A stretch of 64,000 bases of DNA from Brevundimonas intermedia. GTDB lineage: Bacteria > Pseudomonadota > Alphaproteobacteria > Caulobacterales > Caulobacteraceae. A model generated the notes under the pieces. That model ran no database searches, was not told where the DNA came from, and saw nothing but the letters and a program-made list of their open reading frames with translations. The translations under genes were made by a program, and so were the position numbers. The stretch is from assembly GCF_004614235.1 (NCBI RefSeq), contig NZ_SPVH01000006.1, forward strand, positions 1,178,001 through 1,242,000, given 5' to 3'. Each line of letters begins with the position of its first letter. Positions within the stretch are counted from its first letter, which is position 1. Shown one piece after another: positions 1-64,000 of the stretch.

Positions 1-1220
1 TTCTCGGGGTCGTCGAACAGACCGGTCCCGGCAGGCCAGGTCTTCATCGTGTCGATGTCGAGGCGACCGGACGGGGTGAAGGCGATCAGGCCGGTCTTGA
101 TCTGGCCGTTCGAGTATGGCGCGCCCGTGACGACATCCTCTGCGGGGACCGAAACCACTTCAGCGTACCATTGGTTCGGCTGGTCGCTCTTCAGGAAGCG
201 GATTTCCAGGTTGCGCTGGCCGCCCTTCGAGTCCGACACAGGGATGTTCATCTTGAAGTCGGGTTTCACGCCCAACGGGTTGTCCTCGTCGGCGTCGTAC
301 ATCGCCATCGAGTTGACCGACGGGTCATATTTGGTCTTGGCGATGTTGTTGGTGGTTAGGCCGACGTCGGCCAGGTCCAGAGTGTATGGCGTTCCGGGAA
401 CGCCCGCGCTGGTCGGGGTGATGGTTAGCTGGGTCGCGGTGCTCGTCGCCGACCCATTGGCGCTGGTCGCATTATTGGGAACGAAGCCCGTCAGCGCGCC
501 GGCGGCGTCATAGGTCGCCACGCCCGTGATCTTGGTGATGCCGGTCTTCAAGGTGACGGCGTAGTTATTGGCGTCGATCCGCTCATAGGCCACCGACACG
601 TCGTGCACGCCGGGGGTCGGCGCCGTCGTGTCTTCGATACCTTTGTAACTCTGTGGAGCGGCAGGGCTGGACACGGCCTGGGTCGAGCGCAGGTTGGCGT
701 TGATCTGCACGCGGGTGGTCGGTTCTGCGGTGCCGCCGACCGACCCGATGTTGATCGAGCGCAGGCGAGACAGATCCGACGGATCGGTGGAGATGTCGCC
801 GTTGGAATCGACGGGCCAGCCCTGGAGATACAGACCGGCGCTGTTCTTCAGATAGCCCAGCTTGTCGACGCGGAAAGCGCCGGCGCGGGTGAACAGGCGA
901 GTGTCGGTCGCTGCGACGCCTTCAGGCTGAGTGGTGGTGACGAAGAAGCCTTGGCCGGCGACGGCGAGATCGGTGCTCTCGCTTGTGCGCTGCAGTTGGC
1001 CTTCCTGACCGATGAACGACCGGGTGTTGGTGGTGACGCCACCGGCCGAATAGCTGCCGCCTGAGGCCGATTGGCTGTTGACCAGGGTCTGGAACTCGCT
1101 GGCCGTGCGCTTGTAGCCCACGGTGTTGACGTTGGCGATGTTCTGGGAAATGGCGGCCAGGGCGGCGGAGTTGGCGGCGAGACCGGAAACGCCGGCCAGC
1201 ATTGCACTGTTGAGGCTCAT
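1..1220 (-). CDS. flgE: Flagellar hook protein FlgE (3' end outside the window)
   Basis: Major subunit of the flagellar hook, exported through the flagellar type III apparatus. The N-terminus SLNSAMLAGVSGLAANS followed by ISQNIANVNTVGYKR is the conserved rod/hook axial helix, and about 406 residues are visible before the window edge cuts the C-terminal part. The ATG at 1220 is chosen because AAGGAGCG lies 7 nt upstream and the axial motif starts at residue 2. It is the third gene of a minus-strand hook operon (fliK-flgD-flgE), 48 bp after flgD, and probably transcribed from the sigma-54 promoter upstream of fliK. The identity is secure; the total length cannot be seen. Confidence 0.93.
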   Translation of the reverse strand, partial: MSLNSAMLAGVSGLAANSAALAAISQNIANVNTVGYKRTASEFQTLVNSQSASGGSYSAGGVTTNTRSFIGQEGQLQRTSESTDLAVAGQGFFVTTTQPEGVAATDTRLFTRAGAFRVDKLGYLKNSAGLYLQGWPVDSNGDISTDPSDLSRLRSINIGSVGGTAEPTTRVQINANLRSTQAVSSPAAPQSYKGIEDTTAPTPGVHDVSVAYERIDANNYAVTLKTGITKITGVATYDAAGALTGFVPNNATSANGSATSTATQLTITPTSAGVPGTPYTLDLADVGLTTNNIAKTKYDPSVNSMAMYDADEDNPLGVKPDFKMNIPVSDSKGGQRNLEIRFLKSDQPNQWYAEVVSVPAEDVVTGAPYSNGQIKTGLIAFTPSGRLDIDTMKTWPAGTGLFDDPE

Positions 1221-1268
1221 CGTAGAACGCTCCTTAAATGAAGGTCATCGGGAAGGCGGCGGATCGCA

Positions 1269-1994
1269 TCATGCGGCCGCCTCCTCGGTGGGGACGTTCG
1301 GATTCTCCGTATCGTCGGTGTCGTTGTCGGCCGCCTTGATCTCGTTCAGCGAGATCACGGTCGAAAGCGGAAGGATGGAGTCGCCGATCACCAGGTACGG
1401 CGCGCCGTTGTACATTTCGACGCCGGTGACCCGGCCCTGGATCAGGGCCTGAGCATCGATCTTGGCGCCCGTGGCGTTGGTCGCGGCGACCTTCAGGGTA
1501 TAGACGCCGCCGTCCTCGGCCTTGCCGCCGTCCTTCAGCGTGCCGTCCCAGTTGAAGGTGTGCAGGCCGGCCTTCTTGTCGGGCGCGGCGCCTTCCCAGA
1601 CGACGGCGCCCTTGCTGTCCACGACCTGCAAAGTGGCCTTTTCGGCGTCGGCGCCCAGTTCATAGGCCCAGCTTGCCTTGCCGTCGTTGAACTCGGTCGC
1701 CGTCCAGGCGGCGGTCACGCTCTTGCCGATGTAGTTGGACGCGTTGTCCAGCCCGCCTGCGGATTGAGCCGAGAGCAGACTGGTCAGCAGGTCGTTGGTC
1801 AGCAGTTGCTGCTCGACGCCTGCCATCTGGGTCAGCTGTCCGGTGAACTCGTTGGAATCCAGCGGCGACAGCGGGTCCTGATTTTTCATCTGTGTCGTGA
1901 GCAGCGTCAGGAAGGTCTCGAAATTCGAGGCCAGCATGGTGGTGCTGCTGTTCAGACGACCAGAGGCGTCGGCGGTGGAGATGGCGTCGACCAT
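1269..1994 (-). CDS. flgD: Flagellar hook capping (assembly) protein FlgD
   Basis: Scaffold cap that sits on the growing hook and guides FlgE assembly, and is later lost. The protein has 241 residues, a normal FlgD length. The conserved N-terminal export and capping segment reads FLTLLTTQMKNQDPLSPLD and is followed by FTGQLTQMAGVEQQL. The middle holds the beta-rich FlgD Ig-like/Tudor region, with WDGTLKDGGKAEDGGVYTL. It lies between fliK (4-nt gap) and flgE, the order of the Caulobacter hook operon. The C-terminal tail is acidic and poorly conserved. Confidence 0.95.
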   Translation of the reverse strand: MVDAISTADASGRLNSSTTMLASNFETFLTLLTTQMKNQDPLSPLDSNEFTGQLTQMAGVEQQLLTNDLLTSLLSAQSAGGLDNASNYIGKSVTAAWTATEFNDGKASWAYELGADAEKATLQVVDSKGAVVWEGAAPDKKAGLHTFNWDGTLKDGGKAEDGGVYTLKVAATNATGAKIDAQALIQGRVTGVEMYNGAPYLVIGDSILPLSTVISLNEIKAADNDTDDTENPNVPTEEAAA

Positions 1995-1998
1995 GGGG

Positions 1999-4053
1999 TC
2001 AGACCTTCAGATCGACGCGGTCAGGCGTCTGGGAATGGTTGATCCAGGCGCCGGGCGCCGGAATTATGGGGGTGTCGGCCTGGGCCGCCAGGCGAGTGCC
2101 GCCTGCGAACAGGGCGTTGCGTTGCTGCTGACGGTCGAAGGCGCCGCCGTTGCCGGCCGACGGATCGCGTTGCGAGAAGTCGAGGGCATCGCCTGCGACC
2201 TGGAAGCCGGCGTCCTGAAGCTGGCGACGCAGTTCGTCCGCGCGGCCTTTGAGATCGGCCGCGGCCGCAGGATTGTCGAAGGCCAGACGGGCGGACAGCT
2301 GGCCGTCCTTGCCGATCTCCAGGCTGACATCCACGCGGCCAAGATCCTCGGGCGTCAGCACCATGTCGAACCGCGTCGAACGGCCGTCCAGCTTGCGCGC
2401 GATCTGGGCGGCGAGTTGGGCGGTGGTTTCGACCGTGGCGCGGGACAGGGTCGATAGGCCCAGATCACGGTCCGGGGCGACGGCCTGTTGAACCGACTGC
2501 GTATCGGCGGGAACAGCGCTGGAGGCCTGAGCTTCCGGTGCGGCTGGCACGGGAGAAGAGAGGGATGCGGCGATCGCCTCAGCCGTCTTCACGGGCTGGG
2601 CCGTCGTTTGCGTGACGGTCGCATCGGCCTTGGCCAACGGCGTCGCCGTAACGTTTGTGGTTTCGGGTTGAGCAGGCGTCGTCGCCGCGTTGCTGGTCTG
2701 CTGCGCCAACTCATGGCGCGCGGCGCGGATGGACGGTGCGGCTTGAGGCGTGGCTGACGGCGCCGGAGCCGGAGCCGGCTTGTCGGCTGGCGCGCCTGCG
2801 GGCTGATCAGATGCAGGCTGATCGGGTTCAGCGGACAGCTCTGCTGCGATAACGGCGGCGGCGACATCAGTGGTGACGGCCGGGGCGGGCTTGGAAACCT
2901 GCGCCATGACCGAGACCTGGACCTGAGCCGCCGGGATCTGGGCGGTCGTCATAGCCTGAACGATGGACGCGGCGGCGGACTTGCCGTTGTCGGACGGCGC
3001 GGCCTGGACAACGACCTTGGCGGCCTCAGGCGCGGCGACGCGGGTTTGATCGACAGGGGGCGCATCAGTCTTCGCTGTCGGCTGATCGAGAGGAGCCGAT
3101 GCGACCTCCGGCAGGGATTTCTTTGGTGCGGTAGGGGAAGACGATTGAGCCGGTGCTGCATCAACCGGGGCGTTTTCCGACGTCTTCGACGGGGTGTCAG
3201 GGACGGCTGGCGCAGCGTTCATGATCGGCAGAGCGGCTTTCGCCGCTGCCATGATGTTCAGGTCGGCCAGAGCCGTTTGCTGCTCGGCGGTGACGGCAAA
3301 GCCTTCGGGCAGAGTGATCTCAGCCGCGTCCTTTGCACCGAGATTGGTCGAAGTGTCGGGCGCGCTGACATCAATCGATGCGGCGTCGTCTGGCGTCTTC
3401 GATGTCGATAGCGTCGGTGTTGCGGCGATGAGTGAGGCGCGGCTTTGCTCGACCGGCGTGTCGGTCTTTGGCGCCACGGGGACGGTTGAGGTTGCGCCGA
3501 TGTCGGCCTGAACGGCAGAATTTTCGGCGACCAGCGGCGGTGGTGTCGAGGAATTCGCAGCTATCGCCAAGCCGATGTCGGTCTGAACGGCGGTATTTTT
3601 GGCGACCAGCGGCTGCGGTGTCGAGGAACTCGCAGCTATCGCCAAGGGCGTCGATTGGGGGGGCGGGACCAGGGCGAAAACCGCAGCAGGGGCGGCGGTG
3701 TCGTCGGTCGCAGTAACATCCTCGACTACGGCGGGTTCGTCGCCGACAGCAGGTTGCGCCTTGGCGTCGACAACCTCGGGTGCCGCCGGCAATGCCGTTT
3801 CAGTCTCTGGGCTTTTAACGACGGCGTCTTCGGTGACGGCCTGGTTCAGTACAAGGCCGAGCGGGCGAGGGGTGGTCAAATGGCCAATGGACGCGGCCTT
3901 TACAGTCTTTGCCTCGCCTAGACCCGCATCCAGAACGCTTGCGACCTTGCTTGAGAACAGACCGACATCGTTCGCTTCGATGCCCGAGGCAGCAGCCGTC
4001 GTTCCGGTCGAAACCGGAGCGGCAGGCGCGAACAGTGCGGAGGCGATCGACAT
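1999..4053 (-). CDS. fliK: Flagellar hook-length control protein FliK
   Basis: Molecular ruler and substrate-specificity switch of flagellar export. The protein has 684 residues. The first ~540 are Pro/Ala/Thr/Ser-rich and low complexity, as in FliK rulers, and include a tandem duplication of about 25 residues (LAIAASSSTPQPLV / LAIAANSSTPPPLV). The conserved C-terminal switch domain lies at about 555-640 and contains FDMVLTPEDLGRVDVSLEI and RRQLQDAGF. It is the first gene of the minus-strand hook operon, 69 bp from a sigma-54 promoter. In Caulobacter the equivalent operon (flbG) is a class III flagellar unit; by analogy this one should depend on RpoN and FlbD. Confidence 0.92.
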   Translation of the reverse strand: MSIASALFAPAAPVSTGTTAAASGIEANDVGLFSSKVASVLDAGLGEAKTVKAASIGHLTTPRPLGLVLNQAVTEDAVVKSPETETALPAAPEVVDAKAQPAVGDEPAVVEDVTATDDTAAPAAVFALVPPPQSTPLAIAASSSTPQPLVAKNTAVQTDIGLAIAANSSTPPPLVAENSAVQADIGATSTVPVAPKTDTPVEQSRASLIAATPTLSTSKTPDDAASIDVSAPDTSTNLGAKDAAEITLPEGFAVTAEQQTALADLNIMAAAKAALPIMNAAPAVPDTPSKTSENAPVDAAPAQSSSPTAPKKSLPEVASAPLDQPTAKTDAPPVDQTRVAAPEAAKVVVQAAPSDNGKSAAASIVQAMTTAQIPAAQVQVSVMAQVSKPAPAVTTDVAAAVIAAELSAEPDQPASDQPAGAPADKPAPAPAPSATPQAAPSIRAARHELAQQTSNAATTPAQPETTNVTATPLAKADATVTQTTAQPVKTAEAIAASLSSPVPAAPEAQASSAVPADTQSVQQAVAPDRDLGLSTLSRATVETTAQLAAQIARKLDGRSTRFDMVLTPEDLGRVDVSLEIGKDGQLSARLAFDNPAAAADLKGRADELRRQLQDAGFQVAGDALDFSQRDPSAGNGGAFDRQQQRNALFAGGTRLAAQADTPIIPAPGAWINHSQTPDRVDLKV
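3496..3645. repeat. 75-bp tandem duplication inside fliK
   Basis: Two adjacent 75-bp units (3496-3570 and 3571-3645) match apart from scattered substitutions. Both begin gccgatgtcgg and end cagctatcgccaa. The unit is 25 codons, so the frame is kept and the FliK ruler region is lengthened by one repeat. Confidence 0.85.
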
Positions 4054-4121
4054 GGAAGCGCGGCGGCTTTTCGAATGGGGACGACGGCGCCTGCTGCGCC
4101 CAAGGGTTCGCCATCCTCAAC

Positions 4122-4136
4122 GCAAGGGTCGGGCCA
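4122..4136 (-). promoter_or_regulatory. Sigma-54 promoter of the fliK-flgD-flgE operon
   Basis: Read on the minus strand the site is TGGCCCGACCCTTGC. GG and GC are 12 bp apart, matching the RpoN consensus TGGCAC-N5-TTGC at all but one strong position. Transcription would start near 4110, about 57 nt before the fliK ATG. Confidence 0.88.
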
Positions 4137-4284
4137 GTAAAATAAGTCAGCGAAAACAACATCCAGTGTAGGCGTGTTCGTCGGCCTGGGATGGGGTGGC
4201 GGTCGTTATTGCCGCGCTGACGCCACTTTTTGCCCGGCTGCGGCGCTCAAAGGGGCGAACGCTGATATGCCTGCCTGCTGCGAT

Positions 4285-4299
4285 TGGCCCGACCTTTGC
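4285..4299 (+). promoter_or_regulatory. Sigma-54 promoter of the flgK-flgL operon
   Basis: The site reads TGGCCCGACCTTTGC, with GG/GC spacing of 12 bp. It differs from the divergent fliK promoter at a single base. The expected start near 4311 gives a leader of about 130 nt before flgK. Confidence 0.88.
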
Positions 4300-4441
4300 G
4301 CGTCTTTCTGGTCATGAAGGCCGTCCAATCAATGATCTTGTTGAAAAACAACGCTCTGTGCGAGCGGGGCCGGCGCGTGGCTGGGCAAGAACTGCGCGCG
4401 ACGATGCAGCGGTTGCCGGGTAGGGCGGGGGAGACGCGTCA

Positions 4442-6559
4442 ATGTCGCTGAACTCGATCATGAACATCGCGACGTCGGGGCTGAAGACGGCCCAGACCCA
4501 GTTGCGCGTGACCGCCGACAATATCGCCAACGTCGATACGCCCGGCTACATCCGCAAGGTCGCAGACCAGTCGGCCGCCGTCACCAACGGCTATGGCTCC
4601 GGCGTCGATATCACACGGGTCCGCTTGGCGACCGATCGGTTTCTGCAAGCCGCAAGCCTGAGCGCCGGCGCGGATGCGGCCCGCCAGACCGTGCGTTACG
4701 AGCTTTACGACCAGATCCAGAACCAGTTCGGCGACCCCAGCAGCGACAGCAATTTCTTCGCCCAGGTCGACAAGCTGTTCGCCAGCTACGCGACCTTGGC
4801 CGAAAGCCCGACCTCGTCCGCGGGGCGTCAGGACACCATCTACAAGACCCAGGCCATCTTCAATCAGGCCTCGGGCATCGCCTCGCAGATCCAGTCGGCA
4901 CGCCAGGAGGCGGACGGGCGACTGCAGAGCGCGATCGAGACGGTCAATCCGCTGCTTGAGCAGATCGCCAAGCTGAACAAGACGATCGCCTCGGGCACGG
5001 TGACCAATGAGGATGTGACCGGCGCCCAGAATGCCCAGCTTGGACTGATCAACGAACTGTCCAAATATATGGATGTGAAGGTCGAGGCCCGCTCCAATGG
5101 CGGCGTGACCCTGCGCACCAATGCCGGCACGACCCTGGTGGGCGAAGGCGCGGCGACGCTGTCGTATCAGTCGGCCGGCACGGTCGACGCCACGACGGCC
5201 TTCTCTGACATCATGATCACGGAGCCCAGCGGCACGCGCTGGCCGCTGCTGGACGGCGTATCGTCGGGTCAGATCAGGGGGCTTGTCGAAATCCGCGATG
5301 TCGATGCCCCGGCAGCCGCCGCGCGTCTGGGCGAGCTGACGGCCAAGCTGGCGGACGAACTGAACCGCGCACACAACGCCAACAGCAGCGTGCCGGCGCC
5401 GACGACCCTGGCGGGGCGCAATACCGGACAGTCGCTTGAGAACGCTCTGACCGGTTTCACCGGCACGACCACGATCACGGCGGTCGACGCGGCCGGCGTG
5501 GTGCAGGCATCGGCTCGGATCGTTTTCTCCGGCGGCACGATGACGATCAATGGGGCAGCCGCTGACCCGACCAGCTTCCTCAGCGTCCTGAACGCCCAGA
5601 TGGGCGGGGCGGCGACGGCCAGCTTCTCGGACGGCAAGCTGCAACTGGACGGCGCGGGCGGCAACGGCGTCGCCATCGCCGACGATGCGACATCGCCCAG
5701 CGCCAAGGGCGGTCGCGGGTTCTCGCACTGGTTCGGTCTGAACGACCTGGTTTCGACAACCACGCCCAGCTTCTATGAGACCGGCCTGACCCTGGCGTCG
5801 GAACACGGCTTCGATCCGGGCGAAAGCCTGACCCTGCGCGTCTCTGGACAGTCGGGGTCGCGTCAGCGCGACATCACTGTCTCGGTGCCGGCCGGTACGG
5901 GGACGATGGGCGAGATGCTGGGCGCGTTGAACGACCCGATCACGGGCGTCGGACGCTATGGCTCCTTCAGCCTGGACGCGGCCGGCAAGCTGGCGTTCAA
6001 GGCCTACGATCCGGCCGCCACGACCCTGAGCGTGGTCAATGACAACACGACCCAGGACCCGTCGGGCGTTTCGATGTCTCAGTTGTTCGGCCTTGGGGAG
6101 ACCGGGGCGACGCGGGCCGGCGCCTATACGGTTCGCAGCGACATTCAGCAGGATCCCGGCAAGCTGGCGCTGGCGCAGTTGAACCTGTCGGCGGCGGCGG
6201 GCGCGCCTGCCTTGAGTAAGAGCGACGGACGCGGCGGCCTGGTGCTGGGCGACGTGGGCAAGAAGAATGTCGCCTTCGGCGCGGCCGGTGGAAACTCGGG
6301 CGGGACCAAGACCCTGTCGTCCTATGCCGCAGACTTCGCAGGCGAGATCGGCGGCAAGGCCTCGGCCGCCAAGACCCGCAGCGAAACGGCGAACGCCCTG
6401 GCCAGGGAGGCGGACAGTCGCCGCACCTCGGCCGAGGGCGTGAACATGGACGAGGAACTGGTCAATATGACCACCTTCCAGCAAGCCTATAACGCCTCTG
6501 CGCGCCTGATCCAGGCGAGCAAGGACATGTACGACGTTCTGATCGGAATCCTGCAATGA
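4442..6559 (+). CDS. flgK: Flagellar hook-associated protein 1 (HAP1, FlgK)
   Basis: Forms the first hook-filament junction ring. The protein has 705 residues with the axial-protein signatures at both ends: SLNSIMNIATSGLKTAQ and NIANVDTPGYIRK at the N-terminus, and GVNMDEELVNMTTFQQAY followed by ASARLIQASKDMYDVL at the C-terminus. The middle (about 300-600) is the variable surface domain, rich in Gly/Thr. The stop overlaps the flgL start by 4 nt (ATGA), implying translational coupling. It is expressed from a sigma-54 promoter 143 bp upstream and is homologous to Caulobacter flaN. Confidence 0.95.
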   Translation: MSLNSIMNIATSGLKTAQTQLRVTADNIANVDTPGYIRKVADQSAAVTNGYGSGVDITRVRLATDRFLQAASLSAGADAARQTVRYELYDQIQNQFGDPSSDSNFFAQVDKLFASYATLAESPTSSAGRQDTIYKTQAIFNQASGIASQIQSARQEADGRLQSAIETVNPLLEQIAKLNKTIASGTVTNEDVTGAQNAQLGLINELSKYMDVKVEARSNGGVTLRTNAGTTLVGEGAATLSYQSAGTVDATTAFSDIMITEPSGTRWPLLDGVSSGQIRGLVEIRDVDAPAAAARLGELTAKLADELNRAHNANSSVPAPTTLAGRNTGQSLENALTGFTGTTTITAVDAAGVVQASARIVFSGGTMTINGAAADPTSFLSVLNAQMGGAATASFSDGKLQLDGAGGNGVAIADDATSPSAKGGRGFSHWFGLNDLVSTTTPSFYETGLTLASEHGFDPGESLTLRVSGQSGSRQRDITVSVPAGTGTMGEMLGALNDPITGVGRYGSFSLDAAGKLAFKAYDPAATTLSVVNDNTTQDPSGVSMSQLFGLGETGATRAGAYTVRSDIQQDPGKLALAQLNLSAAAGAPALSKSDGRGGLVLGDVGKKNVAFGAAGGNSGGTKTLSSYAADFAGEIGGKASAAKTRSETANALAREADSRRTSAEGVNMDEELVNMTTFQQAYNASARLIQASKDMYDVLIGILQ

Positions 6560-7521
6560 CGCGCGTCGCGACCCACGGGAACTACCAGTCGGCCCTTCTC
6601 AGTCTGATGAACGCGCAGAGCCGCGCCCAGCAGGCGCAGGAGCGGATCGACAGCGAAAAGATCGCCACCGACATGTCCGGCTATGGCCGGGGCGCGGAAC
6701 AACTGACCAGCCTGACCTCGACCCAGGCGCGTCTGGAGGGCTTCATCTCGACAGGAGAGGCCGTGGCGGCGCGGTTGAGCGCGCAGGACCTGGCCATGAC
6801 CCGCGTCTACGAGGGCGGAACCGGCGCGCGCGAGGCCATCGCCACCAGCCTGGCGGCGGGCAATATCACCAATCTGATGACCGAGCTGGGCCTGCACTAT
6901 CAGACGGTCCAGGGCGGACTGAACGCCGAGCATCAGGGGTCTTATCTGTTCGCGGGCGGTCAAGGCGACATCGCGCCGGCGACGGCGGGGGCCATGGCCG
7001 CCCTCGCGACGGCGCCCTCGGTCGCCTCGACCTTCGCCAACGACACGCTGAAACAGAAGTCGCGCATCGACGAGAAGACGACCGTCGAGACCGGCTTTTT
7101 GGCCAGCGAGATCGGCGGACCGCTGACCGAGGTGTTCCGCAACATCCAGGCCTTCCAGAACGGCACGCCGGTGACGGTGGGCGCCGTGACCTATACGCCG
7201 GCCGGGCCGGGCACGCTGACCGGCCAACCCAATGCCGACATCACCGCCTTCCTGAACGCGCAGATGGGCGAACTGGACAAGGCCAATGCGGGTCTGACCA
7301 ACCAGACCGCCAAGAACGGCCTAATGCAGAACCACGTCGAGTCGGCGCTGGATTCTCAGGAAGGCCAGAAAACGGCCCTGCAAAAAATGATGCAGGATAA
7401 GTCGGGCTATGATCCTGCGCGTGCGATCACCGACCTGCAGATGGCGCAGGTGGCGATTGAGGCCTCGGCCCAGATCATCAACTCGCTGAAGAACACGTCG
7501 CTGTTGAACCTGCTGCGCTAA
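6556..7521 (+). CDS. flgL: Flagellar hook-associated protein 3 (HAP3, FlgL)
   Basis: Second hook-filament junction protein, a flagellin-fold protein. The protein has 321 residues. Its N-terminal helix carries ALLSLMNAQSRAQQAQERI, and its C-terminal helix carries ITDLQMAQVAIEASAQIINSL, the pairing expected for the flagellin D0/D1 domains. A segment LHYQTVQGGLNAEHQGSYLF is the usual FlgL mid-region. The ATG overlaps the flgK TGA by 4 nt. No strong terminator follows: only a short A-rich run separates the gene from the SOS-controlled operon downstream. Confidence 0.92.
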   Translation: MTRVATHGNYQSALLSLMNAQSRAQQAQERIDSEKIATDMSGYGRGAEQLTSLTSTQARLEGFISTGEAVAARLSAQDLAMTRVYEGGTGAREAIATSLAAGNITNLMTELGLHYQTVQGGLNAEHQGSYLFAGGQGDIAPATAGAMAALATAPSVASTFANDTLKQKSRIDEKTTVETGFLASEIGGPLTEVFRNIQAFQNGTPVTVGAVTYTPAGPGTLTGQPNADITAFLNAQMGELDKANAGLTNQTAKNGLMQNHVESALDSQEGQKTALQKMMQDKSGYDPARAITDLQMAQVAIEASAQIINSLKNTSLLNLLR

Positions 7522-7573
7522 GCGACGGCTTCAAAAAAAAGAAAACGGTGACGCTGGACCGATCGGTGGTTGA

Positions 7574-7588
7574 GAACGTATCATGAAC
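7574..7588. promoter_or_regulatory. LexA (SOS) box at the start of the radical SAM-UdgX operon
   Basis: GAAC-GTATCAT-GAAC is a perfect match to the alphaproteobacterial LexA operator (GTTC-N7-GTTC, here read on the minus strand). Its last base lies one base before the ATG at 7590. A repressor here would cover the start of a leaderless mRNA or its -10 region. Confidence 0.88.
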
Positions 7589-7589
7589 A

Positions 7590-8828
7590 ATGGCTCGTCT
7601 CGATCTGCGTCGAAAACTGTCCGTTCTCGCTGATGCGGCGAAATACGACGCCTCGTGTTCGTCGTCGGGGACGTCGAAACGGAACTCTGTCGGCGGCAAG
7701 GGGATAGGCTCGACCGAGGGTATGGGCATCTGCCACGCCTATACGCCGGACGGGCGCTGCATCAGCCTGCTGAAGATCCTTCTGACGAACTTCTGCATCT
7801 ACGACTGCGCCTATTGCATCAATCGCGTGTCGTCGAACGTGGAGCGATCGCGGTTCGATGTGGACGAGGTCGTCGACCTGACGCTGAACTTCTACACGCG
7901 GAACTATATCGAGGGGTTGTTTCTGTCGTCGGGCATTATCCGATCGGGCGACTATACGATGGAGCAGCTGGTTCTGGTCGCCAAGACCCTGCGCGAGGTT
8001 CACGACTTCCGCGGCTACATCCACCTGAAGCTGATCCCTGAGGCCGATCCCAAACTGGTGGAGATGGCGGGCCTGTATGCCGACCGTCTGTCCGCCAATA
8101 TCGAACTGCCGCGCGACGAGGCCCTGGCCCGATTGGCGCCGCAAAAGGACGTCGGCGTCATCAAGAAGGCGATGAGCCAGGTGCGGCTAGGCGTCGAGGC
8201 CGCCAAGCCGGGCAAGCGCGACAAGATCAAGCCGCCGAAGTTCGCCCCGGGCGGCCAGAGCACCCAACTGATCATCGGCGCCGACGGCGCGCCAGATACG
8301 GAAATTCTGGATCGCAGCGCGTCGCTGTACGGCGGCTATGGGTTGCGACGGGTCTATTATTCGGCGTTCAGCCCGATCCCGGATTCGAGCGCCATCCTGC
8401 CCCTGTCCAAGCCGCCGTTGATGCGCGAGCACCGCCTGTATCAGGCCGACTGGCTGATGCGGTTCTACGGCTTTTCCGCGCCAGAGATCGGGGAGGGGGC
8501 GTCGGACGGCATGCTGGACCTGGCGATCGATCCCAAACTGGCATGGGCGCTGAACAAGCGCGAGCAGTTTCCGGTCGATGTGAACCGGGCGCCGCGCGAG
8601 ATGCTGCTGAGGGTGCCGGGGCTTGGCGTGAAGGCGGTGGACCGGATCGTGTCGGTGCGGCGCTATCGGACCTTACGGCTTGAGGATGTCGGGCGGTTGA
8701 CGCGGTCGGTGGCCAAGATCCGGCCGTTCATCACGGCGCTGGATTGGACGCCGGGTGGGCTGACGGATGCAGCGGACCTGAGGGCGCGCGTGACCAGCCG
8801 CACGCCCGAGCAGTTGAGCCTGTTCTGA
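7590..8828 (+). CDS. Radical SAM protein, putative DNA modification/repair (UDG-linked family)
   Basis: A 412-residue radical SAM enzyme. The cluster motif is C69-x3-C73-x2-C76 (NFCIYDCAYC). Before it come the family landmarks LADAAKYDASC and GSTEGMGICHAYTPDGRC. After the SAM barrel, a helix-hairpin-helix region at about 330-380 (RAPREMLLRVPGLGVKAVDRIV) suggests DNA binding. These features match the TIGR03916-type family that occurs next to uracil-DNA glycosylase-like genes; its substrate is unknown to me. The start at 7590 fits the family N-terminus. No Shine-Dalgarno is visible, so a leaderless transcript is likely. The TGA overlaps the next ATG (TGATG). The LexA box just upstream predicts SOS induction. 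Confidence 0.9.
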   Translation: MARLDLRRKLSVLADAAKYDASCSSSGTSKRNSVGGKGIGSTEGMGICHAYTPDGRCISLLKILLTNFCIYDCAYCINRVSSNVERSRFDVDEVVDLTLNFYTRNYIEGLFLSSGIIRSGDYTMEQLVLVAKTLREVHDFRGYIHLKLIPEADPKLVEMAGLYADRLSANIELPRDEALARLAPQKDVGVIKKAMSQVRLGVEAAKPGKRDKIKPPKFAPGGQSTQLIIGADGAPDTEILDRSASLYGGYGLRRVYYSAFSPIPDSSAILPLSKPPLMREHRLYQADWLMRFYGFSAPEIGEGASDGMLDLAIDPKLAWALNKREQFPVDVNRAPREMLLRVPGLGVKAVDRIVSVRRYRTLRLEDVGRLTRSVAKIRPFITALDWTPGGLTDAADLRARVTSRTPEQLSLF

Positions 8829-10282
8829 TGGCGACGGCGATGCTGGACGGCGAGACGGACTTCGACGGCTGGCGCAAGTCGGCGCGGGCGTTCCGACTGG
8901 CGGGGGTGGAGCCGGCGGCGGCGCGGTTCGTGGTGCGCGGCGGGCAGGAGCAGGGGGGATTGTTCGATGAGCCGACCGCCGCTCACCCCAGCCTACGGGC
9001 AGACGAGCGGCAGGAATTCAGCGTCCCCAAAGACTTCGTGGATCTGGCTCAGAACCTGATCCTGCACCGATCCGCCGACCGGTTCGACCTGATGTATCGG
9101 CTGCTGTGGCGTCTGCGGGACGAGCCCGATCTGATCAAGGTGATTTCCGACCGAGACGTGGCGGACGCCCTGGAGCGGGTGAAAAACGTCAGTCGTGCGT
9201 CTCACAAGATGAAAGCCTTCGTGCGCTTTCGCCAGGTGCATGACGACCGCGGCGAGGCCTGGGTGGCGTGGTTCGAGCCGCCGCACCGGGTGCTTGAAAA
9301 GACCGCGCCCTTCTTCCAGCGGCGGTTCACGACGATGCGGTGGTCGATCCTGACGCCTGACGGGTCGGCCTTCTGGGACGGCGAAACCCTGCGGTTCGGC
9401 CCGCCCGCGACGCGCGACATGGCGCCGGACGAGGACGAGATCGAGGACTTCTGGAAGACCTACTACGCCTCGACCTTCAATCCCGCGCGTCTGAAGGTGA
9501 AGACCATGCAGGGCGAGATGGCCAAATCCTATTGGAAGAACCTGCCGGAGGCCGCCCTGATCCCGGAGCTGATCGCCGCCTCGTCGGTTCGCACCGAGAC
9601 CATGGTCGCCGCACCCGCGCCCGAACCCAATCCGCGTTTCGCGCGCCTGACGGCTCCCGATCTTCACGCCGCGCGGCCGGATGCCGAGGCCGTGCCCGAC
9701 AATCTGGCGGATGTGGTGGACGGGGTTCAGGCTTGCCGCCGTTGTCCCCTTTATCGCGATGCGACCCAGGGCGTGTGCGGGGAGGGACCAACGACGGCGC
9801 GTCTGATGATCGTCGGCGAACAGCCGGGCGATCAGGAGGATTTGGCCGGCCGCGCCTTCATCGGGCCGGCAGGTCAGGTGCTGGACGCCGCCCTGGCCGA
9901 GGCAGGCATCGACCGATCCGACGTCTACGTCACCAACGCCGTCAAACACTTCAAGCACGAGCCGCGCGGGAAGCGCCGTCTGCACAAGACGCCCAACGCA
10001 GGCGAGGTCCAGGCCTGTCGCTGGTGGCTGGATGCGGAGCGGCGGCTGATCAAGCCCAAGGTCGTGCTGGCGCTAGGCGCGACGGCTGGTTCGGCGCTTC
10101 TGGGTCGCAAGCCCGCCGTGATGCAGGAACGCGGTGCGCCAATCCCGCTGGAGGATGGTTCGACCGCCGTCCTGACCGTCCATCCCTCCTATCTGCTACG
10201 CCTGCCGGATGAAGCGGCGAAGGCTCAGGCGCGTCGGCTGTTCATCGACGATCTGGTGGCCGTTCGGCGTCGTATGGATTGA
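8828..10282 (+). CDS. DUF4130 domain fused to UdgX-type uracil-DNA-binding glycosylase
   Basis: A 484-residue, two-domain protein. Residues ~1-245 form the DUF4130/TIGR03915 domain found beside UDG-linked radical SAM enzymes, with HRSADRFDLMYRLLWRL and RWSILTPDGSAFWDG. Residues ~290-484 are a family-4-like uracil-DNA glycosylase of the UdgX class: iron-sulfur cysteines start with C303-RR-C306, motif A is GEQPGDQED (330-338), the R-loop is GKRRLH with H386, and motif B is HPSYLLR. In characterised UdgX the His of this loop bonds covalently to uracil-excised DNA, so this protein probably captures uracil sites. It is co-transcribed and translationally coupled with the radical SAM gene. The ATG at 8828 is chosen from the TGATG junction. 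Confidence 0.92.
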   Translation: MATAMLDGETDFDGWRKSARAFRLAGVEPAAARFVVRGGQEQGGLFDEPTAAHPSLRADERQEFSVPKDFVDLAQNLILHRSADRFDLMYRLLWRLRDEPDLIKVISDRDVADALERVKNVSRASHKMKAFVRFRQVHDDRGEAWVAWFEPPHRVLEKTAPFFQRRFTTMRWSILTPDGSAFWDGETLRFGPPATRDMAPDEDEIEDFWKTYYASTFNPARLKVKTMQGEMAKSYWKNLPEAALIPELIAASSVRTETMVAAPAPEPNPRFARLTAPDLHAARPDAEAVPDNLADVVDGVQACRRCPLYRDATQGVCGEGPTTARLMIVGEQPGDQEDLAGRAFIGPAGQVLDAALAEAGIDRSDVYVTNAVKHFKHEPRGKRRLHKTPNAGEVQACRWWLDAERRLIKPKVVLALGATAGSALLGRKPAVMQERGAPIPLEDGSTAVLTVHPSYLLRLPDEAAKAQARRLFIDDLVAVRRRMD

Positions 10283-10511
10283 TCCGAGAACGAATCCCGT
10301 TCGGCTGCGTTTGGCATCAGCGTCAGCGTGACAGTTGGGGAAATCGAATGGGGGAGGCGGTCTCGACACGGTCGAACGACAAACATCCGCGCGAATGTCA
10401 TCGCGCGTTGACATCGTCTGCCGGCTTGACCATTAGCGCGGTAGGGATTTCGGCTGCCTGGAGAGGCGGCCTGGGGAAGATCGCGATGTCCGACCGGTCG
10501 TTCGAGGCCCG

Positions 10512-11627
10512 ATGAGCCAGCCGCAGTATGAAATCGTCGATGCGGACGGCGCGGCCAATCTGCGCCTGTCCGGCGATTGGACGACGACGGCGCTTGGCCG
10601 TCTGCCGACCGAGCTGAGCCGCGACCTGGAAGGCCGCGAGATCGCCAGCATCGACACTGCCGATCTGGGCCGGTTCGACACGGCCGGCGCTCTGGCCTTG
10701 GTGCAGGCGTCCAGCGGGCGTCTGTCGAAAAGCCAGTGGAAGGATCGGCCCGAGGCCGGTCGCATCTACCACATGATCGAAGTGCTGGAGCGCGAGAGCG
10801 CCCCGGCCCCGAAACGTCCCAGCGCCTTCATCCGCACCTTCGCCAAGATCGGCCGGGGCGTCTATGATTTCGGCGGCGAGGCGATGCTGTCGCTGGCCTT
10901 CCTCGGTCGGCTGATGGCGGCTGTGGTCGAGGCGGCCAAACACCCCGGCGGCATTCGCTGGCCGGCCTGGGTCAGTCAAGCCGAGCGGGCCGGGCTGGAC
11001 GCCATCCCGATCGTCATGATCACCAACTTCTTCATCGGCGCCGTGATCGCCTTCATCGGCGTGGATCTGCTTACCGATTTCGGCGCCCAGGTGTTCGCTG
11101 TTCAGCTGATCGGCGTGGCCATGTTCCGCGAGTTTGCGGTGGTGATCGCCTCTGTCCTGCTGGCCGGGCGTTCGGCCTCGGCGTTCGCGGCCGAGATCGG
11201 CTCGATGCGGATGAACCAGGAGGTCGACGCCATGCAGGTCATGGGCGTCAATCCGTTCCAGGCGCTGGTGATCCCGCGTGTCGCGTCCCTGGTGCTGATG
11301 CTGCCGCTGCTGACCTTCATGGGCATGATCGGCGGCCTGGTCGGCGGTCTGGTCGTATGCTGGAGCTCGCTGAATCTCGGCCCATCCTTCTTCTTCCAGC
11401 GTCTGGTCGAGGACGGCACCATGGCGCAGCACCTGATGGTGGGCCTGGTGAAGGCGCCGGTCTTCGCCCTGGTCATCGCCGCCATCGGTTGCCGTCAGGG
11501 CATGTCGGTCGCCGGCGATGTCGAAAGCCTGGGGCGCCGGGTGACCGCCGCCGTGGTGCAGGCCATCTTCGCCATCATCTTCCTGGACGCCGTGTTCGCC
11601 CTGATCTTCCTGGAGCTGAACATATGA
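10512..11627 (+). CDS. mlaE: MlaE-family ABC transporter permease with N-terminal STAS-like domain
   Basis: Inner-membrane permease of an MCE/Mla-type lipid transport system. The protein has 371 residues. Residues 1-~100 look like a STAS domain fused in front, with DLGRFDTAGALALVQ. The MlaE domain follows, with several membrane spans, the family segment MFREFAVVIASVLLAGRSASAF split around residue 220, and EVDAMQVMGVNPFQ. It heads a four-gene operon (permease, ATPase, MCE protein, lipoprotein); its TGA overlaps the next ATG by 4 nt. STAS-MlaE fusions are usual in alphaproteobacteria. The cargo (phospholipid retrograde or anterograde) cannot be read from sequence. Confidence 0.9.
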   Translation: MSQPQYEIVDADGAANLRLSGDWTTTALGRLPTELSRDLEGREIASIDTADLGRFDTAGALALVQASSGRLSKSQWKDRPEAGRIYHMIEVLERESAPAPKRPSAFIRTFAKIGRGVYDFGGEAMLSLAFLGRLMAAVVEAAKHPGGIRWPAWVSQAERAGLDAIPIVMITNFFIGAVIAFIGVDLLTDFGAQVFAVQLIGVAMFREFAVVIASVLLAGRSASAFAAEIGSMRMNQEVDAMQVMGVNPFQALVIPRVASLVLMLPLLTFMGMIGGLVGGLVVCWSSLNLGPSFFFQRLVEDGTMAQHLMVGLVKAPVFALVIAAIGCRQGMSVAGDVESLGRRVTAAVVQAIFAIIFLDAVFALIFLELNI

Positions 11628-12400
11628 CCGATGCCCCGGAAAACATGATCGAGGTGCGCGGCCTGCTGAGCCAGTTCGGCGAGCGGACGATTCACGAGAA
11701 CCTGGACCTCGACCTCGTGCGCGGAGAGGTCATGGGCGTGGTCGGCGGATCCGGCGCGGGCAAGACCGTGCTGCTGAACACCATCATCGGCCTGAAGGAG
11801 CCCGAGGGCGGCTCCGTCAACGTCCTGGGTTATGATCGCGCGACCCTGACCGACGATCAGTCGGCGGATATCGAGCGCCGCACCGGCATCCTGTTCCAGC
11901 AAGGCGCGCTGTTCTCGTCACTAAGCGTGCTGGAGAACGTCGCCTCGCCCCTGGTTGAGCACACCAAGCTGCCCAAGGCGGTGATCTATGAGCTGGCCGA
12001 ACTGAAGATCGCCATGGTGGGTCTGAAGCCCGAGCACCATCACCTGAAGCCGGCCGAACTATCGGGCGGGATGAAGAAGCGCGCCGGTCTGGCGCGGGCG
12101 CTGGCGCTGGACCCTGAACTGGTCTTCCTGGACGAGCCGACGGCGGGTCTGGATCCCATCGGGGCAGCGGCGTTCGATGAGCTGATCCGGCAACTGGCCG
12201 ACGACCTGGGTCTGTCCGTCTTCATGATCACCCACGACCTCGATACGCTGTACGCCATCTGTGACAAGGTGGCGGTGCTGGCGGACAAGCGAGTCGTGGA
12301 AAAGGCCACGGTGCAGGAGCTGGAACGCTCCGACCATCCGTGGATCAAGGAATACTTCCTGGGGCCGCGCGGTCGCGCAGCCACCAAGACGGCGGCCTGA
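11624..12400 (+). CDS. mlaF: MlaF-family ABC transporter ATP-binding protein
   Basis: Cytoplasmic ATPase of the Mla-type lipid transporter. The protein has 258 residues. It contains Walker A GGSGAGKT, Q-loop FQQGALFSSLSV, signature LSGGMKKRAGLARALA, Walker B LVFLDEPTAGLDP and H-loop MITHD. The signature variant LSGGM is typical of the MlaF/MkL branch. The ATG at 11624 overlaps the permease stop (ATGA). The C-terminal tail WIKEYFLGPRGRA is also common in MlaF. Confidence 0.93.
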   Translation: MTDAPENMIEVRGLLSQFGERTIHENLDLDLVRGEVMGVVGGSGAGKTVLLNTIIGLKEPEGGSVNVLGYDRATLTDDQSADIERRTGILFQQGALFSSLSVLENVASPLVEHTKLPKAVIYELAELKIAMVGLKPEHHHLKPAELSGGMKKRAGLARALALDPELVFLDEPTAGLDPIGAAAFDELIRQLADDLGLSVFMITHDLDTLYAICDKVAVLADKRVVEKATVQELERSDHPWIKEYFLGPRGRAATKTAA

Positions 12401-12412
12401 GGAGAGCCGACT

Positions 12413-13351
12413 ATGGAAAGAGACGCACATTACGCCGCAGTCGGGATCGCCACCGTCTGCCTTTTGGCGGCGCTGGCCGTGTTCACCATCTGGCTGGCCC
12501 GGCTGCAGTTCAACAGCGATTACGACATGTACGACATCGTCTTCTATGGGCCGGTGAACGGTCTGTCAGAAGGCGGCGAGGTCCATTTCAACGGCATCCG
12601 CGTCGGCGAGGTGACGGACTTGAACATCGACACCAAGCGCGGCGACCAGGTCATCGCCCGCGTGCGGGTGGACGGCACGACGCCGGTGCGCGTCACCTCG
12701 CGCGCCCAGCTGGAGCCGCAGGGCATCACAGGGCTGAACTATATCCAGATCACCGCCGGTTCGCCGAACAGCGCCCTGCTGAAGGAGCAGTATCCCGACA
12801 ATGTCGTGCCGGTGCTGCAAAGCCAGCCGTCGCCGATCGCCGAACTGCTGAGCGGTTCCGGCACGGTTCTGGCCCAGACGGTGGATGCGCTGAACCGGAT
12901 CAACCGCGTCATGTCCGACGACAACATCCGCAGCTTCTCGACCAGCGTGAAGAACGTGGAATCCCTGACGACAGAGCTTGAGGCCCGCAAGGCCATCTTC
13001 CAGCAGTTGGAAGAGGCCGTGACCAACGCCAACGCTGCGGTGAAGGAATATCAGGCCCTGGCCGTCGATACGCGCCAGATCGTCAATACCGACGGTCGCC
13101 AGGCCATCGCCAACATCAACTCGGCGACGGCGGAGGCCCGCACGGCCATCGCCTCGGCCAACCGGTCGATCAGCGGGCTTGAGCGTCCGCTGGGCGATTT
13201 CGCCACCACCAGCCTGCCGCAACTGACGGGCACCATCGAAGAACTGCAGGACGCCACCCGTTCGCTGCAGTCCCTGATCGACGATGTCCGCGCCAGCCCG
13301 CGCGACTTCATCGGTCGTCCCCAATCCAAAGAGCTGGAGGTGCAGCCGTGA
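12413..13351 (+). CDS. mlaD: MCE (MlaD) family substrate-binding protein
   Basis: Periplasmic lipid-binding subunit tethered to the inner membrane. The protein has 312 residues. One N-terminal membrane anchor lies at about 8-30 (VGIATVCLLAALAVFTIWL). A single MCE domain at about 38-115 contains GLSEGGEVHFNGIRVGEV and LEPQGITGLNYIQI. A long alpha-helical C-terminal region (about 140-305) should form the hydrophobic channel seen in MCE hexamers. It starts 12 bp after the ATPase and overlaps the lipoprotein gene by 4 nt. Confidence 0.92.
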   Translation: MERDAHYAAVGIATVCLLAALAVFTIWLARLQFNSDYDMYDIVFYGPVNGLSEGGEVHFNGIRVGEVTDLNIDTKRGDQVIARVRVDGTTPVRVTSRAQLEPQGITGLNYIQITAGSPNSALLKEQYPDNVVPVLQSQPSPIAELLSGSGTVLAQTVDALNRINRVMSDDNIRSFSTSVKNVESLTTELEARKAIFQQLEEAVTNANAAVKEYQALAVDTRQIVNTDGRQAIANINSATAEARTAIASANRSISGLERPLGDFATTSLPQLTGTIEELQDATRSLQSLIDDVRASPRDFIGRPQSKELEVQP

Positions 13352-14001
13352 TCCTTCGTCCTGTCCTTCGAATGGCCGTCGCCGCGGCCGCTATGGCCGC
13401 GCTGAGCGGGTGCGCCCTGCTGTCGAGCCCCGACCCGGTGCAGAACTATCGGTTCGGCCTGCCCGTGGAGGCGCCGTCGGCCGTGGGCGACACGCCCGCG
13501 CCGCTGACGGTCTCGATCCGCCGCATCGAGTTTCCGCAGGCGACCGGCGACGACCGCATCCTGGGCGTCACGGGGCTGGAGACGGCCTATATCGGCGGCG
13601 CGCGGTGGGTGTCGCCAGCCTCCACTCTGTTTGACGACAGCCTGAAGGCGGCGTTCGCCAACCGGGCCGACCGGATCCGCGTTCTGGGCCGTCGCGAAGC
13701 CGGCACGCCGCCCTTGGTGCTGCAGGTGACCGTCACGACGTTCGAGGCGCGTTACGCCGCACCGGGGGCCGTGCCGGACGTGGTCGTGACGGCGCGCGCG
13801 CAGCTGCGCTCGACGCCTGAACGGCGAGCTGCGTCCAGCGGGACCATTCGCCCTGAGGAAGGGCGTTCGGTCGAGCGCGTCTTCACCGTGACCCAGCCGG
13901 CCGGCGATAATCGCGTGTCGGCCATCGTGGCCGCGTTCGATACCGCCACGCGCGACATCAACACCCAGATCGCCGACTGGACCATCAGTTCCGCCAACTG
14001 A
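13348..14001 (+). CDS. ABC-type transport auxiliary lipoprotein (PqiC/DUF330-like)
   Basis: A predicted lipoprotein of 217 residues and the last gene of the Mla-type operon. The signal peptide ends in the lipobox LSGC (Cys at ~22). The mature part reads like the ABC-type transport auxiliary lipoprotein family, which includes PqiC: an early beta strand with ISIRRIEFPQ-like spacing and a C-terminal helix ending in FDTATRDINTQIADWTI. It probably links the MCE system to the outer membrane. The start overlaps mlaD by 4 nt. Confidence 0.8.
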   Translation: MILRPVLRMAVAAAAMAALSGCALLSSPDPVQNYRFGLPVEAPSAVGDTPAPLTVSIRRIEFPQATGDDRILGVTGLETAYIGGARWVSPASTLFDDSLKAAFANRADRIRVLGRREAGTPPLVLQVTVTTFEARYAAPGAVPDVVVTARAQLRSTPERRAASSGTIRPEEGRSVERVFTVTQPAGDNRVSAIVAAFDTATRDINTQIADWTISSAN

Positions 14002-14084
14002 CGGCCGGTCGGCCTTCATTCAGGGCTGCAGGACGCAGGCCTGCGGATGCGCTAGGCTGTCTCCGAATCTGACCCGGAGTTGTC

Positions 14085-14966
14085 ATGAGTTTTTCCGCCA
14101 CCGACGCCGCCTTCGAAGGCTTTCGGGTCGTTCGTCGTCATCCGGTCGTCGCCTTGGCCTGGGGCCTCGTTTATCTGCTGATGTACGTCGTCATGTTCGG
14201 CCTGGGCGCCGACAAATGGGCGGCCCTGATGGCGGCGGGCGAGGCGTTGGAACAGTCGGCCAATCCGTCGATGGCGGACTTCCAGGCCTTGGGTCAGGTC
14301 TATGCCGGCGCGCTGGCCTGGGCGGCGCCGGCCGGCCTGTTGATCGGCACTGTGCTGAGCGCCGCCGTCGCCCGGTCGGTCCTGCGTCCTGAAGAGTCGC
14401 GTTGGGGCTATGTCCGCGTGGGCATGGACGAGGTGCGGGTGCTGGTCGTCAGCCTGCTGGTCAGCATCATCGTCGGTCTCGCCTCGGGTGTGGGCATGGC
14501 CTTGGTGGGCGCCGCCATCGGCTTCGGTTCGGCATCGGGTCAGCCTCTGCTGATCTTGGCGGGCGTGTTGTTGATTTTCGCCGTCTTCGCCCTGATCGTC
14601 TGGCTGGCGATCAAGTTCAGCCTGGCCGTGCCGATGACCGTGGATCGCCGCAAGATCACGCTGTTCGACTCCTTCGGCGCCACCAAGGGCCATTTCTGGG
14701 CGCTGCTGGGCATGGCCGTGATCGCGGTCATCATGTCCCTGATCGTCAGCATTCTGGGCATGATCATCGGCGCGGCGACCGATCTGATGACCGGGGGAAT
14801 CCAGACCCTCGCCCGCTTCGACGGCGTCGGCACGATGCAGATCCTGGCCCAGGCCTGGCCGGCCATTCTGGTGTCGTCGGTCGTCAACGCCCTGATGTCG
14901 GCGCTGCAACTGGCCGTGCTCTATGCCCCGTTCGCGGCGGCCTGGGCGGCGCTGAAGCCGCGCTGA
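14085..14966 (+). CDS. Hypothetical polytopic inner-membrane protein
   Basis: I do not recognise a named family. The protein has 293 residues with about six hydrophobic segments, around 20-42, 80-100, 118-145, 155-185, 208-235 and 260-285. The N-terminus carries AFEGFRVVRRHPVVALAW, a charged stretch before the first span. It follows the Mla operon by 83 bp in the same direction and is closed by a strong hairpin shared with convergent uvrA. An accessory role for the envelope is possible but only inferred from position. Confidence 0.75.
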   Translation: MSFSATDAAFEGFRVVRRHPVVALAWGLVYLLMYVVMFGLGADKWAALMAAGEALEQSANPSMADFQALGQVYAGALAWAAPAGLLIGTVLSAAVARSVLRPEESRWGYVRVGMDEVRVLVVSLLVSIIVGLASGVGMALVGAAIGFGSASGQPLLILAGVLLIFAVFALIVWLAIKFSLAVPMTVDRRKITLFDSFGATKGHFWALLGMAVIAVIMSLIVSILGMIIGAATDLMTGGIQTLARFDGVGTMQILAQAWPAILVSSVVNALMSALQLAVLYAPFAAAWAALKPR

Positions 14967-14973
14967 GCTTTCC

Positions 14974-15004
14974 CGCTCCATCGCCCATGTCCGGCGATGG
15001 AGCG
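14974..15004. terminator. Perfect 12-bp hairpin between convergent genes
   Basis: CGCTCCATCGCC pairs perfectly with GGCGATGGAGCG around a 7-nt loop. There is no U-run. It lies between the 3' ends of the membrane-protein gene and uvrA and probably serves both. Confidence 0.7.
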
Positions 15005-15012
15005 CCTGTCGG

Positions 15013-17961
<2,949 letters not shown>

Positions 17962-18042
17962 GCTGTCCGGAGAACGCGGAGGAGGGCCGGTCGGGTCCGG
18001 CGCGACATCGCTATATGGGGATGAATCGCGCGATTGAAGCAA

Positions 18043-18057
18043 GAACAATGTGTGAAC
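18043..18057. promoter_or_regulatory. LexA (SOS) box shared by uvrA and the parDE-like pair
   Basis: GAAC-AATGTGT-GAAC on the plus strand reads GTTC-N7-GTTC towards uvrA. It lies 82 bp from the uvrA ATG and 36 bp from the antitoxin ATG on the other side, so LexA could affect both promoters. Confidence 0.87.
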
Positions 18058-18093
18058 ATTGCGGTGGTCCCCAGCCTGGGTTATCGTCGCCCT

Positions 18094-18339
18094 ATGGCCG
18101 ATGGTTTCGACATCCACCTGAACGAAGATCAGGCGCGGCGGCTGAAGGCTGCGGCCGAAGCGGCCGGCGTTGAGCCGGCGGCCTATGCGCTTGAACTCAT
18201 TGAGGTCGCCATCCAGAACGATTGGGGCGAGGACGAGCGTCGGTTCGCCGAATATGAGCGGACGGGCGAGTATATCTCCTTGGAGGAGTTTTTGCGGCCC
18301 TTTGAGGATCTTCTGGCAGAGAAGAAGCGTCGAGCTTGA
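18094..18339 (+). CDS. ParD/RHH-like antitoxin
   Basis: A small protein of 81 residues directly before a RelE/ParE-type toxin gene. The N-terminus [21 protein letters not shown] resembles a ribbon-helix-helix DNA-binding unit. The acidic C-terminal half ([20 protein letters not shown]) fits a toxin-binding tail. The ATG at 18094 is chosen because the ribbon strand begins a few residues later; an upstream start at 18034 would overlap the LexA box. The stop overlaps the toxin start by 4 nt. It is divergent from uvrA. The assignment rests on gene pairing and fold pattern, not on a strong family signature. Confidence 0.78.
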
Positions 18340-18620
18340 GTTTCGAGATCCGGTTTTCCGTCGCGGCCCGAGCGGACCAGCAGCGGCTATTGGATTTCAT
18401 TGGCGAAAAGAGCCCTAACGCAGCCGAGCATGCCTACAGCGTCCTGCTTGACGCATTCCGTCAACTCACTGAGTTTCCGCTCAGCGGAAGGTCTGTCGGC
18501 TCTTCCCGAGTCTATGTCACCCGCTTTGGTCAAGGTGGGTATGTCATCAAGTATCGCGTCTACGACGATGTCGTCCTGGTCTCGCGTATCTTCCACTCTC
18601 GCGAAAACTGGCGGCGCTGA
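18336..18620 (+). CDS. RelE/ParE-family toxin
   Basis: A 94-residue toxin of the RelE/ParE superfamily. It shows [16 protein letters not shown] at the N-terminal helix, the core [14 protein letters not shown], and the C-terminal strands [23 protein letters not shown], the usual ParE ending. The start codon is TTG at 18336, inside the antitoxin stop (TTGA). The target (gyrase for ParE, ribosome-bound mRNA for RelE) cannot be told from sequence; the ending favours ParE. The 3' end lies 2 bp from the convergent hemoglobin gene. Confidence 0.85.
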
Positions 18621-18622
18621 TT

Positions 18623-19117
18623 TTAGTCCGGCGTCCACGCCTGCGTCGGCCGCGCGAACCGCTCGCCCTTGACCAGAAGCGTCCCGTTGGCGGTTGCGAT
18701 CCCCAGTTCCAGACTTTCGGCGATGCGTCGGGCGCGTTCGATGAAGTGATTGGCGGCGACAGGCGGGCACAGGTCGCGGGCGGTCTCGACGAACAGCTCC
18801 AGCCAGCGGTCGAAGTGGCGGGCGTCGATGGGCAGGGGCAGGTGTTTCGGCATGGGGCGGCCCTGATAGACGCCGGTGGACAGGGCGACCGACGACCAGA
18901 ACAGCTTCATCTGCGCCAGGTGCGGGGCCCAGTCTGCGATGCGGGCGGCAAAGATCGGACCGATCAGAACGTCATCGCGGACGCGGGCGTAGAAGCCTTC
19001 GACCAGGGCCTCGATCATGGCCTCGTCTATGCCGGTCTCGTCGCGCAGGCGCTGAACGGCGGCTTCGCGGCGGGCGGCCGCTCCGGCGGGATCTTCGATG
19101 CGGAAACGGCTTTCCAT
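18623..19117 (-). CDS. Group III truncated hemoglobin
   Basis: A 164-residue globin of the group III (TrHb3/GlbP) class. The pattern includes IEALVEGFYARVRDDVLIGPIF in the B/C region (split by the usual Phe-Tyr), HLAQMKLFWSSVALSTGVYQGRPM around the E helix, and HLPLPIDARHFDRWLELF, whose His near residue 100 is the likely proximal heme ligand. The start at 19117 (MESRFRIEDP) is chosen because the extension from 19279 is not globin-like. The physiological role (NO or redox handling) is not settled for the group. Confidence 0.88.
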   Translation of the reverse strand: MESRFRIEDPAGAAARREAAVQRLRDETGIDEAMIEALVEGFYARVRDDVLIGPIFAARIADWAPHLAQMKLFWSSVALSTGVYQGRPMPKHLPLPIDARHFDRWLELFVETARDLCPPVAANHFIERARRIAESLELGIATANGTLLVKGERFARPTQAWTPD

Positions 19118-19142
19118 GGCGGTCCGTCTAACCGGAGCGAGC

Positions 19143-19577
19143 CTATTGGTCGAGGAAATCGCCGGCGTTGAAGGACAGGATGCAGACGGGATCGCCGCCT
19201 GCTGCATCGGTGGAGCAGGCATCCACGCCGAACAGATCGGCCTGGACCTTGGCGGTGGAGCGGAAGGTGCGGCCGTCACGCTGGAACACCGAGCCGATCC
19301 TTTCGCTCCAAGGGATCAGGGCAGTCGCGAAGGCGGCCGCCGGCGCGCCGGTGCAGGTGAACAGCAGGAACTCGGCGCCGCGCCCGTCATCGGTGCGACG
19401 ATAGGCGCCAGCGGCGGCGGCCTGTTCGAGGCAGGCGGCGTAGATTCGGGCGTTCGGCGTCGGATCCTGGGTCGGAACAGCGGCGTAGTTGGGAGCCATG
19501 GACGGGGCCTCGGGCGCGGTAGCGCAGGCGGCGGAGGTGAGAGTAAAGATGAGGGCGAGAGCGGCGACGGGCTTCAT
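19143..19577 (-). CDS. Hypothetical secreted or lipoprotein-like small protein
   Basis: I do not recognise the family. The protein has 144 residues. The hydrophobic N-terminus ALALIFTLTSAACAT looks like a signal peptide, and Cys19 could be a lipobox cysteine (SAAC), although the -3 position is weak. The mature part has four more cysteines (AACLEQ, LFTCTG, DACST, PVCIL), compatible with two disulfides. It is transcribed in the same direction as the hemoglobin gene, 25 bp upstream of it. Confidence 0.72.
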   Translation of the reverse strand: MKPVAALALIFTLTSAACATAPEAPSMAPNYAAVPTQDPTPNARIYAACLEQAAAAGAYRRTDDGRGAEFLLFTCTGAPAAAFATALIPWSERIGSVFQRDGRTFRSTAKVQADLFGVDACSTDAAGGDPVCILSFNAGDFLDQ

Positions 19578-19694
19578 GAAAGTCTCCTGACGGTCAAGCT
19601 TCTCACGCGGCCGTGTTCGACGCCAGACTTGCGCATTGCAGGATTAGGACCCATCCTCCTCTTTCTGACGCGTTTTGCAGAAGGTTTGACGATC

Positions 19695-19820
19695 ATGATC
19701 ATCGCATTGGCCACCGGTTCCGCCCTGTCCGCCATGCTGCTCGTGATCCTCAATGCCAACCAGCCCAAGCCGAAACGCGTCCCCGTCCGCACGCGCGACA
19801 CTCGACAAGGTCGCCGCTAG
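19695..19820 (+). CDS. Possible small membrane peptide upstream of the ABC-F gene
   Basis: A 41-codon reading frame starting ATGATCATC. It has one hydrophobic stretch (ALATGSALSAMLLVILNA) followed by a basic tail rich in Arg/Lys/Pro. It overlaps the beginning of the ABC-F gene by 68 bp in another frame, and no good ribosome-binding site is visible. It may be a leader peptide or chance. Confidence 0.3.
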   Translation: MIIALATGSALSAMLLVILNANQPKPKRVPVRTRDTRQGRR

Positions 19821-21363
19821 GACGCCTGACGGCGTAACCCTATTCGATAATCTGAGCCTGACGTTCGGCGCCGAGCGCACGGGCGTCGTCGGCCGCAATG
19901 GCGCGGGCAAGAGCACGCTGCTGCGTCTTATCTCGGGCGCTGCTGCGCCGGCCGAGGGCGGGGTGGCGCGGACCGGTTCGGTCGGCGTGCTGGATCAGCG
20001 GTATGACCCTGCGCCGAACGAGACGGCGGCGCAGACCTTGGGCGTCGCAGAAGACTTGGACATCATCGCGCGGGTATTGGCCGGCGCGGGCACAGCCGAC
20101 GATCTGGCCGAGGCCGACTGGACGCTGGAGGCGCGGCTGGGCGAGGCGCTGGCTGCTGTGGGGCTGTCGGGGGTGGCGCTGGATCGGCTGACCGTCAGCC
20201 TGAGCGGGGGCGAGCAGACGCGGCTGAGGCTGGCCGGCCTGATGCTGGCGCAGCCGGACCTGATCCTGCTGGACGAGCCGACCAATCATCTGGACGTGGA
20301 GGCGCGGGCGCTGGTCGCCGACGTGATCGGGCGCTGGGACGGCGGGGCCGTGGTGGTCAGCCATGACCGCAACCTGCTGCGTCGGATGGACCGGATCGTG
20401 GAGGTGTCGGGCCTGGGCGTGACGATCTACGGCGGCGGCTATGACCTGTATGTCGCGCGCAAGGCGGCTGAGCGGGAAGCGGCCGAGCGGGGTCTGGCCG
20501 AGGCCGAGCGCGATGTCGCGCGGGCGGGCGCCGAGGCGCAGAGACGAACGGAAACCAAGGCCAAGCGCGACGCGGCGGGGCGGCGCATGGCGTCCAAGGG
20601 CGACATGCCCAAAATCCTCTTGGGCGCACGGGCCGAGCGGGCCGAGAACAGCGGCGGGCGCGACCGGGTGCTGGCCACGCGACAGGCCGAGGCGGCACAA
20701 GGTGCGCTGGCGGCGGCGCAGGAGCGGGTGGAACGGACGCGGACGCTGGCGATCCCTATGCCGACGACGGGACTGGCGGCCGGGCGAACGGTGCTGACGC
20801 TGGATCAGGCATCGTGGGCGTCGCCCGAGGGGCGGACCATCGTCGGACCGATCGACCTCAGGCTGGTCGGGCCGGAGCGGGTCGCGGTGACCGGGGCGAA
20901 CGGGGCGGGCAAGACGACCTTGTTGCGGCTGATCACAGGCGATCTGGAACCCACGGCGGGGATCGTCGAGCGGCCGGTGCGGGCGGTTCTGCTTGATCAG
21001 GAGGCGGCGATACTCAGGCCGGACGAGACGCTGGTCGAGGCGTGGCGGCGGCTGAACCTGCAAGGGACCGTCAACGACGCCCAGGCGGCGCTGGCTCGGT
21101 TCCTGTTTCGCAATACGGCGGCCCAGCGCCGGGTCGGCGACCTTTCAGGCGGCGAACGGCTGAGGGCGGCCCTGGCCTGCGTCATGACCGGCGCGACGCC
21201 GCCGCAACTGCTGGTGCTGGACGAGCCGACGAATCATCTGGATCTGGAGGCCATCGCGGCCGTGGAGGCGGCGCTGACCGCCTACGACGGGGCCTTGGTC
21301 GTGGTCAGCCACGACGCGGATTTCTTGGCCGCGCTGGAGGTCACACGCACCTTGGCCCTGTGA
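19753..21363 (+). CDS. ABC-F family ATPase
   Basis: A soluble duplicated ABC ATPase of 536 residues without membrane domain; ABC-F proteins act on ribosomes (Uup/EttA/resistance-type). Domain 1 has Walker A GRNGAGKST, signature LSGGEQTRLRLAGL and DEPTNHLDVE. Domain 2 has GANGAGKTT, LSGGERLRAALA and DEPTNHLDLE. An Arg/Lys/Ala-rich linker of about 90 residues (230-320) separates them, with KAKRDAAGRRMASKGDMPKI. The start at 19753 gives a 15-residue leader before the conserved LDKVAARTPDG; GTG alternatives exist. The exact subfamily is not assigned. Confidence 0.88.
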   Translation: MPTSPSRNASPSARATLDKVAARTPDGVTLFDNLSLTFGAERTGVVGRNGAGKSTLLRLISGAAAPAEGGVARTGSVGVLDQRYDPAPNETAAQTLGVAEDLDIIARVLAGAGTADDLAEADWTLEARLGEALAAVGLSGVALDRLTVSLSGGEQTRLRLAGLMLAQPDLILLDEPTNHLDVEARALVADVIGRWDGGAVVVSHDRNLLRRMDRIVEVSGLGVTIYGGGYDLYVARKAAEREAAERGLAEAERDVARAGAEAQRRTETKAKRDAAGRRMASKGDMPKILLGARAERAENSGGRDRVLATRQAEAAQGALAAAQERVERTRTLAIPMPTTGLAAGRTVLTLDQASWASPEGRTIVGPIDLRLVGPERVAVTGANGAGKTTLLRLITGDLEPTAGIVERPVRAVLLDQEAAILRPDETLVEAWRRLNLQGTVNDAQAALARFLFRNTAAQRRVGDLSGGERLRAALACVMTGATPPQLLVLDEPTNHLDLEAIAAVEAALTAYDGALVVVSHDADFLAALEVTRTLAL

Positions 21364-21392
21364 TCCGACTTGGACTCCAAGTCAGAAAAAAC

Positions 21393-21419
21393 AGTCCAAC
21401 GAGTCTAACGAGTCCAACT
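21393..21419. repeat. Three 9-bp tandem repeats after the ABC-F gene
   Basis: Units agtccaacg, agtctaacg and agtccaact follow a 15-bp palindrome (ACTTGG-ACT-CCAAGT at 21368-21382) and an A-run. TTGGACT in the palindrome can also pair with AGTCCAA of the repeats, so the region could act as a terminator. The rest of the 214-bp gap shows nothing else. Confidence 0.6.
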
Positions 21420-21577
21420 TCTGGATGGGTTTGAGTTTTCAAAGACCGAACGGATCATCATCGCACGGCTTGACCCCATGACAGGTCGATTGTCGATGGT
21501 TGAAGTCAAGTCTATGATCTGTCTAGTCTTTGCAGACGGGGATAGGATGGCTAGGCCACGGTTGCCGCCTCAAGCCG

Positions 21578-23155
21578 TCACCCCCAGGCCTCTACGGCGC
21601 CCTTGCGGCGGACCATCGAGGGGCTGCTGAGTTGCGTGCGCGGTTCGGCCTCGGCGCGGCCGAACAGCCAGCCCTGACCGTATTCGACGCCTGCGGCCTT
21701 CAGCTCGGCGGCGACGCCGTCGGTCTCGATCATCTCGGCGATGGTTTCCAGCTTCATCGAGCGGCACAGTTCCACGATGCTGTGCAGCATGGCCTTGGAT
21801 CGCTCGTCGGTCTGGATGTCGCGCACGATGGCGCCGTCGATCTTGACCGCATCGACCGAGAGTTTGCGAAGATAGTCGAAGGCGGCGGCGCCGGCGCCGA
21901 AATCGTCGATACAGACCTTGATGCCGGATTCGCGCAGGGCGGCCAGGCGACGGTCGGCGGCCTCGATGTCGGCGAGGGCCGAGGTCTCGGTGACTTCCAC
22001 CATCAGGCGTCGGCGCTCCTCGGGCGCGCCGGCGGTCATGCGCAGCAGGTGTTCGACATAGGAGTCGTCGCCCAGCGAGGCGCCCGAGACGTTGATCGCC
22101 ATCTTCAGCAGGCCGGCGCCCGACTGGCGCATCCGTTTCAGCACCTTTTCCGCCACGGCGAGATCGAAGGACTCGATCAGATCCAGCTCCTCGGCCATGC
22201 GGATGGCGTCTGCCGGGCCGGTATTTCCGTTGAAGCGGGTCAGGGCCTCGAAATGGTGGACGGCGCGGGAGTCGAGGTGGACGATGGGCTGGTAGTGGAC
22301 CTGGAATTCGCGCGACTTGACCAGGCTGCGGAAGGTCTCGGCGTCGCGGAAGGTGCGTTTCAGCGAGTCCGCGAAGGCGATCTGCGGATTGATCAGGCCG
22401 TCGCCCTTAAGACAGCCCTCGATGGCGAACCGCATGGCGCGCAGGACGCACAGGGAATCCGATCCCGGCGGCACGGGCGAACTGAAGGCTTCGGCGCCGA
22501 GCGACAGACCTTCGGCACGTCCGGCCTCGATGATCTCGGCGGCGATGTCGCGGCGGTCGTTGGCGGGACGCAGCAGGGCGAAACGCACGCCGGTCAGCTG
22601 GGCCGCGCCCGAGCCGTCGATGGCCGCCGATTGCAAGGTCGCCTCGATGCGGCGGTTCAGACGGTCCGCAGCGTCGCCACTGACGTTCTCCAGACCGCGA
22701 ATGTCTAGGAAGGACAGGGCGAGGTCTGTGTTCGCGTCCAGCACCCGCCCGGCGTCGGCCAGGAATTCCTCCGCTTCCAGCAGAGGACGGGTTTCAAGAT
22801 CTTCGAGCGCGAAGGCCGGGCCTTCGTAGGAGATGGCGCAGGACACGGCCGGCGCCATCTGCGGCAGGACGAAAGCCCTGAAAGAGGCGCGCCGCACGCG
22901 GTCGGGACCTGCCGCCACCAGGATGGAGGTGGAGGGAATGCGCACGCCGGACTTCATGCTGCGCAGGGCCGTCAGGGTGGATGCGCCATCGTGCAACAGA
23001 TCGAGAAGGGGGCGACCGGTCCAGGTCGCGCCGGCGTCCTCGCCCGCCACAGCACCGGCGCCGATCGCGAAGGAGACAACGCCCTTGGCGTCCACCTCCA
23101 CCAATGTGTCGGCGGATGCGAAGGCCAAGCCTAGGAGGCGGGTGGTCAGCGTCAT
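21578..23155 (-). CDS. EAL-domain cyclic-di-GMP phosphodiesterase
   Basis: A 525-residue soluble protein. The N-terminal ~120 residues look PAS-like, residues ~135-240 resemble a degenerate GGDEF domain lacking its motif, and residues ~270-510 are an EAL domain. Catalytic features look intact: EALTRF (EAL), INVSG (metal-binding Asn), VEVTET, IDDFG, VKIDG and the terminal GQGWLFGR. Hydrolysis of c-di-GMP to pGpG is therefore likely. It lies 88 bp downstream of flbY in the same direction as the flgI operon, so a role in motility or polar development is plausible but inferred. It has no membrane segment, unlike the flagellar EAL protein TipF. Confidence 0.9.
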   Translation of the reverse strand: MTLTTRLLGLAFASADTLVEVDAKGVVSFAIGAGAVAGEDAGATWTGRPLLDLLHDGASTLTALRSMKSGVRIPSTSILVAAGPDRVRRASFRAFVLPQMAPAVSCAISYEGPAFALEDLETRPLLEAEEFLADAGRVLDANTDLALSFLDIRGLENVSGDAADRLNRRIEATLQSAAIDGSGAAQLTGVRFALLRPANDRRDIAAEIIEAGRAEGLSLGAEAFSSPVPPGSDSLCVLRAMRFAIEGCLKGDGLINPQIAFADSLKRTFRDAETFRSLVKSREFQVHYQPIVHLDSRAVHHFEALTRFNGNTGPADAIRMAEELDLIESFDLAVAEKVLKRMRQSGAGLLKMAINVSGASLGDDSYVEHLLRMTAGAPEERRRLMVEVTETSALADIEAADRRLAALRESGIKVCIDDFGAGAAAFDYLRKLSVDAVKIDGAIVRDIQTDERSKAMLHSIVELCRSMKLETIAEMIETDGVAAELKAAGVEYGQGWLFGRAEAEPRTQLSSPSMVRRKGAVEAWG

Positions 23156-23243
23156 GAAGCCATGCTGACACGCAGTCGCTTAAAAAATAGGCAATAATGC
23201 TTAGGACGCGAACCGTGATTTGCAGCGTCGACGACGTCGCCCC

Positions 23244-23681
23244 TCAAGCCATCCGGTTGATGGCGACGGCGCGCCCGTCGCCCAACGCGGCACGCCCATC
23301 GGCGGCATAGGCGGAGGCCGGCGTGCGGGCGGCGGTGACCTCTGCCGCGATGGCGCGGACCAGGCCCTCTGAAATCTGGCGTGCGGCGTCGACGGCGCGA
23401 CCATGGCGGGTCAGGACGGCGTCGAAAGCGCGGGTGGCGTCGATCAGGGTCTTGCGATCTTCGAGCGGCGCGCCGCTCAGCAGAGCGGGGTTCGCCTTCA
23501 CGTGGGCGGAATCGCGACGATAGAGATTGGCCATCTCCTGGGTCTCGGCCAAGCCTGACGCGACGTCCTGGGGGCGGCCATCGGCGAAGGCGAGGGTCTC
23601 GGCTTCCAAGCGCTCGGTCAGGCGCAGCGTCAGGGTGGTCAGTTGACGCACGCGCGCCTGGGCCAGTTCGGTGTCGCTCAT
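23244..23681 (-). CDS. flbY: Flagellar protein FlbY
   Basis: A 145-residue, mostly alpha-helical protein. It starts TELAQARVRQLTTLTLRLTERL and has a central AETQEMANLYRRDSAHVKANP segment. Size, helix pattern and position directly after flgI-cheL match Caulobacter FlbY, whose function is poorly defined and FlgN-like by architecture. The ATG at 23681 overlaps the cheL stop (ATGA), so the three genes flgI, cheL and flbY form a coupled operon. Confidence 0.78.
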   Translation of the reverse strand: MSDTELAQARVRQLTTLTLRLTERLEAETLAFADGRPQDVASGLAETQEMANLYRRDSAHVKANPALLSGAPLEDRKTLIDATRAFDAVLTRHGRAVDAARQISEGLVRAIAAEVTAARTPASAYAADGRAALGDGRAVAINRMA

Positions 23682-23986
23682 TGCCGCCCCTCCTGCATCT
23701 TCAGCATTTCGGCCATGACGGTGTTGCTGAGGCCGATGCCGCCGGCCTTGACCGTGCTCTTGGCCATTTCGTCCAGCATGAAGCTGCGCCATGTCGCCTC
23801 GCCTTGGCCACCGCCGAACAGGCCGTCGGTCGACAGGCCTTCAAACATCGGCTTCAGCATCTGCGAGATGAAGGTGGCCTCGAAGGCCTTGGCGGTTTCC
23901 TCGATCTTGTCGCGGTTCGGCGCCGTGGGCGCGGCCGCAGCGGGACGCAGAAGATCGGGGGAGACGGTCAGGTCGCTCATGCTCAC
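23678..23986 (-). CDS. cheL: Rod-binding protein CheL (FlgJ N-terminal type)
   Basis: A 102-residue protein equal to the rod-binding domain of FlgJ without the muramidase half, as usual in Caulobacterales. Conserved features are AKAFEATFISQMLKPMFEGL and a C-terminal GGIGLSNTVMAEMLKMQE. It should assist rod assembly through the peptidoglycan layer. It overlaps flgI upstream and flbY downstream by 4 nt each. Confidence 0.87.
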   Translation of the reverse strand: MSMSDLTVSPDLLRPAAAAPTAPNRDKIEETAKAFEATFISQMLKPMFEGLSTDGLFGGGQGEATWRSFMLDEMAKSTVKAGGIGLSNTVMAEMLKMQEGRQ

Positions 23987-25104
23987 ATCACCTCGATGTC
24001 GGCCTGGAGGGCGCCGGCGGCCTTGATGGCCTGAAGAATGCTGATCATGTCGCGCGGGCTGACGCCCAGGGCGTTCAGGCCGTTGACCAGGGTGGATAGA
24101 TTCGCCCCGCCGCCGACCATCCGCATTTGAGTGCCCAGGTCCTCTTCGACGCTGACCTGGGTGGACGGCACGACGGCGGTCTGACCCTGGCTGAACGGCG
24201 CGGGTTGGCTGACGAACGGCTGTTCGTCCACCGAGATGGTCAGATTGCCTTGGGCGATGGCGACACGCGAGATGCGGACGGCGTCGCCCATGACGATGAC
24301 GCCGTTGACCTCGTCGATGATGACCTTGGCGGGGGTGTCGACGCTGACCGCCAGGTTCTCGATCCGGCTGATGAAGCCGGCCATGCCCAACTGTCCCGGC
24401 GCACGCAGGGCGACCACGGTCCCGTTCTCGGCCAGGGCTGAACCAGGGTAGGCTGCGTTCACCACGGCGGCGACACGCTGGGCGGTGGTGAAGTCGGGGT
24501 TGCGCAGGTTCAGGCGCACCTCATTCATATTGGCCATCTGGAAGCCGGTCTCGCGTTCGACCACCGCGCCGGAGGCGATCCGGCCGGCGGTCGGCACGCC
24601 GCGCGTGACTGACGAACCCGATCCACCGGAGGCCGAGACGGCTCCGGTCTGAACCGACCCCTGGGCCACCGCATAGACCTGACCGTCCGCGCCCTGCAGG
24701 CTGGTGACGACCAGCGAACCGCCCAGCAGGCTCTTGGCGTCGCACATGGAGGCGACCGACACATCGACGCGCGAGCCGGGCGTCGCGAAGGCGGGCAGGT
24801 CGGCGGTGACCATGACGGCGGCCATGTTCTTGGTGTTGGCGTTGGCGCCGCGGATGTTGACGCCCAGCCGCTCGGTCATGCCTTCCAGCGACTGACGGGT
24901 GAAGGGGCAGTTGCGCAAGCTGTCGCCCGTGCCGTTCAGCCCCATCACCATGCCGTAGCCGACCAGTTGGTTGCCGCGCACGCCCTCGACGGCGACGATG
25001 TCCTTGATGCGGGATTGCGATTGGGCCAGCGCCGAAGTCGCACCGCCGGCGACGATGATCGTCGCGGCGACGGAGGCGATGAGGCGGGCAAGCAGATTTT
25101 GCAT
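23983..25104 (-). CDS. flgI: Flagellar P-ring protein FlgI
   Basis: Periplasmic P-ring subunit around the flagellar rod. The protein has 373 residues. A signal peptide ends near ATSALAQ (position ~28). Typical FlgI landmarks follow: RIKDIVAVEGVRGNQLVGYG, MVMGLNGTGD, and at the C-terminus LVNGLNALGVSPRDMISIL with IKAAGALQADIEVM. It is first in the flgI-cheL-flbY operon and divergent from fliX. A sigma-54 promoter lies 37 bp before the ATG. Confidence 0.96.
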   Translation of the reverse strand: MQNLLARLIASVAATIIVAGGATSALAQSQSRIKDIVAVEGVRGNQLVGYGMVMGLNGTGDSLRNCPFTRQSLEGMTERLGVNIRGANANTKNMAAVMVTADLPAFATPGSRVDVSVASMCDAKSLLGGSLVVTSLQGADGQVYAVAQGSVQTGAVSASGGSGSSVTRGVPTAGRIASGAVVERETGFQMANMNEVRLNLRNPDFTTAQRVAAVVNAAYPGSALAENGTVVALRAPGQLGMAGFISRIENLAVSVDTPAKVIIDEVNGVIVMGDAVRISRVAIAQGNLTISVDEQPFVSQPAPFSQGQTAVVPSTQVSVEEDLGTQMRMVGGGANLSTLVNGLNALGVSPRDMISILQAIKAAGALQADIEVM

Positions 25105-25140
25105 CGGTCAGGCGTCCACGCAAGGTTACGCCTCTTTCCC

Positions 25141-25156
25141 TGCGAGGATCATGCCG
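25141..25156 (-). promoter_or_regulatory. Sigma-54 promoter of the flgI operon
   Basis: Read on the minus strand the site is CGGCATGATCCTCGCA. GG and GC are 12 bp apart and most consensus bases match (GGCA, G, T, GCA). It starts 37 bp upstream of the flgI ATG. Confidence 0.72.
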
Positions 25157-25208
25157 GATAATTAACGACATGAATTCAACGTCGGCTGGCTTTGTAGCGG
25201 TATTGAAG

Positions 25209-25223
25209 CGGCAGGATTTGCCG
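25209..25223. promoter_or_regulatory. Candidate enhancer palindrome (FlbD ftr-like) between flgI and fliX
   Basis: CGGCA-GGATT-TGCCG is a perfect inverted repeat about 50-70 bp upstream of the flgI sigma-54 promoter, where an RpoN activator would bind. Assignment to FlbD is inference from the Caulobacter system. A CtrA-like half-site TTAACCA follows at 25229-25235 on the fliX side. Confidence 0.4.
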
Positions 25224-25287
25224 GGGCGTTAACCAAACAGTCACCGCCGCCCGTCATGCATGGGGTCATGACGCGGAGCACCTACGC

Positions 25288-25713
25288 ATGAAGGTTGTCG
25301 GCCCAAACGGCGTCAGCACGCCCGCAAGCACACGCACGACGCGATCCGCCAGCGGCTTTTCGCTGGGCCAGTCGCCGGCTGCGGCGTCGCCTTCAGCCGC
25401 GACGGCCAGCTCTGCGACCGGCGGCGTCTCTGACGTTTCGGCCCTTATGGCTCTGCAAGGGATCGAGGGGCCGCTTGAGAAGCGTCGCCGAGCGATCCGA
25501 CGGGGCGGCGGTCTTCTGGACCGACTGGACGAACTCAAGCTGGCGCTTCTGACAGGCGATGCGGACGAAGGCTCGCTGGATCAGCTGGCGCGAACCCTGC
25601 GCGAGGAGCGCACAGACGACGGTGATGCGGATTTGAGCGCCCTTCTGGACCAGATCGACCTGCGGGCCTCCGTGGAACTGGCGAAGGCTGAAATGCGCGG
25701 GAAACGGGGCTGA
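25288..25713 (+). CDS. fliX: Flagellar assembly regulator FliX
   Basis: A 141-residue regulator that in Caulobacter couples basal-body assembly to the sigma-54 activator FlbD. The N-terminal third is Ser/Ala/Thr-rich. The conserved core includes VSALMALQGIEGPLEKRR and GGGLLDRLDELKLALLTGD, and the C-terminus LDQIDLRASVELAKAEM. Placement divergent from flgI is the Caulobacter arrangement. As an early (class II) gene it should have a CtrA-type promoter; only one half-site is visible upstream. Confidence 0.9.
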   Translation: MKVVGPNGVSTPASTRTTRSASGFSLGQSPAAASPSAATASSATGGVSDVSALMALQGIEGPLEKRRRAIRRGGGLLDRLDELKLALLTGDADEGSLDQLARTLREERTDDGDADLSALLDQIDLRASVELAKAEMRGKRG

Positions 25714-25892
25714 GGCGGAAAAATCGCCTAATCTCAGTCGGCTAAGCTTCCCAGGTGAGTGACATTTGTCACTGTAAGCCCTCGGATCGCCGTAATCGGA
25801 TCACGGAATCGAGAACCACGTTGCCGCGACTCGACAGGCTGACTATACGGCCATCTACGCCACAGGGGGGCGTGTTAGAGAGCGTGAGATCG

Positions 25893-26327
25893 ATGAACGC
25901 TTTGGCGTCCGTTGTGTCCGACGATACCGGCCCGTATCGGCCGTCTGACAGCGAGCCGTTCATGAACGAACGGCAGCAAGCCTATTTCAAGAAGAAGCTG
26001 ATGGACTGGAAGGACGAGATCCTTCGCGAGTCCAAAGGCACGGTGGTCAATCTGAAGGCCGAGACCGAAAACCATCCCGATCTGGTGGATCGCGCCTCTT
26101 CGGAATCCGACCGCGCCCTTGAGCTTCGCACCCGTGACCGCCAGCGCAAGTTGATCTCCAAGATCGACGACGCCCTGCGCCGGATCGAGGACGGCTCCTA
26201 TGGCTACTGCGAGGACACCGGCGAACCGATCAGCCTGGGTCGCCTGGAAGCCCGCCCGACGGCGACCCTGTCGGTCGAAGCCCAGGAACGACACGAACGC
26301 CGCGAACGCGTCCACCGCGACGACTGA
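25893..26327 (+). CDS. dksA: RNA polymerase-binding transcription factor DksA
   Basis: A 144-residue DksA family protein that binds the RNA polymerase secondary channel and works with ppGpp. The coiled coil begins FMNERQQAYFKKKLMDWKDEI and has acidic tip residues in LVDRASSESDRALELR. The C-terminal globular part reads GYCEDTGEPISLGRLEARP. Only the first of four zinc cysteines remains, the Cys-poor form common in alphaproteobacteria. The ATG at 25893 fits the family; an upstream frame start at 25755 would add 46 unconserved residues. Confidence 0.9.
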   Translation: MNALASVVSDDTGPYRPSDSEPFMNERQQAYFKKKLMDWKDEILRESKGTVVNLKAETENHPDLVDRASSESDRALELRTRDRQRKLISKIDDALRRIEDGSYGYCEDTGEPISLGRLEARPTATLSVEAQERHERRERVHRDD

Positions 26328-26339
26328 TATTCAGCCCGT

Positions 26340-26735
26340 TCAGGCGGAAAGGGCCGGGATCACGTCGGTCTGGCTGAAGTCGTCGCCTTTGAACAACAAG
26401 GGGGCGTCGCTTTCCTTGGCCAAGGCGTAGGCGAAACAGTCGCCGAGATTGAGGTTGGCGGGCGTGCGCTTTCCGAAGTCTCGTTCAGCGCCTGCGGCCA
26501 GAGACGTCGTGCGTGATGTGGCGGGGGCAATCCGTATTCCCAAACTTGCGATCACGAGATCCAGATCCGCGACGCCGGCCTCACCGCGCAGTGCTCTCAA
26601 ACGCGTGGCCGCTTCCCAATAGCCGACAGGCGACATGAACAGGTCTGTTTCCCGCGCCATGAACCGACGGAACGCCATGTCTTCCGGTTCTCGCAGAAGC
26701 ACCGCCACCAGGGCGGAGGCATCGACCACGATCAT
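26340..26735 (-). CDS. vapC: VapC-family PIN-domain toxin
   Basis: A 131-residue PIN ribonuclease. The acidic active-site set is present: MIVVDASALVAVL (Asp5), YWEAATRLRAL (Glu), LNLGDCFAYALA (Asp) and FKGDDF (Asp). It pairs with the VapB-like gene upstream, which it overlaps by 4 nt. Rv0624-like VapC toxins cleave tRNA or rRNA; the target here is unknown. Confidence 0.92.
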   Translation of the reverse strand: MIVVDASALVAVLLREPEDMAFRRFMARETDLFMSPVGYWEAATRLRALRGEAGVADLDLVIASLGIRIAPATSRTTSLAAGAERDFGKRTPANLNLGDCFAYALAKESDAPLLFKGDDFSQTDVIPALSA

Positions 26736-26995
26736 TTGGGCAGGCCGTCTTCGTCATAAAAGTCATCGTCGGTAAGCAACGGGCCAACGATCGGCAGGCT
26801 GTTGAAATGGGCGACGATTTCCTCGACTGCGGCGAGCTTGGCCTCGATTTCAGCCTCACGTCTGGCGACCAGCCGTTCGTCCCGCTCTCTGACCATCTCC
26901 TCGACCAGGTCGGTGATGGACTTGCCTTCAAGACGTGCAAGTTCACGCAGCCGTTCGGCGACTTCGGGCTTTCTGATCTGGACAGGCGCATTCAT
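26732..26995 (-). CDS. vapB: VapB-family antitoxin
   Basis: An 87-residue antitoxin of the type found with Rv0624-like VapC toxins. The N-terminus VQIRKPEVAERLRELARLEGKSITDLVEEMV is a ribbon-helix-helix unit seen in two parts. A charged helix (RREAEIEAKLAAVEEIV) and an acidic tail DDDFYDEDGLPK follow, which should occupy the toxin. The stop overlaps vapC. Confidence 0.88.
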   Translation of the reverse strand: MNAPVQIRKPEVAERLRELARLEGKSITDLVEEMVRERDERLVARREAEIEAKLAAVEEIVAHFNSLPIVGPLLTDDDFYDEDGLPK

Positions 26996-27099
26996 GACAA
27001 ATGGAAATCTATCATGACAAGCTGCTCAATCCAACCCGCGCCTTGACTTCGCCGGGTTGCGGGGCGACCTAGCCGCCTCGCTTTCGAGGTCGTCTATCC

Positions 27100-28434
27100 A
27101 TGTCCGTCAAGGTCCGTTTCGCCCCGTCTCCCACGGGTAAGCTGCACGTCGGCAATGTCCGCACCGCCCTGGTGAACTGGATGTTCGCCAAGGGGCAGGG
27201 CGGGTCGTTCGTGTTGCGGATCGACGACACCGACCTGGCGCGCTCCACGCCTGAGTTCGAACAGGGGATCGAAGACGATCTGACCTGGCTGGGGATGCTG
27301 TGGGACGAGCGTTACAACCAGTCCAAGCGGTTCGACCGCTATGAGGAGGCCGCCGCCAAACTGAAGGCTTCGGGCCGGCTGTACCCCGCCTATGAGACGG
27401 CCGACGAATTGGACCGGCGTCGCAAGGTGCAGCTGTCGCGCGGCCTGCCGCCGATCTACGACCGCGCCGCCCTTGAGCTGACAGAAGACCAGAAGGCCGC
27501 TTACGAGGCCGAGGGCCGTCGTCCGCATTGGCGGTTTAAGCTGGAAGGCAAGCGGGTCGCCTGGGAAGATCTGGCGCGCGGTCATGCCGAGGTGGACACG
27601 GCCTCGATGTCGGACCCCGTGCTGATCCGCGAGGACGGTCTGTTCCTCTACACCCTGCCGTCGGTGGTCGATGACATCGACATGGCCATCACCCATATCA
27701 TCCGGGGCGAGGACCACGTCACCAACACGGGCGCACAGATCGAAATCTTCGAAGCTCTCGGCGCGACGGTTCCGGGCTTCGCCCATATGCCGCTGCTGGT
27801 CGGCGCCGACGGCGCGGCTCTGTCCAAGCGCCTGGGTTCGCTGTCGATCAGCGACATGCGCGACCAGGGCTATGAGCCCATCGCCATTACCAGCCACCTG
27901 GGCCGTATCGGAACGTCAGATCCCTTGGAAGTCGGCGCCTCGGTCGAGGCTCTGGGCCAGAGCTTCGCCTTCTCCAAGATGGGTCGGTCGCCGGCCCGTT
28001 ACGACACGGCGGATCTGGACCGGCTGAACGCCCAGGCCCTGCATGTGATGGACTATGCGACGGCCCAGCCGCGTCTTCAGGCGCTGGGCGCCGATCTGGG
28101 CGAGACCTTCTGGTCGGTGGTGCGCGGCAACCTGAACAAGTTCGCCGATATCGCTGAAATGGCGAAGATCGTTCAGGGGCCGGTCCAGCCGGTGATCGAG
28201 GACGTCGCCTTCATCGAGACGGCGCTGCGTTTGCTGCCGGACGTGATTGACGAGAACGCCTGGTCGGCGTGGACCTCGGCCGTCAAGGCCGAGACGAGCG
28301 CCAAGGGTAAGGCGCTGTTCATGCCGCTGCGTCTGGCGCTGACGGGCCAGCCGCATGGGCCGGACATGGCGGCCATGGCGCCGCTGATTGGTCGCGAAAC
28401 GATCCAACGGCGTCTGAGAGGCGAAGCGGCCTAA
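27100..28434 (+). CDS. gltX: Glutamyl-tRNA synthetase, short form
   Basis: Class I aminoacyl-tRNA synthetase that charges tRNA with glutamate. The protein has 444 residues, slightly short. The HIGH motif is KLHVGN within RFAPSPTGKLHVGNVRTA, and the KMSKS equivalent is ALSKRLGS. The catalytic domain also shows LRIDDTDLARS and HIIRGEDHVTNT. Alphaproteobacteria often carry two GltX proteins with different tRNA preference; this looks like the shorter second one, but no partner can be seen in this window. A weak GCGGC/GCCGC hairpin overlaps the stop. Confidence 0.93.
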   Translation: MSVKVRFAPSPTGKLHVGNVRTALVNWMFAKGQGGSFVLRIDDTDLARSTPEFEQGIEDDLTWLGMLWDERYNQSKRFDRYEEAAAKLKASGRLYPAYETADELDRRRKVQLSRGLPPIYDRAALELTEDQKAAYEAEGRRPHWRFKLEGKRVAWEDLARGHAEVDTASMSDPVLIREDGLFLYTLPSVVDDIDMAITHIIRGEDHVTNTGAQIEIFEALGATVPGFAHMPLLVGADGAALSKRLGSLSISDMRDQGYEPIAITSHLGRIGTSDPLEVGASVEALGQSFAFSKMGRSPARYDTADLDRLNAQALHVMDYATAQPRLQALGADLGETFWSVVRGNLNKFADIAEMAKIVQGPVQPVIEDVAFIETALRLLPDVIDENAWSAWTSAVKAETSAKGKALFMPLRLALTGQPHGPDMAAMAPLIGRETIQRRLRGEAA

Positions 28435-28451
28435 AGCCGCCTCGACCCGGA

Positions 28452-28745
28452 TCAGGCGTTGCAGACGGCCAGTTCGTCGGCGCTCAGTTCGACGCCCTTG
28501 TACGAGAAGGCGGTCACGGGACCGAACTTCTGAACCACGCGACGGCAGGCGCGCGTAGCGGGTTGCGGCGTGCCGCCCGACGCGGTGCAGGTCGCGCCTT
28601 CGCAAGACCAGCGCGCGCCGTCGATGATGGTGGCGCGAGCGGGCGCCGAGGCGGCGTCGGCCAGGGTCAGGCTGGTGGCGGCGGGGGCCTGGGCGACGGC
28701 CGGAGCGGCGGCGAACAGGGCGGCGGCGATGAGCAGGGCGCGCAT
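28452..28745 (-). CDS. Small secreted protein of unknown function
   Basis: A 97-residue protein with a clear signal peptide (MRALLIAAALFAAAPAVAQA). The mature part has four cysteines, in WSCEGATCTASG, TRACRRV and the C-terminal AVCNA, suggesting two disulfides. I do not recognise a named domain. It is convergent with gltX (17-bp gap). Confidence 0.8.
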   Translation of the reverse strand: MRALLIAAALFAAAPAVAQAPAATSLTLADAASAPARATIIDGARWSCEGATCTASGGTPQPATRACRRVVQKFGPVTAFSYKGVELSADELAVCNA

Positions 28746-28850
28746 GGAAAACTCTCCGAAATGAAGAACGGCGTCGTGCCGCTGCGCCCCAATGTCAGTT
28801 TTCCATAAAAACTGTCAATACGTAGTCGCGCGAATATTAGCGACGATCAC

Positions 28851-29456
28851 TTACCGCTGATCATGTTTCAACTGCGGCATGTCGCCGCCGGCCTGAACCT
28901 GGGCCATCGCCTCTTCGACGGTGTCGGCGACAGTCCAGGCGTCGAGGAACGAAGGCGGGGTCATGCCTTCCTCGACGCTGTGTTTCATCAGGGCGAAGAA
29001 GCCGTTCCAGAAGCCGTTCAGGTTCAGGAAGACGACCGGCTTGTGGTGCAGATCCAGCCGCTTCCACGACAGCAGTTCGACGACTTCTTCCAGGGTGCCG
29101 ATGCCGCCGGGGGCGACCACGAAGGCGTCCGACTGATCGTACATCAGCTGTTTGCGCTCGTGCATCGAGGTGACGACGACGGTCTCGACCTCGTCGAACA
29201 GGCGTTCGCGGCTGCGCAGGAAGGCCGGCATGATGCCGACGACCCGGCCGCCCGCGTCATGCGCGCCGCGCGCCGATGCGCCCATGAGGCCCACGCCGCC
29301 GCCGCCATAGACCAGCCGCCAGCCGGCCTCGGCAGCAAGCTTTCCGAAGGCGTAGGCCGCCTTGGTATAGGTGGGATCGGCGGTTTCGGAGGAGCCGCAG
29401 AACAGGCAGACGGACGAACCGTCGAAGGGCAGGAACGAAACGGGGGGCAGGGACAT
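28851..29456 (-). CDS. LOG-family (TIGR00730) nucleotide-monophosphate hydrolase-like protein
   Basis: A 201-residue Rossmann-fold protein of the LOG/TIGR00730 family, which cleaves N6-substituted AMP or related nucleotides to the base and ribose phosphate. The signatures are YGGGGVGLMG and the catalytic PGGIGTLEE, with SMHERKQLM between them. The ATG at 29456 (MSLPPVSFLPFD) is chosen over an in-frame start at 29513 because the fold begins with SVCLFCGSS. The cytokinin link is a plant role; bacterial substrates are uncertain. Confidence 0.88.
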   Translation of the reverse strand: MSLPPVSFLPFDGSSVCLFCGSSETADPTYTKAAYAFGKLAAEAGWRLVYGGGGVGLMGASARGAHDAGGRVVGIMPAFLRSRERLFDEVETVVVTSMHERKQLMYDQSDAFVVAPGGIGTLEEVVELLSWKRLDLHHKPVVFLNLNGFWNGFFALMKHSVEEGMTPPSFLDAWTVADTVEEAMAQVQAGGDMPQLKHDQR

Positions 29457-29567
29457 GGAGCCTCGAAGAAAACGAATACCCGATCTGGCCATGGCCAAAC
29501 CGACGGCGCTCAAGCTAACACAGGCTCAAGCCGCTGGGTCGCCAGTCCTATATCGTAGAGGCGAAGG

Positions 29568-30299
29568 ATGAAACGTCGGATGATCGTCGCGTGTGTCGCG
29601 GTCCTGGCTGCGGCGGCCTGTTCCGACCCGCAAGGCGGCGTGGCGGGGCCGACAGGGGCGGACGAAGCTTCGCCCTGGGTCCGGCCGCCGCTGATCGACG
29701 GTGTGACCCGTGATGGCGGGGTGCTGGTCGTGCGCGGGGCGGCGGGCCCGAACGCGCGCGTCGTGTTGCGTGCGCCGGGTGCGGCTGCTGTGGCCGCCAG
29801 CGCGGATGGGGCGGGCCGATTCGAGCTTCGGCTGCCGCCCCTGCACGGCGATGTGCGGTTCACGCCCGAGGTGCAGGTAGGCGAGGACGCCGCCGTCTCG
29901 CCCGAGACATTGGTGGTCATCCAGGGCGGGGCGGGGCCAGTCGTGTTGATCGCCGCAGGCCAGCCGACTGTCCGTCTGGACGGCGCGGGCGGTTTGGACG
30001 CGGTGGATTCGGACGGCGCCACGCTGATGGCGTCGGGTCAGGCGGAAGGGGCCGCGCCCGTCGTGGCCATAAACGGCGTCGGCGTGACGGCGACGGCGAT
30101 CGGGCGCGGGCGGTGGCGCGCCGTCACAGGGCAGTCAGACGCAGCGACGATCACGGTGAACGGCAAGAGCGTCGACTATCCGGGCGCAGGCGGTGCGACG
30201 GGTTTCGTCATTGAGAGGGCCGGGCAGGGCTGGCGGATCACCTGGCCCGTGGCGCCGAACGGTCGCCAGTCGGCGTGGCTGCCAGATCGGGTCGGTTAA
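29568..30299 (+). CDS. Predicted lipoprotein of unknown function
   Basis: A 243-residue protein with a lipoprotein signal: MKRRMIVACVAVLAAAACS, Cys at ~18. The mature part is beta-rich, Gly/Ala/Val-rich and lacks long helices. A repeating pattern of VVRGAAGPNARVVL-type strands suggests carboxypeptidase-regulatory-like or Ig-like folding. I do not assign a family. A terminator hairpin follows at 68 bp. Confidence 0.75.
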   Translation: MKRRMIVACVAVLAAAACSDPQGGVAGPTGADEASPWVRPPLIDGVTRDGGVLVVRGAAGPNARVVLRAPGAAAVAASADGAGRFELRLPPLHGDVRFTPEVQVGEDAAVSPETLVVIQGGAGPVVLIAAGQPTVRLDGAGGLDAVDSDGATLMASGQAEGAAPVVAINGVGVTATAIGRGRWRAVTGQSDAATITVNGKSVDYPGAGGATGFVIERAGQGWRITWPVAPNGRQSAWLPDRVG

Positions 30300-30367
30300 C
30301 CACTTGGAAACCAATTCGGTTAACTAAGAGGATCGTCCTTAGGGACACCATCACCGAACCTTATTTC

Positions 30368-30397
30368 AGCCCGGCGCCCCCCGCCGGGCTTCTTTTT
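30368..30397 (+). terminator. Rho-independent terminator
   Basis: AGCCCGGCG and CGCCGGGCT form a perfect 9-bp stem around a 5-nt C loop, followed by TCTTTTT. It ends the lipoprotein transcript, or a short RNA starting in the 68-bp gap before it. Confidence 0.88.
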
Positions 30398-30406
30398 GAT
30401 CGCAGA

Positions 30407-30748
30407 TCAGCCCTTGTCGGGCATGTCCTTCGCCTTTTCCGTGCGGTCGCGGAACAGGGCGGCGCGGGCCAGAAGGATCAAGGTGACCGGCGTGGTGACG
30501 GTCAGGAACAGGCCGATCAGGATTTCGCGCGGCATGAACCGCCCCTCGACCACCGTGAACCACACCACAGACGCCGCCAGCACCAGCGCCATGCCCAGGG
30601 TCGCCCCCAGAGTCGGGGCGTGGACACGTTCGTAGAAGGTCTTCAGACGCGTCAGGCCGACGGCGCCCAGCAGCGACAGAGCCGAGCCGGCGACAGCCAG
30701 ACCCACGACGACGAAGGCGGCCCATGCGGGGATCTGAGCCTCGGTCAT
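30407..30748 (-). CDS. mrpG: Mrp cation/proton antiporter subunit G
   Basis: A 113-residue membrane protein, last of the six-gene Mrp operon. It has three hydrophobic spans. The MrpG/PhaG core reads LSLLGAVGLTRLKTFYERVHAPTLGATLG, seen in two adjacent parts, then MPREILIGLFLTVTTPVT. The ATG at 30748 overlaps the mrpF stop by 4 nt. Confidence 0.93.
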   Translation of the reverse strand: MTEAQIPAWAAFVVVGLAVAGSALSLLGAVGLTRLKTFYERVHAPTLGATLGMALVLAASVVWFTVVEGRFMPREILIGLFLTVTTPVTLILLARAALFRDRTEKAKDMPDKG

Positions 30749-31026
30749 TCGATCACCTCGCCGCGCATCAGGAACTTGGCCAAGGCCACGGTGGCGGCGA
30801 AGCCAAGCATGCCGATCACCAGAGCGGCCTCGAAGTAGAGCTGGCTGTTGGTGCGGATGCCGAACACCACCACCAGAAGCATGCCGTTCAGAAAGAGGGT
30901 ATCCATGCCCAGAACGCGATCCTGGGCGCGCGGGCCGTGGATGATGCGCCACGCGGCCAGGCCCATGGCGCAGATCAGCATCAACTGGGCCAGACCCAGG
31001 CCCCAGGTCAGCACCGCCGCTGTCAT
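30745..31026 (-). CDS. mrpF: Mrp cation/proton antiporter subunit F
   Basis: A 93-residue membrane protein with three spans. The MrpF signature RIIHGPRAQDRVLGMDTLF follows the first span, then a TNSQLYFEAALVIGMLGF region. The start at 31026 sits in the overlap with mrpE, and its own stop overlaps mrpG by 4 nt. Confidence 0.93.
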   Translation of the reverse strand: MTAAVLTWGLGLAQLMLICAMGLAAWRIIHGPRAQDRVLGMDTLFLNGMLLVVVFGIRTNSQLYFEAALVIGMLGFAATVALAKFLMRGEVIE

Positions 31027-31511
31027 TCGAAAATCTCCATCAGCCGGCGCTCGTATCGGTCCTTGATCAGGCGCACCCAGGTCTCTTCGTCCACGAGGTC
31101 GAGCACATGCAGCAGCAGCCGGCCGGTCGCGGACTCGTACTCGACCCACAGGGTGCCGGGCGTCGAGGTGACGATGATGGCCAGGACCGCCAGGCCATAT
31201 CGATCACGCAGGTCCAGCGGGATATGGATGAAGCCGGACGTCCGCTCGTGGCGACGACGACCCAGGATGATCTGCGACACCGCCCAATTCGAGCGCACGA
31301 TGTCGCCGGCGACATCGATGGCGAGGCGCGCCATGGCCTTGGGCGCCTTCAGCCGCACGCGATCCACGCCCAGGGCCAGCATGATGATCGGCGCCAGCAG
31401 GGCCAGCAGCACGGCGAGCACCAGAGACGGCGGGGCGACCGAGGCGCTGAGCAGGATCGAGGCGACGAACAGGCCCAGCGACAGGACGGGGTAGGGCAGG
31501 ATGCGTCTCAT
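31023..31511 (-). CDS. mrpE: Mrp cation/proton antiporter subunit E
   Basis: A 162-residue subunit with two N-terminal membrane spans and a cytoplasmic C-terminal domain. The conserved stretch is DIVRSNWAVSQIILG, then TSGFIHIPLDLRD and ITSTPGTLWVEY-like sequence (VTSTPGTLWVEY here). It is needed for assembly of the Mrp complex in other bacteria. The start overlaps mrpD by 4 nt. Confidence 0.93.
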   Translation of the reverse strand: MRRILPYPVLSLGLFVASILLSASVAPPSLVLAVLLALLAPIIMLALGVDRVRLKAPKAMARLAIDVAGDIVRSNWAVSQIILGRRRHERTSGFIHIPLDLRDRYGLAVLAIIVTSTPGTLWVEYESATGRLLLHVLDLVDEETWVRLIKDRYERRLMEIFE

Positions 31512-33103
31512 CGGCCGCCTCCGCCCAGGACAGCGTGGATGTAGCCTTGCGGCTCGGCCAGCCAGGCCGCCGTATGGTCGGTGTAGATCAGCGCGGCCCC
31601 AGCGAAGATGGCCAGGAACACGCAGGCGCCGAGCAGGGCGGCGACGGCCGTCAGCTCGGCCGCGCCCACGACGAACGCCGGCGCATCCTCGTCGCGGGTC
31701 CAGATGGCGCCGACCCCCAGGCGGGTCAGGCCGATCAGGGCCCCGAGGCTGGACACCGACAGCACCGCCACCAGCGTCCAGGCCGCCGCGCCGCCGACGC
31801 CGACCAACGCGCTGATCATCGACAGCTTGCCGACGAAGCCCGCCAGGGGCGGCATCCCGGCCACCATCAGGGTGCAGATCAGGAAGGCGCCGCCCAAGGC
31901 CGCCACCGCCGCCGGGATGACAAGGCCGGGCTCGTTGCGTTCCTCATCGTCGAACGGATCGCGATATTCGTCGTCGAAGACGGCGCGCGCCTCACCCACG
32001 TCGGCCTCGCGTCCGCGCTGCAGGATCTCGGCCAGCAGGAACAGGGCTGCACAGGCCAGGGTCGAGCCGATCAGATAGAAGAGCGCGCCGCTGAGGGCCG
32101 CTGGGTCGCCGACGCCCAGGATCGCCAGCACGGTGCCCGACGAGATCATCACCCCGAACCCGGCGGCGCGGGACAGATCGCGCGAGGCGATCAGCCCGAA
32201 GGTGCCGAATGCGATGGTCGCCAGACCGCCGAACATCAGCCAAGTGAGCCCGAACCCGGCCGAGGCCCCTGCGTCTGCGCCGAACAGCAGCAGGCTGAGC
32301 CGGATGATCACATAGACCCCGACCTTGGACAGGATGGCGAAGACCGCCGCCGCCGGGGCGCTGGCGGCCGAATAGGTCGAGGTCAGCCAGAAGCCGACCG
32401 GCCACATGGCGCACTTGACCAGGAAGGCCGTGCCCAGCACCGCCGCCCCTATGTGGAACAGGCCCAGGTCGCTCGCCGCAATGGCCGGAACCCTGGTCGC
32501 CAGGTCCGCCATGTTCAGCGTGCCCGTCACTCCGTAGATCAGGCTGACCCCGATCAGGAACAGCAGAGAGGCGGTCAGGTTCACGGCGATGTAGATCAAG
32601 CCCGCCCGCACCCTGGCCTCGCCCGAGCCATGCAAGGCCAGGCCGTAGGAGGCGGCCAGCATCACTTCGAAGAAGACGAACAGGTTGAACAGGTCGCCGG
32701 TCAACAGGGCGCCGTTGACGCCCATGATCAGCAGCAGGAACAGGGCATGAAAGCGCGGCCCGGCCCGGTCCCAGCGCGCCAGGGCGAAGATCAAGGCGCA
32801 GCCGCCCAGAACGCTGGTCAGGGCCACCATCATCGTCGACAGCCGGTCGGCGACAAGCACGACGCCGTAGGGCGCCGCCCAGGATCCCAGGCGATAGACG
32901 CGAGCGGTGTCGCCGCCGCCCACCGCGCCATTGGCGCTTTCGTGCAGCAGGATCAGCGCCATGATCAGAATGGCCGCCATGGCCGCCAGGCTGAGCGAGG
33001 CCTTCAGGATGCGACGGCGCTCGTTCGCCATCAGCATGGCCGAGGCGATGATCATCGGCAGGACGATGGGGCCGATGATCAGGTGGGAATGCCAGTCGGT
33101 CAT
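31508..33103 (-). CDS. mrpD: Mrp cation/proton antiporter subunit D (complex I ND5/ND4-like)
   Basis: A 531-residue polytopic protein homologous to the proton-pumping NADH dehydrogenase subunits NuoM/N. Features are LVADRLSTMMVALTSV, LFNLFVFFEVMLAASYGL with a conserved membrane Glu, and VKCAMWPVGFWLTSTYSAA with the channel Lys. The start at 33103 (MTDWHSHLIIG) overlaps mrpC; longer upstream frames are not conserved. An unusual charged insert, READVGEARAVFDDEYRD, lies near residue 395. Confidence 0.94.
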   Translation of the reverse strand: MTDWHSHLIIGPIVLPMIIASAMLMANERRRILKASLSLAAMAAILIMALILLHESANGAVGGGDTARVYRLGSWAAPYGVVLVADRLSTMMVALTSVLGGCALIFALARWDRAGPRFHALFLLLIMGVNGALLTGDLFNLFVFFEVMLAASYGLALHGSGEARVRAGLIYIAVNLTASLLFLIGVSLIYGVTGTLNMADLATRVPAIAASDLGLFHIGAAVLGTAFLVKCAMWPVGFWLTSTYSAASAPAAAVFAILSKVGVYVIIRLSLLLFGADAGASAGFGLTWLMFGGLATIAFGTFGLIASRDLSRAAGFGVMISSGTVLAILGVGDPAALSGALFYLIGSTLACAALFLLAEILQRGREADVGEARAVFDDEYRDPFDDEERNEPGLVIPAAVAALGGAFLICTLMVAGMPPLAGFVGKLSMISALVGVGGAAAWTLVAVLSVSSLGALIGLTRLGVGAIWTRDEDAPAFVVGAAELTAVAALLGACVFLAIFAGAALIYTDHTAAWLAEPQGYIHAVLGGGGR

Positions 33104-33444
33104 GCGTCGGGCTCCTTGCCGTCGACATGGTCGCTGCCGGTGATGCCGCGCGCGGTCAGGATGACCACCAGGAAAAGCGCCGTCAGAGCGAAACTGATGA
33201 CGATGGCCGTCAGCACCAGGGCCTGGGGCGTCGGGTCGGTGTAGCGGGCGGGATCGAACACATCGCCCTTCAGCACCGGCGGGGCGCCCGACTTCAGCCG
33301 TCCCATGGCGAAGATGAAGATGTTGACCGCATAGGACAGTAGCGACAGCCCCATGATCACCTGGAAGGTGCGAGGCCGCAGCAGCAGCCACACGCCCGAG
33401 GCCGACAGCACGCCGATGGCGAGGGCGAGAACCAGTTCCATCAT
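33100..33444 (-). CDS. mrpC: Mrp cation/proton antiporter subunit C (NuoK-like)
   Basis: A 114-residue subunit with three spans, homologous to NuoK. It contains ASGVWLLLRPRTFQVIMG and LSYAVNIFIFAMG, then DPTPQALVLTAIVISFA, the MrpC/MnhC hallmark. Two adjacent Met codons stand at the start; the first (33444) overlaps the mrpA stop as ATGA. Confidence 0.94.
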   Translation of the reverse strand: MMELVLALAIGVLSASGVWLLLRPRTFQVIMGLSLLSYAVNIFIFAMGRLKSGAPPVLKGDVFDPARYTDPTPQALVLTAIVISFALTALFLVVILTARGITGSDHVDGKEPDA

Positions 33445-36359
33445 GACGGCTCTCCCTCCTCGGCGTCTCTTTGTTTGGGCTTGCGCAGCGACTGGTGCGC
33501 CAGGGCCACCAGGGTCAGGACCGTCGCGCCGACGACCAGGATCACCACGCCCAGGTCGAACAGGACGGCGCTGGCCAGGGGCACGCGGCCCAGTATCGGC
33601 AGGTCCGCGTACTGGAACCAGGAGGTCAGGAAGGGATAGCCGAACACCCATGACCCGATCCCGCTGAGCGCGGCGATCACCAGGCCGACGCCGATCCAGA
33701 AGATGGGTCGGATGGCCAGCCGCTCCTCAACCCACCGGGCGCCCGAGGCCATGTACTGCAGGATGAAGGCGATCGACAGGGTTACGCCGGCTGCGAATCC
33801 GCCGCCCGGCAGGTCATGCCCGCGCAGGAACAGGTGCACGGCCAGCAGGATGATGAAGGGGAAGATCCAGCGCATGACCACGCGCGGGATCAACATGGTC
33901 TCCTTCAGGGTATCGCCTTCCGAGCGGGTGTCGTGATCGCGGTCCGAGGCGTTCTGGGCCTTCTGCTGACTGGGATCCGGCAGGGTGTCGTCCGCTGGGC
34001 GGAACCGGCGCAGCAGGGCGAAGATCGTCAGGCCGACGATGCCCAGGACCGTGATCTCGCCGAAGGTGTCAAAGGCGCGGAAGTCGACCAGGATGACATT
34101 GACGATGTTGCGCCCGCCCGCGTCCTTGTAGGCGTGCTCGACGAAGAAGCGCGAAATCCCCTCGACCGAGGGCCGCGTCATGACGGCATAGGAGATGGCG
34201 GCCAGGGCTGTGCCGACGGCTGCGGCGATGACCAGGTCGATGCGGCGGCGACGACGCGAACGCCGCTCCATGGCCTGGGGCAGGCGGATGGTCTCCAGAC
34301 GTTTCGGCAACCAGCGCAGGCCCAGCAGCAGAAGGACGGTGGTCACCACCTCGACCAGCAACTGGGTCACGGCCAGGTCCGGCGCCGACAGCCAGACGAA
34401 GGACAGGCAACTGGCCAGACCCGCCCCGCCCATCAGAACGACGGCCGCCAGCCGGTGATACTTCGCCTGCCAGGCCGCCGCGACCGCGCAACTGGCGCCG
34501 ACCAGCCACAGGCCCGCAAAGGCCCAGTTCGCCAGGGTCGGCGTCGGCATGATCGGCCTGATGACCAGGCCCGCGCCAATGGCGGCCAGACCGCCCGCCA
34601 GCAGGGCGACCAGGACGATGGCGCGCAGCTGCGGCTGTTGCCGCGTCGCGCCGAACAGGCGGACCAAGGCTTCCGAACCCTTGAACAGTCCGGTCATCGC
34701 CCGTTCGAACAACCAGCCGCCGTTCAGCCGCTTCCAGCCCCAGGGCCCGCCGCGCGGATTGGCGTTGATCCGCTTGCCGAAGACGACATACAGGCCCACG
34801 CCCCCCGCCAGGGCAATGAGGCTCAGCACCAGCGGCAGGTTGAACCCGTGCCACAGGGCCAGGCTGTAATAGGGCAGGTCGAAGCCCAGCACCGAGACGG
34901 CGGCGCTCTTCAGGAACGGACCCACCGTTACGGCCGGGAAGATGCCCACGACCAGGCACAGCGCCACCAGCACCTCGACCGGACGCCGCATCCAGGCGAC
35001 CGGCTCGTGCGGCACGCGGTCCAGCTTGGTCGGCGGCGGGCCGAAGAAGGTCGTGTGGATGAAGCGCAGCGAATACAGGACGCTGAAGGCGCTGGCCAAG
35101 GTCGCCAGAGCGGGCAGCAGCAGGTTCAGGCCGTGGGTGTTCACGCTGGCCACCGCCTCGGCCAGGAACATCTCCTTGGACAGGAAACCGTTCAGCAGGG
35201 GCACGCCCGCCATGGCCGCCGCCGCCACCATGGCCAGGGTCGCGGTGAAGGGCATGAAGCGGAACAGGCCGCTGAGCTTACGCATGTCCCGCGTGCCGGC
35301 CTCATGGTCGATGATGCCGGCGGCCATGAACAGCGAGGCCTTGAAGGTGGCGTGGTTCACCGTGTGGAAGATGGCTGCGATACAGCCCAACGGGCTGCCC
35401 AGCCCCAGCAACAGGACGATCAGGCCCAGGTGGCTGATGGTCGAATAGGCCAGCAGGCCCTTCAGATCATGCTGGAAGATGGCGCACCAGGCGCCCAGCA
35501 ACAGGGTCGCCAGACCCATGCCGCCGACGATCAGATACCAGCTCTCCGTCCCCGCAAAGACCGGCCAGAATCGGATCAGCAGGAAGATGCCCGCCTTCAC
35601 CATGGTCGCGGAATGCAGATAGGCGCTCACCGGCGTCGGCGCGGCCATGGCGCGCGGCAGCCAGAAGTGGAACGGGAACTGGGCGCTCTTGGTCATGGCG
35701 CCCAGCAGCAGCAGGATCAGGGCCGGCAGATAGAGCGGGCTCTCCTGGATCGCGTCTCGCGAGGCCAGGACGACATCCAGATCGTAGCTGCCGACGATCC
35801 GCCCGATCAGGATCATGCCGACCAACAGGGCTATCCCGCCCGTCGCCGTGACCGTCAGCGCCATGCGCGAGCCTTCGCGCGCGGCCGAATTCTGGTGCCA
35901 ATAGCCGATCAGCAGGAAGGAAAAGAGGCTGGTCAGCTCCCAGAAGACGACCAGCTGGATCAGGTTGCCCGACAGCACCACCCCCTGCATCGCGCCCATG
36001 AAGGCCAGCAGGAAGGAGAAGAAGCGCGGCACCGGATCCTTCGGCGACATGTAGTAGCGGGCGTACAGCACCACCAAGGCGCCGATCCCCAGGATCAGGG
36101 CGCTGAACAGCCACGACAGCCCGTCCAGCCGCAGCACCAGATTGACCCCCAGCGACGGAAGCCAGGTGATCTCGTAGCGCAGCGTCTCTCCGTCCTGGAA
36201 CATGGGCCAAAGCGCCGCCAGACACCCCAGGCTGACCAATGCCACGACCCAGGACAGGATGGCCGCAGAGGTCCGTGCGTGACGCGGCAGACCGGACGCG
36301 ACGATGGCGCCGAGGAAGGGCAGCACGAGAATGATGACGAGGAGGAAGCTGATGGACAT
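33441..36359 (-). CDS. mrpA: Fused Mrp antiporter subunit A-B (MrpA plus MrpB domain)
   Basis: A 972-residue polytopic protein. Residues ~1-770 form the NuoL-like MrpA part, with WLFSALILGIGALVVLYARYY, SATMVKAGIFLL and LLAYSTISHLGLI. Residues ~815-960 form the MrpB/MnhB domain, with RWIFPFIILLAVHLFLRGH and GGGFAAGVTLSIAFILQYM; a charged linker (DPSQQKAQNASDRDHDTRS) joins them. No separate mrpB exists in the operon, so the fusion replaces it. This is the first gene of mrpA(B)-C-D-E-F-G, which exchanges Na+ or K+ for protons and supports pH and salt tolerance. All five junctions are 4-nt overlaps. Confidence 0.94.
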   Translation of the reverse strand: MSISFLLVIILVLPFLGAIVASGLPRHARTSAAILSWVVALVSLGCLAALWPMFQDGETLRYEITWLPSLGVNLVLRLDGLSWLFSALILGIGALVVLYARYYMSPKDPVPRFFSFLLAFMGAMQGVVLSGNLIQLVVFWELTSLFSFLLIGYWHQNSAAREGSRMALTVTATGGIALLVGMILIGRIVGSYDLDVVLASRDAIQESPLYLPALILLLLGAMTKSAQFPFHFWLPRAMAAPTPVSAYLHSATMVKAGIFLLIRFWPVFAGTESWYLIVGGMGLATLLLGAWCAIFQHDLKGLLAYSTISHLGLIVLLLGLGSPLGCIAAIFHTVNHATFKASLFMAAGIIDHEAGTRDMRKLSGLFRFMPFTATLAMVAAAAMAGVPLLNGFLSKEMFLAEAVASVNTHGLNLLLPALATLASAFSVLYSLRFIHTTFFGPPPTKLDRVPHEPVAWMRRPVEVLVALCLVVGIFPAVTVGPFLKSAAVSVLGFDLPYYSLALWHGFNLPLVLSLIALAGGVGLYVVFGKRINANPRGGPWGWKRLNGGWLFERAMTGLFKGSEALVRLFGATRQQPQLRAIVLVALLAGGLAAIGAGLVIRPIMPTPTLANWAFAGLWLVGASCAVAAAWQAKYHRLAAVVLMGGAGLASCLSFVWLSAPDLAVTQLLVEVVTTVLLLLGLRWLPKRLETIRLPQAMERRSRRRRRIDLVIAAAVGTALAAISYAVMTRPSVEGISRFFVEHAYKDAGGRNIVNVILVDFRAFDTFGEITVLGIVGLTIFALLRRFRPADDTLPDPSQQKAQNASDRDHDTRSEGDTLKETMLIPRVVMRWIFPFIILLAVHLFLRGHDLPGGGFAAGVTLSIAFILQYMASGARWVEERLAIRPIFWIGVGLVIAALSGIGSWVFGYPFLTSWFQYADLPILGRVPLASAVLFDLGVVILVVGATVLTLVALAHQSLRKPKQRDAEEGEPS

Positions 36360-36613
36360 TACGGCGGCGCGTCTCTCCGAAGTCTCGCGGTTGGCATGGC
36401 CGAACGCTCAAGGTTCGGCAAGGTTCTGATCGCCTTTCACCTACGAACTGGAATGCGGCGCGTCAAAGCGACACCACGGCGCGGCGGCGTTTGACGGCGG
36501 TCATGCGAGATGGCGACGGCAAGCAGCCCGGCGGGCTATGCCTGGCGAATATTGCTTTGTCTGGGAGGGACTTAGGTCAAAGGCCTGTAAGAACAGCGGC
36601 CTTTACTCCCGAG

Positions 36614-36688
36614 TGGCTCCGCGGGTAGGATTCGAACCTACGACCAGCCGATTAACAGTCGGCTGCTCTACCACTGAGCTACCGCGGA
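36614..36688 (-). tRNA. tRNA-Asn (anticodon GTT)
   Basis: The 75-nt gene folds as a standard cloverleaf. The acceptor stem TCCGCGG pairs with CCGCGGA, the anticodon loop CTGTTAA carries GTT (36654-36656 on the plus strand as aac), and the T loop is GGTTCGAATCC. The 3' CCA is encoded. Confidence 0.96.
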
Positions 36689-36730
36689 ACATGCTCGGGA
36701 GGCGGGCCTATAGCAGCGCCTGTTCTGATC

Positions 36731-37564
36731 TTGCAATGGGAAATTGACCAAATCGACCCGATAATTATCGACGATCCCGAAGACCCGCGTGTTGCGGCCT
36801 ATCGAGACATCCGCGAACGCGATCTGACGGGCCGCCAGGGTCTGTTCATCGCCGAGGGGGAGGTGGTGGTGCGTGGGCTGGCGTCGGCGGCGTCGCGCTG
36901 CCGGCCGCTGTCGCTGCTGCTGGCCGAGAAGAGGGTGGCGGTTTTGACGGATGTGATCCAGGCCCTGCCGTCTGCGACGCCCGTCTATGTGGCGCGCCAG
37001 CCGGTGCTGGACCGCATCGCCGGATTCGAGCTGCACCGGGGCATATTGGCCCTGGGCGAAAAGCCTGCGCCGCCGTCGCTGGCCGAACTGCTGGCGGATG
37101 TGGGGCCTCAGGATGTGTTCGTCGTCGCCAGTGGCATTGGCAATCATGACAATATGGGCGGGCTGTTCAGGAACGCCGCCGCTTTCGGGGCCAAGGCGGT
37201 GTTGCTCGATGCGACCTGCTGCGATCCCTTCTATCGCAAGGCCATTCGCGTCTCGGTCGGGGCCGTGTTGCGCACGCCGTTCGCCATTGCCGAGGCCGAG
37301 GTCATCGTGGACGCGCTGCAACAGGCGGGCGTCGAGGTGCTGGCCCTGACGCCGTCGGCGACCGAGCGCCTGTCGGATTATCGGCGGTCGGGGCCGGTCG
37401 CCCTGGTGCTGGGGTCGGAGGGGCCGGGTCTGCCGCGAAAGCTGATCGACCGCTGCCGGCCCATCGGCATCGCCATGGCGGGCGGGTTCGATTCGCTGAA
37501 CGTCGCCGCCACCAGCGCGGTGGCCCTGCATCATCTGACGACGACGGCGCTGGCGCGGGGCTGA
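36731..37564 (+). CDS. TrmH/SpoU-family RNA 2'-O-methyltransferase
   Basis: A 277-residue RNA ribose methyltransferase of the SPOUT class. An N-terminal substrate-binding domain holds GLFIAEGEVVVRGL. The knotted catalytic domain has motif 1 IGNHDNMGGLFRNAAAFG, motif 2 VALVLGSEGPGLP and motif 3 MAGGFDSLNVAATSAVALHH split over residues 250-270. The target (tRNA or 23S rRNA) is not determined by sequence. The start at 36731 would be TTG; no upstream ATG is in frame, so the exact start is uncertain. The gene is divergent from tRNA-Asn. Confidence 0.9.
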   Translation: MQWEIDQIDPIIIDDPEDPRVAAYRDIRERDLTGRQGLFIAEGEVVVRGLASAASRCRPLSLLLAEKRVAVLTDVIQALPSATPVYVARQPVLDRIAGFELHRGILALGEKPAPPSLAELLADVGPQDVFVVASGIGNHDNMGGLFRNAAAFGAKAVLLDATCCDPFYRKAIRVSVGAVLRTPFAIAEAEVIVDALQQAGVEVLALTPSATERLSDYRRSGPVALVLGSEGPGLPRKLIDRCRPIGIAMAGGFDSLNVAATSAVALHHLTTTALARG

Positions 37565-37570
37565 AAACGA

Positions 37571-37596
37571 GAAGGCCGCCCCGAGGGGCGGCCTTC
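37571..37596 (+). terminator. Hairpin terminator after the RNA methyltransferase
   Basis: GAAGGCCGCCCC pairs with GGGGCGGCCTTC, giving an 11-bp stem with a tight CGAG loop. It has no clear U-run. It lies between the methyltransferase and the opposing tRNA-Cys. Confidence 0.7.
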
Positions 37597-37612
37597 GTCC
37601 GTGTCATCGCGA

Positions 37613-37686
37613 TGGAGGCCTGACCGGGAATCGAACCCGGGTGCAAGGATTTGCAGTCCTCTGCGTCACCACTCCGCCATCAGGCC
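37613..37686 (-). tRNA. tRNA-Cys (anticodon GCA)
   Basis: The 74-nt gene forms a cloverleaf. The acceptor GGCCTGA pairs with TCAGGCC, the anticodon loop CTGCAAA carries GCA, and the T loop is GGGTTCGATTCCC. The 3' CCA is encoded at 37613-37615. Confidence 0.96.
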
Positions 37687-37821
37687 GCTTTTGGTCCCCG
37701 ATTTCTCGGGGGCGGTCATCGCGAGGGGCGTTCGCTATCAGATCGGATTGTCCGCTGCAACGCACGGACCTATAAGCGCGCGAGTTTTCCTCCCGGATTA
37801 TCGTTGAAGGCTGCCCTACAG

Positions 37822-38451
37822 ATGGATTTCACCGCAGAGCGCAAGGCTATGGTCGACTCGCAGGTGCGGGTGAACGACGTGACCGATCGCGCCATTCACC
37901 TGGCCATGATGGCCGTGCCGCGTGAAAAGTTCTGCGCGCCCGACCGCGCCTTCGCCGCCTATTCCGAAGAATCGGTGGTCATCGCCGGCGAACGTCGCCT
38001 GATGCCGGCCCGCGACGTCGCCAAGCTGTTGCAGGCCGTCGATGCGCGGGCAGGGGAGAAGGCGCTGGCCATCGCCGCCCCTTACGCCGCCGCTGTGCTG
38101 GCGCGCATGGGCGTGACGGTCACCGCTCAGGAATCAGACGAGGGCGTCTTCGCCGTGGTCGGCGAGGCCCTGGCGGCCGAGGGCGTGACAACGGTCGTCG
38201 CGCCGCTGGCCCAGCCGACCGGCGAGGGCTGGGACCTGATCATTTCCGAAGGCGGCGTGCAGAGCCTGCCCGAATCGTGGGGCGCGGCCCTGCGTCCCGG
38301 CGGTCGTATCGTGGTGGTCGAGCGTCGCGGGGCCATCGGCAAGGCGGCCCTGTATGTGCAGACGCGCGAAGGCCTGTCGCGCCGCGAACTGTTCGATTCG
38401 TCGCCGTCGGTCCTTGCCGAGCTGACGCCGGCCCCCACTTTCGCGCTGTAA
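37822..38451 (+). CDS. Protein-L-isoaspartate O-methyltransferase-like protein with degenerate SAM motif
   Basis: A 209-residue protein of Pcm fold. The N-terminus RKAMVDSQVRVNDVTD and the segment AVPREKFCAPDRAFAAYSEE are clearly Pcm-like. The SAM-binding motif I that should read like EIGTGSGY is replaced by ALAIAAPYAAAVLARMG, without a Gly-x-Gly-x-Gly, and the catalytic Ser/Thr region is also unusual. It may not be an active methyltransferase. It lies just upstream of tolC, an arrangement also known in Caulobacter. The ATG at 37822 is chosen because homology begins at once. Confidence 0.82.
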   Translation: MDFTAERKAMVDSQVRVNDVTDRAIHLAMMAVPREKFCAPDRAFAAYSEESVVIAGERRLMPARDVAKLLQAVDARAGEKALAIAAPYAAAVLARMGVTVTAQESDEGVFAVVGEALAAEGVTTVVAPLAQPTGEGWDLIISEGGVQSLPESWGAALRPGGRIVVVERRGAIGKAALYVQTREGLSRRELFDSSPSVLAELTPAPTFAL

Positions 38452-38589
38452 GGCGACAAGACGCACGGTTGCGACGGAAATCCCGTTCGCAACCGTGAAG
38501 AAAACTTAACTGGCGTGTGGTTCAGTCAGGCCGCAGTTACGCCTGAGAAACATTCGGGCGTTCCTCGGGGCGTCAGGCAAGGACGGACA

Positions 38590-40125
38590 ATGTTGAAACG
38601 CTCGCGTGTGCTGGCTTCGGCCGCAGTGGTCGCCGTGATGACCGGACTGGGTGCGCCTGCCTGGGCCGAGACGCTGCAGGACGCCATCGCCCTGGCCTAT
38701 CGGACCAATCCCAACCTGCTGGCCCAGCGCGCCACCCAGCGCGCGCTGGATGAGACGGTGGTCCAGGCTCGCTCGGGCCTGCGCCCGACGCTCAGCGCCT
38801 CGGCGGGGGTTGATTATACCCGCAGCGACTTCCCCGCCGTGACTCAGTTCGTGGACACCAACGGCGACGGCGTGCCGGACACCCAGGTTTCGTCGTCCTC
38901 ATCGGAAACCGACGGCGCGAATGTGGGCGTCAGCCTGAGCCAGAACATCTGGACCGCCGGCCGCACCTCGCGCGCCATCGATCAGGCCCGCGCCAGCGTT
39001 CTGGCTGGCCGCGAGAACCTGCGCGAGATCGAACAGTCGGTCATGCTGTCGGTCATCCAGGCCTATGTGAACGTGACCCGCGACATGGAAATCCTGCGCA
39101 TCCGCCAGGAGAACCTGACCGTCCTTCAACGTCAGTTGGAAGAGACCAGCGCTCGCTTCGAGGTCGGCGAGATCACCCGCACCGACGTGGCCCAGGCCGA
39201 GGCCTCGCAGGCGCAGTCGGAAGCCGACCTGGCCAACGCCCAGGCCCAGCTGTCCACCTCGCGCGCCGCCTATGCCGCTGTCGTGGGTCAGTCGCCTAGC
39301 GATCTGGAAGACGCGCCAGCCCTGCCGGCCGTGCCCACCGACTTCGACGTCGCCATCGAAACCGCCCTTCAGCGTAATCCCGGCGTCTTGGCTGCCACCT
39401 ATACGCTGCAAGGCGCAGAGGCGGCCGTCGCCGCCGCCCGCTCGGAATATCTGCCGTCCGTGCGAGCAACCGCTTCCTATGGCGGCTCTACCAACGATCT
39501 GGGCGACCTCGGCGAACTGGCCGACCGTCGCAGCTTCACCGCCGGCGCTACCCTGTCGGTGCCTCTGTTCACCGGCGGCCTGAACCGTTCGCGCGTCGCC
39601 CAGGCGCTGGAACGCGCCAATGCGGCTCAGATTTCCATCGAAGGCGAGCGCCGCACCGTCTTGCAGGACGTCAGCTCGGCCTACGCCCAAGTCCTGTCCA
39701 CCCGCGCCACGGTGTCGGCAGGCAGCGAAGCGGTTCGCGCCGCCTCGGTCGCCGCCGAGGGCGTGCGTCAGGAGGCCCAGGTCGGTCTGCGCACCACGCT
39801 GGACGTGCTGAACCAGGAACTGGCCCTGCGGAACTCGCAGACCTTGGTGGCCAGCGCGCGCGCCGCCGAATATGTGGCCCGCGCATCGCTGCTGGCCGCC
39901 ATGGGTCAGCTGGAAGGTCCTGCGCTGAACCCCTCCATCGACGCCTATGATCCCGCGACCAACTACGATCAGGTCAAGGGGCGCGGCGGTCTGCCGTGGG
40001 ATGGCGTGATCGAGACGCTGGACCGCGTGGCCTCGCCGCCGATCGTCGCCGCCGCCGACGCCGCCGATGCGCCGATCGACACGCAGTTGAAAGGCGAGGT
40101 CGTCCGCACCGCGCCGCAGAACTGA
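38590..40125 (+). CDS. tolC: TolC-family outer membrane efflux/secretion protein
   Basis: A 511-residue outer membrane channel subunit for type I secretion or efflux. A signal peptide ends near GAPAWAE (~26). The two repeated halves are visible: TLQDAIALAYRTNPNLLAQR and DVAIETALQRNPGVLAATY. Coiled-coil segments include EITRTDVAQAEASQAQSEAD, and the second-half LSVPLFTGGLNRSRVAQA is the TolC hallmark. The ATG at 38590 follows the leader; an upstream in-frame ATG at 38515 would precede the signal peptide with 25 polar residues and is unlikely. Confidence 0.93.
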   Translation: MLKRSRVLASAAVVAVMTGLGAPAWAETLQDAIALAYRTNPNLLAQRATQRALDETVVQARSGLRPTLSASAGVDYTRSDFPAVTQFVDTNGDGVPDTQVSSSSSETDGANVGVSLSQNIWTAGRTSRAIDQARASVLAGRENLREIEQSVMLSVIQAYVNVTRDMEILRIRQENLTVLQRQLEETSARFEVGEITRTDVAQAEASQAQSEADLANAQAQLSTSRAAYAAVVGQSPSDLEDAPALPAVPTDFDVAIETALQRNPGVLAATYTLQGAEAAVAAARSEYLPSVRATASYGGSTNDLGDLGELADRRSFTAGATLSVPLFTGGLNRSRVAQALERANAAQISIEGERRTVLQDVSSAYAQVLSTRATVSAGSEAVRAASVAAEGVRQEAQVGLRTTLDVLNQELALRNSQTLVASARAAEYVARASLLAAMGQLEGPALNPSIDAYDPATNYDQVKGRGGLPWDGVIETLDRVASPPIVAAADAADAPIDTQLKGEVVRTAPQN

Positions 40126-40289
40126 CGGTCGCCGAATACGGACCGAAACCGCCCGTTGATTCCAACGGGCGAAGATGCGACGACATGGCATAGGCGCCGA
40201 ACGATCCGTCGTTCGGCACCTGACCCTTTCGCGGCGTGCGGCTTAGTCCGTAAGCCAACTTCTTCCCAGGCCTCGCCCAAGGTTGCGCC

Positions 40290-40898
40290 ATGACCGATCA
40301 GTCCGCCCAGGAACCGACCATGGAAGAGATCCTGGCGTCGATTCGCCGGATCATCTCCGAAGACGACGCTCCGGCCGAGACGCCGGCCGCAGCTGCGCCT
40401 GAAGCCACGCCTGAGCCTGTGCCCGAGCCGCTTGCGGCCGAGACCATCTTCGCCGCCCCGGTCGAGCCGACGCCGGAACCGGCCGCCGTCGAGGACGACG
40501 TGCTTGAACTGACCGACCGCTACGAAGCGCCAGCGGAGATCATCGGCGACCTGGACGTGGTCGAACACACGCCTGAACCCTATCAGCCCGAGCCGGAACC
40601 CGCTCCGTTCTATGCCGAATCGGCGCCCGAGCCTGCGCCCTCTTATGACACCCTGGTCGGCGACAGCGCCGCCGCCAGCGCCGCCTCGGCCTTTGCCGGT
40701 CTGGCCGCCTCTTTCAAGAAGCCGGAGCCGGCGCAGGCCGCGTCGGGCGACCTGCCTTTCGTCAGCGGCAACACCGTCGAGGCCATGGTCGCCGAGATGC
40801 TGCGCCCCTTGCTGAAGGACTGGCTGGACAACAATCTGCCCGGCATCGTCCAGGCGGCCGTACAAAAGGAAGTCGAACGCATCGCGCGCAGCGCCTAG
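40290..40898 (+). CDS. popZ: Polar organizing protein PopZ
   Basis: A 202-residue cell-pole matrix protein. The conserved N-terminal helix is [19 protein letters not shown] long Pro/Glu-rich disordered linker (about 25-135) follows, and the C-terminal oligomerisation region contains [20 protein letters not shown] and [10 protein letters not shown]. In Caulobacter PopZ anchors the ParB-parS centromere and recruits pole proteins. The position upstream of valS matches Caulobacter. A strong hairpin ends the gene. Confidence 0.95.
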
Positions 40899-40924
40899 CC
40901 CTTCGCTTCACCGCAGACTAATCG

Positions 40925-40953
40925 AAGGGCGGCTCCTGCTGGGGGCCGCCCTT
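40925..40953 (+). terminator. Hairpin terminator after popZ
   Basis: AAGGGCGGC pairs with GCCGCCCTT across an 11-nt loop, followed by TGTC. The final T-rich tail is short. It separates popZ from valS. Confidence 0.72.
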
Positions 40954-41016
40954 TGTCATTCGAGGCCCCGTGCGGCCGCGCCGCTTGCGCCGCACGACAA
41001 CGATCAAAGAAGTCCC

Positions 41017-43863
41017 ATGCTTGAGAAGACCTTCGAACCCCAGGCCGCCGAGCCCCGTCTGTACGCACAGTGGGAAGAGAGCGGCCTGTTCGCGCCGCGC
41101 GCCGCCGCCGCGACCGACGGCGCCGCCGACGCCTATTCGATCGTCATTCCGCCGCCGAACGTGACCGGCAGCCTGCACGTCGGCCATGCGCTGAACAACA
41201 CGCTGCAAGACATCCTGGCCCGCTATCACCGGATGAAGGGCAAGGCGGTGCTGTGGCTGCCCGGCACGGACCACGCCGGCATCGCCACCCAGATGGTGGT
41301 CGAGCGTCAGCTGGCCGCCGCCGGCAACGTCGGTCGCCGCGACATGGGCCGCGACGCCTTCATCGAAAAGGTCTGGGAATGGAAGGCCGAGAGCGGCGGG
41401 GCCATCGTCCAGCAACTGCGTCGCTTGGGGGCCTCGTGCGACTGGTCGCGCGAGCGGTTCACCCTGGACGAGGGGCTGAACGCCGCCGTGCGCAAGGTCT
41501 TCGTGCAACTGCACAAGGAAGGCCTGATCTATCGCGACAAGCGTCTGGTGAACTGGGACCCCCATTTCCAGACCGCCATTTCGGATCTGGAGGTCGAGCA
41601 GCGCGAGGTCGACGGCGCCTATTGGCACTTCGCCTATCCGTTGGCCGACGGCGTGACCTATGAACACCCCATCGCCTTCGACGAGGACGGCAAGGCGACC
41701 GAATTCGAGACGCGCGACTTCATCGTCGTCGCCACCACGCGTCCAGAGACCATGCTGGGCGACACCGGCGTGGCCGTGCACCCGGAGGACGAGCGTTATG
41801 CGGGCCTTGTCGGCAAGTCCGTCATCCTGCCCATCACTGGCCGCCGCATCCTGATCGTCGCCGACGACTATGCCGATCCGACCAAGGGTTCGGGCGCGGT
41901 CAAGATCACCCCGGCGCACGACTTCAACGACTTCCAGGTGGGCAAGCGGGCGGGGCTCGACGCCCTGAACATCATGGACGCCTTCGGTCGCATCACCGCC
42001 GCCGATACGTCTGACGTCCCCGCCGAATACGAAGGCATGGACCGCTTCGCCGCGCGCAAGGCCATCGTCGCCCTGGCGGAAGAGGCCGGATGGCTGCGCG
42101 AGATCGAGAAGACGAAGCACGTCGTCCCGCACGGCGACCGCTCCGGTGTCGTCATCGAGCCGTGGCTGACGGACCAGTGGTACGTCGACGCCCATACGCT
42201 GGCCCAGCCGGCGCTCAAGGCGGTGGAGCAGGGCGACACGGTCTTCGAGCCGAAGTCCTACGAGAAGATCTATTTCGAATGGCTGCGCAACATCGAGCCC
42301 TGGTGCATCTCGCGCCAGCTCTGGTGGGGGCATCGGATCCCGGCTTGGTATGGCCGCCCCTTCGACCAAGAAAGCCGGTCTTGGGACATGGCTGGCTTGG
42401 AGACCTTCGTAGCTGAATCAGAAGAAGAAGCTCTAGCCGCCGCTGAAGTCCACTACGGAGAAGCTGTTCAACTGGCTGCGTCCGCTGGAGAGGCTAGTCA
42501 GCTAATCTCCGACGGCGCTGGCGTGGAGATTGCGCCGCCGATTTGGCGCGACGAGGACGTTCTCGACACTTGGTTCTCCTCCGCCCTGTGGCCCTTCTCG
42601 ACCATGGGTTGGCCGGACGATACCGACGACCTGCAGCGTTTCTATCCGACCAGCGATCTGGTCACCGCCGCCGATATCATCTTCTTCTGGGTCGCCCGGA
42701 TGATGATGATGGGCCTGCATTTCATGGACGGCGAAGTGCCGTTCAAGCGCGTCATCATCAATGGCCTCGTCCGCGACGAGAAGGGCCAGAAGATGAGCAA
42801 GTCCAAGGGGAACGTGATCGATCCCCTGGGCATCATCGACGAACTGGGCGCCGATCCGCTGCGCTTCACCATGGCCATCCTGTCGGGCACGCGCGACATC
42901 AAGCTGTCGAAGCAACGCATCGAGGGATACCGCAACTTCGGCACCAAGCTGTGGAACGCCGCTCGCTTCAGCCAGATGAACGAGGCGCGCCGCGTCGAGG
43001 GCTTCGATCCCGCGACGGTTGAACAGACGATCAACCGCTGGATCCGCGGCGAACTGACCAAGGCCGAACGGGCCGTGTCCGAGGCCATCGAGGGCGGGCG
43101 GTTCGACGATGCCGCGGGGGCGTTGTACCGGTTCGTCTGGAACGTCTTCTGCGACTGGTATCTGGAACTGGCCAAGCCGGTGTTCAACGGCGCCGATGAG
43201 GCCGCCAAGGCCGAGACGCGGGCCATGACCGCCTGGACGCTGGACCAGACTTTGAAGCTGCTGCACCCGGTCATGCCCTTCATCACCGAGGAGCTGTGGG
43301 CCGAACTGGGCAAGGAAGGTCCGGCGCGGGAAGGCCTGCTGATCGGCGCCGAATGGCCCGTGCTGCCCGACGCCTTCATCGACGCCTCGGCCGAGGCCGA
43401 GATCGGCTGGCTGGTCGATCTGGTCGGCGAAATCCGGGGACTGCGGGCCGAGATGAACGTGCCGCCGGCGGCCAAGCCGCCGCTGGCCTTCGTGGCACCC
43501 GACGCCGTCACGGCCGAACGGATCGCGCGCCATCGTGACCTGATCCTGACCCTGGGCCGGGTGTCCGAAGTTGGATCGGCCGAGGCCGCGCCGACCGGGG
43601 CGGTGACCTTCGTTTCGGGCGGATCGACGGTCGCGCTGTCGCTGACGGGCATCATTGATCTGACGGCCGAACGGGCGCGTCTGGAAAAGGAAATCGCCGC
43701 CTTCGAGAGCGACATCGGCCATGTGAACAAGAAGCTGGGCAACCCCAACTTCGTCTCGCGCGCCGCGCCCGAAGTCGTTGACGAGCAGCGCGCCAAGCTG
43801 GCCGAAGCCGAAGCCGGCAAGGTCAAGCTGCAGGCGGCGCTGGCGCGTCTGGCGTCGCTGTGA
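41017..43863 (+). CDS. valS: Valyl-tRNA synthetase
   Basis: A 948-residue class I synthetase that charges tRNA-Val and edits mischarged Thr. It has the HIGH motif [10 protein letters not shown], editing-domain segment [22 protein letters not shown] in [10 protein letters not shown], and the C-terminal coiled-coil arm [20 protein letters not shown]. Residues ~449-510 (42361-42540) form a longer than usual linker before [12 protein letters not shown], and their codons are unlike the rest of the gene: nine GCT, two CTA, two GGA, plus GTA, TCA and AGT. The reading frame is intact there. Confidence 0.96.
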
Positions 43864-43865
43864 CC

Positions 43866-44012
43866 CCTTCTCCCCTCGGGGGAGAAGGTGGCCCAAAGGG
43901 CCGGATGAGGGGGTTGGTTCAGCCTGATCCCCTCGTTGATGTTCGGTCCGAGTTTGGCAGCCCCCTCATCCGTCTCGCTCCGCGAGCCACCTTCTCCCCC
44001 GAGGGGAGAAGG
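43866..44012. repeat. Intergenic palindromic repeat element between valS and tlyA
   Basis: The outer arms are perfect 27-nt inverted repeats (43866-43892 and 43986-44012), each itself containing a CTTCTCCCC/GGGGAGAAG hairpin. Inner arms GGATGAGGGGG (43903-43913) and CCCCCTCATCC (43961-43971) also match. The whole 147-nt unit can form one long hairpin. This type of CTTCTCCCC..GGATGAGGG element is dispersed in many alphaproteobacterial genomes. Its right end supplies the purine-rich sequence just before the tlyA start. Confidence 0.85.
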
Positions 44013-44014
44013 GC

Positions 44015-44746
44015 GTGAGGACGCGGATCGATCAGCTTTTGGTCGCGCGTGGCCTGTTCGAAAGTCGTTCGCAGGCGCGCGCGGCGATCGAGGCGGGTCT
44101 GGTGGCCGCCAACGGCGTAGCTGTGCGAAAGCCTTCGGAGCAGTTCGTTGACGATGCGACACTTCAGGCTCAGCCCGCCCACCGCTGGGTCGGGCGCGGG
44201 GCATTGAAGCTGGACCATGCCCTGACCGTCTGGCCCGTGGCGGTCGAGGGCCGGGTGGTGCTGGACGTCGGCGCGTCGACCGGCGGCTTCACCGAGGTCT
44301 GTCTGGATCGCGGCGCGGCCCAGGTGTTCGCCGTCGATGTCGGGTTCGGCCAGATGCATGAGCGGGTGGCGGACGATCCGCGCGTGGTCAGTCTGGAGCG
44401 GACCGACGCGCGCGACCTGACGCCGGACCTGATCCCGGAAAGGCCGTCTCTGATCGTGTGCGACGCCAGCTTCATCAGCCTGATCAAGGTTCTGCCGGTC
44501 GCGCTCGATCTGGCGGCTGAGGAGGCGGACCTGATCACCCTGGTCAAGCCGCAGTTCGAGGCCGACGGTCCCGGCGGCGGCAAGAAGGGGGTGGTCAAGG
44601 ATCCCGCCGCCCACGCCGCCGCCGTCGAACGTGTGCGGGACTGGCTGGAGGCGATGGGCTGGACCGTGCAGGCGACGACCGAGAGCCCCATCACCGGCGG
44701 CGACGGCAATGTCGAGTTTCTGTTGTGGGCCAAGAAGCCGGGCTAA
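44015..44746 (+). CDS. tlyA: TlyA-family rRNA 2'-O-methyltransferase
   Basis: A 243-residue protein with an N-terminal S4 RNA-binding domain (RIDQLLVARGLFESRSQAR) and an FtsJ-like Rossmann methyltransferase domain (VVLDVGASTGGFTEVCLDRGA, split by the binding loop). TlyA enzymes methylate ribose in 16S and 23S rRNA; the haemolysin label is historical. The start is GTG at 44015, only 2 bp after the palindromic repeat, whose GGGGAGAAGG acts as the apparent ribosome-binding site. The catalytic Lys-Asp-Lys-Glu set is consistent with RFDE-like spacing, but I did not align it. Confidence 0.9.
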   Translation: MRTRIDQLLVARGLFESRSQARAAIEAGLVAANGVAVRKPSEQFVDDATLQAQPAHRWVGRGALKLDHALTVWPVAVEGRVVLDVGASTGGFTEVCLDRGAAQVFAVDVGFGQMHERVADDPRVVSLERTDARDLTPDLIPERPSLIVCDASFISLIKVLPVALDLAAEEADLITLVKPQFEADGPGGGKKGVVKDPAAHAAAVERVRDWLEAMGWTVQATTESPITGGDGNVEFLLWAKKPG

Positions 44747-44821
44747 ACAGGCCTGCTGCCGGGAGCCCTCAAACACGGGCTCAAATAGCGCGAAGCGCGA
44801 TAGCCTCAGAATAAAGAGAAA

Positions 44822-44847
44822 CCGCCGGAGGACTGATCCTCCGGCGG
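44822..44847. terminator. Bidirectional hairpin terminator
   Basis: CCGCCGGAGGA and TCCTCCGGCGG form a perfect 11-bp stem with a CTGA loop. On the minus strand it is followed by a U-rich stretch (GGTTTCTCTTTATT), so it mainly ends the glycine-zipper gene; it can also stop tlyA. Confidence 0.82.
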
Positions 44848-44884
44848 CTCCCGTCACGTCGTCGATCGACAGGGGGGCTGAAAA

Positions 44885-45556
44885 TTAATCGACGACGCGA
44901 TAGCGGCCGTACTGGTCGGGGCAGGTGCGGACATAGCGGGTGTCCGTGCGACCATCGGGCAGACGGACCTGGCTTTCGGCCAGACGGCATCCGTCTGAAT
45001 TCTGATAGGATTCGACCGGGCGCGAGCGGTCGTCGTAATAGCCGCCACGGTCGTAGGCATAGTCGTCGCGACGGTCTTCGTAACGATAGCCCTGATCGCC
45101 GGTGTAGCGATCGTCGTAGTAGCTGGGCTGGCTGTAGCCCTGGGCGTAGTAGCCATTCGACCCATAGCTGCTCTGGCCATAGCTGCTCTGGTAGCTGCGG
45201 CAGGCGTCCGAGCTGGATCGGCCAACCTGCGACCCGACCACGGCGCCGAGGACGCCGCCCAGGATGCTGCCTTCGGTGCGGCGACCACGCGCCGCCAGCT
45301 GCGAGCCGATGACCGCGCCCGCGCCGCCGCCGATCACTGCGCCGGCGCCGGTACGACCCTGGCGTTCACGCGCGCAGGGGTCGTAGGACTGCTGATAGCC
45401 ACGCCCGTAGTTGTAGGACGGAGCATAGGAGCCGGTGCCGTAGTTCTGGCTGTAGCCGTTTCCATAATAGACTTGCGCCGACGCCGTGAGCGGGGCGGCG
45501 GTGACGCCGAGCGCCAGGGCGGCGACGGCGGCGAGCGATGTTTTGGTGAGACGCAT
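44885..45556 (-). CDS. Glycine-zipper 2TM-domain outer-membrane/periplasmic protein
   Basis: A 223-residue exported protein. A signal peptide ends near PLTASAQ (~27). A Tyr/Gly/Ser-rich stretch follows, then the glycine zipper GAGAVIGGGAGAVIGSQLA and GSILGGVLGAVVGSQVG (about 70-115). A very Tyr-rich repeat region (QSSYGQSSYGSNGYY) precedes a C-terminal domain with CRLAESQVRLPDG and TRYVRTCPD. The zipper resembles the SmpA/Rickettsia 17-kDa antigen class. The start at 45556 is chosen for the signal peptide. Confidence 0.85.
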   Translation of the reverse strand: MRLTKTSLAAVAALALGVTAAPLTASAQVYYGNGYSQNYGTGSYAPSYNYGRGYQQSYDPCARERQGRTGAGAVIGGGAGAVIGSQLAARGRRTEGSILGGVLGAVVGSQVGRSSSDACRSYQSSYGQSSYGSNGYYAQGYSQPSYYDDRYTGDQGYRYEDRRDDYAYDRGGYYDDRSRPVESYQNSDGCRLAESQVRLPDGRTDTRYVRTCPDQYGRYRVVD

Positions 45557-45761
45557 TTTCCAACCCTCTGAGGACCGAACGGTTTCCGTCAATCGTTAAC
45601 GGCCAAGCCTCGTGTCTCGTTGCAGAGAGATTTACGACCCCGAAGCTGAACGGCAATTGATCGGCGCGTTCATATTCGTTCATCTTGCACGAGCCCGCGA
45701 TGACGCCGTTCGATGTGTGTGCGGCTTGAGCGTTGGCCGGCGCGCGGCTAGAAGCCCGCCG

Positions 45762-47006
45762 ATGGACATCTTCACCATCGACCGCGTCGGCGGCCAGGGC
45801 GACGGCGTCGCCCAGACGCCGTCGGGGCCGGTCTTCGCCGGCCTTACCCTGCCCGGCGAAACGGTGCGCGGCGTGGTCGTGGACGGCCGGCTGGAGCAGG
45901 TCGAGATCGTCACGCCCAGCCCCGACCGGATCGCACCGGTTTCGCCGCAATACGGTGACTGCGGCGGCTGTTCGCTTCAGCACTGGGCCGAGGGGCCTTA
46001 TCTGGACTGGAAGCGCGAGCAGGTTCGGCTGACGCTGGCGCGCGAGGGGATCGAGACCGAGATCGAGGCGACGGTGGCGACACCGCCCGGAAGCCGTCGC
46101 CGCGTGGCGCTGCATGCCCGCCGGACCCAGGATGGGCGGGTGGTGCTGGGGTTCAAGGCGCGTCGCTCGTGGCGGCTGGTCGAGGTGCGGGCCTGTCCCG
46201 TCGCCGATCCCCGGATCGTGGCGGCCATTCCCGCGCTGGCCGAGTTGGCCGCAGCCTTCTTCGAACATCCGAAATCCGCGCCGACCCTGCATGTCACCTG
46301 GACCCTGTCGGGGCTGGACGTCGATGTGACGGGGGTCGAGCGGCGCTCGGGCGGCGGGCTGTCGGCCGATGCTCAGTGGAAGGCCATCCAGGCGGCGCAT
46401 CGGGCCCATCTGGCGCGGCTCAGCCTGGCGGGCGACACCCTGGTCATGGCGCGCCAGCCCAAGGTGGCGTTCGGTCCGGCGACGGTCTCCCTGCCGGCCG
46501 GCGGTTTTCTGCAGGCCGTGCCTCAGGCGGAAGATGCAATGACCTCCCGCGCGGTGGCGGCGGTGAAGGGGGCCAGGAAGATCGCCGACCTGTTCTGCGG
46601 TGCGGGCGCCTTCACCTTCCCGCTCGCGACCGTGGCGCCCGTGATCGCGGCGGACGCGTCCAAGCCAGGCATAGGCGCGCTGAAGGCCGCCGTTGGTTCG
46701 GCCAAGGGCCTGAAGGCCATCACCGCCGAGGCGCGCGACCTGTTCCGCCGACCGCTCAATCCGTATGATCTCAAAGGGTGCGACGCCATTGTGTTCGACC
46801 CGCCGCGCGCCGGGGCCATCGACCAGACGGCTCAGATCGCGGATACGAAGGCCTCGGTCGTGGTCGGGGTGTCGTGCAACCCTCAGACCTTCGCCCGCGA
46901 CGCCCGCGTGTTGATCGACGCCGGGTTTCGGCTGGAGACTGTCACGCCGATCGACCAGTTCCTGTGGTCGTCGCATGTCGAACTGGTGGGGGTGTTCAGG
47001 CGATGA
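45762..47006 (+). CDS. RlmD/RumA-like class I SAM-dependent RNA (uracil-5) methyltransferase
   Basis: A 414-residue RNA m5U methyltransferase. A short TRAM-like N-terminus (IDRVGGQGDGVAQTPSG) is followed by the iron-sulfur cluster cysteines in YGDCGGCSLQHW and RACPVADP. The SAM domain shows KIADLFCGAGAFTFPLA and VFDPPRAGA, and the catalytic nucleophile region VVGVSCNPQTFARDA. The target is U1939-like sites of 23S rRNA or a tRNA; sequence alone does not decide. The start at 45762 fits the TRAM region. Confidence 0.9.
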   Translation: MDIFTIDRVGGQGDGVAQTPSGPVFAGLTLPGETVRGVVVDGRLEQVEIVTPSPDRIAPVSPQYGDCGGCSLQHWAEGPYLDWKREQVRLTLAREGIETEIEATVATPPGSRRRVALHARRTQDGRVVLGFKARRSWRLVEVRACPVADPRIVAAIPALAELAAAFFEHPKSAPTLHVTWTLSGLDVDVTGVERRSGGGLSADAQWKAIQAAHRAHLARLSLAGDTLVMARQPKVAFGPATVSLPAGGFLQAVPQAEDAMTSRAVAAVKGARKIADLFCGAGAFTFPLATVAPVIAADASKPGIGALKAAVGSAKGLKAITAEARDLFRRPLNPYDLKGCDAIVFDPPRAGAIDQTAQIADTKASVVVGVSCNPQTFARDARVLIDAGFRLETVTPIDQFLWSSHVELVGVFRR

Positions 47007-47404
47007 CCATGGACGATCAGAACGACGAAGACGGCGGCGGTTTCGACGCCGAGGACTGGACGCGGCTGAAGCCGTTCGTCGGCGCCGTGGCGACCCTGGA
47101 CGACGTCCAGGCGCGCCGGGCGGTCTTCGCCCTGGGGGAGACGGATGATCCCCGGCCCATCGTCATGGACCTGCCCCAGCCGGTGATCTGGTGGGAGGAG
47201 GACGGGGAGCAGGCGGCGGTGGCTGTCCAGGCCGAAAGCCACCTCGGCCCTGACGGCGAGGAGATGGAGATCCTCGGCCTGATCCTGCCGGACGGCGAGG
47301 GCGCGGTGGCCTTGCTGGAGGATGTCGATCTGGTCGATGATACCGATCCGACCTGGCGCGACCTGGTCACCCGCGCCATCGACCCGTCGGCGGCGGACGA
47401 CTAG
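47003..47404 (+). CDS. Small acidic protein of unknown function
   Basis: A 133-residue protein, strongly acidic at both ends. The middle reads RPIVMDLPQPVIWWEEDGE and MEILGLILPDGEGAVALLEDV. I recognise no domain. The ATG overlaps the methyltransferase stop by 4 nt, so it is co-expressed with that gene. Its stop shares CTAG with the convergent radical SAM gene. Confidence 0.75.
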   Translation: MTMDDQNDEDGGGFDAEDWTRLKPFVGAVATLDDVQARRAVFALGETDDPRPIVMDLPQPVIWWEEDGEQAAVAVQAESHLGPDGEEMEILGLILPDGEGAVALLEDVDLVDDTDPTWRDLVTRAIDPSAADD

Positions 47405-48465
47405 CTGAACAGCTCAAGCTGCGGCCGAGCGTCGGCGGGAACGCGGAACTGGGTCTCGTCCAGCAGGCGGTGGGGCGTATCGAGGCCGTAGCGTTTAACG
47501 GCGGCCTTGAACCGCGCGCCGATCAGTTCGGCCACCGGGCCTGTACCCTTCATGCGCTGGGACCAGTCGGCGTCGTAGTCCTTGCCGCCGCGCGTCTGGC
47601 GGATAAGCGACATGACGCGCGCCGCGCGGTCCGGTCGGGCGTGGGCCAGCCACTCGCGAAACAGGTCTTTGATCTCCAGCGGCAGGCGAAGCGTCACATA
47701 CATTGCCCGCGTCGCTCCCGCCTTGGCCGCCGCCTCCAAAATCGATTCCAGTTCGTGGTCGTTCAGGCCGGGGATGACGGGCGCGAACCCTACGCCGACG
47801 GGACAGCCCGCATCTGCCAAGCGGCTTATGGCCTCCAGCCGTTTCGCCGGGGTCGAGGCGCGGGGCTCCATCGCGCGGGCCAGACCGCGATCCAGCGTGG
47901 TGATGGAGACGAAGGCCGAGGCCAGCCCCGCCTTGCCCATCGGACCCAGGATGTCTGCGTCGCGCCCGATCAAAACCGACTTGGTGATGATGCTGAACGG
48001 GTGGTTGAAGCGTTGCATGACCTCCAGGATCGAGCGCGTCGATTTCAGATCTCGCTCCACCGGCTGATAGGGGTCGGTGTTGCCGCCTATGTGGATGCGT
48101 TTGCACCGGTATCGGGGGGCGAGGAACGCCTGTTCCAGCAGACTTGCGGCCTGGGGCTTGAAGAAGATCCGGCTCTCGAAATCCAGGCCCGGGGATAGGC
48201 CCATCCAGGCATGGGACGGACGGGCGTAACAGTAGATGCAGCCATGTTCGCAACCTTTGTACGGGTTGATGGAGCGGTCGAATCCGATGTCCGGGCTGTC
48301 ATTCCGGGCGATGATGGTGCGGGCATGCTCCGGGGTGAGGGTGGTGCGCAGCGGCGCGGCCTCGGCGTCGTCGCGCGTCCAGCCGTCGTCGAACGATTGA
48401 TGCTGTTCAGGCTCATAGCGGCCGGTCGCATTCGAACGCGCCCCTCTTCCCTTGGCGGTTTCCAT
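47401..48465 (-). CDS. PA0069-family radical SAM protein (spore-photoproduct-lyase-like)
   Basis: A 354-residue radical SAM protein. The cluster motif is C-x3-C-x2-C in YKGCEHGCIYCYARPSHAW. Other family marks are RTIIARNDSPDIGFDRSINPY (split by the helix), IHIGGNTDPYQPVE and SIITKSVLIGRDADIL. This is the PA0069/Rv2578c-type family related to spore photoproduct lyase; its substrate is not established. The start ATG at 48465 lies 26 bp downstream of a perfect LexA box, so SOS induction is predicted. It is convergent with the preceding gene and overlaps it by 4 nt. Confidence 0.88.
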   Translation of the reverse strand: METAKGRGARSNATGRYEPEQHQSFDDGWTRDDAEAAPLRTTLTPEHARTIIARNDSPDIGFDRSINPYKGCEHGCIYCYARPSHAWMGLSPGLDFESRIFFKPQAASLLEQAFLAPRYRCKRIHIGGNTDPYQPVERDLKSTRSILEVMQRFNHPFSIITKSVLIGRDADILGPMGKAGLASAFVSITTLDRGLARAMEPRASTPAKRLEAISRLADAGCPVGVGFAPVIPGLNDHELESILEAAAKAGATRAMYVTLRLPLEIKDLFREWLAHARPDRAARVMSLIRQTRGGKDYDADWSQRMKGTGPVAELIGARFKAAVKRYGLDTPHRLLDETQFRVPADARPQLELFS

Positions 48466-48490
48466 GGGAAGGATGATGCGACATCATTTG

Positions 48491-48505
48491 GAACAAAGCA
48501 AGAAC
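48491..48505. promoter_or_regulatory. LexA (SOS) box before the PA0069-like radical SAM gene
   Basis: GAAC-AAAGCAA-GAAC reads GTTC-N7-GTTC towards the gene. The second GAAC also forms the palindrome GAACATTTGTTC (48502-48513), which is the Gram-positive type of LexA operator, so two operator formats overlap. Confidence 0.86.
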
Positions 48506-48529
48506 ATTTGTTCTCGCTTCTTGATCACC

Positions 48530-50008
48530 TCAGTTTGGGGCGATGACCATGCAGGTGACGCGGCGTTCGGCCAGGGCCTCGCAGGCGGTCTTGGCCCCGG
48601 CTTCCGTCAGGCCGACGAAGCGCGAGCGATACCAGTCGCCGGCCGTCTGGACGTTGCTTTCGGCCGTGGCGAACTGGGTACGGAAACGCCGGTTGAGTTC
48701 GGTCAGCCAGTCGCTGGCCACCTTCTCCTCGCGGAAGGCGCCGACCTGAACGGCCCAGCGCCCGGCGGGCGTGCGGGCGGCGGCGCGGGCCGGTTCTCTC
48801 GCTGGGGGCGGGGTCGCCCGACGCGGCGTGGTCGAGGGCGCGACGGCTGCGCTGGATGGCGCGCCATTCAGCGAGGCGGTGACGTTGTGGGGCGCGCGGG
48901 CGGTCGGCGACGAGGCCGCAGCCTGGCCTATGGCCTGTGCGGTTGCGGCGGCGCGCTGGCTGGCCGCGCGTTCCGACGGGGCAGGGGCGACACGGGTCGG
49001 CAGGGCGGCGGGCGGTGGAGCGGCGGTATAGGCGACGGCGGTGGATTCGGCGCCGATGCCGTCCTCGTCGTCATTGACCGAGGCATAGGCGATCGGGGCG
49101 TCGGCCGAGACGCCGCCGACGCCGAAGCCGCGCTGTTCGAAGAAGGTCTGGGCGATCTGTATCCGTTCGCCCTGGGCGCGACGGCGCTCGACCTCGAAGC
49201 CGGTGTCCATCAGTTCGGCGACGTGGGCGTTGCGGCTGGCGGTCGAACGGCCGCCCAGCACGATGGTGATCAGTCGGCGTCCGTCGCGCACAGCCGAGGC
49301 GGCGAGGTTGTAGCCCGAGGCGTTGGTGTAGCCGGTCTTCATGCCGTCATAGCCGCGCCCGGTGGGCAGCAGGCCGTTGGTGTTGCGATAGTTGCGACCG
49401 TTGTAGGCCCAGTCGTGCAGGCCGAAGTAGCTGTAATACTGTGGGAAATCGCGCATGATGGCGCGCGCCAGGATGGCCTGGTCGCGCGCGGAAGTGATCT
49501 GGCGCGCATCGGGCAGGCCGTTGGCGGTGAAATAGCGGGTCTGGGTCATGCCCAGCTGTTCCGCCTTCAGGGTCATCATATTGGTGAAGCGAGCTTCCGA
49601 CCCGCCGATGTGTTCGCCGATGGCCAGGGCCATGTCGTTGGCGGACCGCACGGCCGTGGCGCGCATGGCGTTATCCAGGGTGATGGTCTGGCCGGCGGCG
49701 AGGCCCAGCTTGGACGGCGGCTGCGAGGCGGCGCGCGGCGAGATCGTCAGCACGTCGTTCACGTTCGCCTTGCCCTGAGAGAGGGCCTCGAACGTCAGAT
49801 ACAGGGTCATCATCTTGGTCAGGGACGCCGGATAGCGGCGGCTGTCGGCGTTGCGCGCGAAAAGGACCTCGCCGGTGGCGGCGTCGATGACGATGGCGGC
49901 GTAGCGACTGTTCTCCTGCGACTGGGCCGCGATCGGCACTGAATTCGCACCCAGAACGAGCGACAGCGCAAGAACGGTGAACAGGCCACGGCGGAGAAAA
50001 GCGATCAT
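48530..50008 (-). CDS. D-alanyl-D-alanine carboxypeptidase with C-terminal SPOR domain
   Basis: A 492-residue class A low-molecular-weight penicillin-binding protein (DacA-like). A signal peptide ends near VPIAAQS (~30). The active-site set is SLTK (Ser of SxxK), SAND (SxN) and KTG in GYDGMKTGYTNASG. A long Ala/Pro-rich linker (about 320-410) leads to a SPOR domain (WAVQVGAFREEKVASDWL) that binds denuded peptidoglycan at the division site. It trims D-Ala from peptidoglycan stem peptides in the periplasm. Confidence 0.94.
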   Translation of the reverse strand: MIAFLRRGLFTVLALSLVLGANSVPIAAQSQENSRYAAIVIDAATGEVLFARNADSRRYPASLTKMMTLYLTFEALSQGKANVNDVLTISPRAASQPPSKLGLAAGQTITLDNAMRATAVRSANDMALAIGEHIGGSEARFTNMMTLKAEQLGMTQTRYFTANGLPDARQITSARDQAILARAIMRDFPQYYSYFGLHDWAYNGRNYRNTNGLLPTGRGYDGMKTGYTNASGYNLAASAVRDGRRLITIVLGGRSTASRNAHVAELMDTGFEVERRRAQGERIQIAQTFFEQRGFGVGGVSADAPIAYASVNDDEDGIGAESTAVAYTAAPPPAALPTRVAPAPSERAASQRAAATAQAIGQAAASSPTARAPHNVTASLNGAPSSAAVAPSTTPRRATPPPAREPARAAARTPAGRWAVQVGAFREEKVASDWLTELNRRFRTQFATAESNVQTAGDWYRSRFVGLTEAGAKTACEALAERRVTCMVIAPN

Positions 50009-50157
50009 GGGCGGGACAACCCCTCGGTAAACAGGGTGCGACAGGCCCCCCGGCCGTCACGAAGAAAGAGCTAGCATAGGAAGCGCGGGTTTCGTGGTGG
50101 TTAACCGCTCGTCAACGGGAATTTGACCCAACGACCAAGGTTATCGCCGATAATATG

Positions 50158-50180
50158 CTGCATTGCACAATAAGCTTGAA
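50158..50180 (+). promoter_or_regulatory. Candidate PhaR-type operator upstream of the phasin gene
   Basis: CTGC-ATT-GCA at 50158-50167 approximates the CTGC-N3-GCAG sites bound by PhaR in Rhodobacter and Paracoccus, and TTGCAGCA recurs about 35 bp downstream. The match is imperfect. Confidence 0.35.
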
Positions 50181-50285
50181 AAACCTTCGCACTTGCAGCA
50201 TAAGGAGGGCCTGCGAGGACCATCCTCGCCTGAAAATTTCCGCCTAGCGCCCGTCACCTCGGGCCACATCACCGGAGAGACGACC

Positions 50286-50777
50286 ATGGCCGACGCCACC
50301 GAAACCGTGAAGAAGACCGCCGATCAAGTCACCGCCGCCGCAGCTTCGGCCGGCGCCAAGGTCAAGGCTCAGGCCGAGACCATGCAGGCTGCAGGCACCC
50401 AGGCCTTCCGCGAAGGCATCGAGAAGTCGACCGCCTCGCTGGCCGAGCTGAATGCGCACAGCAAGAAGAACCTGGACGCCATGGTCGAGTCGGCCACCGT
50501 CGCCCAGAAGGGCGCAGAGGCCCTGTCGCAACAGGCGCTCGGCTTCGCCAAGTCGTCCTGGGAAGAAGGCGTCGCCGCCTCCAAGGAACTGTCGACCGCC
50601 CGCTCGGTGCAGGAGTTCTTCGAGCTACAAACCGCCTGGGCCAAGAAGTCGATGGAGCGCTACGTCGCCGAACTGACCAAGACGAACGAGATCATGACCG
50701 CCACGGTCAAGGACAGCATCAAGCCGATCAATGAGCGCGTCACCGCCTCGGTCGAAACCTTCCAGGCCGCCCGCTAA
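50286..50777 (+). CDS. Phasin-family protein
   Basis: A 163-residue amphipathic, all-helical protein. The first ~50 residues are Ala/Lys-rich (TVKKTADQVTAAAASAGAKV). The phasin core is LAELNAHSKKNLDAMVES, then WEEGVAASKELSTARSVQEF and a C-terminal MTATVKDSIKPINERV. Phasins coat polyhydroxyalkanoate granules or act as chaperone-like granule proteins. A ribosome-binding purine run (GGAGAGACG) precedes the ATG at 50286. A strong terminator follows. Confidence 0.88.
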   Translation: MADATETVKKTADQVTAAAASAGAKVKAQAETMQAAGTQAFREGIEKSTASLAELNAHSKKNLDAMVESATVAQKGAEALSQQALGFAKSSWEEGVAASKELSTARSVQEFFELQTAWAKKSMERYVAELTKTNEIMTATVKDSIKPINERVTASVETFQAAR

Positions 50778-50803
50778 ACACGGCGTCCTCTACGGATCGA
50801 GAA

Positions 50804-50832
50804 GGCCCCGGAGTTCACTCCGGGGCTTTTTT
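50804..50832 (+). terminator. Rho-independent terminator of the phasin gene
   Basis: GCCCCGGAG and CTCCGGGGC form a 9-bp stem with a TTCA loop, followed by six T. Confidence 0.92.
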
Positions 50833-50947
50833 ACGTTTTGGATCCGTCGTTTGCTCTTCACGCAATCCGTGACTGGACGCCGCTTCAATTCAGGCCATCA
50901 TTCCCTATCTGTTGGAGACAAGACGACTCCCCGATTACGGAATACGA

Positions 50948-51277
50948 ATGCCCATACAAAGGCCCGGTGATACCGGGGGCGGCACAGGCGCCGCCACCGT
51001 CACCGAAACAAAGCCGAAGCTTCAGAAGCCCTCGCTCTATCGGGTGCTGATCCTGAACGACGATTATTCGCCGATGGAATTCGTCGTCTATGTGCTGGAG
51101 CGGTTCTTCCAGAAGAGCCGCGAAGAGGCCACCCGCATCATGCTGCATGTGCATCAGCATGGCGTGGGCGTCTGCGGCGTCTTCACCTACGAGGTCGCCG
51201 AGACCAAGGTTGCGCAGGTCATCGAGACCGCGCGTCGCCACCAGCACCCTCTGCAATGCACGATGGAAAAGGACTGA
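50948..51277 (+). CDS. clpS: ATP-dependent Clp protease adaptor ClpS
   Basis: A 109-residue N-degron adaptor that delivers substrates to ClpAP. The N-terminal ~30 residues are flexible. The core has [21 protein letters not shown] (substrate pocket Asn-Asp-Asp) and [21 protein letters not shown]. It is followed by clpA 13 bp on, the usual pair. A start at 50912 is also possible and would add 12 residues. Confidence 0.95.
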
Positions 51278-51290
51278 GAGGAACCTCCCG

Positions 51291-53591
51291 ATGCCTTCAT
51301 TTTCCCGTCCTCTCGAAGAAACCCTGCACCGCGCGGTGGGATACGCCAATGCGCGCAGGCACGAATATGCGACGCTTGAGCACCTGCTGCTCGCGCTGAT
51401 CGACGATCCCGATGCGACCGGCGTGATGCAGGCCTGCAACGTCGATCTGACCGCGCTGAAAGCTGCGCTGACCTTGTATGTGGACAATGATCTCGCCGCC
51501 TTGGCCACGGCCGACGGCGAAGACGCCAAGCCGACCGCCGGCTTCCAGCGCGTGATCCAGCGCGCCGTGATCCACGTCCAGTCGTCCGGCCGCGAGGAAG
51601 TGTCCGGCGCAAACGTGCTGGTCGCCATCTTCTCCGAGCGCGAGAGCCACGCCGCCTATTTCCTGCAAGAGCAGGACATGACGCGCTACGATGCGGTCAA
51701 CTTCATCGCCCACGGCATCGCCAAGAAGGCGGGCGCCACAGAGGCGCGTCCCGCCAAGGGCTCTTCGCCCGAAGAGACCGAGGACGCTTCGGCCGTCAAG
51801 TCGGGCGGCGAGGCGCTGGAAGCCTATTGCGTCGACCTCAACGAGAAGTCGCGCCAAGGCAAGGTCGATCCGCTGATCGGTCGCCAGGCCGAGGTCGATC
51901 GCTCGATCCAGATTCTGTGCCGCCGCACCAAGAACAACCCGCTGCTGGTCGGTGATCCCGGTGTCGGCAAGACCGCCATCGCCGAAGGTCTGGCCCGCAA
52001 GATCGTCAACGGCGAAGTGCCTGACGTCCTCAAAGACGCCACCATCTATTCGCTCGACATGGGCGCGCTGCTGGCCGGCACCCGCTATCGCGGTGACTTC
52101 GAGGAACGCCTCAAGCAGGTGGTCAAGGAGCTGGAGAACCACGAGAACGCCGTGCTCTTCATCGACGAGATTCACACGGTGATCGGCGCCGGCGCGACCT
52201 CGGGCGGGGCCATGGACGCCTCCAACCTGCTGAAGCCGGCCCTGGCGTCGGGTTCGCTGCGTTGCATGGGATCGACGACCTACAAGGAATATCGCCAGCA
52301 CTTCGAGAAGGACCGCGCCCTGGTGCGTCGCTTCCAGAAGATCGACGTCAATGAGCCGACGGTCGAGGACACGGTGAAGATCCTGAAGGGTCTGAAGACC
52401 TACTACGAGCAGCACCACAAGGTCCGCTACACCGACAGCGCCATCCGCACGGCGGTCGAGCTGTCGGCCCGCTACATGACGGACCGCAAACTGCCGGACA
52501 AGGCGATCGACGTGATCGACGAGGCGGGCGCCGGCCAGATGCTGCTGGTGGAATCCAAGCGCAAGAAGGTCATCGGCCAGAAGGAGGTCGAGGCCGTCAT
52601 CGCCAAGATGGCCCGGATCCCGGCCAAGTCGGTGTCCAAGTCCGACACCGAGAGCCTGCGCGAGTTGGAAGTCGATCTGAAGCGCGCGGTGTTCGGTCAG
52701 GAACAGGCCATCGAACAGGTCTCGGCGGCGATGAAGCTGGCGCGGGCGGGTCTGCGCGATCCGAACAAGCCCATCGGCAGCTTCCTGTTCAGCGGCCCGA
52801 CCGGCGTCGGCAAGACCGAGGTCGCCAAGCAACTCGCCGCGACCCTGGGCATCGAGATGCAGCGGTTCGACATGTCCGAATATATGGAGCGCCACACCGT
52901 CAGCCGCCTGATCGGCGCCCCTCCCGGCTATGTCGGCCATGACCAGGGCGGCCTGCTGACCGACGCCGTCGATCAGCATCCGCACTCGGTGGTGCTGCTG
53001 GACGAGATCGAGAAGGCGCACCCGGATGTCTACAACATCCTGCTGCAGGTGATGGACAACGGCATGCTGACCGATGCGGTCGGCAAGAAGGTGGATTTCA
53101 GGAACGTCATCCTGATCATGACCACCAACGCCGGGGCCGCCGACAACGCCCGCGCCTCCATCGGCTTCGGGCGGGGCAAGGTCGAGGGTGAGGACGACAA
53201 GGCCATCCAGCGCCTGTTCGCGCCGGAGTTCAGGAACCGTCTGGACGCCATCGTGGCCTTCAAGCCGCTGCAGGCCGACACGATCCGCTCGGTGGTGACC
53301 AAGTTCATCCTTCAGCTGGAAGCCCAGCTGGCGGATCGCAACATCACCATCGAACTGACCGACGAGGCGGCCGACTGGCTGGCCAAGAACGGCTTCGATG
53401 AACTGTACGGCGCGCGTCCTCTGGCGCGGGTCATCCAGGACTCGATCAAGAAGCCGCTGGCCGACGACATCCTGTTCGGGCGTCTGACGCGTGGCGGGCA
53501 CGTCAAGGTCCAGTTGAAGGACGGAAAGATCGACTTCGACATCGCAAGCGCCAACGCGCCCGCGAAGGCCGAGGAAGAAGAGACGGCCTGA
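51291..53591 (+). CDS. clpA: ATP-dependent Clp protease ATP-binding subunit ClpA
   Basis: A 766-residue AAA+ unfoldase of the ClpAP protease. A Clp N-domain ([28 protein letters not shown], split by its two helices) is followed by D1 with Walker [10 protein letters not shown] and Walker [10 protein letters not shown], then D2 with GPTGVGKTE and [14 protein letters not shown]. The IGL-type ClpP-contact loop is expected in D2 but I did not locate it exactly. The start at 51291 has GAGGAACC upstream. A terminator follows. Confidence 0.96.
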
Positions 53592-53613
53592 TCCTCGAAA
53601 CGGGCGCAGGCGG

Positions 53614-53645
53614 AAGGCCCGGCTGGTGACAGCCGGGCCTTTTTC
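53614..53645 (+). terminator. Rho-independent terminator of clpA
   Basis: AAGGCCCGGCT and AGCCGGGCCTT form an 11-bp stem with a 6-nt loop and a TTTTC tail. It runs up to the stop of the convergent GNAT gene. Confidence 0.88.
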
Positions 53646-54790
53646 TATGTGGCCTTGTAGGGCGACAGTTCTTCGGTCATCGCCGCCATCTCGGCCTGCA
53701 TCGCCGGGCGTTCGCCGTCCAGATAGCGGGCGACGGGATCGCGCAGGGCCGGGTCGGCGATGAAGTGGGCGGAATAGACGGGGGAGGGCAGGTAGCCGCG
53801 CGCGATCTTGTGGTCGCCCTGGGCGCCGGCCTCGACGCGCGACAGGCCGCGCGAAATGGCGAAGTCGATGGCCTGATAGTAGCAGAGCTCGAAATGCAGG
53901 AAGGGCACATCTTCCAGCGTGCCCCACTGTCGACCGTACAGCGCGTCGCGGCCGATGAAGTTCAACGCGCCGGCGATGGGCGTTTGGTCCCTAAACGCCA
54001 TGACCAGGGCGATCCGGTCGGCCAGGGTTGCGCCGACGCGGCTGAAGAAGTCGCGCGTCAGATAGGGCTGTCCCCATTTGCGCGAGCCCGTGTCCATATA
54101 GAAGGCGAAGAAGGCGTCCCAGTGCGCCTCGGTGATGTCGGCGCCGGTCAGGACGCGGATATCCAGATCGGCCTGGGCGTCGCGGCGCTCGCGCTTGATG
54201 GTCTTGCGGCGGTTGGCCGACAGGGCGGCGAGGAAGTCGTCGAAGGTCTGATAGCCGTTGTTGCGCCAGATGAACTGGATGTCTTGGCGCGGCAGCAGGC
54301 CGGCATCGGCCATGGCCGACCATTCCGGCTCGGTCGGAAAGTTGACGTGCAGGGACGAGACGCCCAGCCGCTCGACCAAGGTCACCGCCCCCTGGATCAG
54401 GGGCTGACGCACCGTGGCCGCGTCGGTTTCGGGATGGTTGAGGAAGCGCGGCCCGGTCGCGGGCGTGAAGGGCACGGCGCCGAGCAGCTTGGGATAATAA
54501 CGCCCGCCGGCCCGTTCATAGGCGTCGGCCCAGCTATGGTCGAAGACGTATTCGCCCTGGCTGTTGCCCTTCAGATAGAGGGGCATGACGCCCAGAACGG
54601 CGTTGTCGTCACCCCGCAGGGCCAGATGGCGCGGGGCCCAGCCCTGGCGAGGCGCGGCGCTGCCCGAGGCCTCGCAGGCGTGCAGGAAGTCATAGGAGAC
54701 GAAGGGATCGCCGGTGGGACGCGCGCACGCATCCCAGGCCTCGCGGCCGATGTCGGCGATCCCTTCGTGAACCGAGATCTGAAAGATCAG
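53645..54790 (-). CDS. FemAB-like/GNAT-family N-acetyltransferase with a CTG start
   Basis: A 381-residue protein of the FemAB-like/DUF482 GNAT group. It shows DPFVSYDFLHACEASGSA near the N-terminus, SWADAYERAGGRYYPKLL, and the acyltransferase core FYMDTGSRKWGQPYLTRDFF, then HFELCYYQAIDFAISRGL and EAGAQGDHKIARGYLP. The open frame has no ATG, GTG or TTG between the ridA region and residue ~20; CTG at 54790 overlaps the ridA stop as CTGA and fits the family N-terminus. It is therefore probably translated from a coupled CTG. The substrate is unknown. Confidence 0.85.
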   Translation of the reverse strand: MIFQISVHEGIADIGREAWDACARPTGDPFVSYDFLHACEASGSAAPRQGWAPRHLALRGDDNAVLGVMPLYLKGNSQGEYVFDHSWADAYERAGGRYYPKLLGAVPFTPATGPRFLNHPETDAATVRQPLIQGAVTLVERLGVSSLHVNFPTEPEWSAMADAGLLPRQDIQFIWRNNGYQTFDDFLAALSANRRKTIKRERRDAQADLDIRVLTGADITEAHWDAFFAFYMDTGSRKWGQPYLTRDFFSRVGATLADRIALVMAFRDQTPIAGALNFIGRDALYGRQWGTLEDVPFLHFELCYYQAIDFAISRGLSRVEAGAQGDHKIARGYLPSPVYSAHFIADPALRDPVARYLDGERPAMQAEMAAMTEELSPYKAT

Positions 54791-55245
54791 CGGATCTCCA
54801 CGATCGCATCGATCTCGACGGCGAAGCCGAGCGGCAGCTTGTAGACGCCGACGGCCGAACGGGCGTGCTTGCCCGCGTCGCCGAAGACCTCGACCATCAG
54901 GTCGGAGCAGCCGTTGATCACGGCGGGAATGGCGATGAAGTCGGGACCGGCCTGGACGAAGCCGCCCAGTTTGACGATGCGGACCACCCGATCCAGGTCG
55001 CCGTCGCAGGCCGCCTTGATCTGGGCGATCAGGTTCAGACCGCACAGGCGGGCCGCCTCCGTGGCCTGTTCCGGCGTCACGTCCACGCCGACCGTGCCCT
55101 TGATCCCGCCCGAGGCGTCGTTCGACAGCTGGCCCGAGATGGTGACCTGATTGCCCGAGCGGACATAGGACACATAGCTGGCTACCGGCTTGGCGGGTTC
55201 CGGCAGGGTGAGGCCGAGTTCGGCGATGCGGGCTTCGATGCTCAT
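54787..55245 (-). CDS. RidA-family protein
   Basis: A 152-residue enamine/imine deaminase family protein. Signature elements are YVRSGNQVTISGQL, ARLCGLNLIAQIKAACDGDL and HARSAVGVYKLPLGFAVEIDAI (split), including the Arg of the ARSAVGV motif that binds substrate carboxylate. It lies upstream of and overlaps the GNAT gene by 4 nt. RidA detoxifies reactive enamines from pyridoxal enzymes. This is the longer YjgH-like subgroup. Confidence 0.9.
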   Translation of the reverse strand: MSIEARIAELGLTLPEPAKPVASYVSYVRSGNQVTISGQLSNDASGGIKGTVGVDVTPEQATEAARLCGLNLIAQIKAACDGDLDRVVRIVKLGGFVQAGPDFIAIPAVINGCSDLMVEVFGDAGKHARSAVGVYKLPLGFAVEIDAIVEIR

Positions 55246-55351
55246 GGGGGCTCCTTTTATCTGGGCGCGGTTTAGCGCGCGGCAAGGGCGGCGTCACGTC
55301 CGTCGCGCGGCTTTAAAGGTTCGCCAACCGCGCCGTGTCATTGTGCCGATC

Positions 55352-56248
55352 ATGGATATGCACCTGAGCCCCGATGCCGCCGTCTTCCATGCCGTGCTGG
55401 CGCGGCTGTCCCCCGACGACCGGGCGCGTGTGGACGCCACCGCAGCACCGGCCGCGAAAAAGGCCGCCGAGGCCGCGCCGCACTGGGATTTCGAAATGCC
55501 GGCAAAGGCGGTAGACGCCCTGCTTGACGCGGACGCATCGGACGACGTGCGTCGTGGCCTGGTCGCGGCCTGGGCGCTGCAACTGCCCGACCGCGCGGCG
55601 GCGATGCGTCTGCCGGCCGAGGTGATGGCCCTCTATCCCTACTGGATCGAACAACTGGCGGCGTTTCTGGACAAGGCCGAGGGCGAATACGTCTTCGACC
55701 ACTGGTCCAAGGACGTGCGCTTCACCCTGGCGCTGAGCGTGCCGGGCGCGAAGAGTCAGGTGATCGACCTGAGTTCGCCGGTCGGGCCGGGCCAGATCGT
55801 CAAACACGTCCGCGACGGCTGGGGCCTCACGCCGCTGTTCCGCTATCTGGCGACGGGCGCCAAGCGCGAGCCCTGGCTGGAGGTGCATACCGAAAGCCGC
55901 TGGCTGCGGGGCTTCAATGAGGACGGCTGGAACGAGGCCTGGGCCACGGCGGCGGAGCTGTGCCGGGCTCGGCCGGAACTGGCGGGGATGATCGGCTCCA
56001 GCTGGTTCTACGATCCGCCCCTGACGGAGATCAGCCCTCGCCTGGCCCACCTGCGGCTCAACCCGCTGAACGGCGGCGCCTTCATGGTCCACCAGGGACC
56101 GGCGCCGATCCATACCGAACGCGCGGCGACGGCCTCGGCGTCGAGGAAGGCTCTGATCGATAGCGGGGAATACACCGCCCGATCCTGGCTGATGATCTGG
56201 CCCCGCAAGGAGCTGATCGCCTGGGCGGATCGGCGCAAGGCCGGCTGA
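55352..56248 (+). CDS. Hypothetical protein, 298 residues
   Basis: I do not recognise a named family. The N-terminal half is helical and Ala-rich (MPAKAVDALLDADASDDV). The C-terminal half has strongly conserved-looking aromatic motifs: YVFDHWSKDVRFTLALSVPG, SRWLRGFNEDGWNEAW and MIGSSWFYDPPLTEISP. There is no signal peptide or membrane span. It is divergent from ridA and convergent with the polysaccharide deacetylase (4-bp gap). The FYDPP and HTESRWL pattern suggests a soluble enzyme, but I assign no function. Confidence 0.75.
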   Translation: MDMHLSPDAAVFHAVLARLSPDDRARVDATAAPAAKKAAEAAPHWDFEMPAKAVDALLDADASDDVRRGLVAAWALQLPDRAAAMRLPAEVMALYPYWIEQLAAFLDKAEGEYVFDHWSKDVRFTLALSVPGAKSQVIDLSSPVGPGQIVKHVRDGWGLTPLFRYLATGAKREPWLEVHTESRWLRGFNEDGWNEAWATAAELCRARPELAGMIGSSWFYDPPLTEISPRLAHLRLNPLNGGAFMVHQGPAPIHTERAATASASRKALIDSGEYTARSWLMIWPRKELIAWADRRKAG

Positions 56249-56252
56249 AACG

Positions 56253-56993
56253 TCAGGCCGTCGCCATCCGCCACGCCGCCGCAACCGGTTGGATGTCCAG
56301 ATCGGCCGCCTTGGCCAGGCGGATCAGCCGGTCGATGTCCTCGGGGCGGCAGCCATACGACGTCGGCGCGTCGCTGACGTCATGGCCATAGGCGATCAGC
56401 CAGCCCTTGGACGCCGCCGTCTCCGCCACCAGCGCCTCCAGATCGTAACCGGGCAGACGACGGCTCTCCAGCCCGATGGCCTGCAGCAGGTTGCGGTCCG
56501 CGCGACCGGCGTTGATCCCGTCGCGCACGCCACGCCCGCACAGGAAACGTTTGTCGATGATCGCCTTGGACCCCAGGGCGCAGTCGCCGAACGGATAGGC
56601 GAAGGTCTGCATCTGATAGCCATCCAGCCGCTCGGCCACCCAGGCGGCGTTGCGGGCCAGGCTGGTGTCCAGCTCTGCCGGCGACAGGGTCAGGGTCGAG
56701 ACATGTTCATAGGTGTGGCAGCCGACCTCATGACCCGCCTCGTCCAAGGCCTGAAGATGCTCCACCTCGAACTGCGGCAGGTCCAGATTGCGACCGCCCG
56801 CCAGACCGCCGCAGACATAGTAGGTCGCCTTGACGCCGTGTTGAGCCAGGATCGGTCCGGCCTCGGTCCAAGCCGATGCGGGGATGTCGTCGAACGACAG
56901 GCTGAGAACGCCACGCGCGGGCTGAACCGTGGCCGGGCGGACATCGAGGTAGCGGCCGGCGCGGCGGCGCATCTTGTCGAGAAAGACGTTCAT
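56253..56993 (-). CDS. Polysaccharide deacetylase (NodB homology) family protein
   Basis: A 246-residue carbohydrate esterase 4 fold. Motif 1 is LSFDDIP (catalytic and metal Asp), motif 2 is CHTYEHVS (metal His-x3-His) and motif 3 is FAYPFG; a late YGHDVSD contributes the motif-5 His. Key residues are intact, so deacetylation of an N-acetylated or O-acetylated sugar is plausible. It has no signal peptide, so it probably acts in the cytoplasm on surface-polysaccharide precursors. Confidence 0.88.
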   Translation of the reverse strand: MNVFLDKMRRRAGRYLDVRPATVQPARGVLSLSFDDIPASAWTEAGPILAQHGVKATYYVCGGLAGGRNLDLPQFEVEHLQALDEAGHEVGCHTYEHVSTLTLSPAELDTSLARNAAWVAERLDGYQMQTFAYPFGDCALGSKAIIDKRFLCGRGVRDGINAGRADRNLLQAIGLESRRLPGYDLEALVAETAASKGWLIAYGHDVSDAPTSYGCRPEDIDRLIRLAKAADLDIQPVAAAWRMATA

Positions 56994-57029
56994 CCCGCCC
57001 TTATGGCCGAACGGGCTTAAGGCCGGGTT

Positions 57030-58325
57030 TCACACCGTGACGGGCTGGGCGGTCAGGCCGCGCACGCCGAAGACCCGGCGATAGCGTTCGATTTCGGCAG
57101 GATCGCCGACGGCCTTTTCCGGGTTGTCCGACAGTTTGACGGCGGGCCGGCCGCCGGCCTCGACCACCTTGCAGACCAGCGAGATCGGCTCCAGCTCGGG
57201 CGCGAAGGCGGGCGAACAGTCGCGGAAATCGTTGGTCAGATTGGTGCCCCAGCCGAAGCTGAGACGGGCACGGCCGTGGAAATTGGCGTGGGTCGCCTCG
57301 ATCCCGTCGATGTCCATGCCGTCCGAGAAGATCAGCAGCTTCTCTTTCGGATCACGGCCGTGGGCGCGCCACCAGTCGATCAGCCGTTCGCCGGCTGCAA
57401 TGGGCGGGGCCGAGTCGGGGCGGAAACCGGTCCAGTCCGCGACCCAGTCCGGCGCCTGATCCAGAAACGCCTCGGTTCCGAAGGCGTCGGGCAGGACGAT
57501 CAGCAGATTGCCTGCATAATGCCTGCGCCACTCTTCCAGAACGTCATACGGAACCTGGGCCAGCGCCGCGTCGTCGGGCGCCAGCGCCGCCATGACCATC
57601 GGCAGTTCGTGCCCGTTGGTGCCGATGGCTTCCAGGTCGTTCTCCATCGCGTGCAGGACGTTGGACGTGCCGATGAATGACAATCCCAGCCCTTCCTTCA
57701 GCGCCTGAATGCACCAGCGTTGCCACAGGAAGCCGTGCCGCCGCCGCGTGCCGAAGTCGGACAGGGCCAGATCGGGCAAGGCGCGCAGCCGCTCGACCTT
57801 GGACCAAAGCCGCGTCTTGGCGCGCGAATACAGGATGTCCAGCTCGAACCGCCCCAGCCGCCGCATCCCGACTCGGCAGCGCAACTCGTTCAGAATCGCC
57901 AGCGCGGGGATTTCCCACAGCGTGACCTCGGCCCAGGTGCCCGAGAAGGTCAGCATATACTGCCCGTCCTGAACCGACAGGTCGTAGTCGGGCAGGCGGT
58001 AGTCGATCAGCCAGGCGATGAAGTCCGGCGAGAAGATCTGCTTCACGCCATAGAAGCTGTTGCCCGCCAGCCAGACCAGTTCCTTGTTGGTGAAACGCAG
58101 GGTGCGGGCGTGATCCAGTTGCTCGCGCAGGGCGTCTATGTCGATCTCGTCCGCCAGGCGGACGCGGGTCGTGCGGTTGATGACCTGAAAGACGACCGGC
58201 ACGTCGCGGTGCTCGCGCCAGATCATCTGCAGCATCAGCAGCTTGTAGAAGTCGGTATCCAGCAGGCTGCGGACGATGGGGTCCAGGCGAAAGCCGTGGT
58301 CATAGGCGCGTTTGGCGAGGTCCAT
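57030..58325 (-). CDS. pncB: Nicotinate phosphoribosyltransferase PncB
   Basis: First enzyme of the NAD salvage pathway, joining nicotinate to PRPP at the cost of ATP. The protein has 431 residues. Features are [45 protein letters not shown] and the phosphorylated-His region [10 protein letters not shown]. The C-terminal PRPP site reads [14 protein letters not shown]. It lies between the deacetylase and dinB in the same direction, 8 bp after dinB. Confidence 0.95.
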
Positions 58326-58333
58326 GGCGCTTC

Positions 58334-59602
58334 CTACGGCTTCAGCGCGCGCCCCGCCACCACGGCGTCCTTGCCGAACTTCTCGCGCAGTTTGTCGATG
58401 GCGCGTTCGGTCTTCAGGGTGCGGGTCTCGGGGGTCTGGAACAGGCCGACGGGCGCGTCCTCGGCGTCCTGGACGTCGGCCATGCCGATGCCGATCAGGC
58501 GGTAGGACGGGCCCAGCTCGGGCTTCAGCAGGTCACGCCCGGCGGCGAACAGGGCGCGCGCCGTCTGGACCGGGTCGGGCAGGGTGATGCGGCGGGTGAC
58601 GATCTTGAAATCGGTGCGGCGCAGTTTCAGCACGAGGACGCGGCTGGCGACGCCGTCGCGACGGGCTTTGGACGCCAGCTTCTCGCACAGGGGCCACAGT
58701 TCGGCCTCCAGCGCCTCGGCCGAGGTCAGGTCCTCGTTGAAGGTTGTCTCGGCGCTCATTCCCTTGCGGTCGCGTTCGGGGTTCACGGCGCGGGCGTCGC
58801 GGGCGTGGGCCAGTTCGTGCAGGCGCAGGCCCGATTCGCCGTAGCGTTTGACCAGATCGCGCACGTCCGCGCGGGCCAGATCGCCGATGGTCGAATAGCC
58901 GTCGCTGCGCAGCGCCTTGCCGAACACCGGGCCGACGCCGGGCAGGGTGGTGACGAGGCGCGGCGCCAGCAGGGCCTGGGCGTTGGCGGCGCCGACGACG
59001 GAGAAGCCGCGCGGCTTGTCCATCTCGGACGCCATCTTGGCCAAGAAGCGGTTGGGGGCCAGGCCGATGGAGACGGTCAGGCCGGTCTCCTCCTCGATCT
59101 GTTTCTGGAAACGGATCAGCTGAAACGCCGGAGGCCCGCCGTTCAGCCGTTCGGTGCCCGACAGATCGACCCAGGCCTCGTCCAGCGACAGAGGCTGTAT
59201 CAGCGGCGTCAACCGACCCAACGCCCCCAGAATACGCTGCGATTCGAAGACGTATTTGGTGAAGTCCGGCCTGATGACCACCGCCTCGGGACAGGCCTTC
59301 AGCGCCTTGAACATCGGCATGGCGGACCCGACGCCGTACTGGCGCGCGACATAGCAGGCGGTGGAGACGACCCCGCGCTTGCCGCCGCCGACGATGACCG
59401 GCTTGTCGCGCAGCTCCGGCCGGTCGCGCTTCTCCACCGAGGCGTAGAAGGCGTCGCAGTCCATGTGGGCGATGGACAGCTGGTCCAGTTCGGGATCGGC
59501 GACGATGCGCCGCGACCCGCACGCCGGACAGCGGCGCTCGGGCGGTCCGGCGGGATCTTCGCCGGTCCACAGGCAGTCGCGACAGATGGCCTTGATGGCC
59601 AC
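58334..59602 (-). CDS. dinB: DNA polymerase IV (DinB) with N-terminal zinc ribbon
   Basis: A 422-residue Y-family translesion polymerase. An N-terminal zinc ribbon (C7-x2-C10 and C25-x2-C28) precedes the usual start [17 protein letters not shown]. Palm motifs include [18 protein letters not shown] and [15 protein letters not shown]; the thumb has [18 protein letters not shown]. The zinc ribbon is a known alphaproteobacterial variant. No LexA box is visible in the 103-bp gap to divK. The gene is divergent from divK. Confidence 0.94.
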
Positions 59603-59705
59603 GCTTAAGGTCTCCGTAAGGTTGGCTTCACCCCAACTTAAGACTGCTCGCCTACGAATGCGACCAACGAGGCGTCCCGCGTTCGAGGGGCGCGCAGGTC
59701 AGGTG

Positions 59706-60074
59706 ATGATGTCCAAGAAAGTCCTCATCGTCGAGGATAACGAGCTGAACATGAAGCTTTTTCATGATCTGCTCGATTCCCAGGGCTACGAGACGCTGCA
59801 GACCCGCGAGGGCTTGCAGGCGTTGGCCCTGGCGCGCGCCCATCATCCCGATCTGATCCTGATGGATATTCAGCTGCCGGAAATCTCGGGCCTGGAAGTC
59901 ACCAAGTGGCTGAAGGACGACGAAGAGCTAAGCCATATCCCCGTCATCGCCGTGACCGCCTTCGCCATGAAGGGCGACGAGGAGCGGATTCGTCAGGGCG
60001 GGTGCGAGGCCTATATCTCCAAGCCCATCTCGGTGATGCACTTCCTCGAAACCATCCGGCAGCACCTCGGATGA
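59706..60074 (+). CDS. divK: Single-domain response regulator DivK
   Basis: A 122-residue CheY-like receiver that in Caulobacter controls the PleC/DivJ-CckA cell-cycle circuit. It shows [15 protein letters not shown] (acidic pair), [16 protein letters not shown] (phospho-Asp), [10 protein letters not shown] (Thr) and [12 protein letters not shown] (Lys). Adjacent ATG codons at 59706 and 59709 are both possible starts. The stop overlaps pleD by 4 nt, and the order divK-pleD is the Caulobacter one. Confidence 0.95.
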
Positions 60075-61432
60075 GCGCCCGGATCCTCGTCGTCGACGAT
60101 GTGGACGTGAACGTCCGTCTGCTCGAAGCCAAGCTGACCATCGAATATTACGACGTCCTCAGCTGCAACGACGGCGCGACGGCCCTGAGCCTGGCCGCCG
60201 AGCATCAGCCGGATCTGATCCTGCTGGACGTCATGATGCCCGGCATGGACGGGTTCGAGACCTGTCGCCGGCTGAAGGCCCAGGCCGAGACGCGCCACAT
60301 CCCCGTCGTGCTGGTCACCGCGCTGGACGGCCGCCAGGATCGTATCCGGGGGCTGGAGGCCGGCGCCGACGACTTTCTGACCAAGCCCATCGACGACGTG
60401 ATCCTGTTCGCGCGGGTCAAGTCGCTGACCCGGCTGAAGCACGTCATGGACGAACTGCGCGAGCGCGAGGAAAGCGGTCGGCGCCTGGGCGTCGATTCGG
60501 ACGGCGCCGCGCGGCTTCGCAGCGAAGGAGGCCGCGTGCTGATCGTCGACGACGACCAGCGTCAGGCCGAGAAGATGGCGGCCGAGCTGAGTGGCGAACA
60601 CCGCGTCACCATCGAATCCGATCCCGAGGCGGCGCTGGTCGCGGCCAAGGGGGCGCTGGATCTGATCATCGTCAATGTCGCCGCCGCAGGATTCGACGGC
60701 CTGCGGATCGTGGCCCAGGCCAAGTCGGGTGACGCACGCCGCGCGCCGATCCTGGCGGTGGTGGAGCCGGCCGAGCGGCCGCGCATGGTCAAGGCGCTGG
60801 AACTGGGCGCCGCCGACATCCTGCCGCGTCCCATCGACACCGAAGAACTGTCGGCGCGCGTCCGCACCCAGATCCGACGCAAACGCTACACCGACTTCCT
60901 GCGCCAGAAGCTGGACAGCAGCATGGAGATGGCCGTCACCGACGCCCTGACCGGCCTGCACAATCGTCGCTACATGACTGGCCAGCTACAGGCCTTGGTC
61001 GGCCGCGCGGCCCAGGGCGGGTCTCAGGTCGCCTTGCTGGTGCTGGACATCGACCACTTCAAGTCCGTCAACGACAGCTTCGGCCACGACGCCGGGGACG
61101 AGGTGCTGGTCGAGTTCGCCGTGCGCCTGGCCACCAACGTCCGCGCCGTGGACCTGCCGTGCCGGATGGGCGGAGAGGAGTTCGTGGTCGTCATGCCGGG
61201 CGCCAGTCTGGAAGACGCCGGCCACGTCGCCGAACGGATTCGCCGCGATGTCGCCTCCGCCCCGTTCCGGGTCATGGGCGGCAAGGAACAGATCACCATC
61301 ACCATCTCGATCGGCGTGGCCGCCACGACCGGCGACGGCGACACGCCGGAGGGCCTGCTGAAACGCGCCGACGAAGGCGTCTACGAGGCCAAGGCCGCCG
61401 GCCGCAACAAGGTCATCGCCAAGGCGGCCTGA
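60071..61432 (+). CDS. pleD: Response regulator diguanylate cyclase PleD
   Basis: A 453-residue protein with two receiver domains and a GGDEF domain. REC1 contains [16 protein letters not shown] (phospho-Asp) and LTKPID. REC2 (about 155-280) is degenerate, with [14 protein letters not shown]. The GGDEF domain has [20 protein letters not shown], the active site GGEEF and the RAVD inhibitory RxxD four residues upstream of it. It makes c-di-GMP from two GTP and is product-inhibited. In Caulobacter it drives the swarmer-to-stalked transition. The ATG at 60071 overlaps divK. Confidence 0.95.
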
Positions 61433-61453
61433 CCGACCCCTAGACAACGAAAA

Positions 61454-61480
61454 ACGCCCGGCTGGAGACCAGCCGGGCGT
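61454..61480. terminator. Bidirectional terminator between pleD and rpmG
   Basis: ACGCCCGGCTGG pairs with CCAGCCGGGCGT around an AGA loop. T-runs follow on both strands (CTTCAATTTTT on plus, TTTTCGTT on minus). Confidence 0.9.
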
Positions 61481-61506
61481 CTTCAATTTTTCAGCCGATC
61501 AAGTAG

Positions 61507-61674
61507 TTACTTGATCTTGCCTTCCTTGAACTCGACGTGCTTGCGCACGACGGGGTCGTACTTCTTGACGACCATTTTCTCGGTCATGGTGCGGGCGTTC
61601 TTCTTGGTGACATAGAAGAAGCCGGTGTCGGCCGTGGAGTTCAGGCGGATCTTGATGGAAGCCGGTTTGGCCAT
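61507..61674 (-). CDS. rpmG: 50S ribosomal protein L33
   Basis: A 55-residue ribosomal protein. It begins [14 protein letters not shown] and contains [18 protein letters not shown] and [17 protein letters not shown], the bL33 pattern without zinc cysteines (C-minus form). It is transcribed alone on the minus strand, convergent with pleD over a shared terminator. It is too short for many gene finders, but the match is unambiguous. Confidence 0.96.
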
Positions 61675-61800
61675 CGGAATTACCTCTGCGACGGCGAAAG
61701 CCGCTTAAAATAAGAGGCGCGGAACATACTCAGGATCGCCCCAAAGTCAACGGGCGCGATGCCACGTTGATGCGGTCGGATGCACATATAGTGTGACCGC

Positions 61801-62379
61801 ATGAAAATCGCATCCCTGCTGGCCGCTGCGGCCCTGGTTTCCCTGCCGTCCGTCGGCGCTGCGGCGGCGTCTCCCGCTCCGGGCCCCGTTCTGAGCCAGA
61901 ACGATTTCCTGGCGCGACTGAACGCCCTGTGCGGCCAGCGATTCGAAGGCCGGGTCGTCACGACCGACGCCGCCGACGCCACGTTCGCCAGCGAGCGGCT
62001 GATCATGCACGTCCGCGACTGTTCGGCGGACGAGGTGCGCATTCCCTTCGCGGTCGGCGACGACCGCTCTCGCACCTGGGTCGTGACCAAGACCGAAACA
62101 GGCCTGCGGCTGAAGCACGATCACCGGCATGAGGACGGCACGACCGACGTGCTGCACTGGTATGGCGGCGACACGGCCAACGCGGGCACGGCCGACCGCC
62201 AGGAGTTTCCCGTCGACGCCGAATCGATCGCCCTGTTCAACGCCAACGACGCGGCGGTCTCGACCACCAATGTCTGGGCAATGGAGGTTCATCCCGACCG
62301 GATGTTCGCCTATGAACTGCGCCGCCCCAACCGCCATTTCCGCGTCGAGTTCGATCTGACGAAGCCGGTCGCCGACTAA
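61801..62379 (+). CDS. Secreted protein of unknown function
   Basis: A 192-residue protein with a signal peptide (SLLAAAALVSLPSVGAAAAS). The mature part has two cysteines (NALCGQRFEG and RDCSADE) and a beta-rich core with RLKHDHRHEDGTTDVLHWYG, typical of a conserved but uncharacterised alphaproteobacterial secreted family. I do not assign a function. It is convergent with the broken DUF5990 gene (3-bp gap). Confidence 0.78.
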   Translation: MKIASLLAAAALVSLPSVGAAAASPAPGPVLSQNDFLARLNALCGQRFEGRVVTTDAADATFASERLIMHVRDCSADEVRIPFAVGDDRSRTWVVTKTETGLRLKHDHRHEDGTTDVLHWYGGDTANAGTADRQEFPVDAESIALFNANDAAVSTTNVWAMEVHPDRMFAYELRRPNRHFRVEFDLTKPVAD

Positions 62380-62382
62380 GGA

Positions 62383-62796
62383 TCAGACGACGCGCCAGGC
62401 CTTAACCGGCCGCACGGTGGCGCAGGCCGGGCCGCCGTCCTTCGCGCGGCCGGGCAAAACGACCTCCAGCAAGCGCCCCTCGCGCGCCTGGGCCAGCAGA
62501 TCGGCTGGAATGTCGTGGACGTCGATCTTGGCCCGACGACTTCATTCGCTGGCGTGCAGACCTGCCGACGTGCCGATGGCGATATAGACGAAGCGCCGCG
62601 ACGGCCCCTCGCGCCGCACGAATGTCCCGGTCAGGCGTCCGTCGTCGGTCTGGGTGATCGGCGCATCGAAGCTGATCGAGCCGTCGCCGGCGATTTGCGG
62701 CTCGATCGGCATGTTGGCCTTGTCCTGAAGGCTGTAGGCGACGCCCGCGACCGGGTCGGCGATGGTCAGGCGCAGGGTGATCGTCGATCCGGCCAT
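62383..62796 (-). pseudogene. DUF5990-family gene interrupted by an in-frame TGA
   Basis: The frame from 62796 starts like DUF5990 proteins (ITLRLTIADPVAGVAYSLQDK) and includes RREGPSRRFVYIAIG. It stops at TGA (62542-62544) after GLHASE. The same frame then continues for 52 more codons with clear family sequence (SRRAKIDVHDIPADLLAQA, DGGPACATVRPVKAW) to TGA at 62383. Family members usually have Trp just before SRR, so a TGG to TGA change is likely. The total of 137 residues equals the family length. It could be a recent nonsense mutation, a sequencing error, or readthrough. Confidence 0.85.
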
Positions 62797-62797
62797 G

Positions 62798-63502
62798 TCA
62801 GTCCCTGTGTTCGACGGTGTGGCGGCCCCGCACCATCCGCACGAAGGGCAGGGGGCGGTTCGGGTGTTCCAATCGCTCCGCCAACTCCCCCAGCACGAAA
62901 CGGGTGATGGCGGGCAGGTCCAGGCTGCGCGCCTCGTCCAGCGGCAGCCACGCGATCTCGTCCAGTTCGCCTGATCCGGCGGTCGGTTCCGGGCTCAGCA
63001 GGGCCTCGGCCGGGGCCATGAAGAAGCGGGCGTCGAACCGCCGTGTGCGACCCGGAGGGGTGATGGCCCGGGCGATGTAGGACAGGACCGACAGATCGGG
63101 CAGGGCGCCCGCCTGCCGATACTCGCGCCACGGTCCGGCGACCGAGGCGCTCGGCGCGGGCCGCCCCAGAATCAGCCCGGTCTCCTCGAACGTCTCGCGC
63201 ACCGCCGTCAGGGCCAGGGCGCGGGCGCGGCGGGCCGGCAGTTCGACTTCCAGCCGCCGCGCGACATCGGCGGGCAGGTCGCCCGTCGCGGCGGCGGTAA
63301 AGTCGCTGCGGTCGATCCGCCCGCCCGGAAACACCCATTTCGACGCCATGAACACATGCCCCGGCGCCCGTCTTCCCATCAGCACCTCGGACCGCGACCC
63401 GCCCCGCGTCAGGATCAGCGTCGCCGCATCCTTGGGCCGCTGTGCGCCGCCGACGCGCGGGGCGTCGGCCAAGTCCTGTGCGGTGTCGAAGGGCGCGGTC
63501 AC
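62798..63502 (-). CDS. NUDIX hydrolase
   Basis: A 234-residue NUDIX protein of the larger NUDT7/8-type pattern. The Nudix box has GGRIDRSD and the catalytic RETFEETGLILG separated by an insert of about 50 residues, a feature of this subgroup. Substrate could be CoA or another nucleoside diphosphate derivative. I prefer GTG at 63502, which has GGGAGAGGA upstream, over an in-frame ATG at 63571 that lies inside rnr. It begins 44 bp after the rnr stop in the same direction. Confidence 0.85.
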   Translation of the reverse strand: MTAPFDTAQDLADAPRVGGAQRPKDAATLILTRGGSRSEVLMGRRAPGHVFMASKWVFPGGRIDRSDFTAAATGDLPADVARRLEVELPARRARALALTAVRETFEETGLILGRPAPSASVAGPWREYRQAGALPDLSVLSYIARAITPPGRTRRFDARFFMAPAEALLSPEPTAGSGELDEIAWLPLDEARSLDLPAITRFVLGELAERLEHPNRPLPFVRMVRGRHTVEHRD

Positions 63503-63545
63503 GACAATCCTCTCCCATGGGGGAGGATTTGGCGGAGGCCTTGCG

Positions 63546-64000
63546 TCACTTCCGCTTGCCCTTACGCACACCCTTCAGCCCGCCGGAGGGACGGCCGCCT
63601 TTCGCGGGCTTGGGACCGCCCGGCCGCCCCTTGCCGCGCATCGGCGGGCCGTCCCCGCCGCGTCCCCGGACGCCATAGCGCGGGGCGGGGGCGTTGGGGT
63701 CGCGGGGTTCGGGCTCGCTGAGCATTTCGAACACCAGGCCGCCCGTGACGGGGGTGGCCTCCATCAGCTTGACCTCGACCTTGCGGCCCAGGGTGAACCG
63801 CTTGCCGGTGCGTTCGCCGACCAGGGCGTGGGCGCGGTCGTCGTGGGCGAAATATTCGCTGCCCAGGGTCGAGACGGGAACCAGGCCGTCGGCGCCCGTC
63901 TCGTCCAGCCGGATGAACAGGCCGAACCGGGTCACGCCGGTGATGCGGCCGGTGAAGGTCGCGCCGACATGGTCCTCCAGGAAGGCGGCGATGTAGCGGT
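63546..64000 (-). CDS. rnr: Ribonuclease R, C-terminal part (5' end outside the window)
   Basis: The visible 151 codons include FLEDHVGATFTGRITGVTRFG and FIRLDETGADGLVPVSTLG, the S1 domain that ends RNase R, followed by a basic tail rich in Arg/Lys/Gly/Pro. RNase R is the 3'-5' exonuclease that degrades structured RNA. The catalytic RNB domain lies beyond the window edge. The gene is followed by the NUDIX gene. Confidence 0.9.
   Translation of the reverse strand, partial: RYIAAFLEDHVGATFTGRITGVTRFGLFIRLDETGADGLVPVSTLGSEYFAHDDRAHALVGERTGKRFTLGRKVEVKLMEATPVTGGLVFEMLSEPEPRDPNAPAPRYGVRGRGGDGPPMRGKGRPGGPKPAKGGRPSGGLKGVRKGKRK

Follow-up and report, generated by a model that had tools for sequence, protein, structure and literature searches.

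A predicted LexA-controlled gene pair encoding a radical-SAM protein with a clamp-like tail and a DUF4130-UdgX fusion in Brevundimonas intermedia

Two overlapping genes of Brevundimonas intermedia probably form a damage operon under LexA control, centred on a radical-SAM repair machine of two proteins that is tethered to the sliding clamp, with a UdgX domain that acts as a covalent cap. We favour this reading with modest confidence. It draws on features that are read from sequence: the families of the encoded proteins, the overlap of their genes, the LexA boxes, the constancy of the pair, the optional presence of UdgX, a conserved tail and the residues of the UdgX domain.

The two genes and their products

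The window, that is the whole stretch of 64,000 nucleotides analysed here, contains the following features of the locus.

7574..7588, + strand: LexA box GAAC-N7-GAAC, separated by a single base from the radical-SAM start codon and holding a -10-like TATCAT
7590..8828, + strand: radical-SAM gene (P0001, TIGR03916), 412 aa, TGA at 8826-8828
7656..7760, + strand: triad of N-terminal cysteines (C23, C48 and C57) kept in 81 of 81 aligned sequences, of putative function
7794..7817, + strand: radical-SAM cluster motif C69-x3-C73-x2-C76 (CX3CX2C, from the alignment)
8571..8663, + strand: helix-hairpin-helix (HHH_3), residues 328-358 (Pfam match)
8811..8825, + strand: QLSLF, a peptide like those that bind the beta sliding clamp, residues 408-412 (alignment, pattern search)
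8826..8830, + strand: TGATG stop/start overlap, suggesting translational coupling
8828..10282, + strand: DUF4130-UdgX fusion gene (P0002), 484 aa, read from ATG 8828
8852..9553, + strand: DUF4130 / TIGR03915 domain, residues 9-242 (NCBIfam, Pfam)
9557..10261, + strand: UdgX / TIGR03914 domain, residues 244-478 (NCBIfam, fold search, alignment)
9971..9985, + strand: KRRLH loop (residues 382-386), ending in H386, the cross-linking histidine (sequence, alignment)

The two open reading frames share a single base. A program-made list of open reading frames places the start of the fusion gene further upstream, at a TTG; the coordinates used here are those from the ATG at 8828.

P0001 matches TIGR03916 (rSAM_link_UDG) with 543.5 bits (cut-off 343.5, model positions 1-393 of 415), and its match to Pfam Radical_SAM is slightly below the Pfam cut-off. 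Both features of membership in TIGR03916, the CX3CX2C motif and the helix-hairpin-helix, are present. The latter is found as HHH_3 at E<=1 in 80 of 81 orthologues from the alignment, the strongest match being 4.3e-7, and in P0001 itself with an E-value of 0.0012, under the Pfam cut-off. The protein contains six cysteines, at positions 23, 48, 57, 69, 73 and 76, all of which are invariant in the alignment. The first three are a possible auxiliary Fe-S or metal site, in a region (residues 21-60) that is modelled at low confidence (pLDDT 48-74).

The best folds listed for the P0001 model are HydE, lipoyl synthase (Z 15.8, 3.2 A over 221 residues) and biotin synthase. Spore photoproduct lyase (SPL) is absent from the 50 fold matches listed, which is uninformative for the SPL fold. 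Apart from its own family, P0001 matches the NCBIfam models ThiH, LipS1, HydE, MqnE and CofG at E<=1; the SPL model is not among these six families, in a search whose HMMER filters drop most matches above about 0.1. Compared by sequence with solved structures, P0001 yields nothing at E<=0.001. The corresponding profile search returns weak matches to helix-hairpin-helix proteins (ComE/ComEA, best 0.034, and RuvA) and to the cluster region of HydG/HydE, together with single doubtful ones.

These comparisons bear on two alternative roles. In SPL, a C-terminal cysteine serves as the hydrogen donor; P0001, unlike SPL, has no cysteine C-terminal to residue 76. A direct reversal of a UV thymine lesion in the style of SPL would be in keeping with the CX3CX2C core, the helix-hairpin-helix and the LexA boxes, and an excerpted legend from 2013 ties DUF4130 to 'SplB-like radical SAM photolyases' (PMC3765255). 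By sequence, however, P0001 is nearer to the ThiH, HydE and lipoyl-synthase models than to SPL, the best listed folds are likewise others, and we consider such a reversal distinctly improbable. Sulfur insertion or another modification of a nucleobase is a second candidate, for which the triad would hold an auxiliary cluster and the product would be a modified rather than a repaired base. Auxiliary clusters are present in lipoyl synthase, whose fold is among the best listed, and in MiaB-type enzymes, and the three invariant cysteines of P0001 lie upstream of the radical-SAM motif. Yet the cluster is putative and its region poorly modelled, and a base-modifying enzyme need not be SOS-induced; we regard this role as very unlikely.

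P0002 matches TIGR03915 (SAM_7_link_chp) with 204.6 bits (cut-off 112.25, residues 9-242) and Pfam DUF4130 with 129.4 bits against a cut-off of 27. Nine columns of the DUF4130 domain, among them R133, R166, R221 and E241, are invariant in 19 rows that include distant relatives, and residues 209-241 form a conserved segment. Residues 201-280 are modelled at low confidence, and the DUF4130 profile gives one noise match only (E 1.9) against solved structures; the fold list for the protein is filled by uracil-DNA glycosylases (UDGs).

The second half of P0002 matches TIGR03914 (UDG_fam_dom; 320 bits, residues 244-478) as well as Pfam UDG, the latter above cut-off. It superimposes on UdgX of Mycobacterium smegmatis (6l6s) with Z 31.6, 1.4 A and 50% identity. 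Residues E331, D335, D338, F344, N370, K373, R384, H386 and H452 retain all nine positions named for that enzyme in the excerpted text (E52, D56, D59, F65, N91, K94, R107, H109 and H178, with a KRRxH loop; PDB 6ajo, 6l6s; PMC10776899). The fold is thus the same, whereas the UdgX of P0002 is fused behind DUF4130 and its gene overlaps a radical-SAM gene. The column of H386 holds a histidine in 58 of the 58 aligned rows with a residue there. The preliminary description had the coordinates and the TGATG coupling exactly right; its gene content (a radical-SAM protein and a DUF4130-UdgX fusion), its helix-hairpin-helix and its assignment of H386 to the KRRLH loop are borne out as well, with all three NCBIfam models above cut-off.

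Distribution of the pair, its LexA boxes and UdgX

With matches below cut-off counted as absent (TIGR03916: 13 of 31 in the class sample and 7 of 46 in the phylum sample; TIGR03915: 1 of 42 in the phylum sample), TIGR03915 occurs in 39 of the 39 genomes that harbor TIGR03916 within a phylum sample of 249 genomes. In the class sample, DUF4130 is found in 17 of 18 radical-SAM genomes, the exception being cut by a contig end. The control genomes, Caulobacter vibrioides and Bacteroides ihuae, match both models, and the species to which Caulobacter crescentus NA1000 belongs matches all three families, TIGR03914 included. DUF4130 above cut-off is found without a radical-SAM match above cut-off in 2 of the 249 genomes, once near a contig end (G468) and once inside a contig of 7.15 Mb (G484), and two distant radical-SAM loci (L119 and L121) have no DUF4130 in the stretch examined. 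These exceptions indicate that the pair can be broken.

The window contains five exact LexA boxes, compared to 1.55 expected, and none of 100 shuffles reaches five. A box at the place seen here is kept in 78 of 80 orthologous loci, with 81 near boxes against about 1 expected; this set (genome_contigs) comprises the best 80 of 589 confirmed loci, whose titles are alphaproteobacterial or broader, and is therefore silent on other phyla. The box is also found at 17 of the 18 radical-SAM loci of the class sample and at 19 of 19 further alphaproteobacterial loci, which are a part of those new in the phylum sample; the three sets may share species. The locus thus carries what characterizes the alphaproteobacterial LexA regulon, a GTTC-N7-GTTC operator at the promoter that is conserved in orthologues. 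Outside Alphaproteobacteria, a box of the E. coli type (CTGT-N8-ACAG) is found at 8 of 11 loci and in Caballeronia, counted without a shuffle control. No box stands at L048, L057 and L003 or at 3 of the 11 non-alphaproteobacterial loci, and the loci of Parabacteroides, Acinetobacter, Fusobacterium and Gemmatirosa and locus L121 contain none of the patterns searched for. SOS control is therefore not universal, or other motifs are used.

The -10-like TATCAT lies inside the LexA box, hence the promoter probably overlaps the operator, and the mRNA may lack a leader. Further upstream, the loci share a weak TTGGC-like consensus, represented in the window by CTGGAC, two bases further upstream, and a Shine-Dalgarno-like string follows the box in 5 of 73 loci. 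With these elements, the promoter reading is no more than suggestive.

UdgX is the variable component. Of 17 alphaproteobacterial pairs, 10 have it fused to DUF4130 and 7 do not; outside Alphaproteobacteria it is unfused in 8 of 11 pairs, and in the examples from Bacteroidota, Acinetobacter and Fusobacterium none was found next to the pair. Stand-alone UdgX is present in genomes that have no radical-SAM match above cut-off, and 1 of 16 such stand-alone genes has a LexA box. TIGR03914 as a model matches in 274 of 289 genomes, of which the 24 above cut-off were counted as present. On a tree of DUF4130 (126 rows), the state of UdgX changes 10 times, with 7 changes forced by the starred branches; the tree is a quick one, built with no mixture model and under a warning of the tool that long branches may meet. 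Its input were 132 loci, of which L081 and L082 (no DUF4130 match), two loci cut at an end, and L066 and L132 were taken out, the last two being doubtful with DUF4130 and UdgX in different frames. L001, L018, L019, L119, L121, L137 and L140 were left out of the input.

The constant core is probably the radical-SAM protein together with DUF4130, with UdgX as an optional add-on. Given that UdgX is often unfused or not found nearby, that DUF4130 is nearly constant and that stand-alone UdgX genes mostly have no box, the pair probably has a job of its own. The preliminary description had proposed SOS control, for which the predicted box and its conservation argue, and had called for a survey of gene neighborhoods and LexA boxes, in which the boxes follow the radical-SAM/DUF4130 pair and UdgX varies. 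Its model has UdgX capture a uracil-like lesion while the radical-SAM partner performs radical chemistry on the nucleic acid; in a variant, this partner undoes the bond between protein and DNA. The model is in line with the fusion in more than half of the alphaproteobacterial pairs, the invariant histidine and the gene overlap. It is difficult to reconcile with LexA-boxed pairs that have no fused UdgX in several lineages, and with stand-alone UdgX genes that occur in genomes with no radical-SAM match above cut-off and mostly without a box. A place for UdgX in the core mechanism, as the half that captures the lesion, is hence not supported, and we judge this model quite unlikely.

A clamp-like peptide at the C-terminus

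Peptides that bind the beta clamp follow the consensus Q-[L/M]-x-L-F or Q-L-x-L-x-F and lie in flexible regions. P0001 has both characteristics, as QLSLF is part of a tail (residues 391-412) with a pLDDT of 53-65 in the model. A strict form of the motif is found in 75 of 80 orthologues, compared to 1 of 1329 control open frames (at least 200 aa from stop to stop, taken from six frames and including many that are not genes). By column, Q is kept in 80 of 81 sequences, L or M in 80 of 81, L in 80 of 80 and F, L or I in 79 of 80, and the adjoining linker is variable. The exceptions among the 80 are L042, which has EQPRLL in place of the motif, and four variants. The tails of distant relatives, read by eye, contain QLSLL, QLILPF, QLSLGF, QLKLF, QLSMF, QLSFF and QLSLW, the last three 20-40 residues ahead of the stop codon. 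For L119, L120 and L121, a scan of the last 25 residues is negative and the motif is seen by eye 20-40 residues before the stop. As a positive control, DnaE of the same genome carries QVSLF at residue 925 of its open reading frame under a looser pattern. The stricter pattern missed this DnaE, two Y-family polymerases and ImuB of the same genome, and is therefore specific rather than sensitive.

It is conceivable that QLSLF only folds or packs as a tail and that the operon is a usual SOS-regulated pair of genes unconnected to the clamp. Clamp binding is a prediction, and neighboring residues are partly conserved too, with a common P at column 403 and a common E at column 407. Against this stand the retention, across several phyla, of a consensus of five or six residues at the C-terminus or close to it next to a varying linker, the contrast to the control frames and the low pLDDT of the tail, and we consider a packing tail unlikely. 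Clamp binding by the conserved C-terminal peptide is the reading we prefer. The conserved L45-F46 of DUF4130 was weighed as a further clamp motif but rejected, as it has no conserved glutamine and the LF is not kept in all distant relatives.

Proposed mechanism and relation to known systems

Binding and induction by LexA, binding to the clamp, action on DNA, the lesion and the chemistry are the parts of the mechanism that we infer. RecA would trigger cleavage of LexA, which would free the promoter inside the box, and both proteins would be made in coupled amounts. The radical-SAM protein would grip DNA by its helix-hairpin-helix, and QLSLF would tether it to the beta sliding clamp, placing it at stalled replication or gap filling. 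DUF4130, a basic domain and near-obligate partner, may hold nucleic acid or dock on the radical-SAM protein. Together they would carry out 5'-deoxyadenosyl-radical chemistry on a DNA lesion, for which the cysteine triad may provide an auxiliary cluster. Where fused, UdgX would excise uracil that stems from deamination or is left by the core reaction, and would stay bonded via H386, hiding an otherwise breakable abasic site. In its most specific form, which we hold with slightly more doubt than belief, the proposal is an SOS-induced radical-SAM enzyme on the sliding clamp that, with DUF4130, converts a replication-blocking lesion, after which UdgX, where fused, removes a product or bystander of the uracil type and seals the site by a covalent bond, a pathway that is not described in the literature searched. 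RNA or protein is also possible as the substrate.

The preliminary description called the system a candidate undescribed one, which does not hold, and stated that the families are known to co-occur, which does. TIGR03916, TIGR03915 and TIGR03914 are three linked NCBIfam families, all of which score far above cut-off here and whose linkage is implied by the model names. These names carry no reaction, and the longer notes of the curators may already cover the co-occurrence; our measurements add the clamp-like tail and the finding that UdgX is optional, both of which go beyond the names. COG4277, in turn, we take to be the same family as TIGR03916. An SOS-regulated two-gene COG1573-COG4277 (UDG) operon under LexA appears in the excerpted text of Sanchez-Osuna et al. 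2021 (PMC8565304), which cites work on Verrucomicrobia and Caulobacter and views the operon as uracil base-excision repair countering ribonucleotide misincorporation. The plan, two genes with a UDG under LexA, is the same as here, and Caulobacter crescentus is related to our organism. In contrast to that view, UdgX appears dispensable in our data, and DUF4130 with the radical-SAM protein appears to be the core. The legend of Anand et al. 2013 (PMC3765255) links DUF4130 to radical SAM and UDG, in an excerpt that contains neither a clamp motif nor pair statistics. A further likeness is to ImuB of the ImuA-ImuB-DnaE2 mutasome, described in excerpts (PMC8102061, PMC3901139) as SOS-induced, with a beta-clamp motif, and as delivering a further activity to the clamp. 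ImuB itself is an inactive polymerase, whereas the putatively tethered protein here is a radical-SAM enzyme.

A term search of the retrieved parts of Caulobacter and SOS papers (PMC9578287, PMC12907096, PMC6120978, PMC4211646) gave no passage on these genes. TIGR03914 is listed for PMC13212565, and PMC9380542 includes a LexA-linked 'radical SAM protein' from Streptomyces, which may or may not belong to TIGR03916. No reaction for the pair was found in the literature searched. The pair is present in about one sixth of the phylum-sample genomes (39 of 249) and in other phyla, and its LexA boxes are of two kinds. Its chemistry can be approached directly through the clamp-like tail and through the core of radical SAM and DUF4130, and pairs that have no UdgX could separate the core chemistry from uracil capture. 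A cisplatin phenotype is reportedly a possible finding of Price 2018. If the proposal is true, radical-SAM chemistry, carried by a clamp-tethered enzyme, would rank beside the translesion polymerases as an answer to DNA damage that the clamp delivers, and DUF4130 would be a new class of radical-SAM partner.

Two other identities were considered and dropped: that of a defence system, as neither P0001 nor P0002 matches any family of PADLOC (anti-phage defence models) at E<=0.001, and that of phage genes, for which PHROGs gave one match only, weak and of unknown function, in the UDG part. The viral_contigs collection holds two loci only. Ten records come from phage collections, eight of them 'Bacteriophage sp.' faecal contigs with no annotation and two labelled Acinetobacter phage. 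The record of one locus, L118, is a molecule of 2.1 Mb labelled as a plasmid.

The gene pair and its LexA boxes

The preliminary description had proposed a translationally coupled gene pair at 7590-10282, and two open reading frames are found there, 7590-8828 and 8828-10282, whose stop and start have one base in common (TGATG). Its reading as a radical-SAM gene followed by a DUF4130-UdgX fusion is confirmed by the NCBIfam families TIGR03916 (radical SAM), TIGR03915 (DUF4130) and TIGR03914 (UdgX), all matched far over their cut-offs; the first is named 'putative DNA modification/repair radical SAM protein'. With Pfam, the second protein matches DUF4130 and UDG, and the first matches Radical_SAM slightly below the cut-off. 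The helix-hairpin-helix is likewise recovered (HHH_3 in 80 of 81 orthologues at E ≤ 1), and residue 386 of the second protein is the histidine of KRRLH. Neither flanking gene is an obvious partner of the pair.

Features of the window
6556-7521: FlgL-like open reading frame upstream of the radical-SAM gene (69 bits, below cut-off)
7574-7588: alphaproteobacterial LexA box GAACGTATCATGAAC, ending one base before the ATG of the radical-SAM gene
7590-8828, plus strand: radical-SAM protein, 412 aa (TIGR03916, far over cut-off)
8828-10282, plus strand: DUF4130 (TIGR03915) followed by UdgX (TIGR03914), 484 aa (both far over cut-off)
10512-11627: MlaE-type permease downstream of the DUF4130-UdgX gene
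15013-18117, minus strand: uvrA (NF001503, 1572 bits), LexA box 18043-18057
47401-48465, minus strand: second radical-SAM gene, PA0069 family (NF033668, 502 bits), LexA box 48491-48505

Five exact LexA boxes are observed in the window, with 1.55 expected. Two of the further boxes, at uvrA and at the PA0069-family gene, are a built-in positive control for the pattern; at the boxes at 12855 and 44056 no SOS gene is evident. Because the NF001503 match starts at residue 56 of the uvrA open reading frame, ~90 bp past the exact box, this box probably lies upstream of the true start. The exact box 48491-48505 precedes the first start codon of the PA0069-family gene by ~25 bp, and the encoded protein is possibly another SOS-linked radical-SAM protein.

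The SOS control predicted earlier for the pair is supported by a survey of LexA boxes. A box lies at most 300 bp upstream at 78 of the 80 named-genome loci (the best 80 of 589; exceptions L048 and L057), and -17 is the precise starting point of 42 of the 81 near boxes; the rest of the 842 kb contains 30 boxes, corresponding to ~1 predicted in the same spans. A box is also found directly upstream at 17 of the 18 TIGR03916 loci of the alphaproteobacterial class sample (exception L003) and at 19 of 19 additional alphaproteobacterial loci, although species may overlap between the three sets. An alignment around 73 boxes reveals a weak TTGGC-like element and an AT-rich -10-like core within the box, and a Shine-Dalgarno-like string follows the box in only 5 of the 73. 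The operator may therefore coincide with both the promoter and a leaderless start.

Outside the class, the E. coli-type pattern CTGT-N8-ACAG is found directly upstream at 8 of 11 loci, and also at the Caballeronia locus, with an arithmetic chance expectation of ~0.005 per locus (eight fixed bases in ~340). None of the box patterns tried occurs at the other three loci (L153, L155, L156), nor at those of Parabacteroides, Acinetobacter, Fusobacterium, Gemmatirosa and the distant locus L121; L120 shows nothing beyond a looser, distant match.

A Y-family polymerase (IMS_C match) is located at ~58460-58768 (minus strand; G000:C6:1236460-1236768), with no exact LexA box within its 3.3 kb locus (L161). 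Elsewhere in the same genome, a second Y-family polymerase has an exact box directly before its likely start (L162), and DnaE2 comes after an ImuB-like protein in a locus whose box is at position 29 (L163).

Co-occurrence of the pair and fusion to UdgX

Within the class sample, TIGR03916 and TIGR03915 are each present over cut-off in 18 of 289 genomes, and both in 17. In the two exceptions, a contig end truncates the radical-SAM gene (G045) or DUF4130 lies beside a radical-SAM remnant (G182). The locus of this remnant (L019) still has an exact LexA box, which suggests a recent loss of the enzyme. In the phylum sample (249 genomes), TIGR03916 is present over cut-off in 39 genomes and TIGR03915 in 41; all 39 of the former also harbor TIGR03915, on the same contig and strand and within ~3 kb, and G468 and G484 have DUF4130 with no radical-SAM match over cut-off. 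The pair can thus be broken, as at locus L182 of G484, where a DUF4130-UdgX gene with a LexA box is found. At the distant loci L119 and L121, DUF4130 was not found in the stretch fetched (8 kb for L119).

Fusion to UdgX is seen in 10 of the 17 pairs from the class sample and 3 of 11 pairs outside the class; in Parabacteroides, Acinetobacter and Fusobacterium, no UdgX was found adjoining the pair. In a quick DUF4130 tree (126 rows), some long branches of which are unsure according to a warning of the tool, the fused or unfused state changes 10 times, 7 changes being forced by starred branches. Since the pair is often not fused to UdgX, and unlinked UdgX genes over cut-off in the class sample have a box directly upstream at only 1 of 16 loci (L178), radical SAM and DUF4130 appear to constitute the core, with which the LexA boxes go, and UdgX an optional module. 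In Azospirillum sp. TSA2s, a reverse-oriented TnpB-type gene (L122, 4737-5879) lies between the radical-SAM gene and DUF4130-UdgX.

Structure of the encoded proteins

The barrel in the predicted model of the radical-SAM protein (pLDDT 83.5, pTM 0.82) is nearest, among the fold matches listed, to HydE (Z 16.1, 2.4 Å, 211 residues), tied within 1 with lipoyl synthase (Z 15.8, 3.2 Å, 221 residues) and biotin synthase (Z 15.4). The sequence models following its own family are ThiH, LipS1, HydE, MqnE and CofG, all weak. The protein's six cysteines do not vary across the 81-row alignment: 69, 73 and 76 belong to the radical-SAM cluster; 23, 48 and 57 lie upstream. As this N-terminal triad is also retained in the distant relatives examined, Gemmatirosa excepted, it could plausibly hold an auxiliary cluster.

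The same alignment ends, after a linker variable in sequence and length, in a conserved tail: Q (80/81), L/M (80/81), any residue, L (80/80) and F/L/I (79/80). The strict motif is present in 75 of the best 80 of 589 loci, with four conservative variants and one locus (L042) devoid of it; as a control, the same ending occurs in only 1 of the 1329 other open frames that these loci contain with a length of 200 aa or more. The 11 tails from outside the class all conform to Q-x-x-L-[F/W/L], seven by script pattern and four as QASLF or QGSLF. Distant tails, identified by eye, are QLSLL (Caballeronia), QLILPF (Parabacteroides), QLSLGF (Acinetobacter) and QLKLF (Fusobacterium); three more, located 20-40 residues ahead of the stop, are QLSMF and QLSFF, from faecal contigs of a phage collection, and QLSLW, from a Gemmatirosa protein of 36% identity. 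We take this Q-L-x-L-F-like tail to be the bacterial beta-clamp consensus. The DnaE of the same genome carries QVSLF at ORF residue 925; two Y-family polymerases and ImuB from this genome have no strict match to the clamp motif. The tail is modelled at low confidence, as would be expected for a flexible peptide. A search of the literature for radical SAM together with the sliding clamp gave nothing apparent on the TIGR03916 family, as judged from the listing. The Gemmatirosa relative (L119, 3492-4766), with QLSLW near its C-terminus and no N-terminal cysteine triad, perhaps represents a separate subfamily.

For the second protein (predicted model: pLDDT 88.4, pTM 0.54), a fold search matches the UdgX half to UdgX 6l6s (Z 31.6, 1.4 Å, 50% identity), and the nine residues that PMC10776899 names for the M. 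smegmatis enzyme are all present. In one UdgX fusion from outside the class (L149), the loop no longer carries the usual KRRxH string, hence cross-linking may not be universal. In DUF4130, the residues R133, F134, P151, R166, I174, W209, R221, W236 and E241 are invariant throughout a diverse alignment of 19 rows. That these include three arginines and a glutamate suggests binding of nucleic acid or a partner rather than a catalytic centre. The conserved segment 209-241, modelled at pLDDT 62-72, might fold on a partner.

Proposed sequence of events and earlier reports

Upon DNA damage, LexA would be cleaved and the coupled pair made. The radical-SAM protein would then get to lesions at the clamp, assisted by DUF4130, and UdgX, if present, would remove uracil and cap the site. 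We prefer this order, core first and UdgX second, given that UdgX-less pairs exist.

The system had been put forward as a candidate undescribed one, which does not hold: its kind is already known, though uncharacterised, from the NCBIfam families and from an SOS-regulated operon in print. According to the accessible part of that paper, SOS regulation of a two-gene COG1573-COG4277 operon was predicted in Bacteroidetes in 2021, with Verrucomicrobia and Alphaproteobacteria cited for the same SOS-regulated operon (PMC8565304). Our literature search, which did not cover the Caulobacter and Verrucomicrobia regulon papers, found neither UdgX together with DUF4130 or radical SAM nor any print on the clamp-like tail, the division into core and optional module, or two box types in one phylum. 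A survey of Caulobacter repair genes, in its accessible part, has CC2333 as one of four UDG-family genes (PMC1839093).
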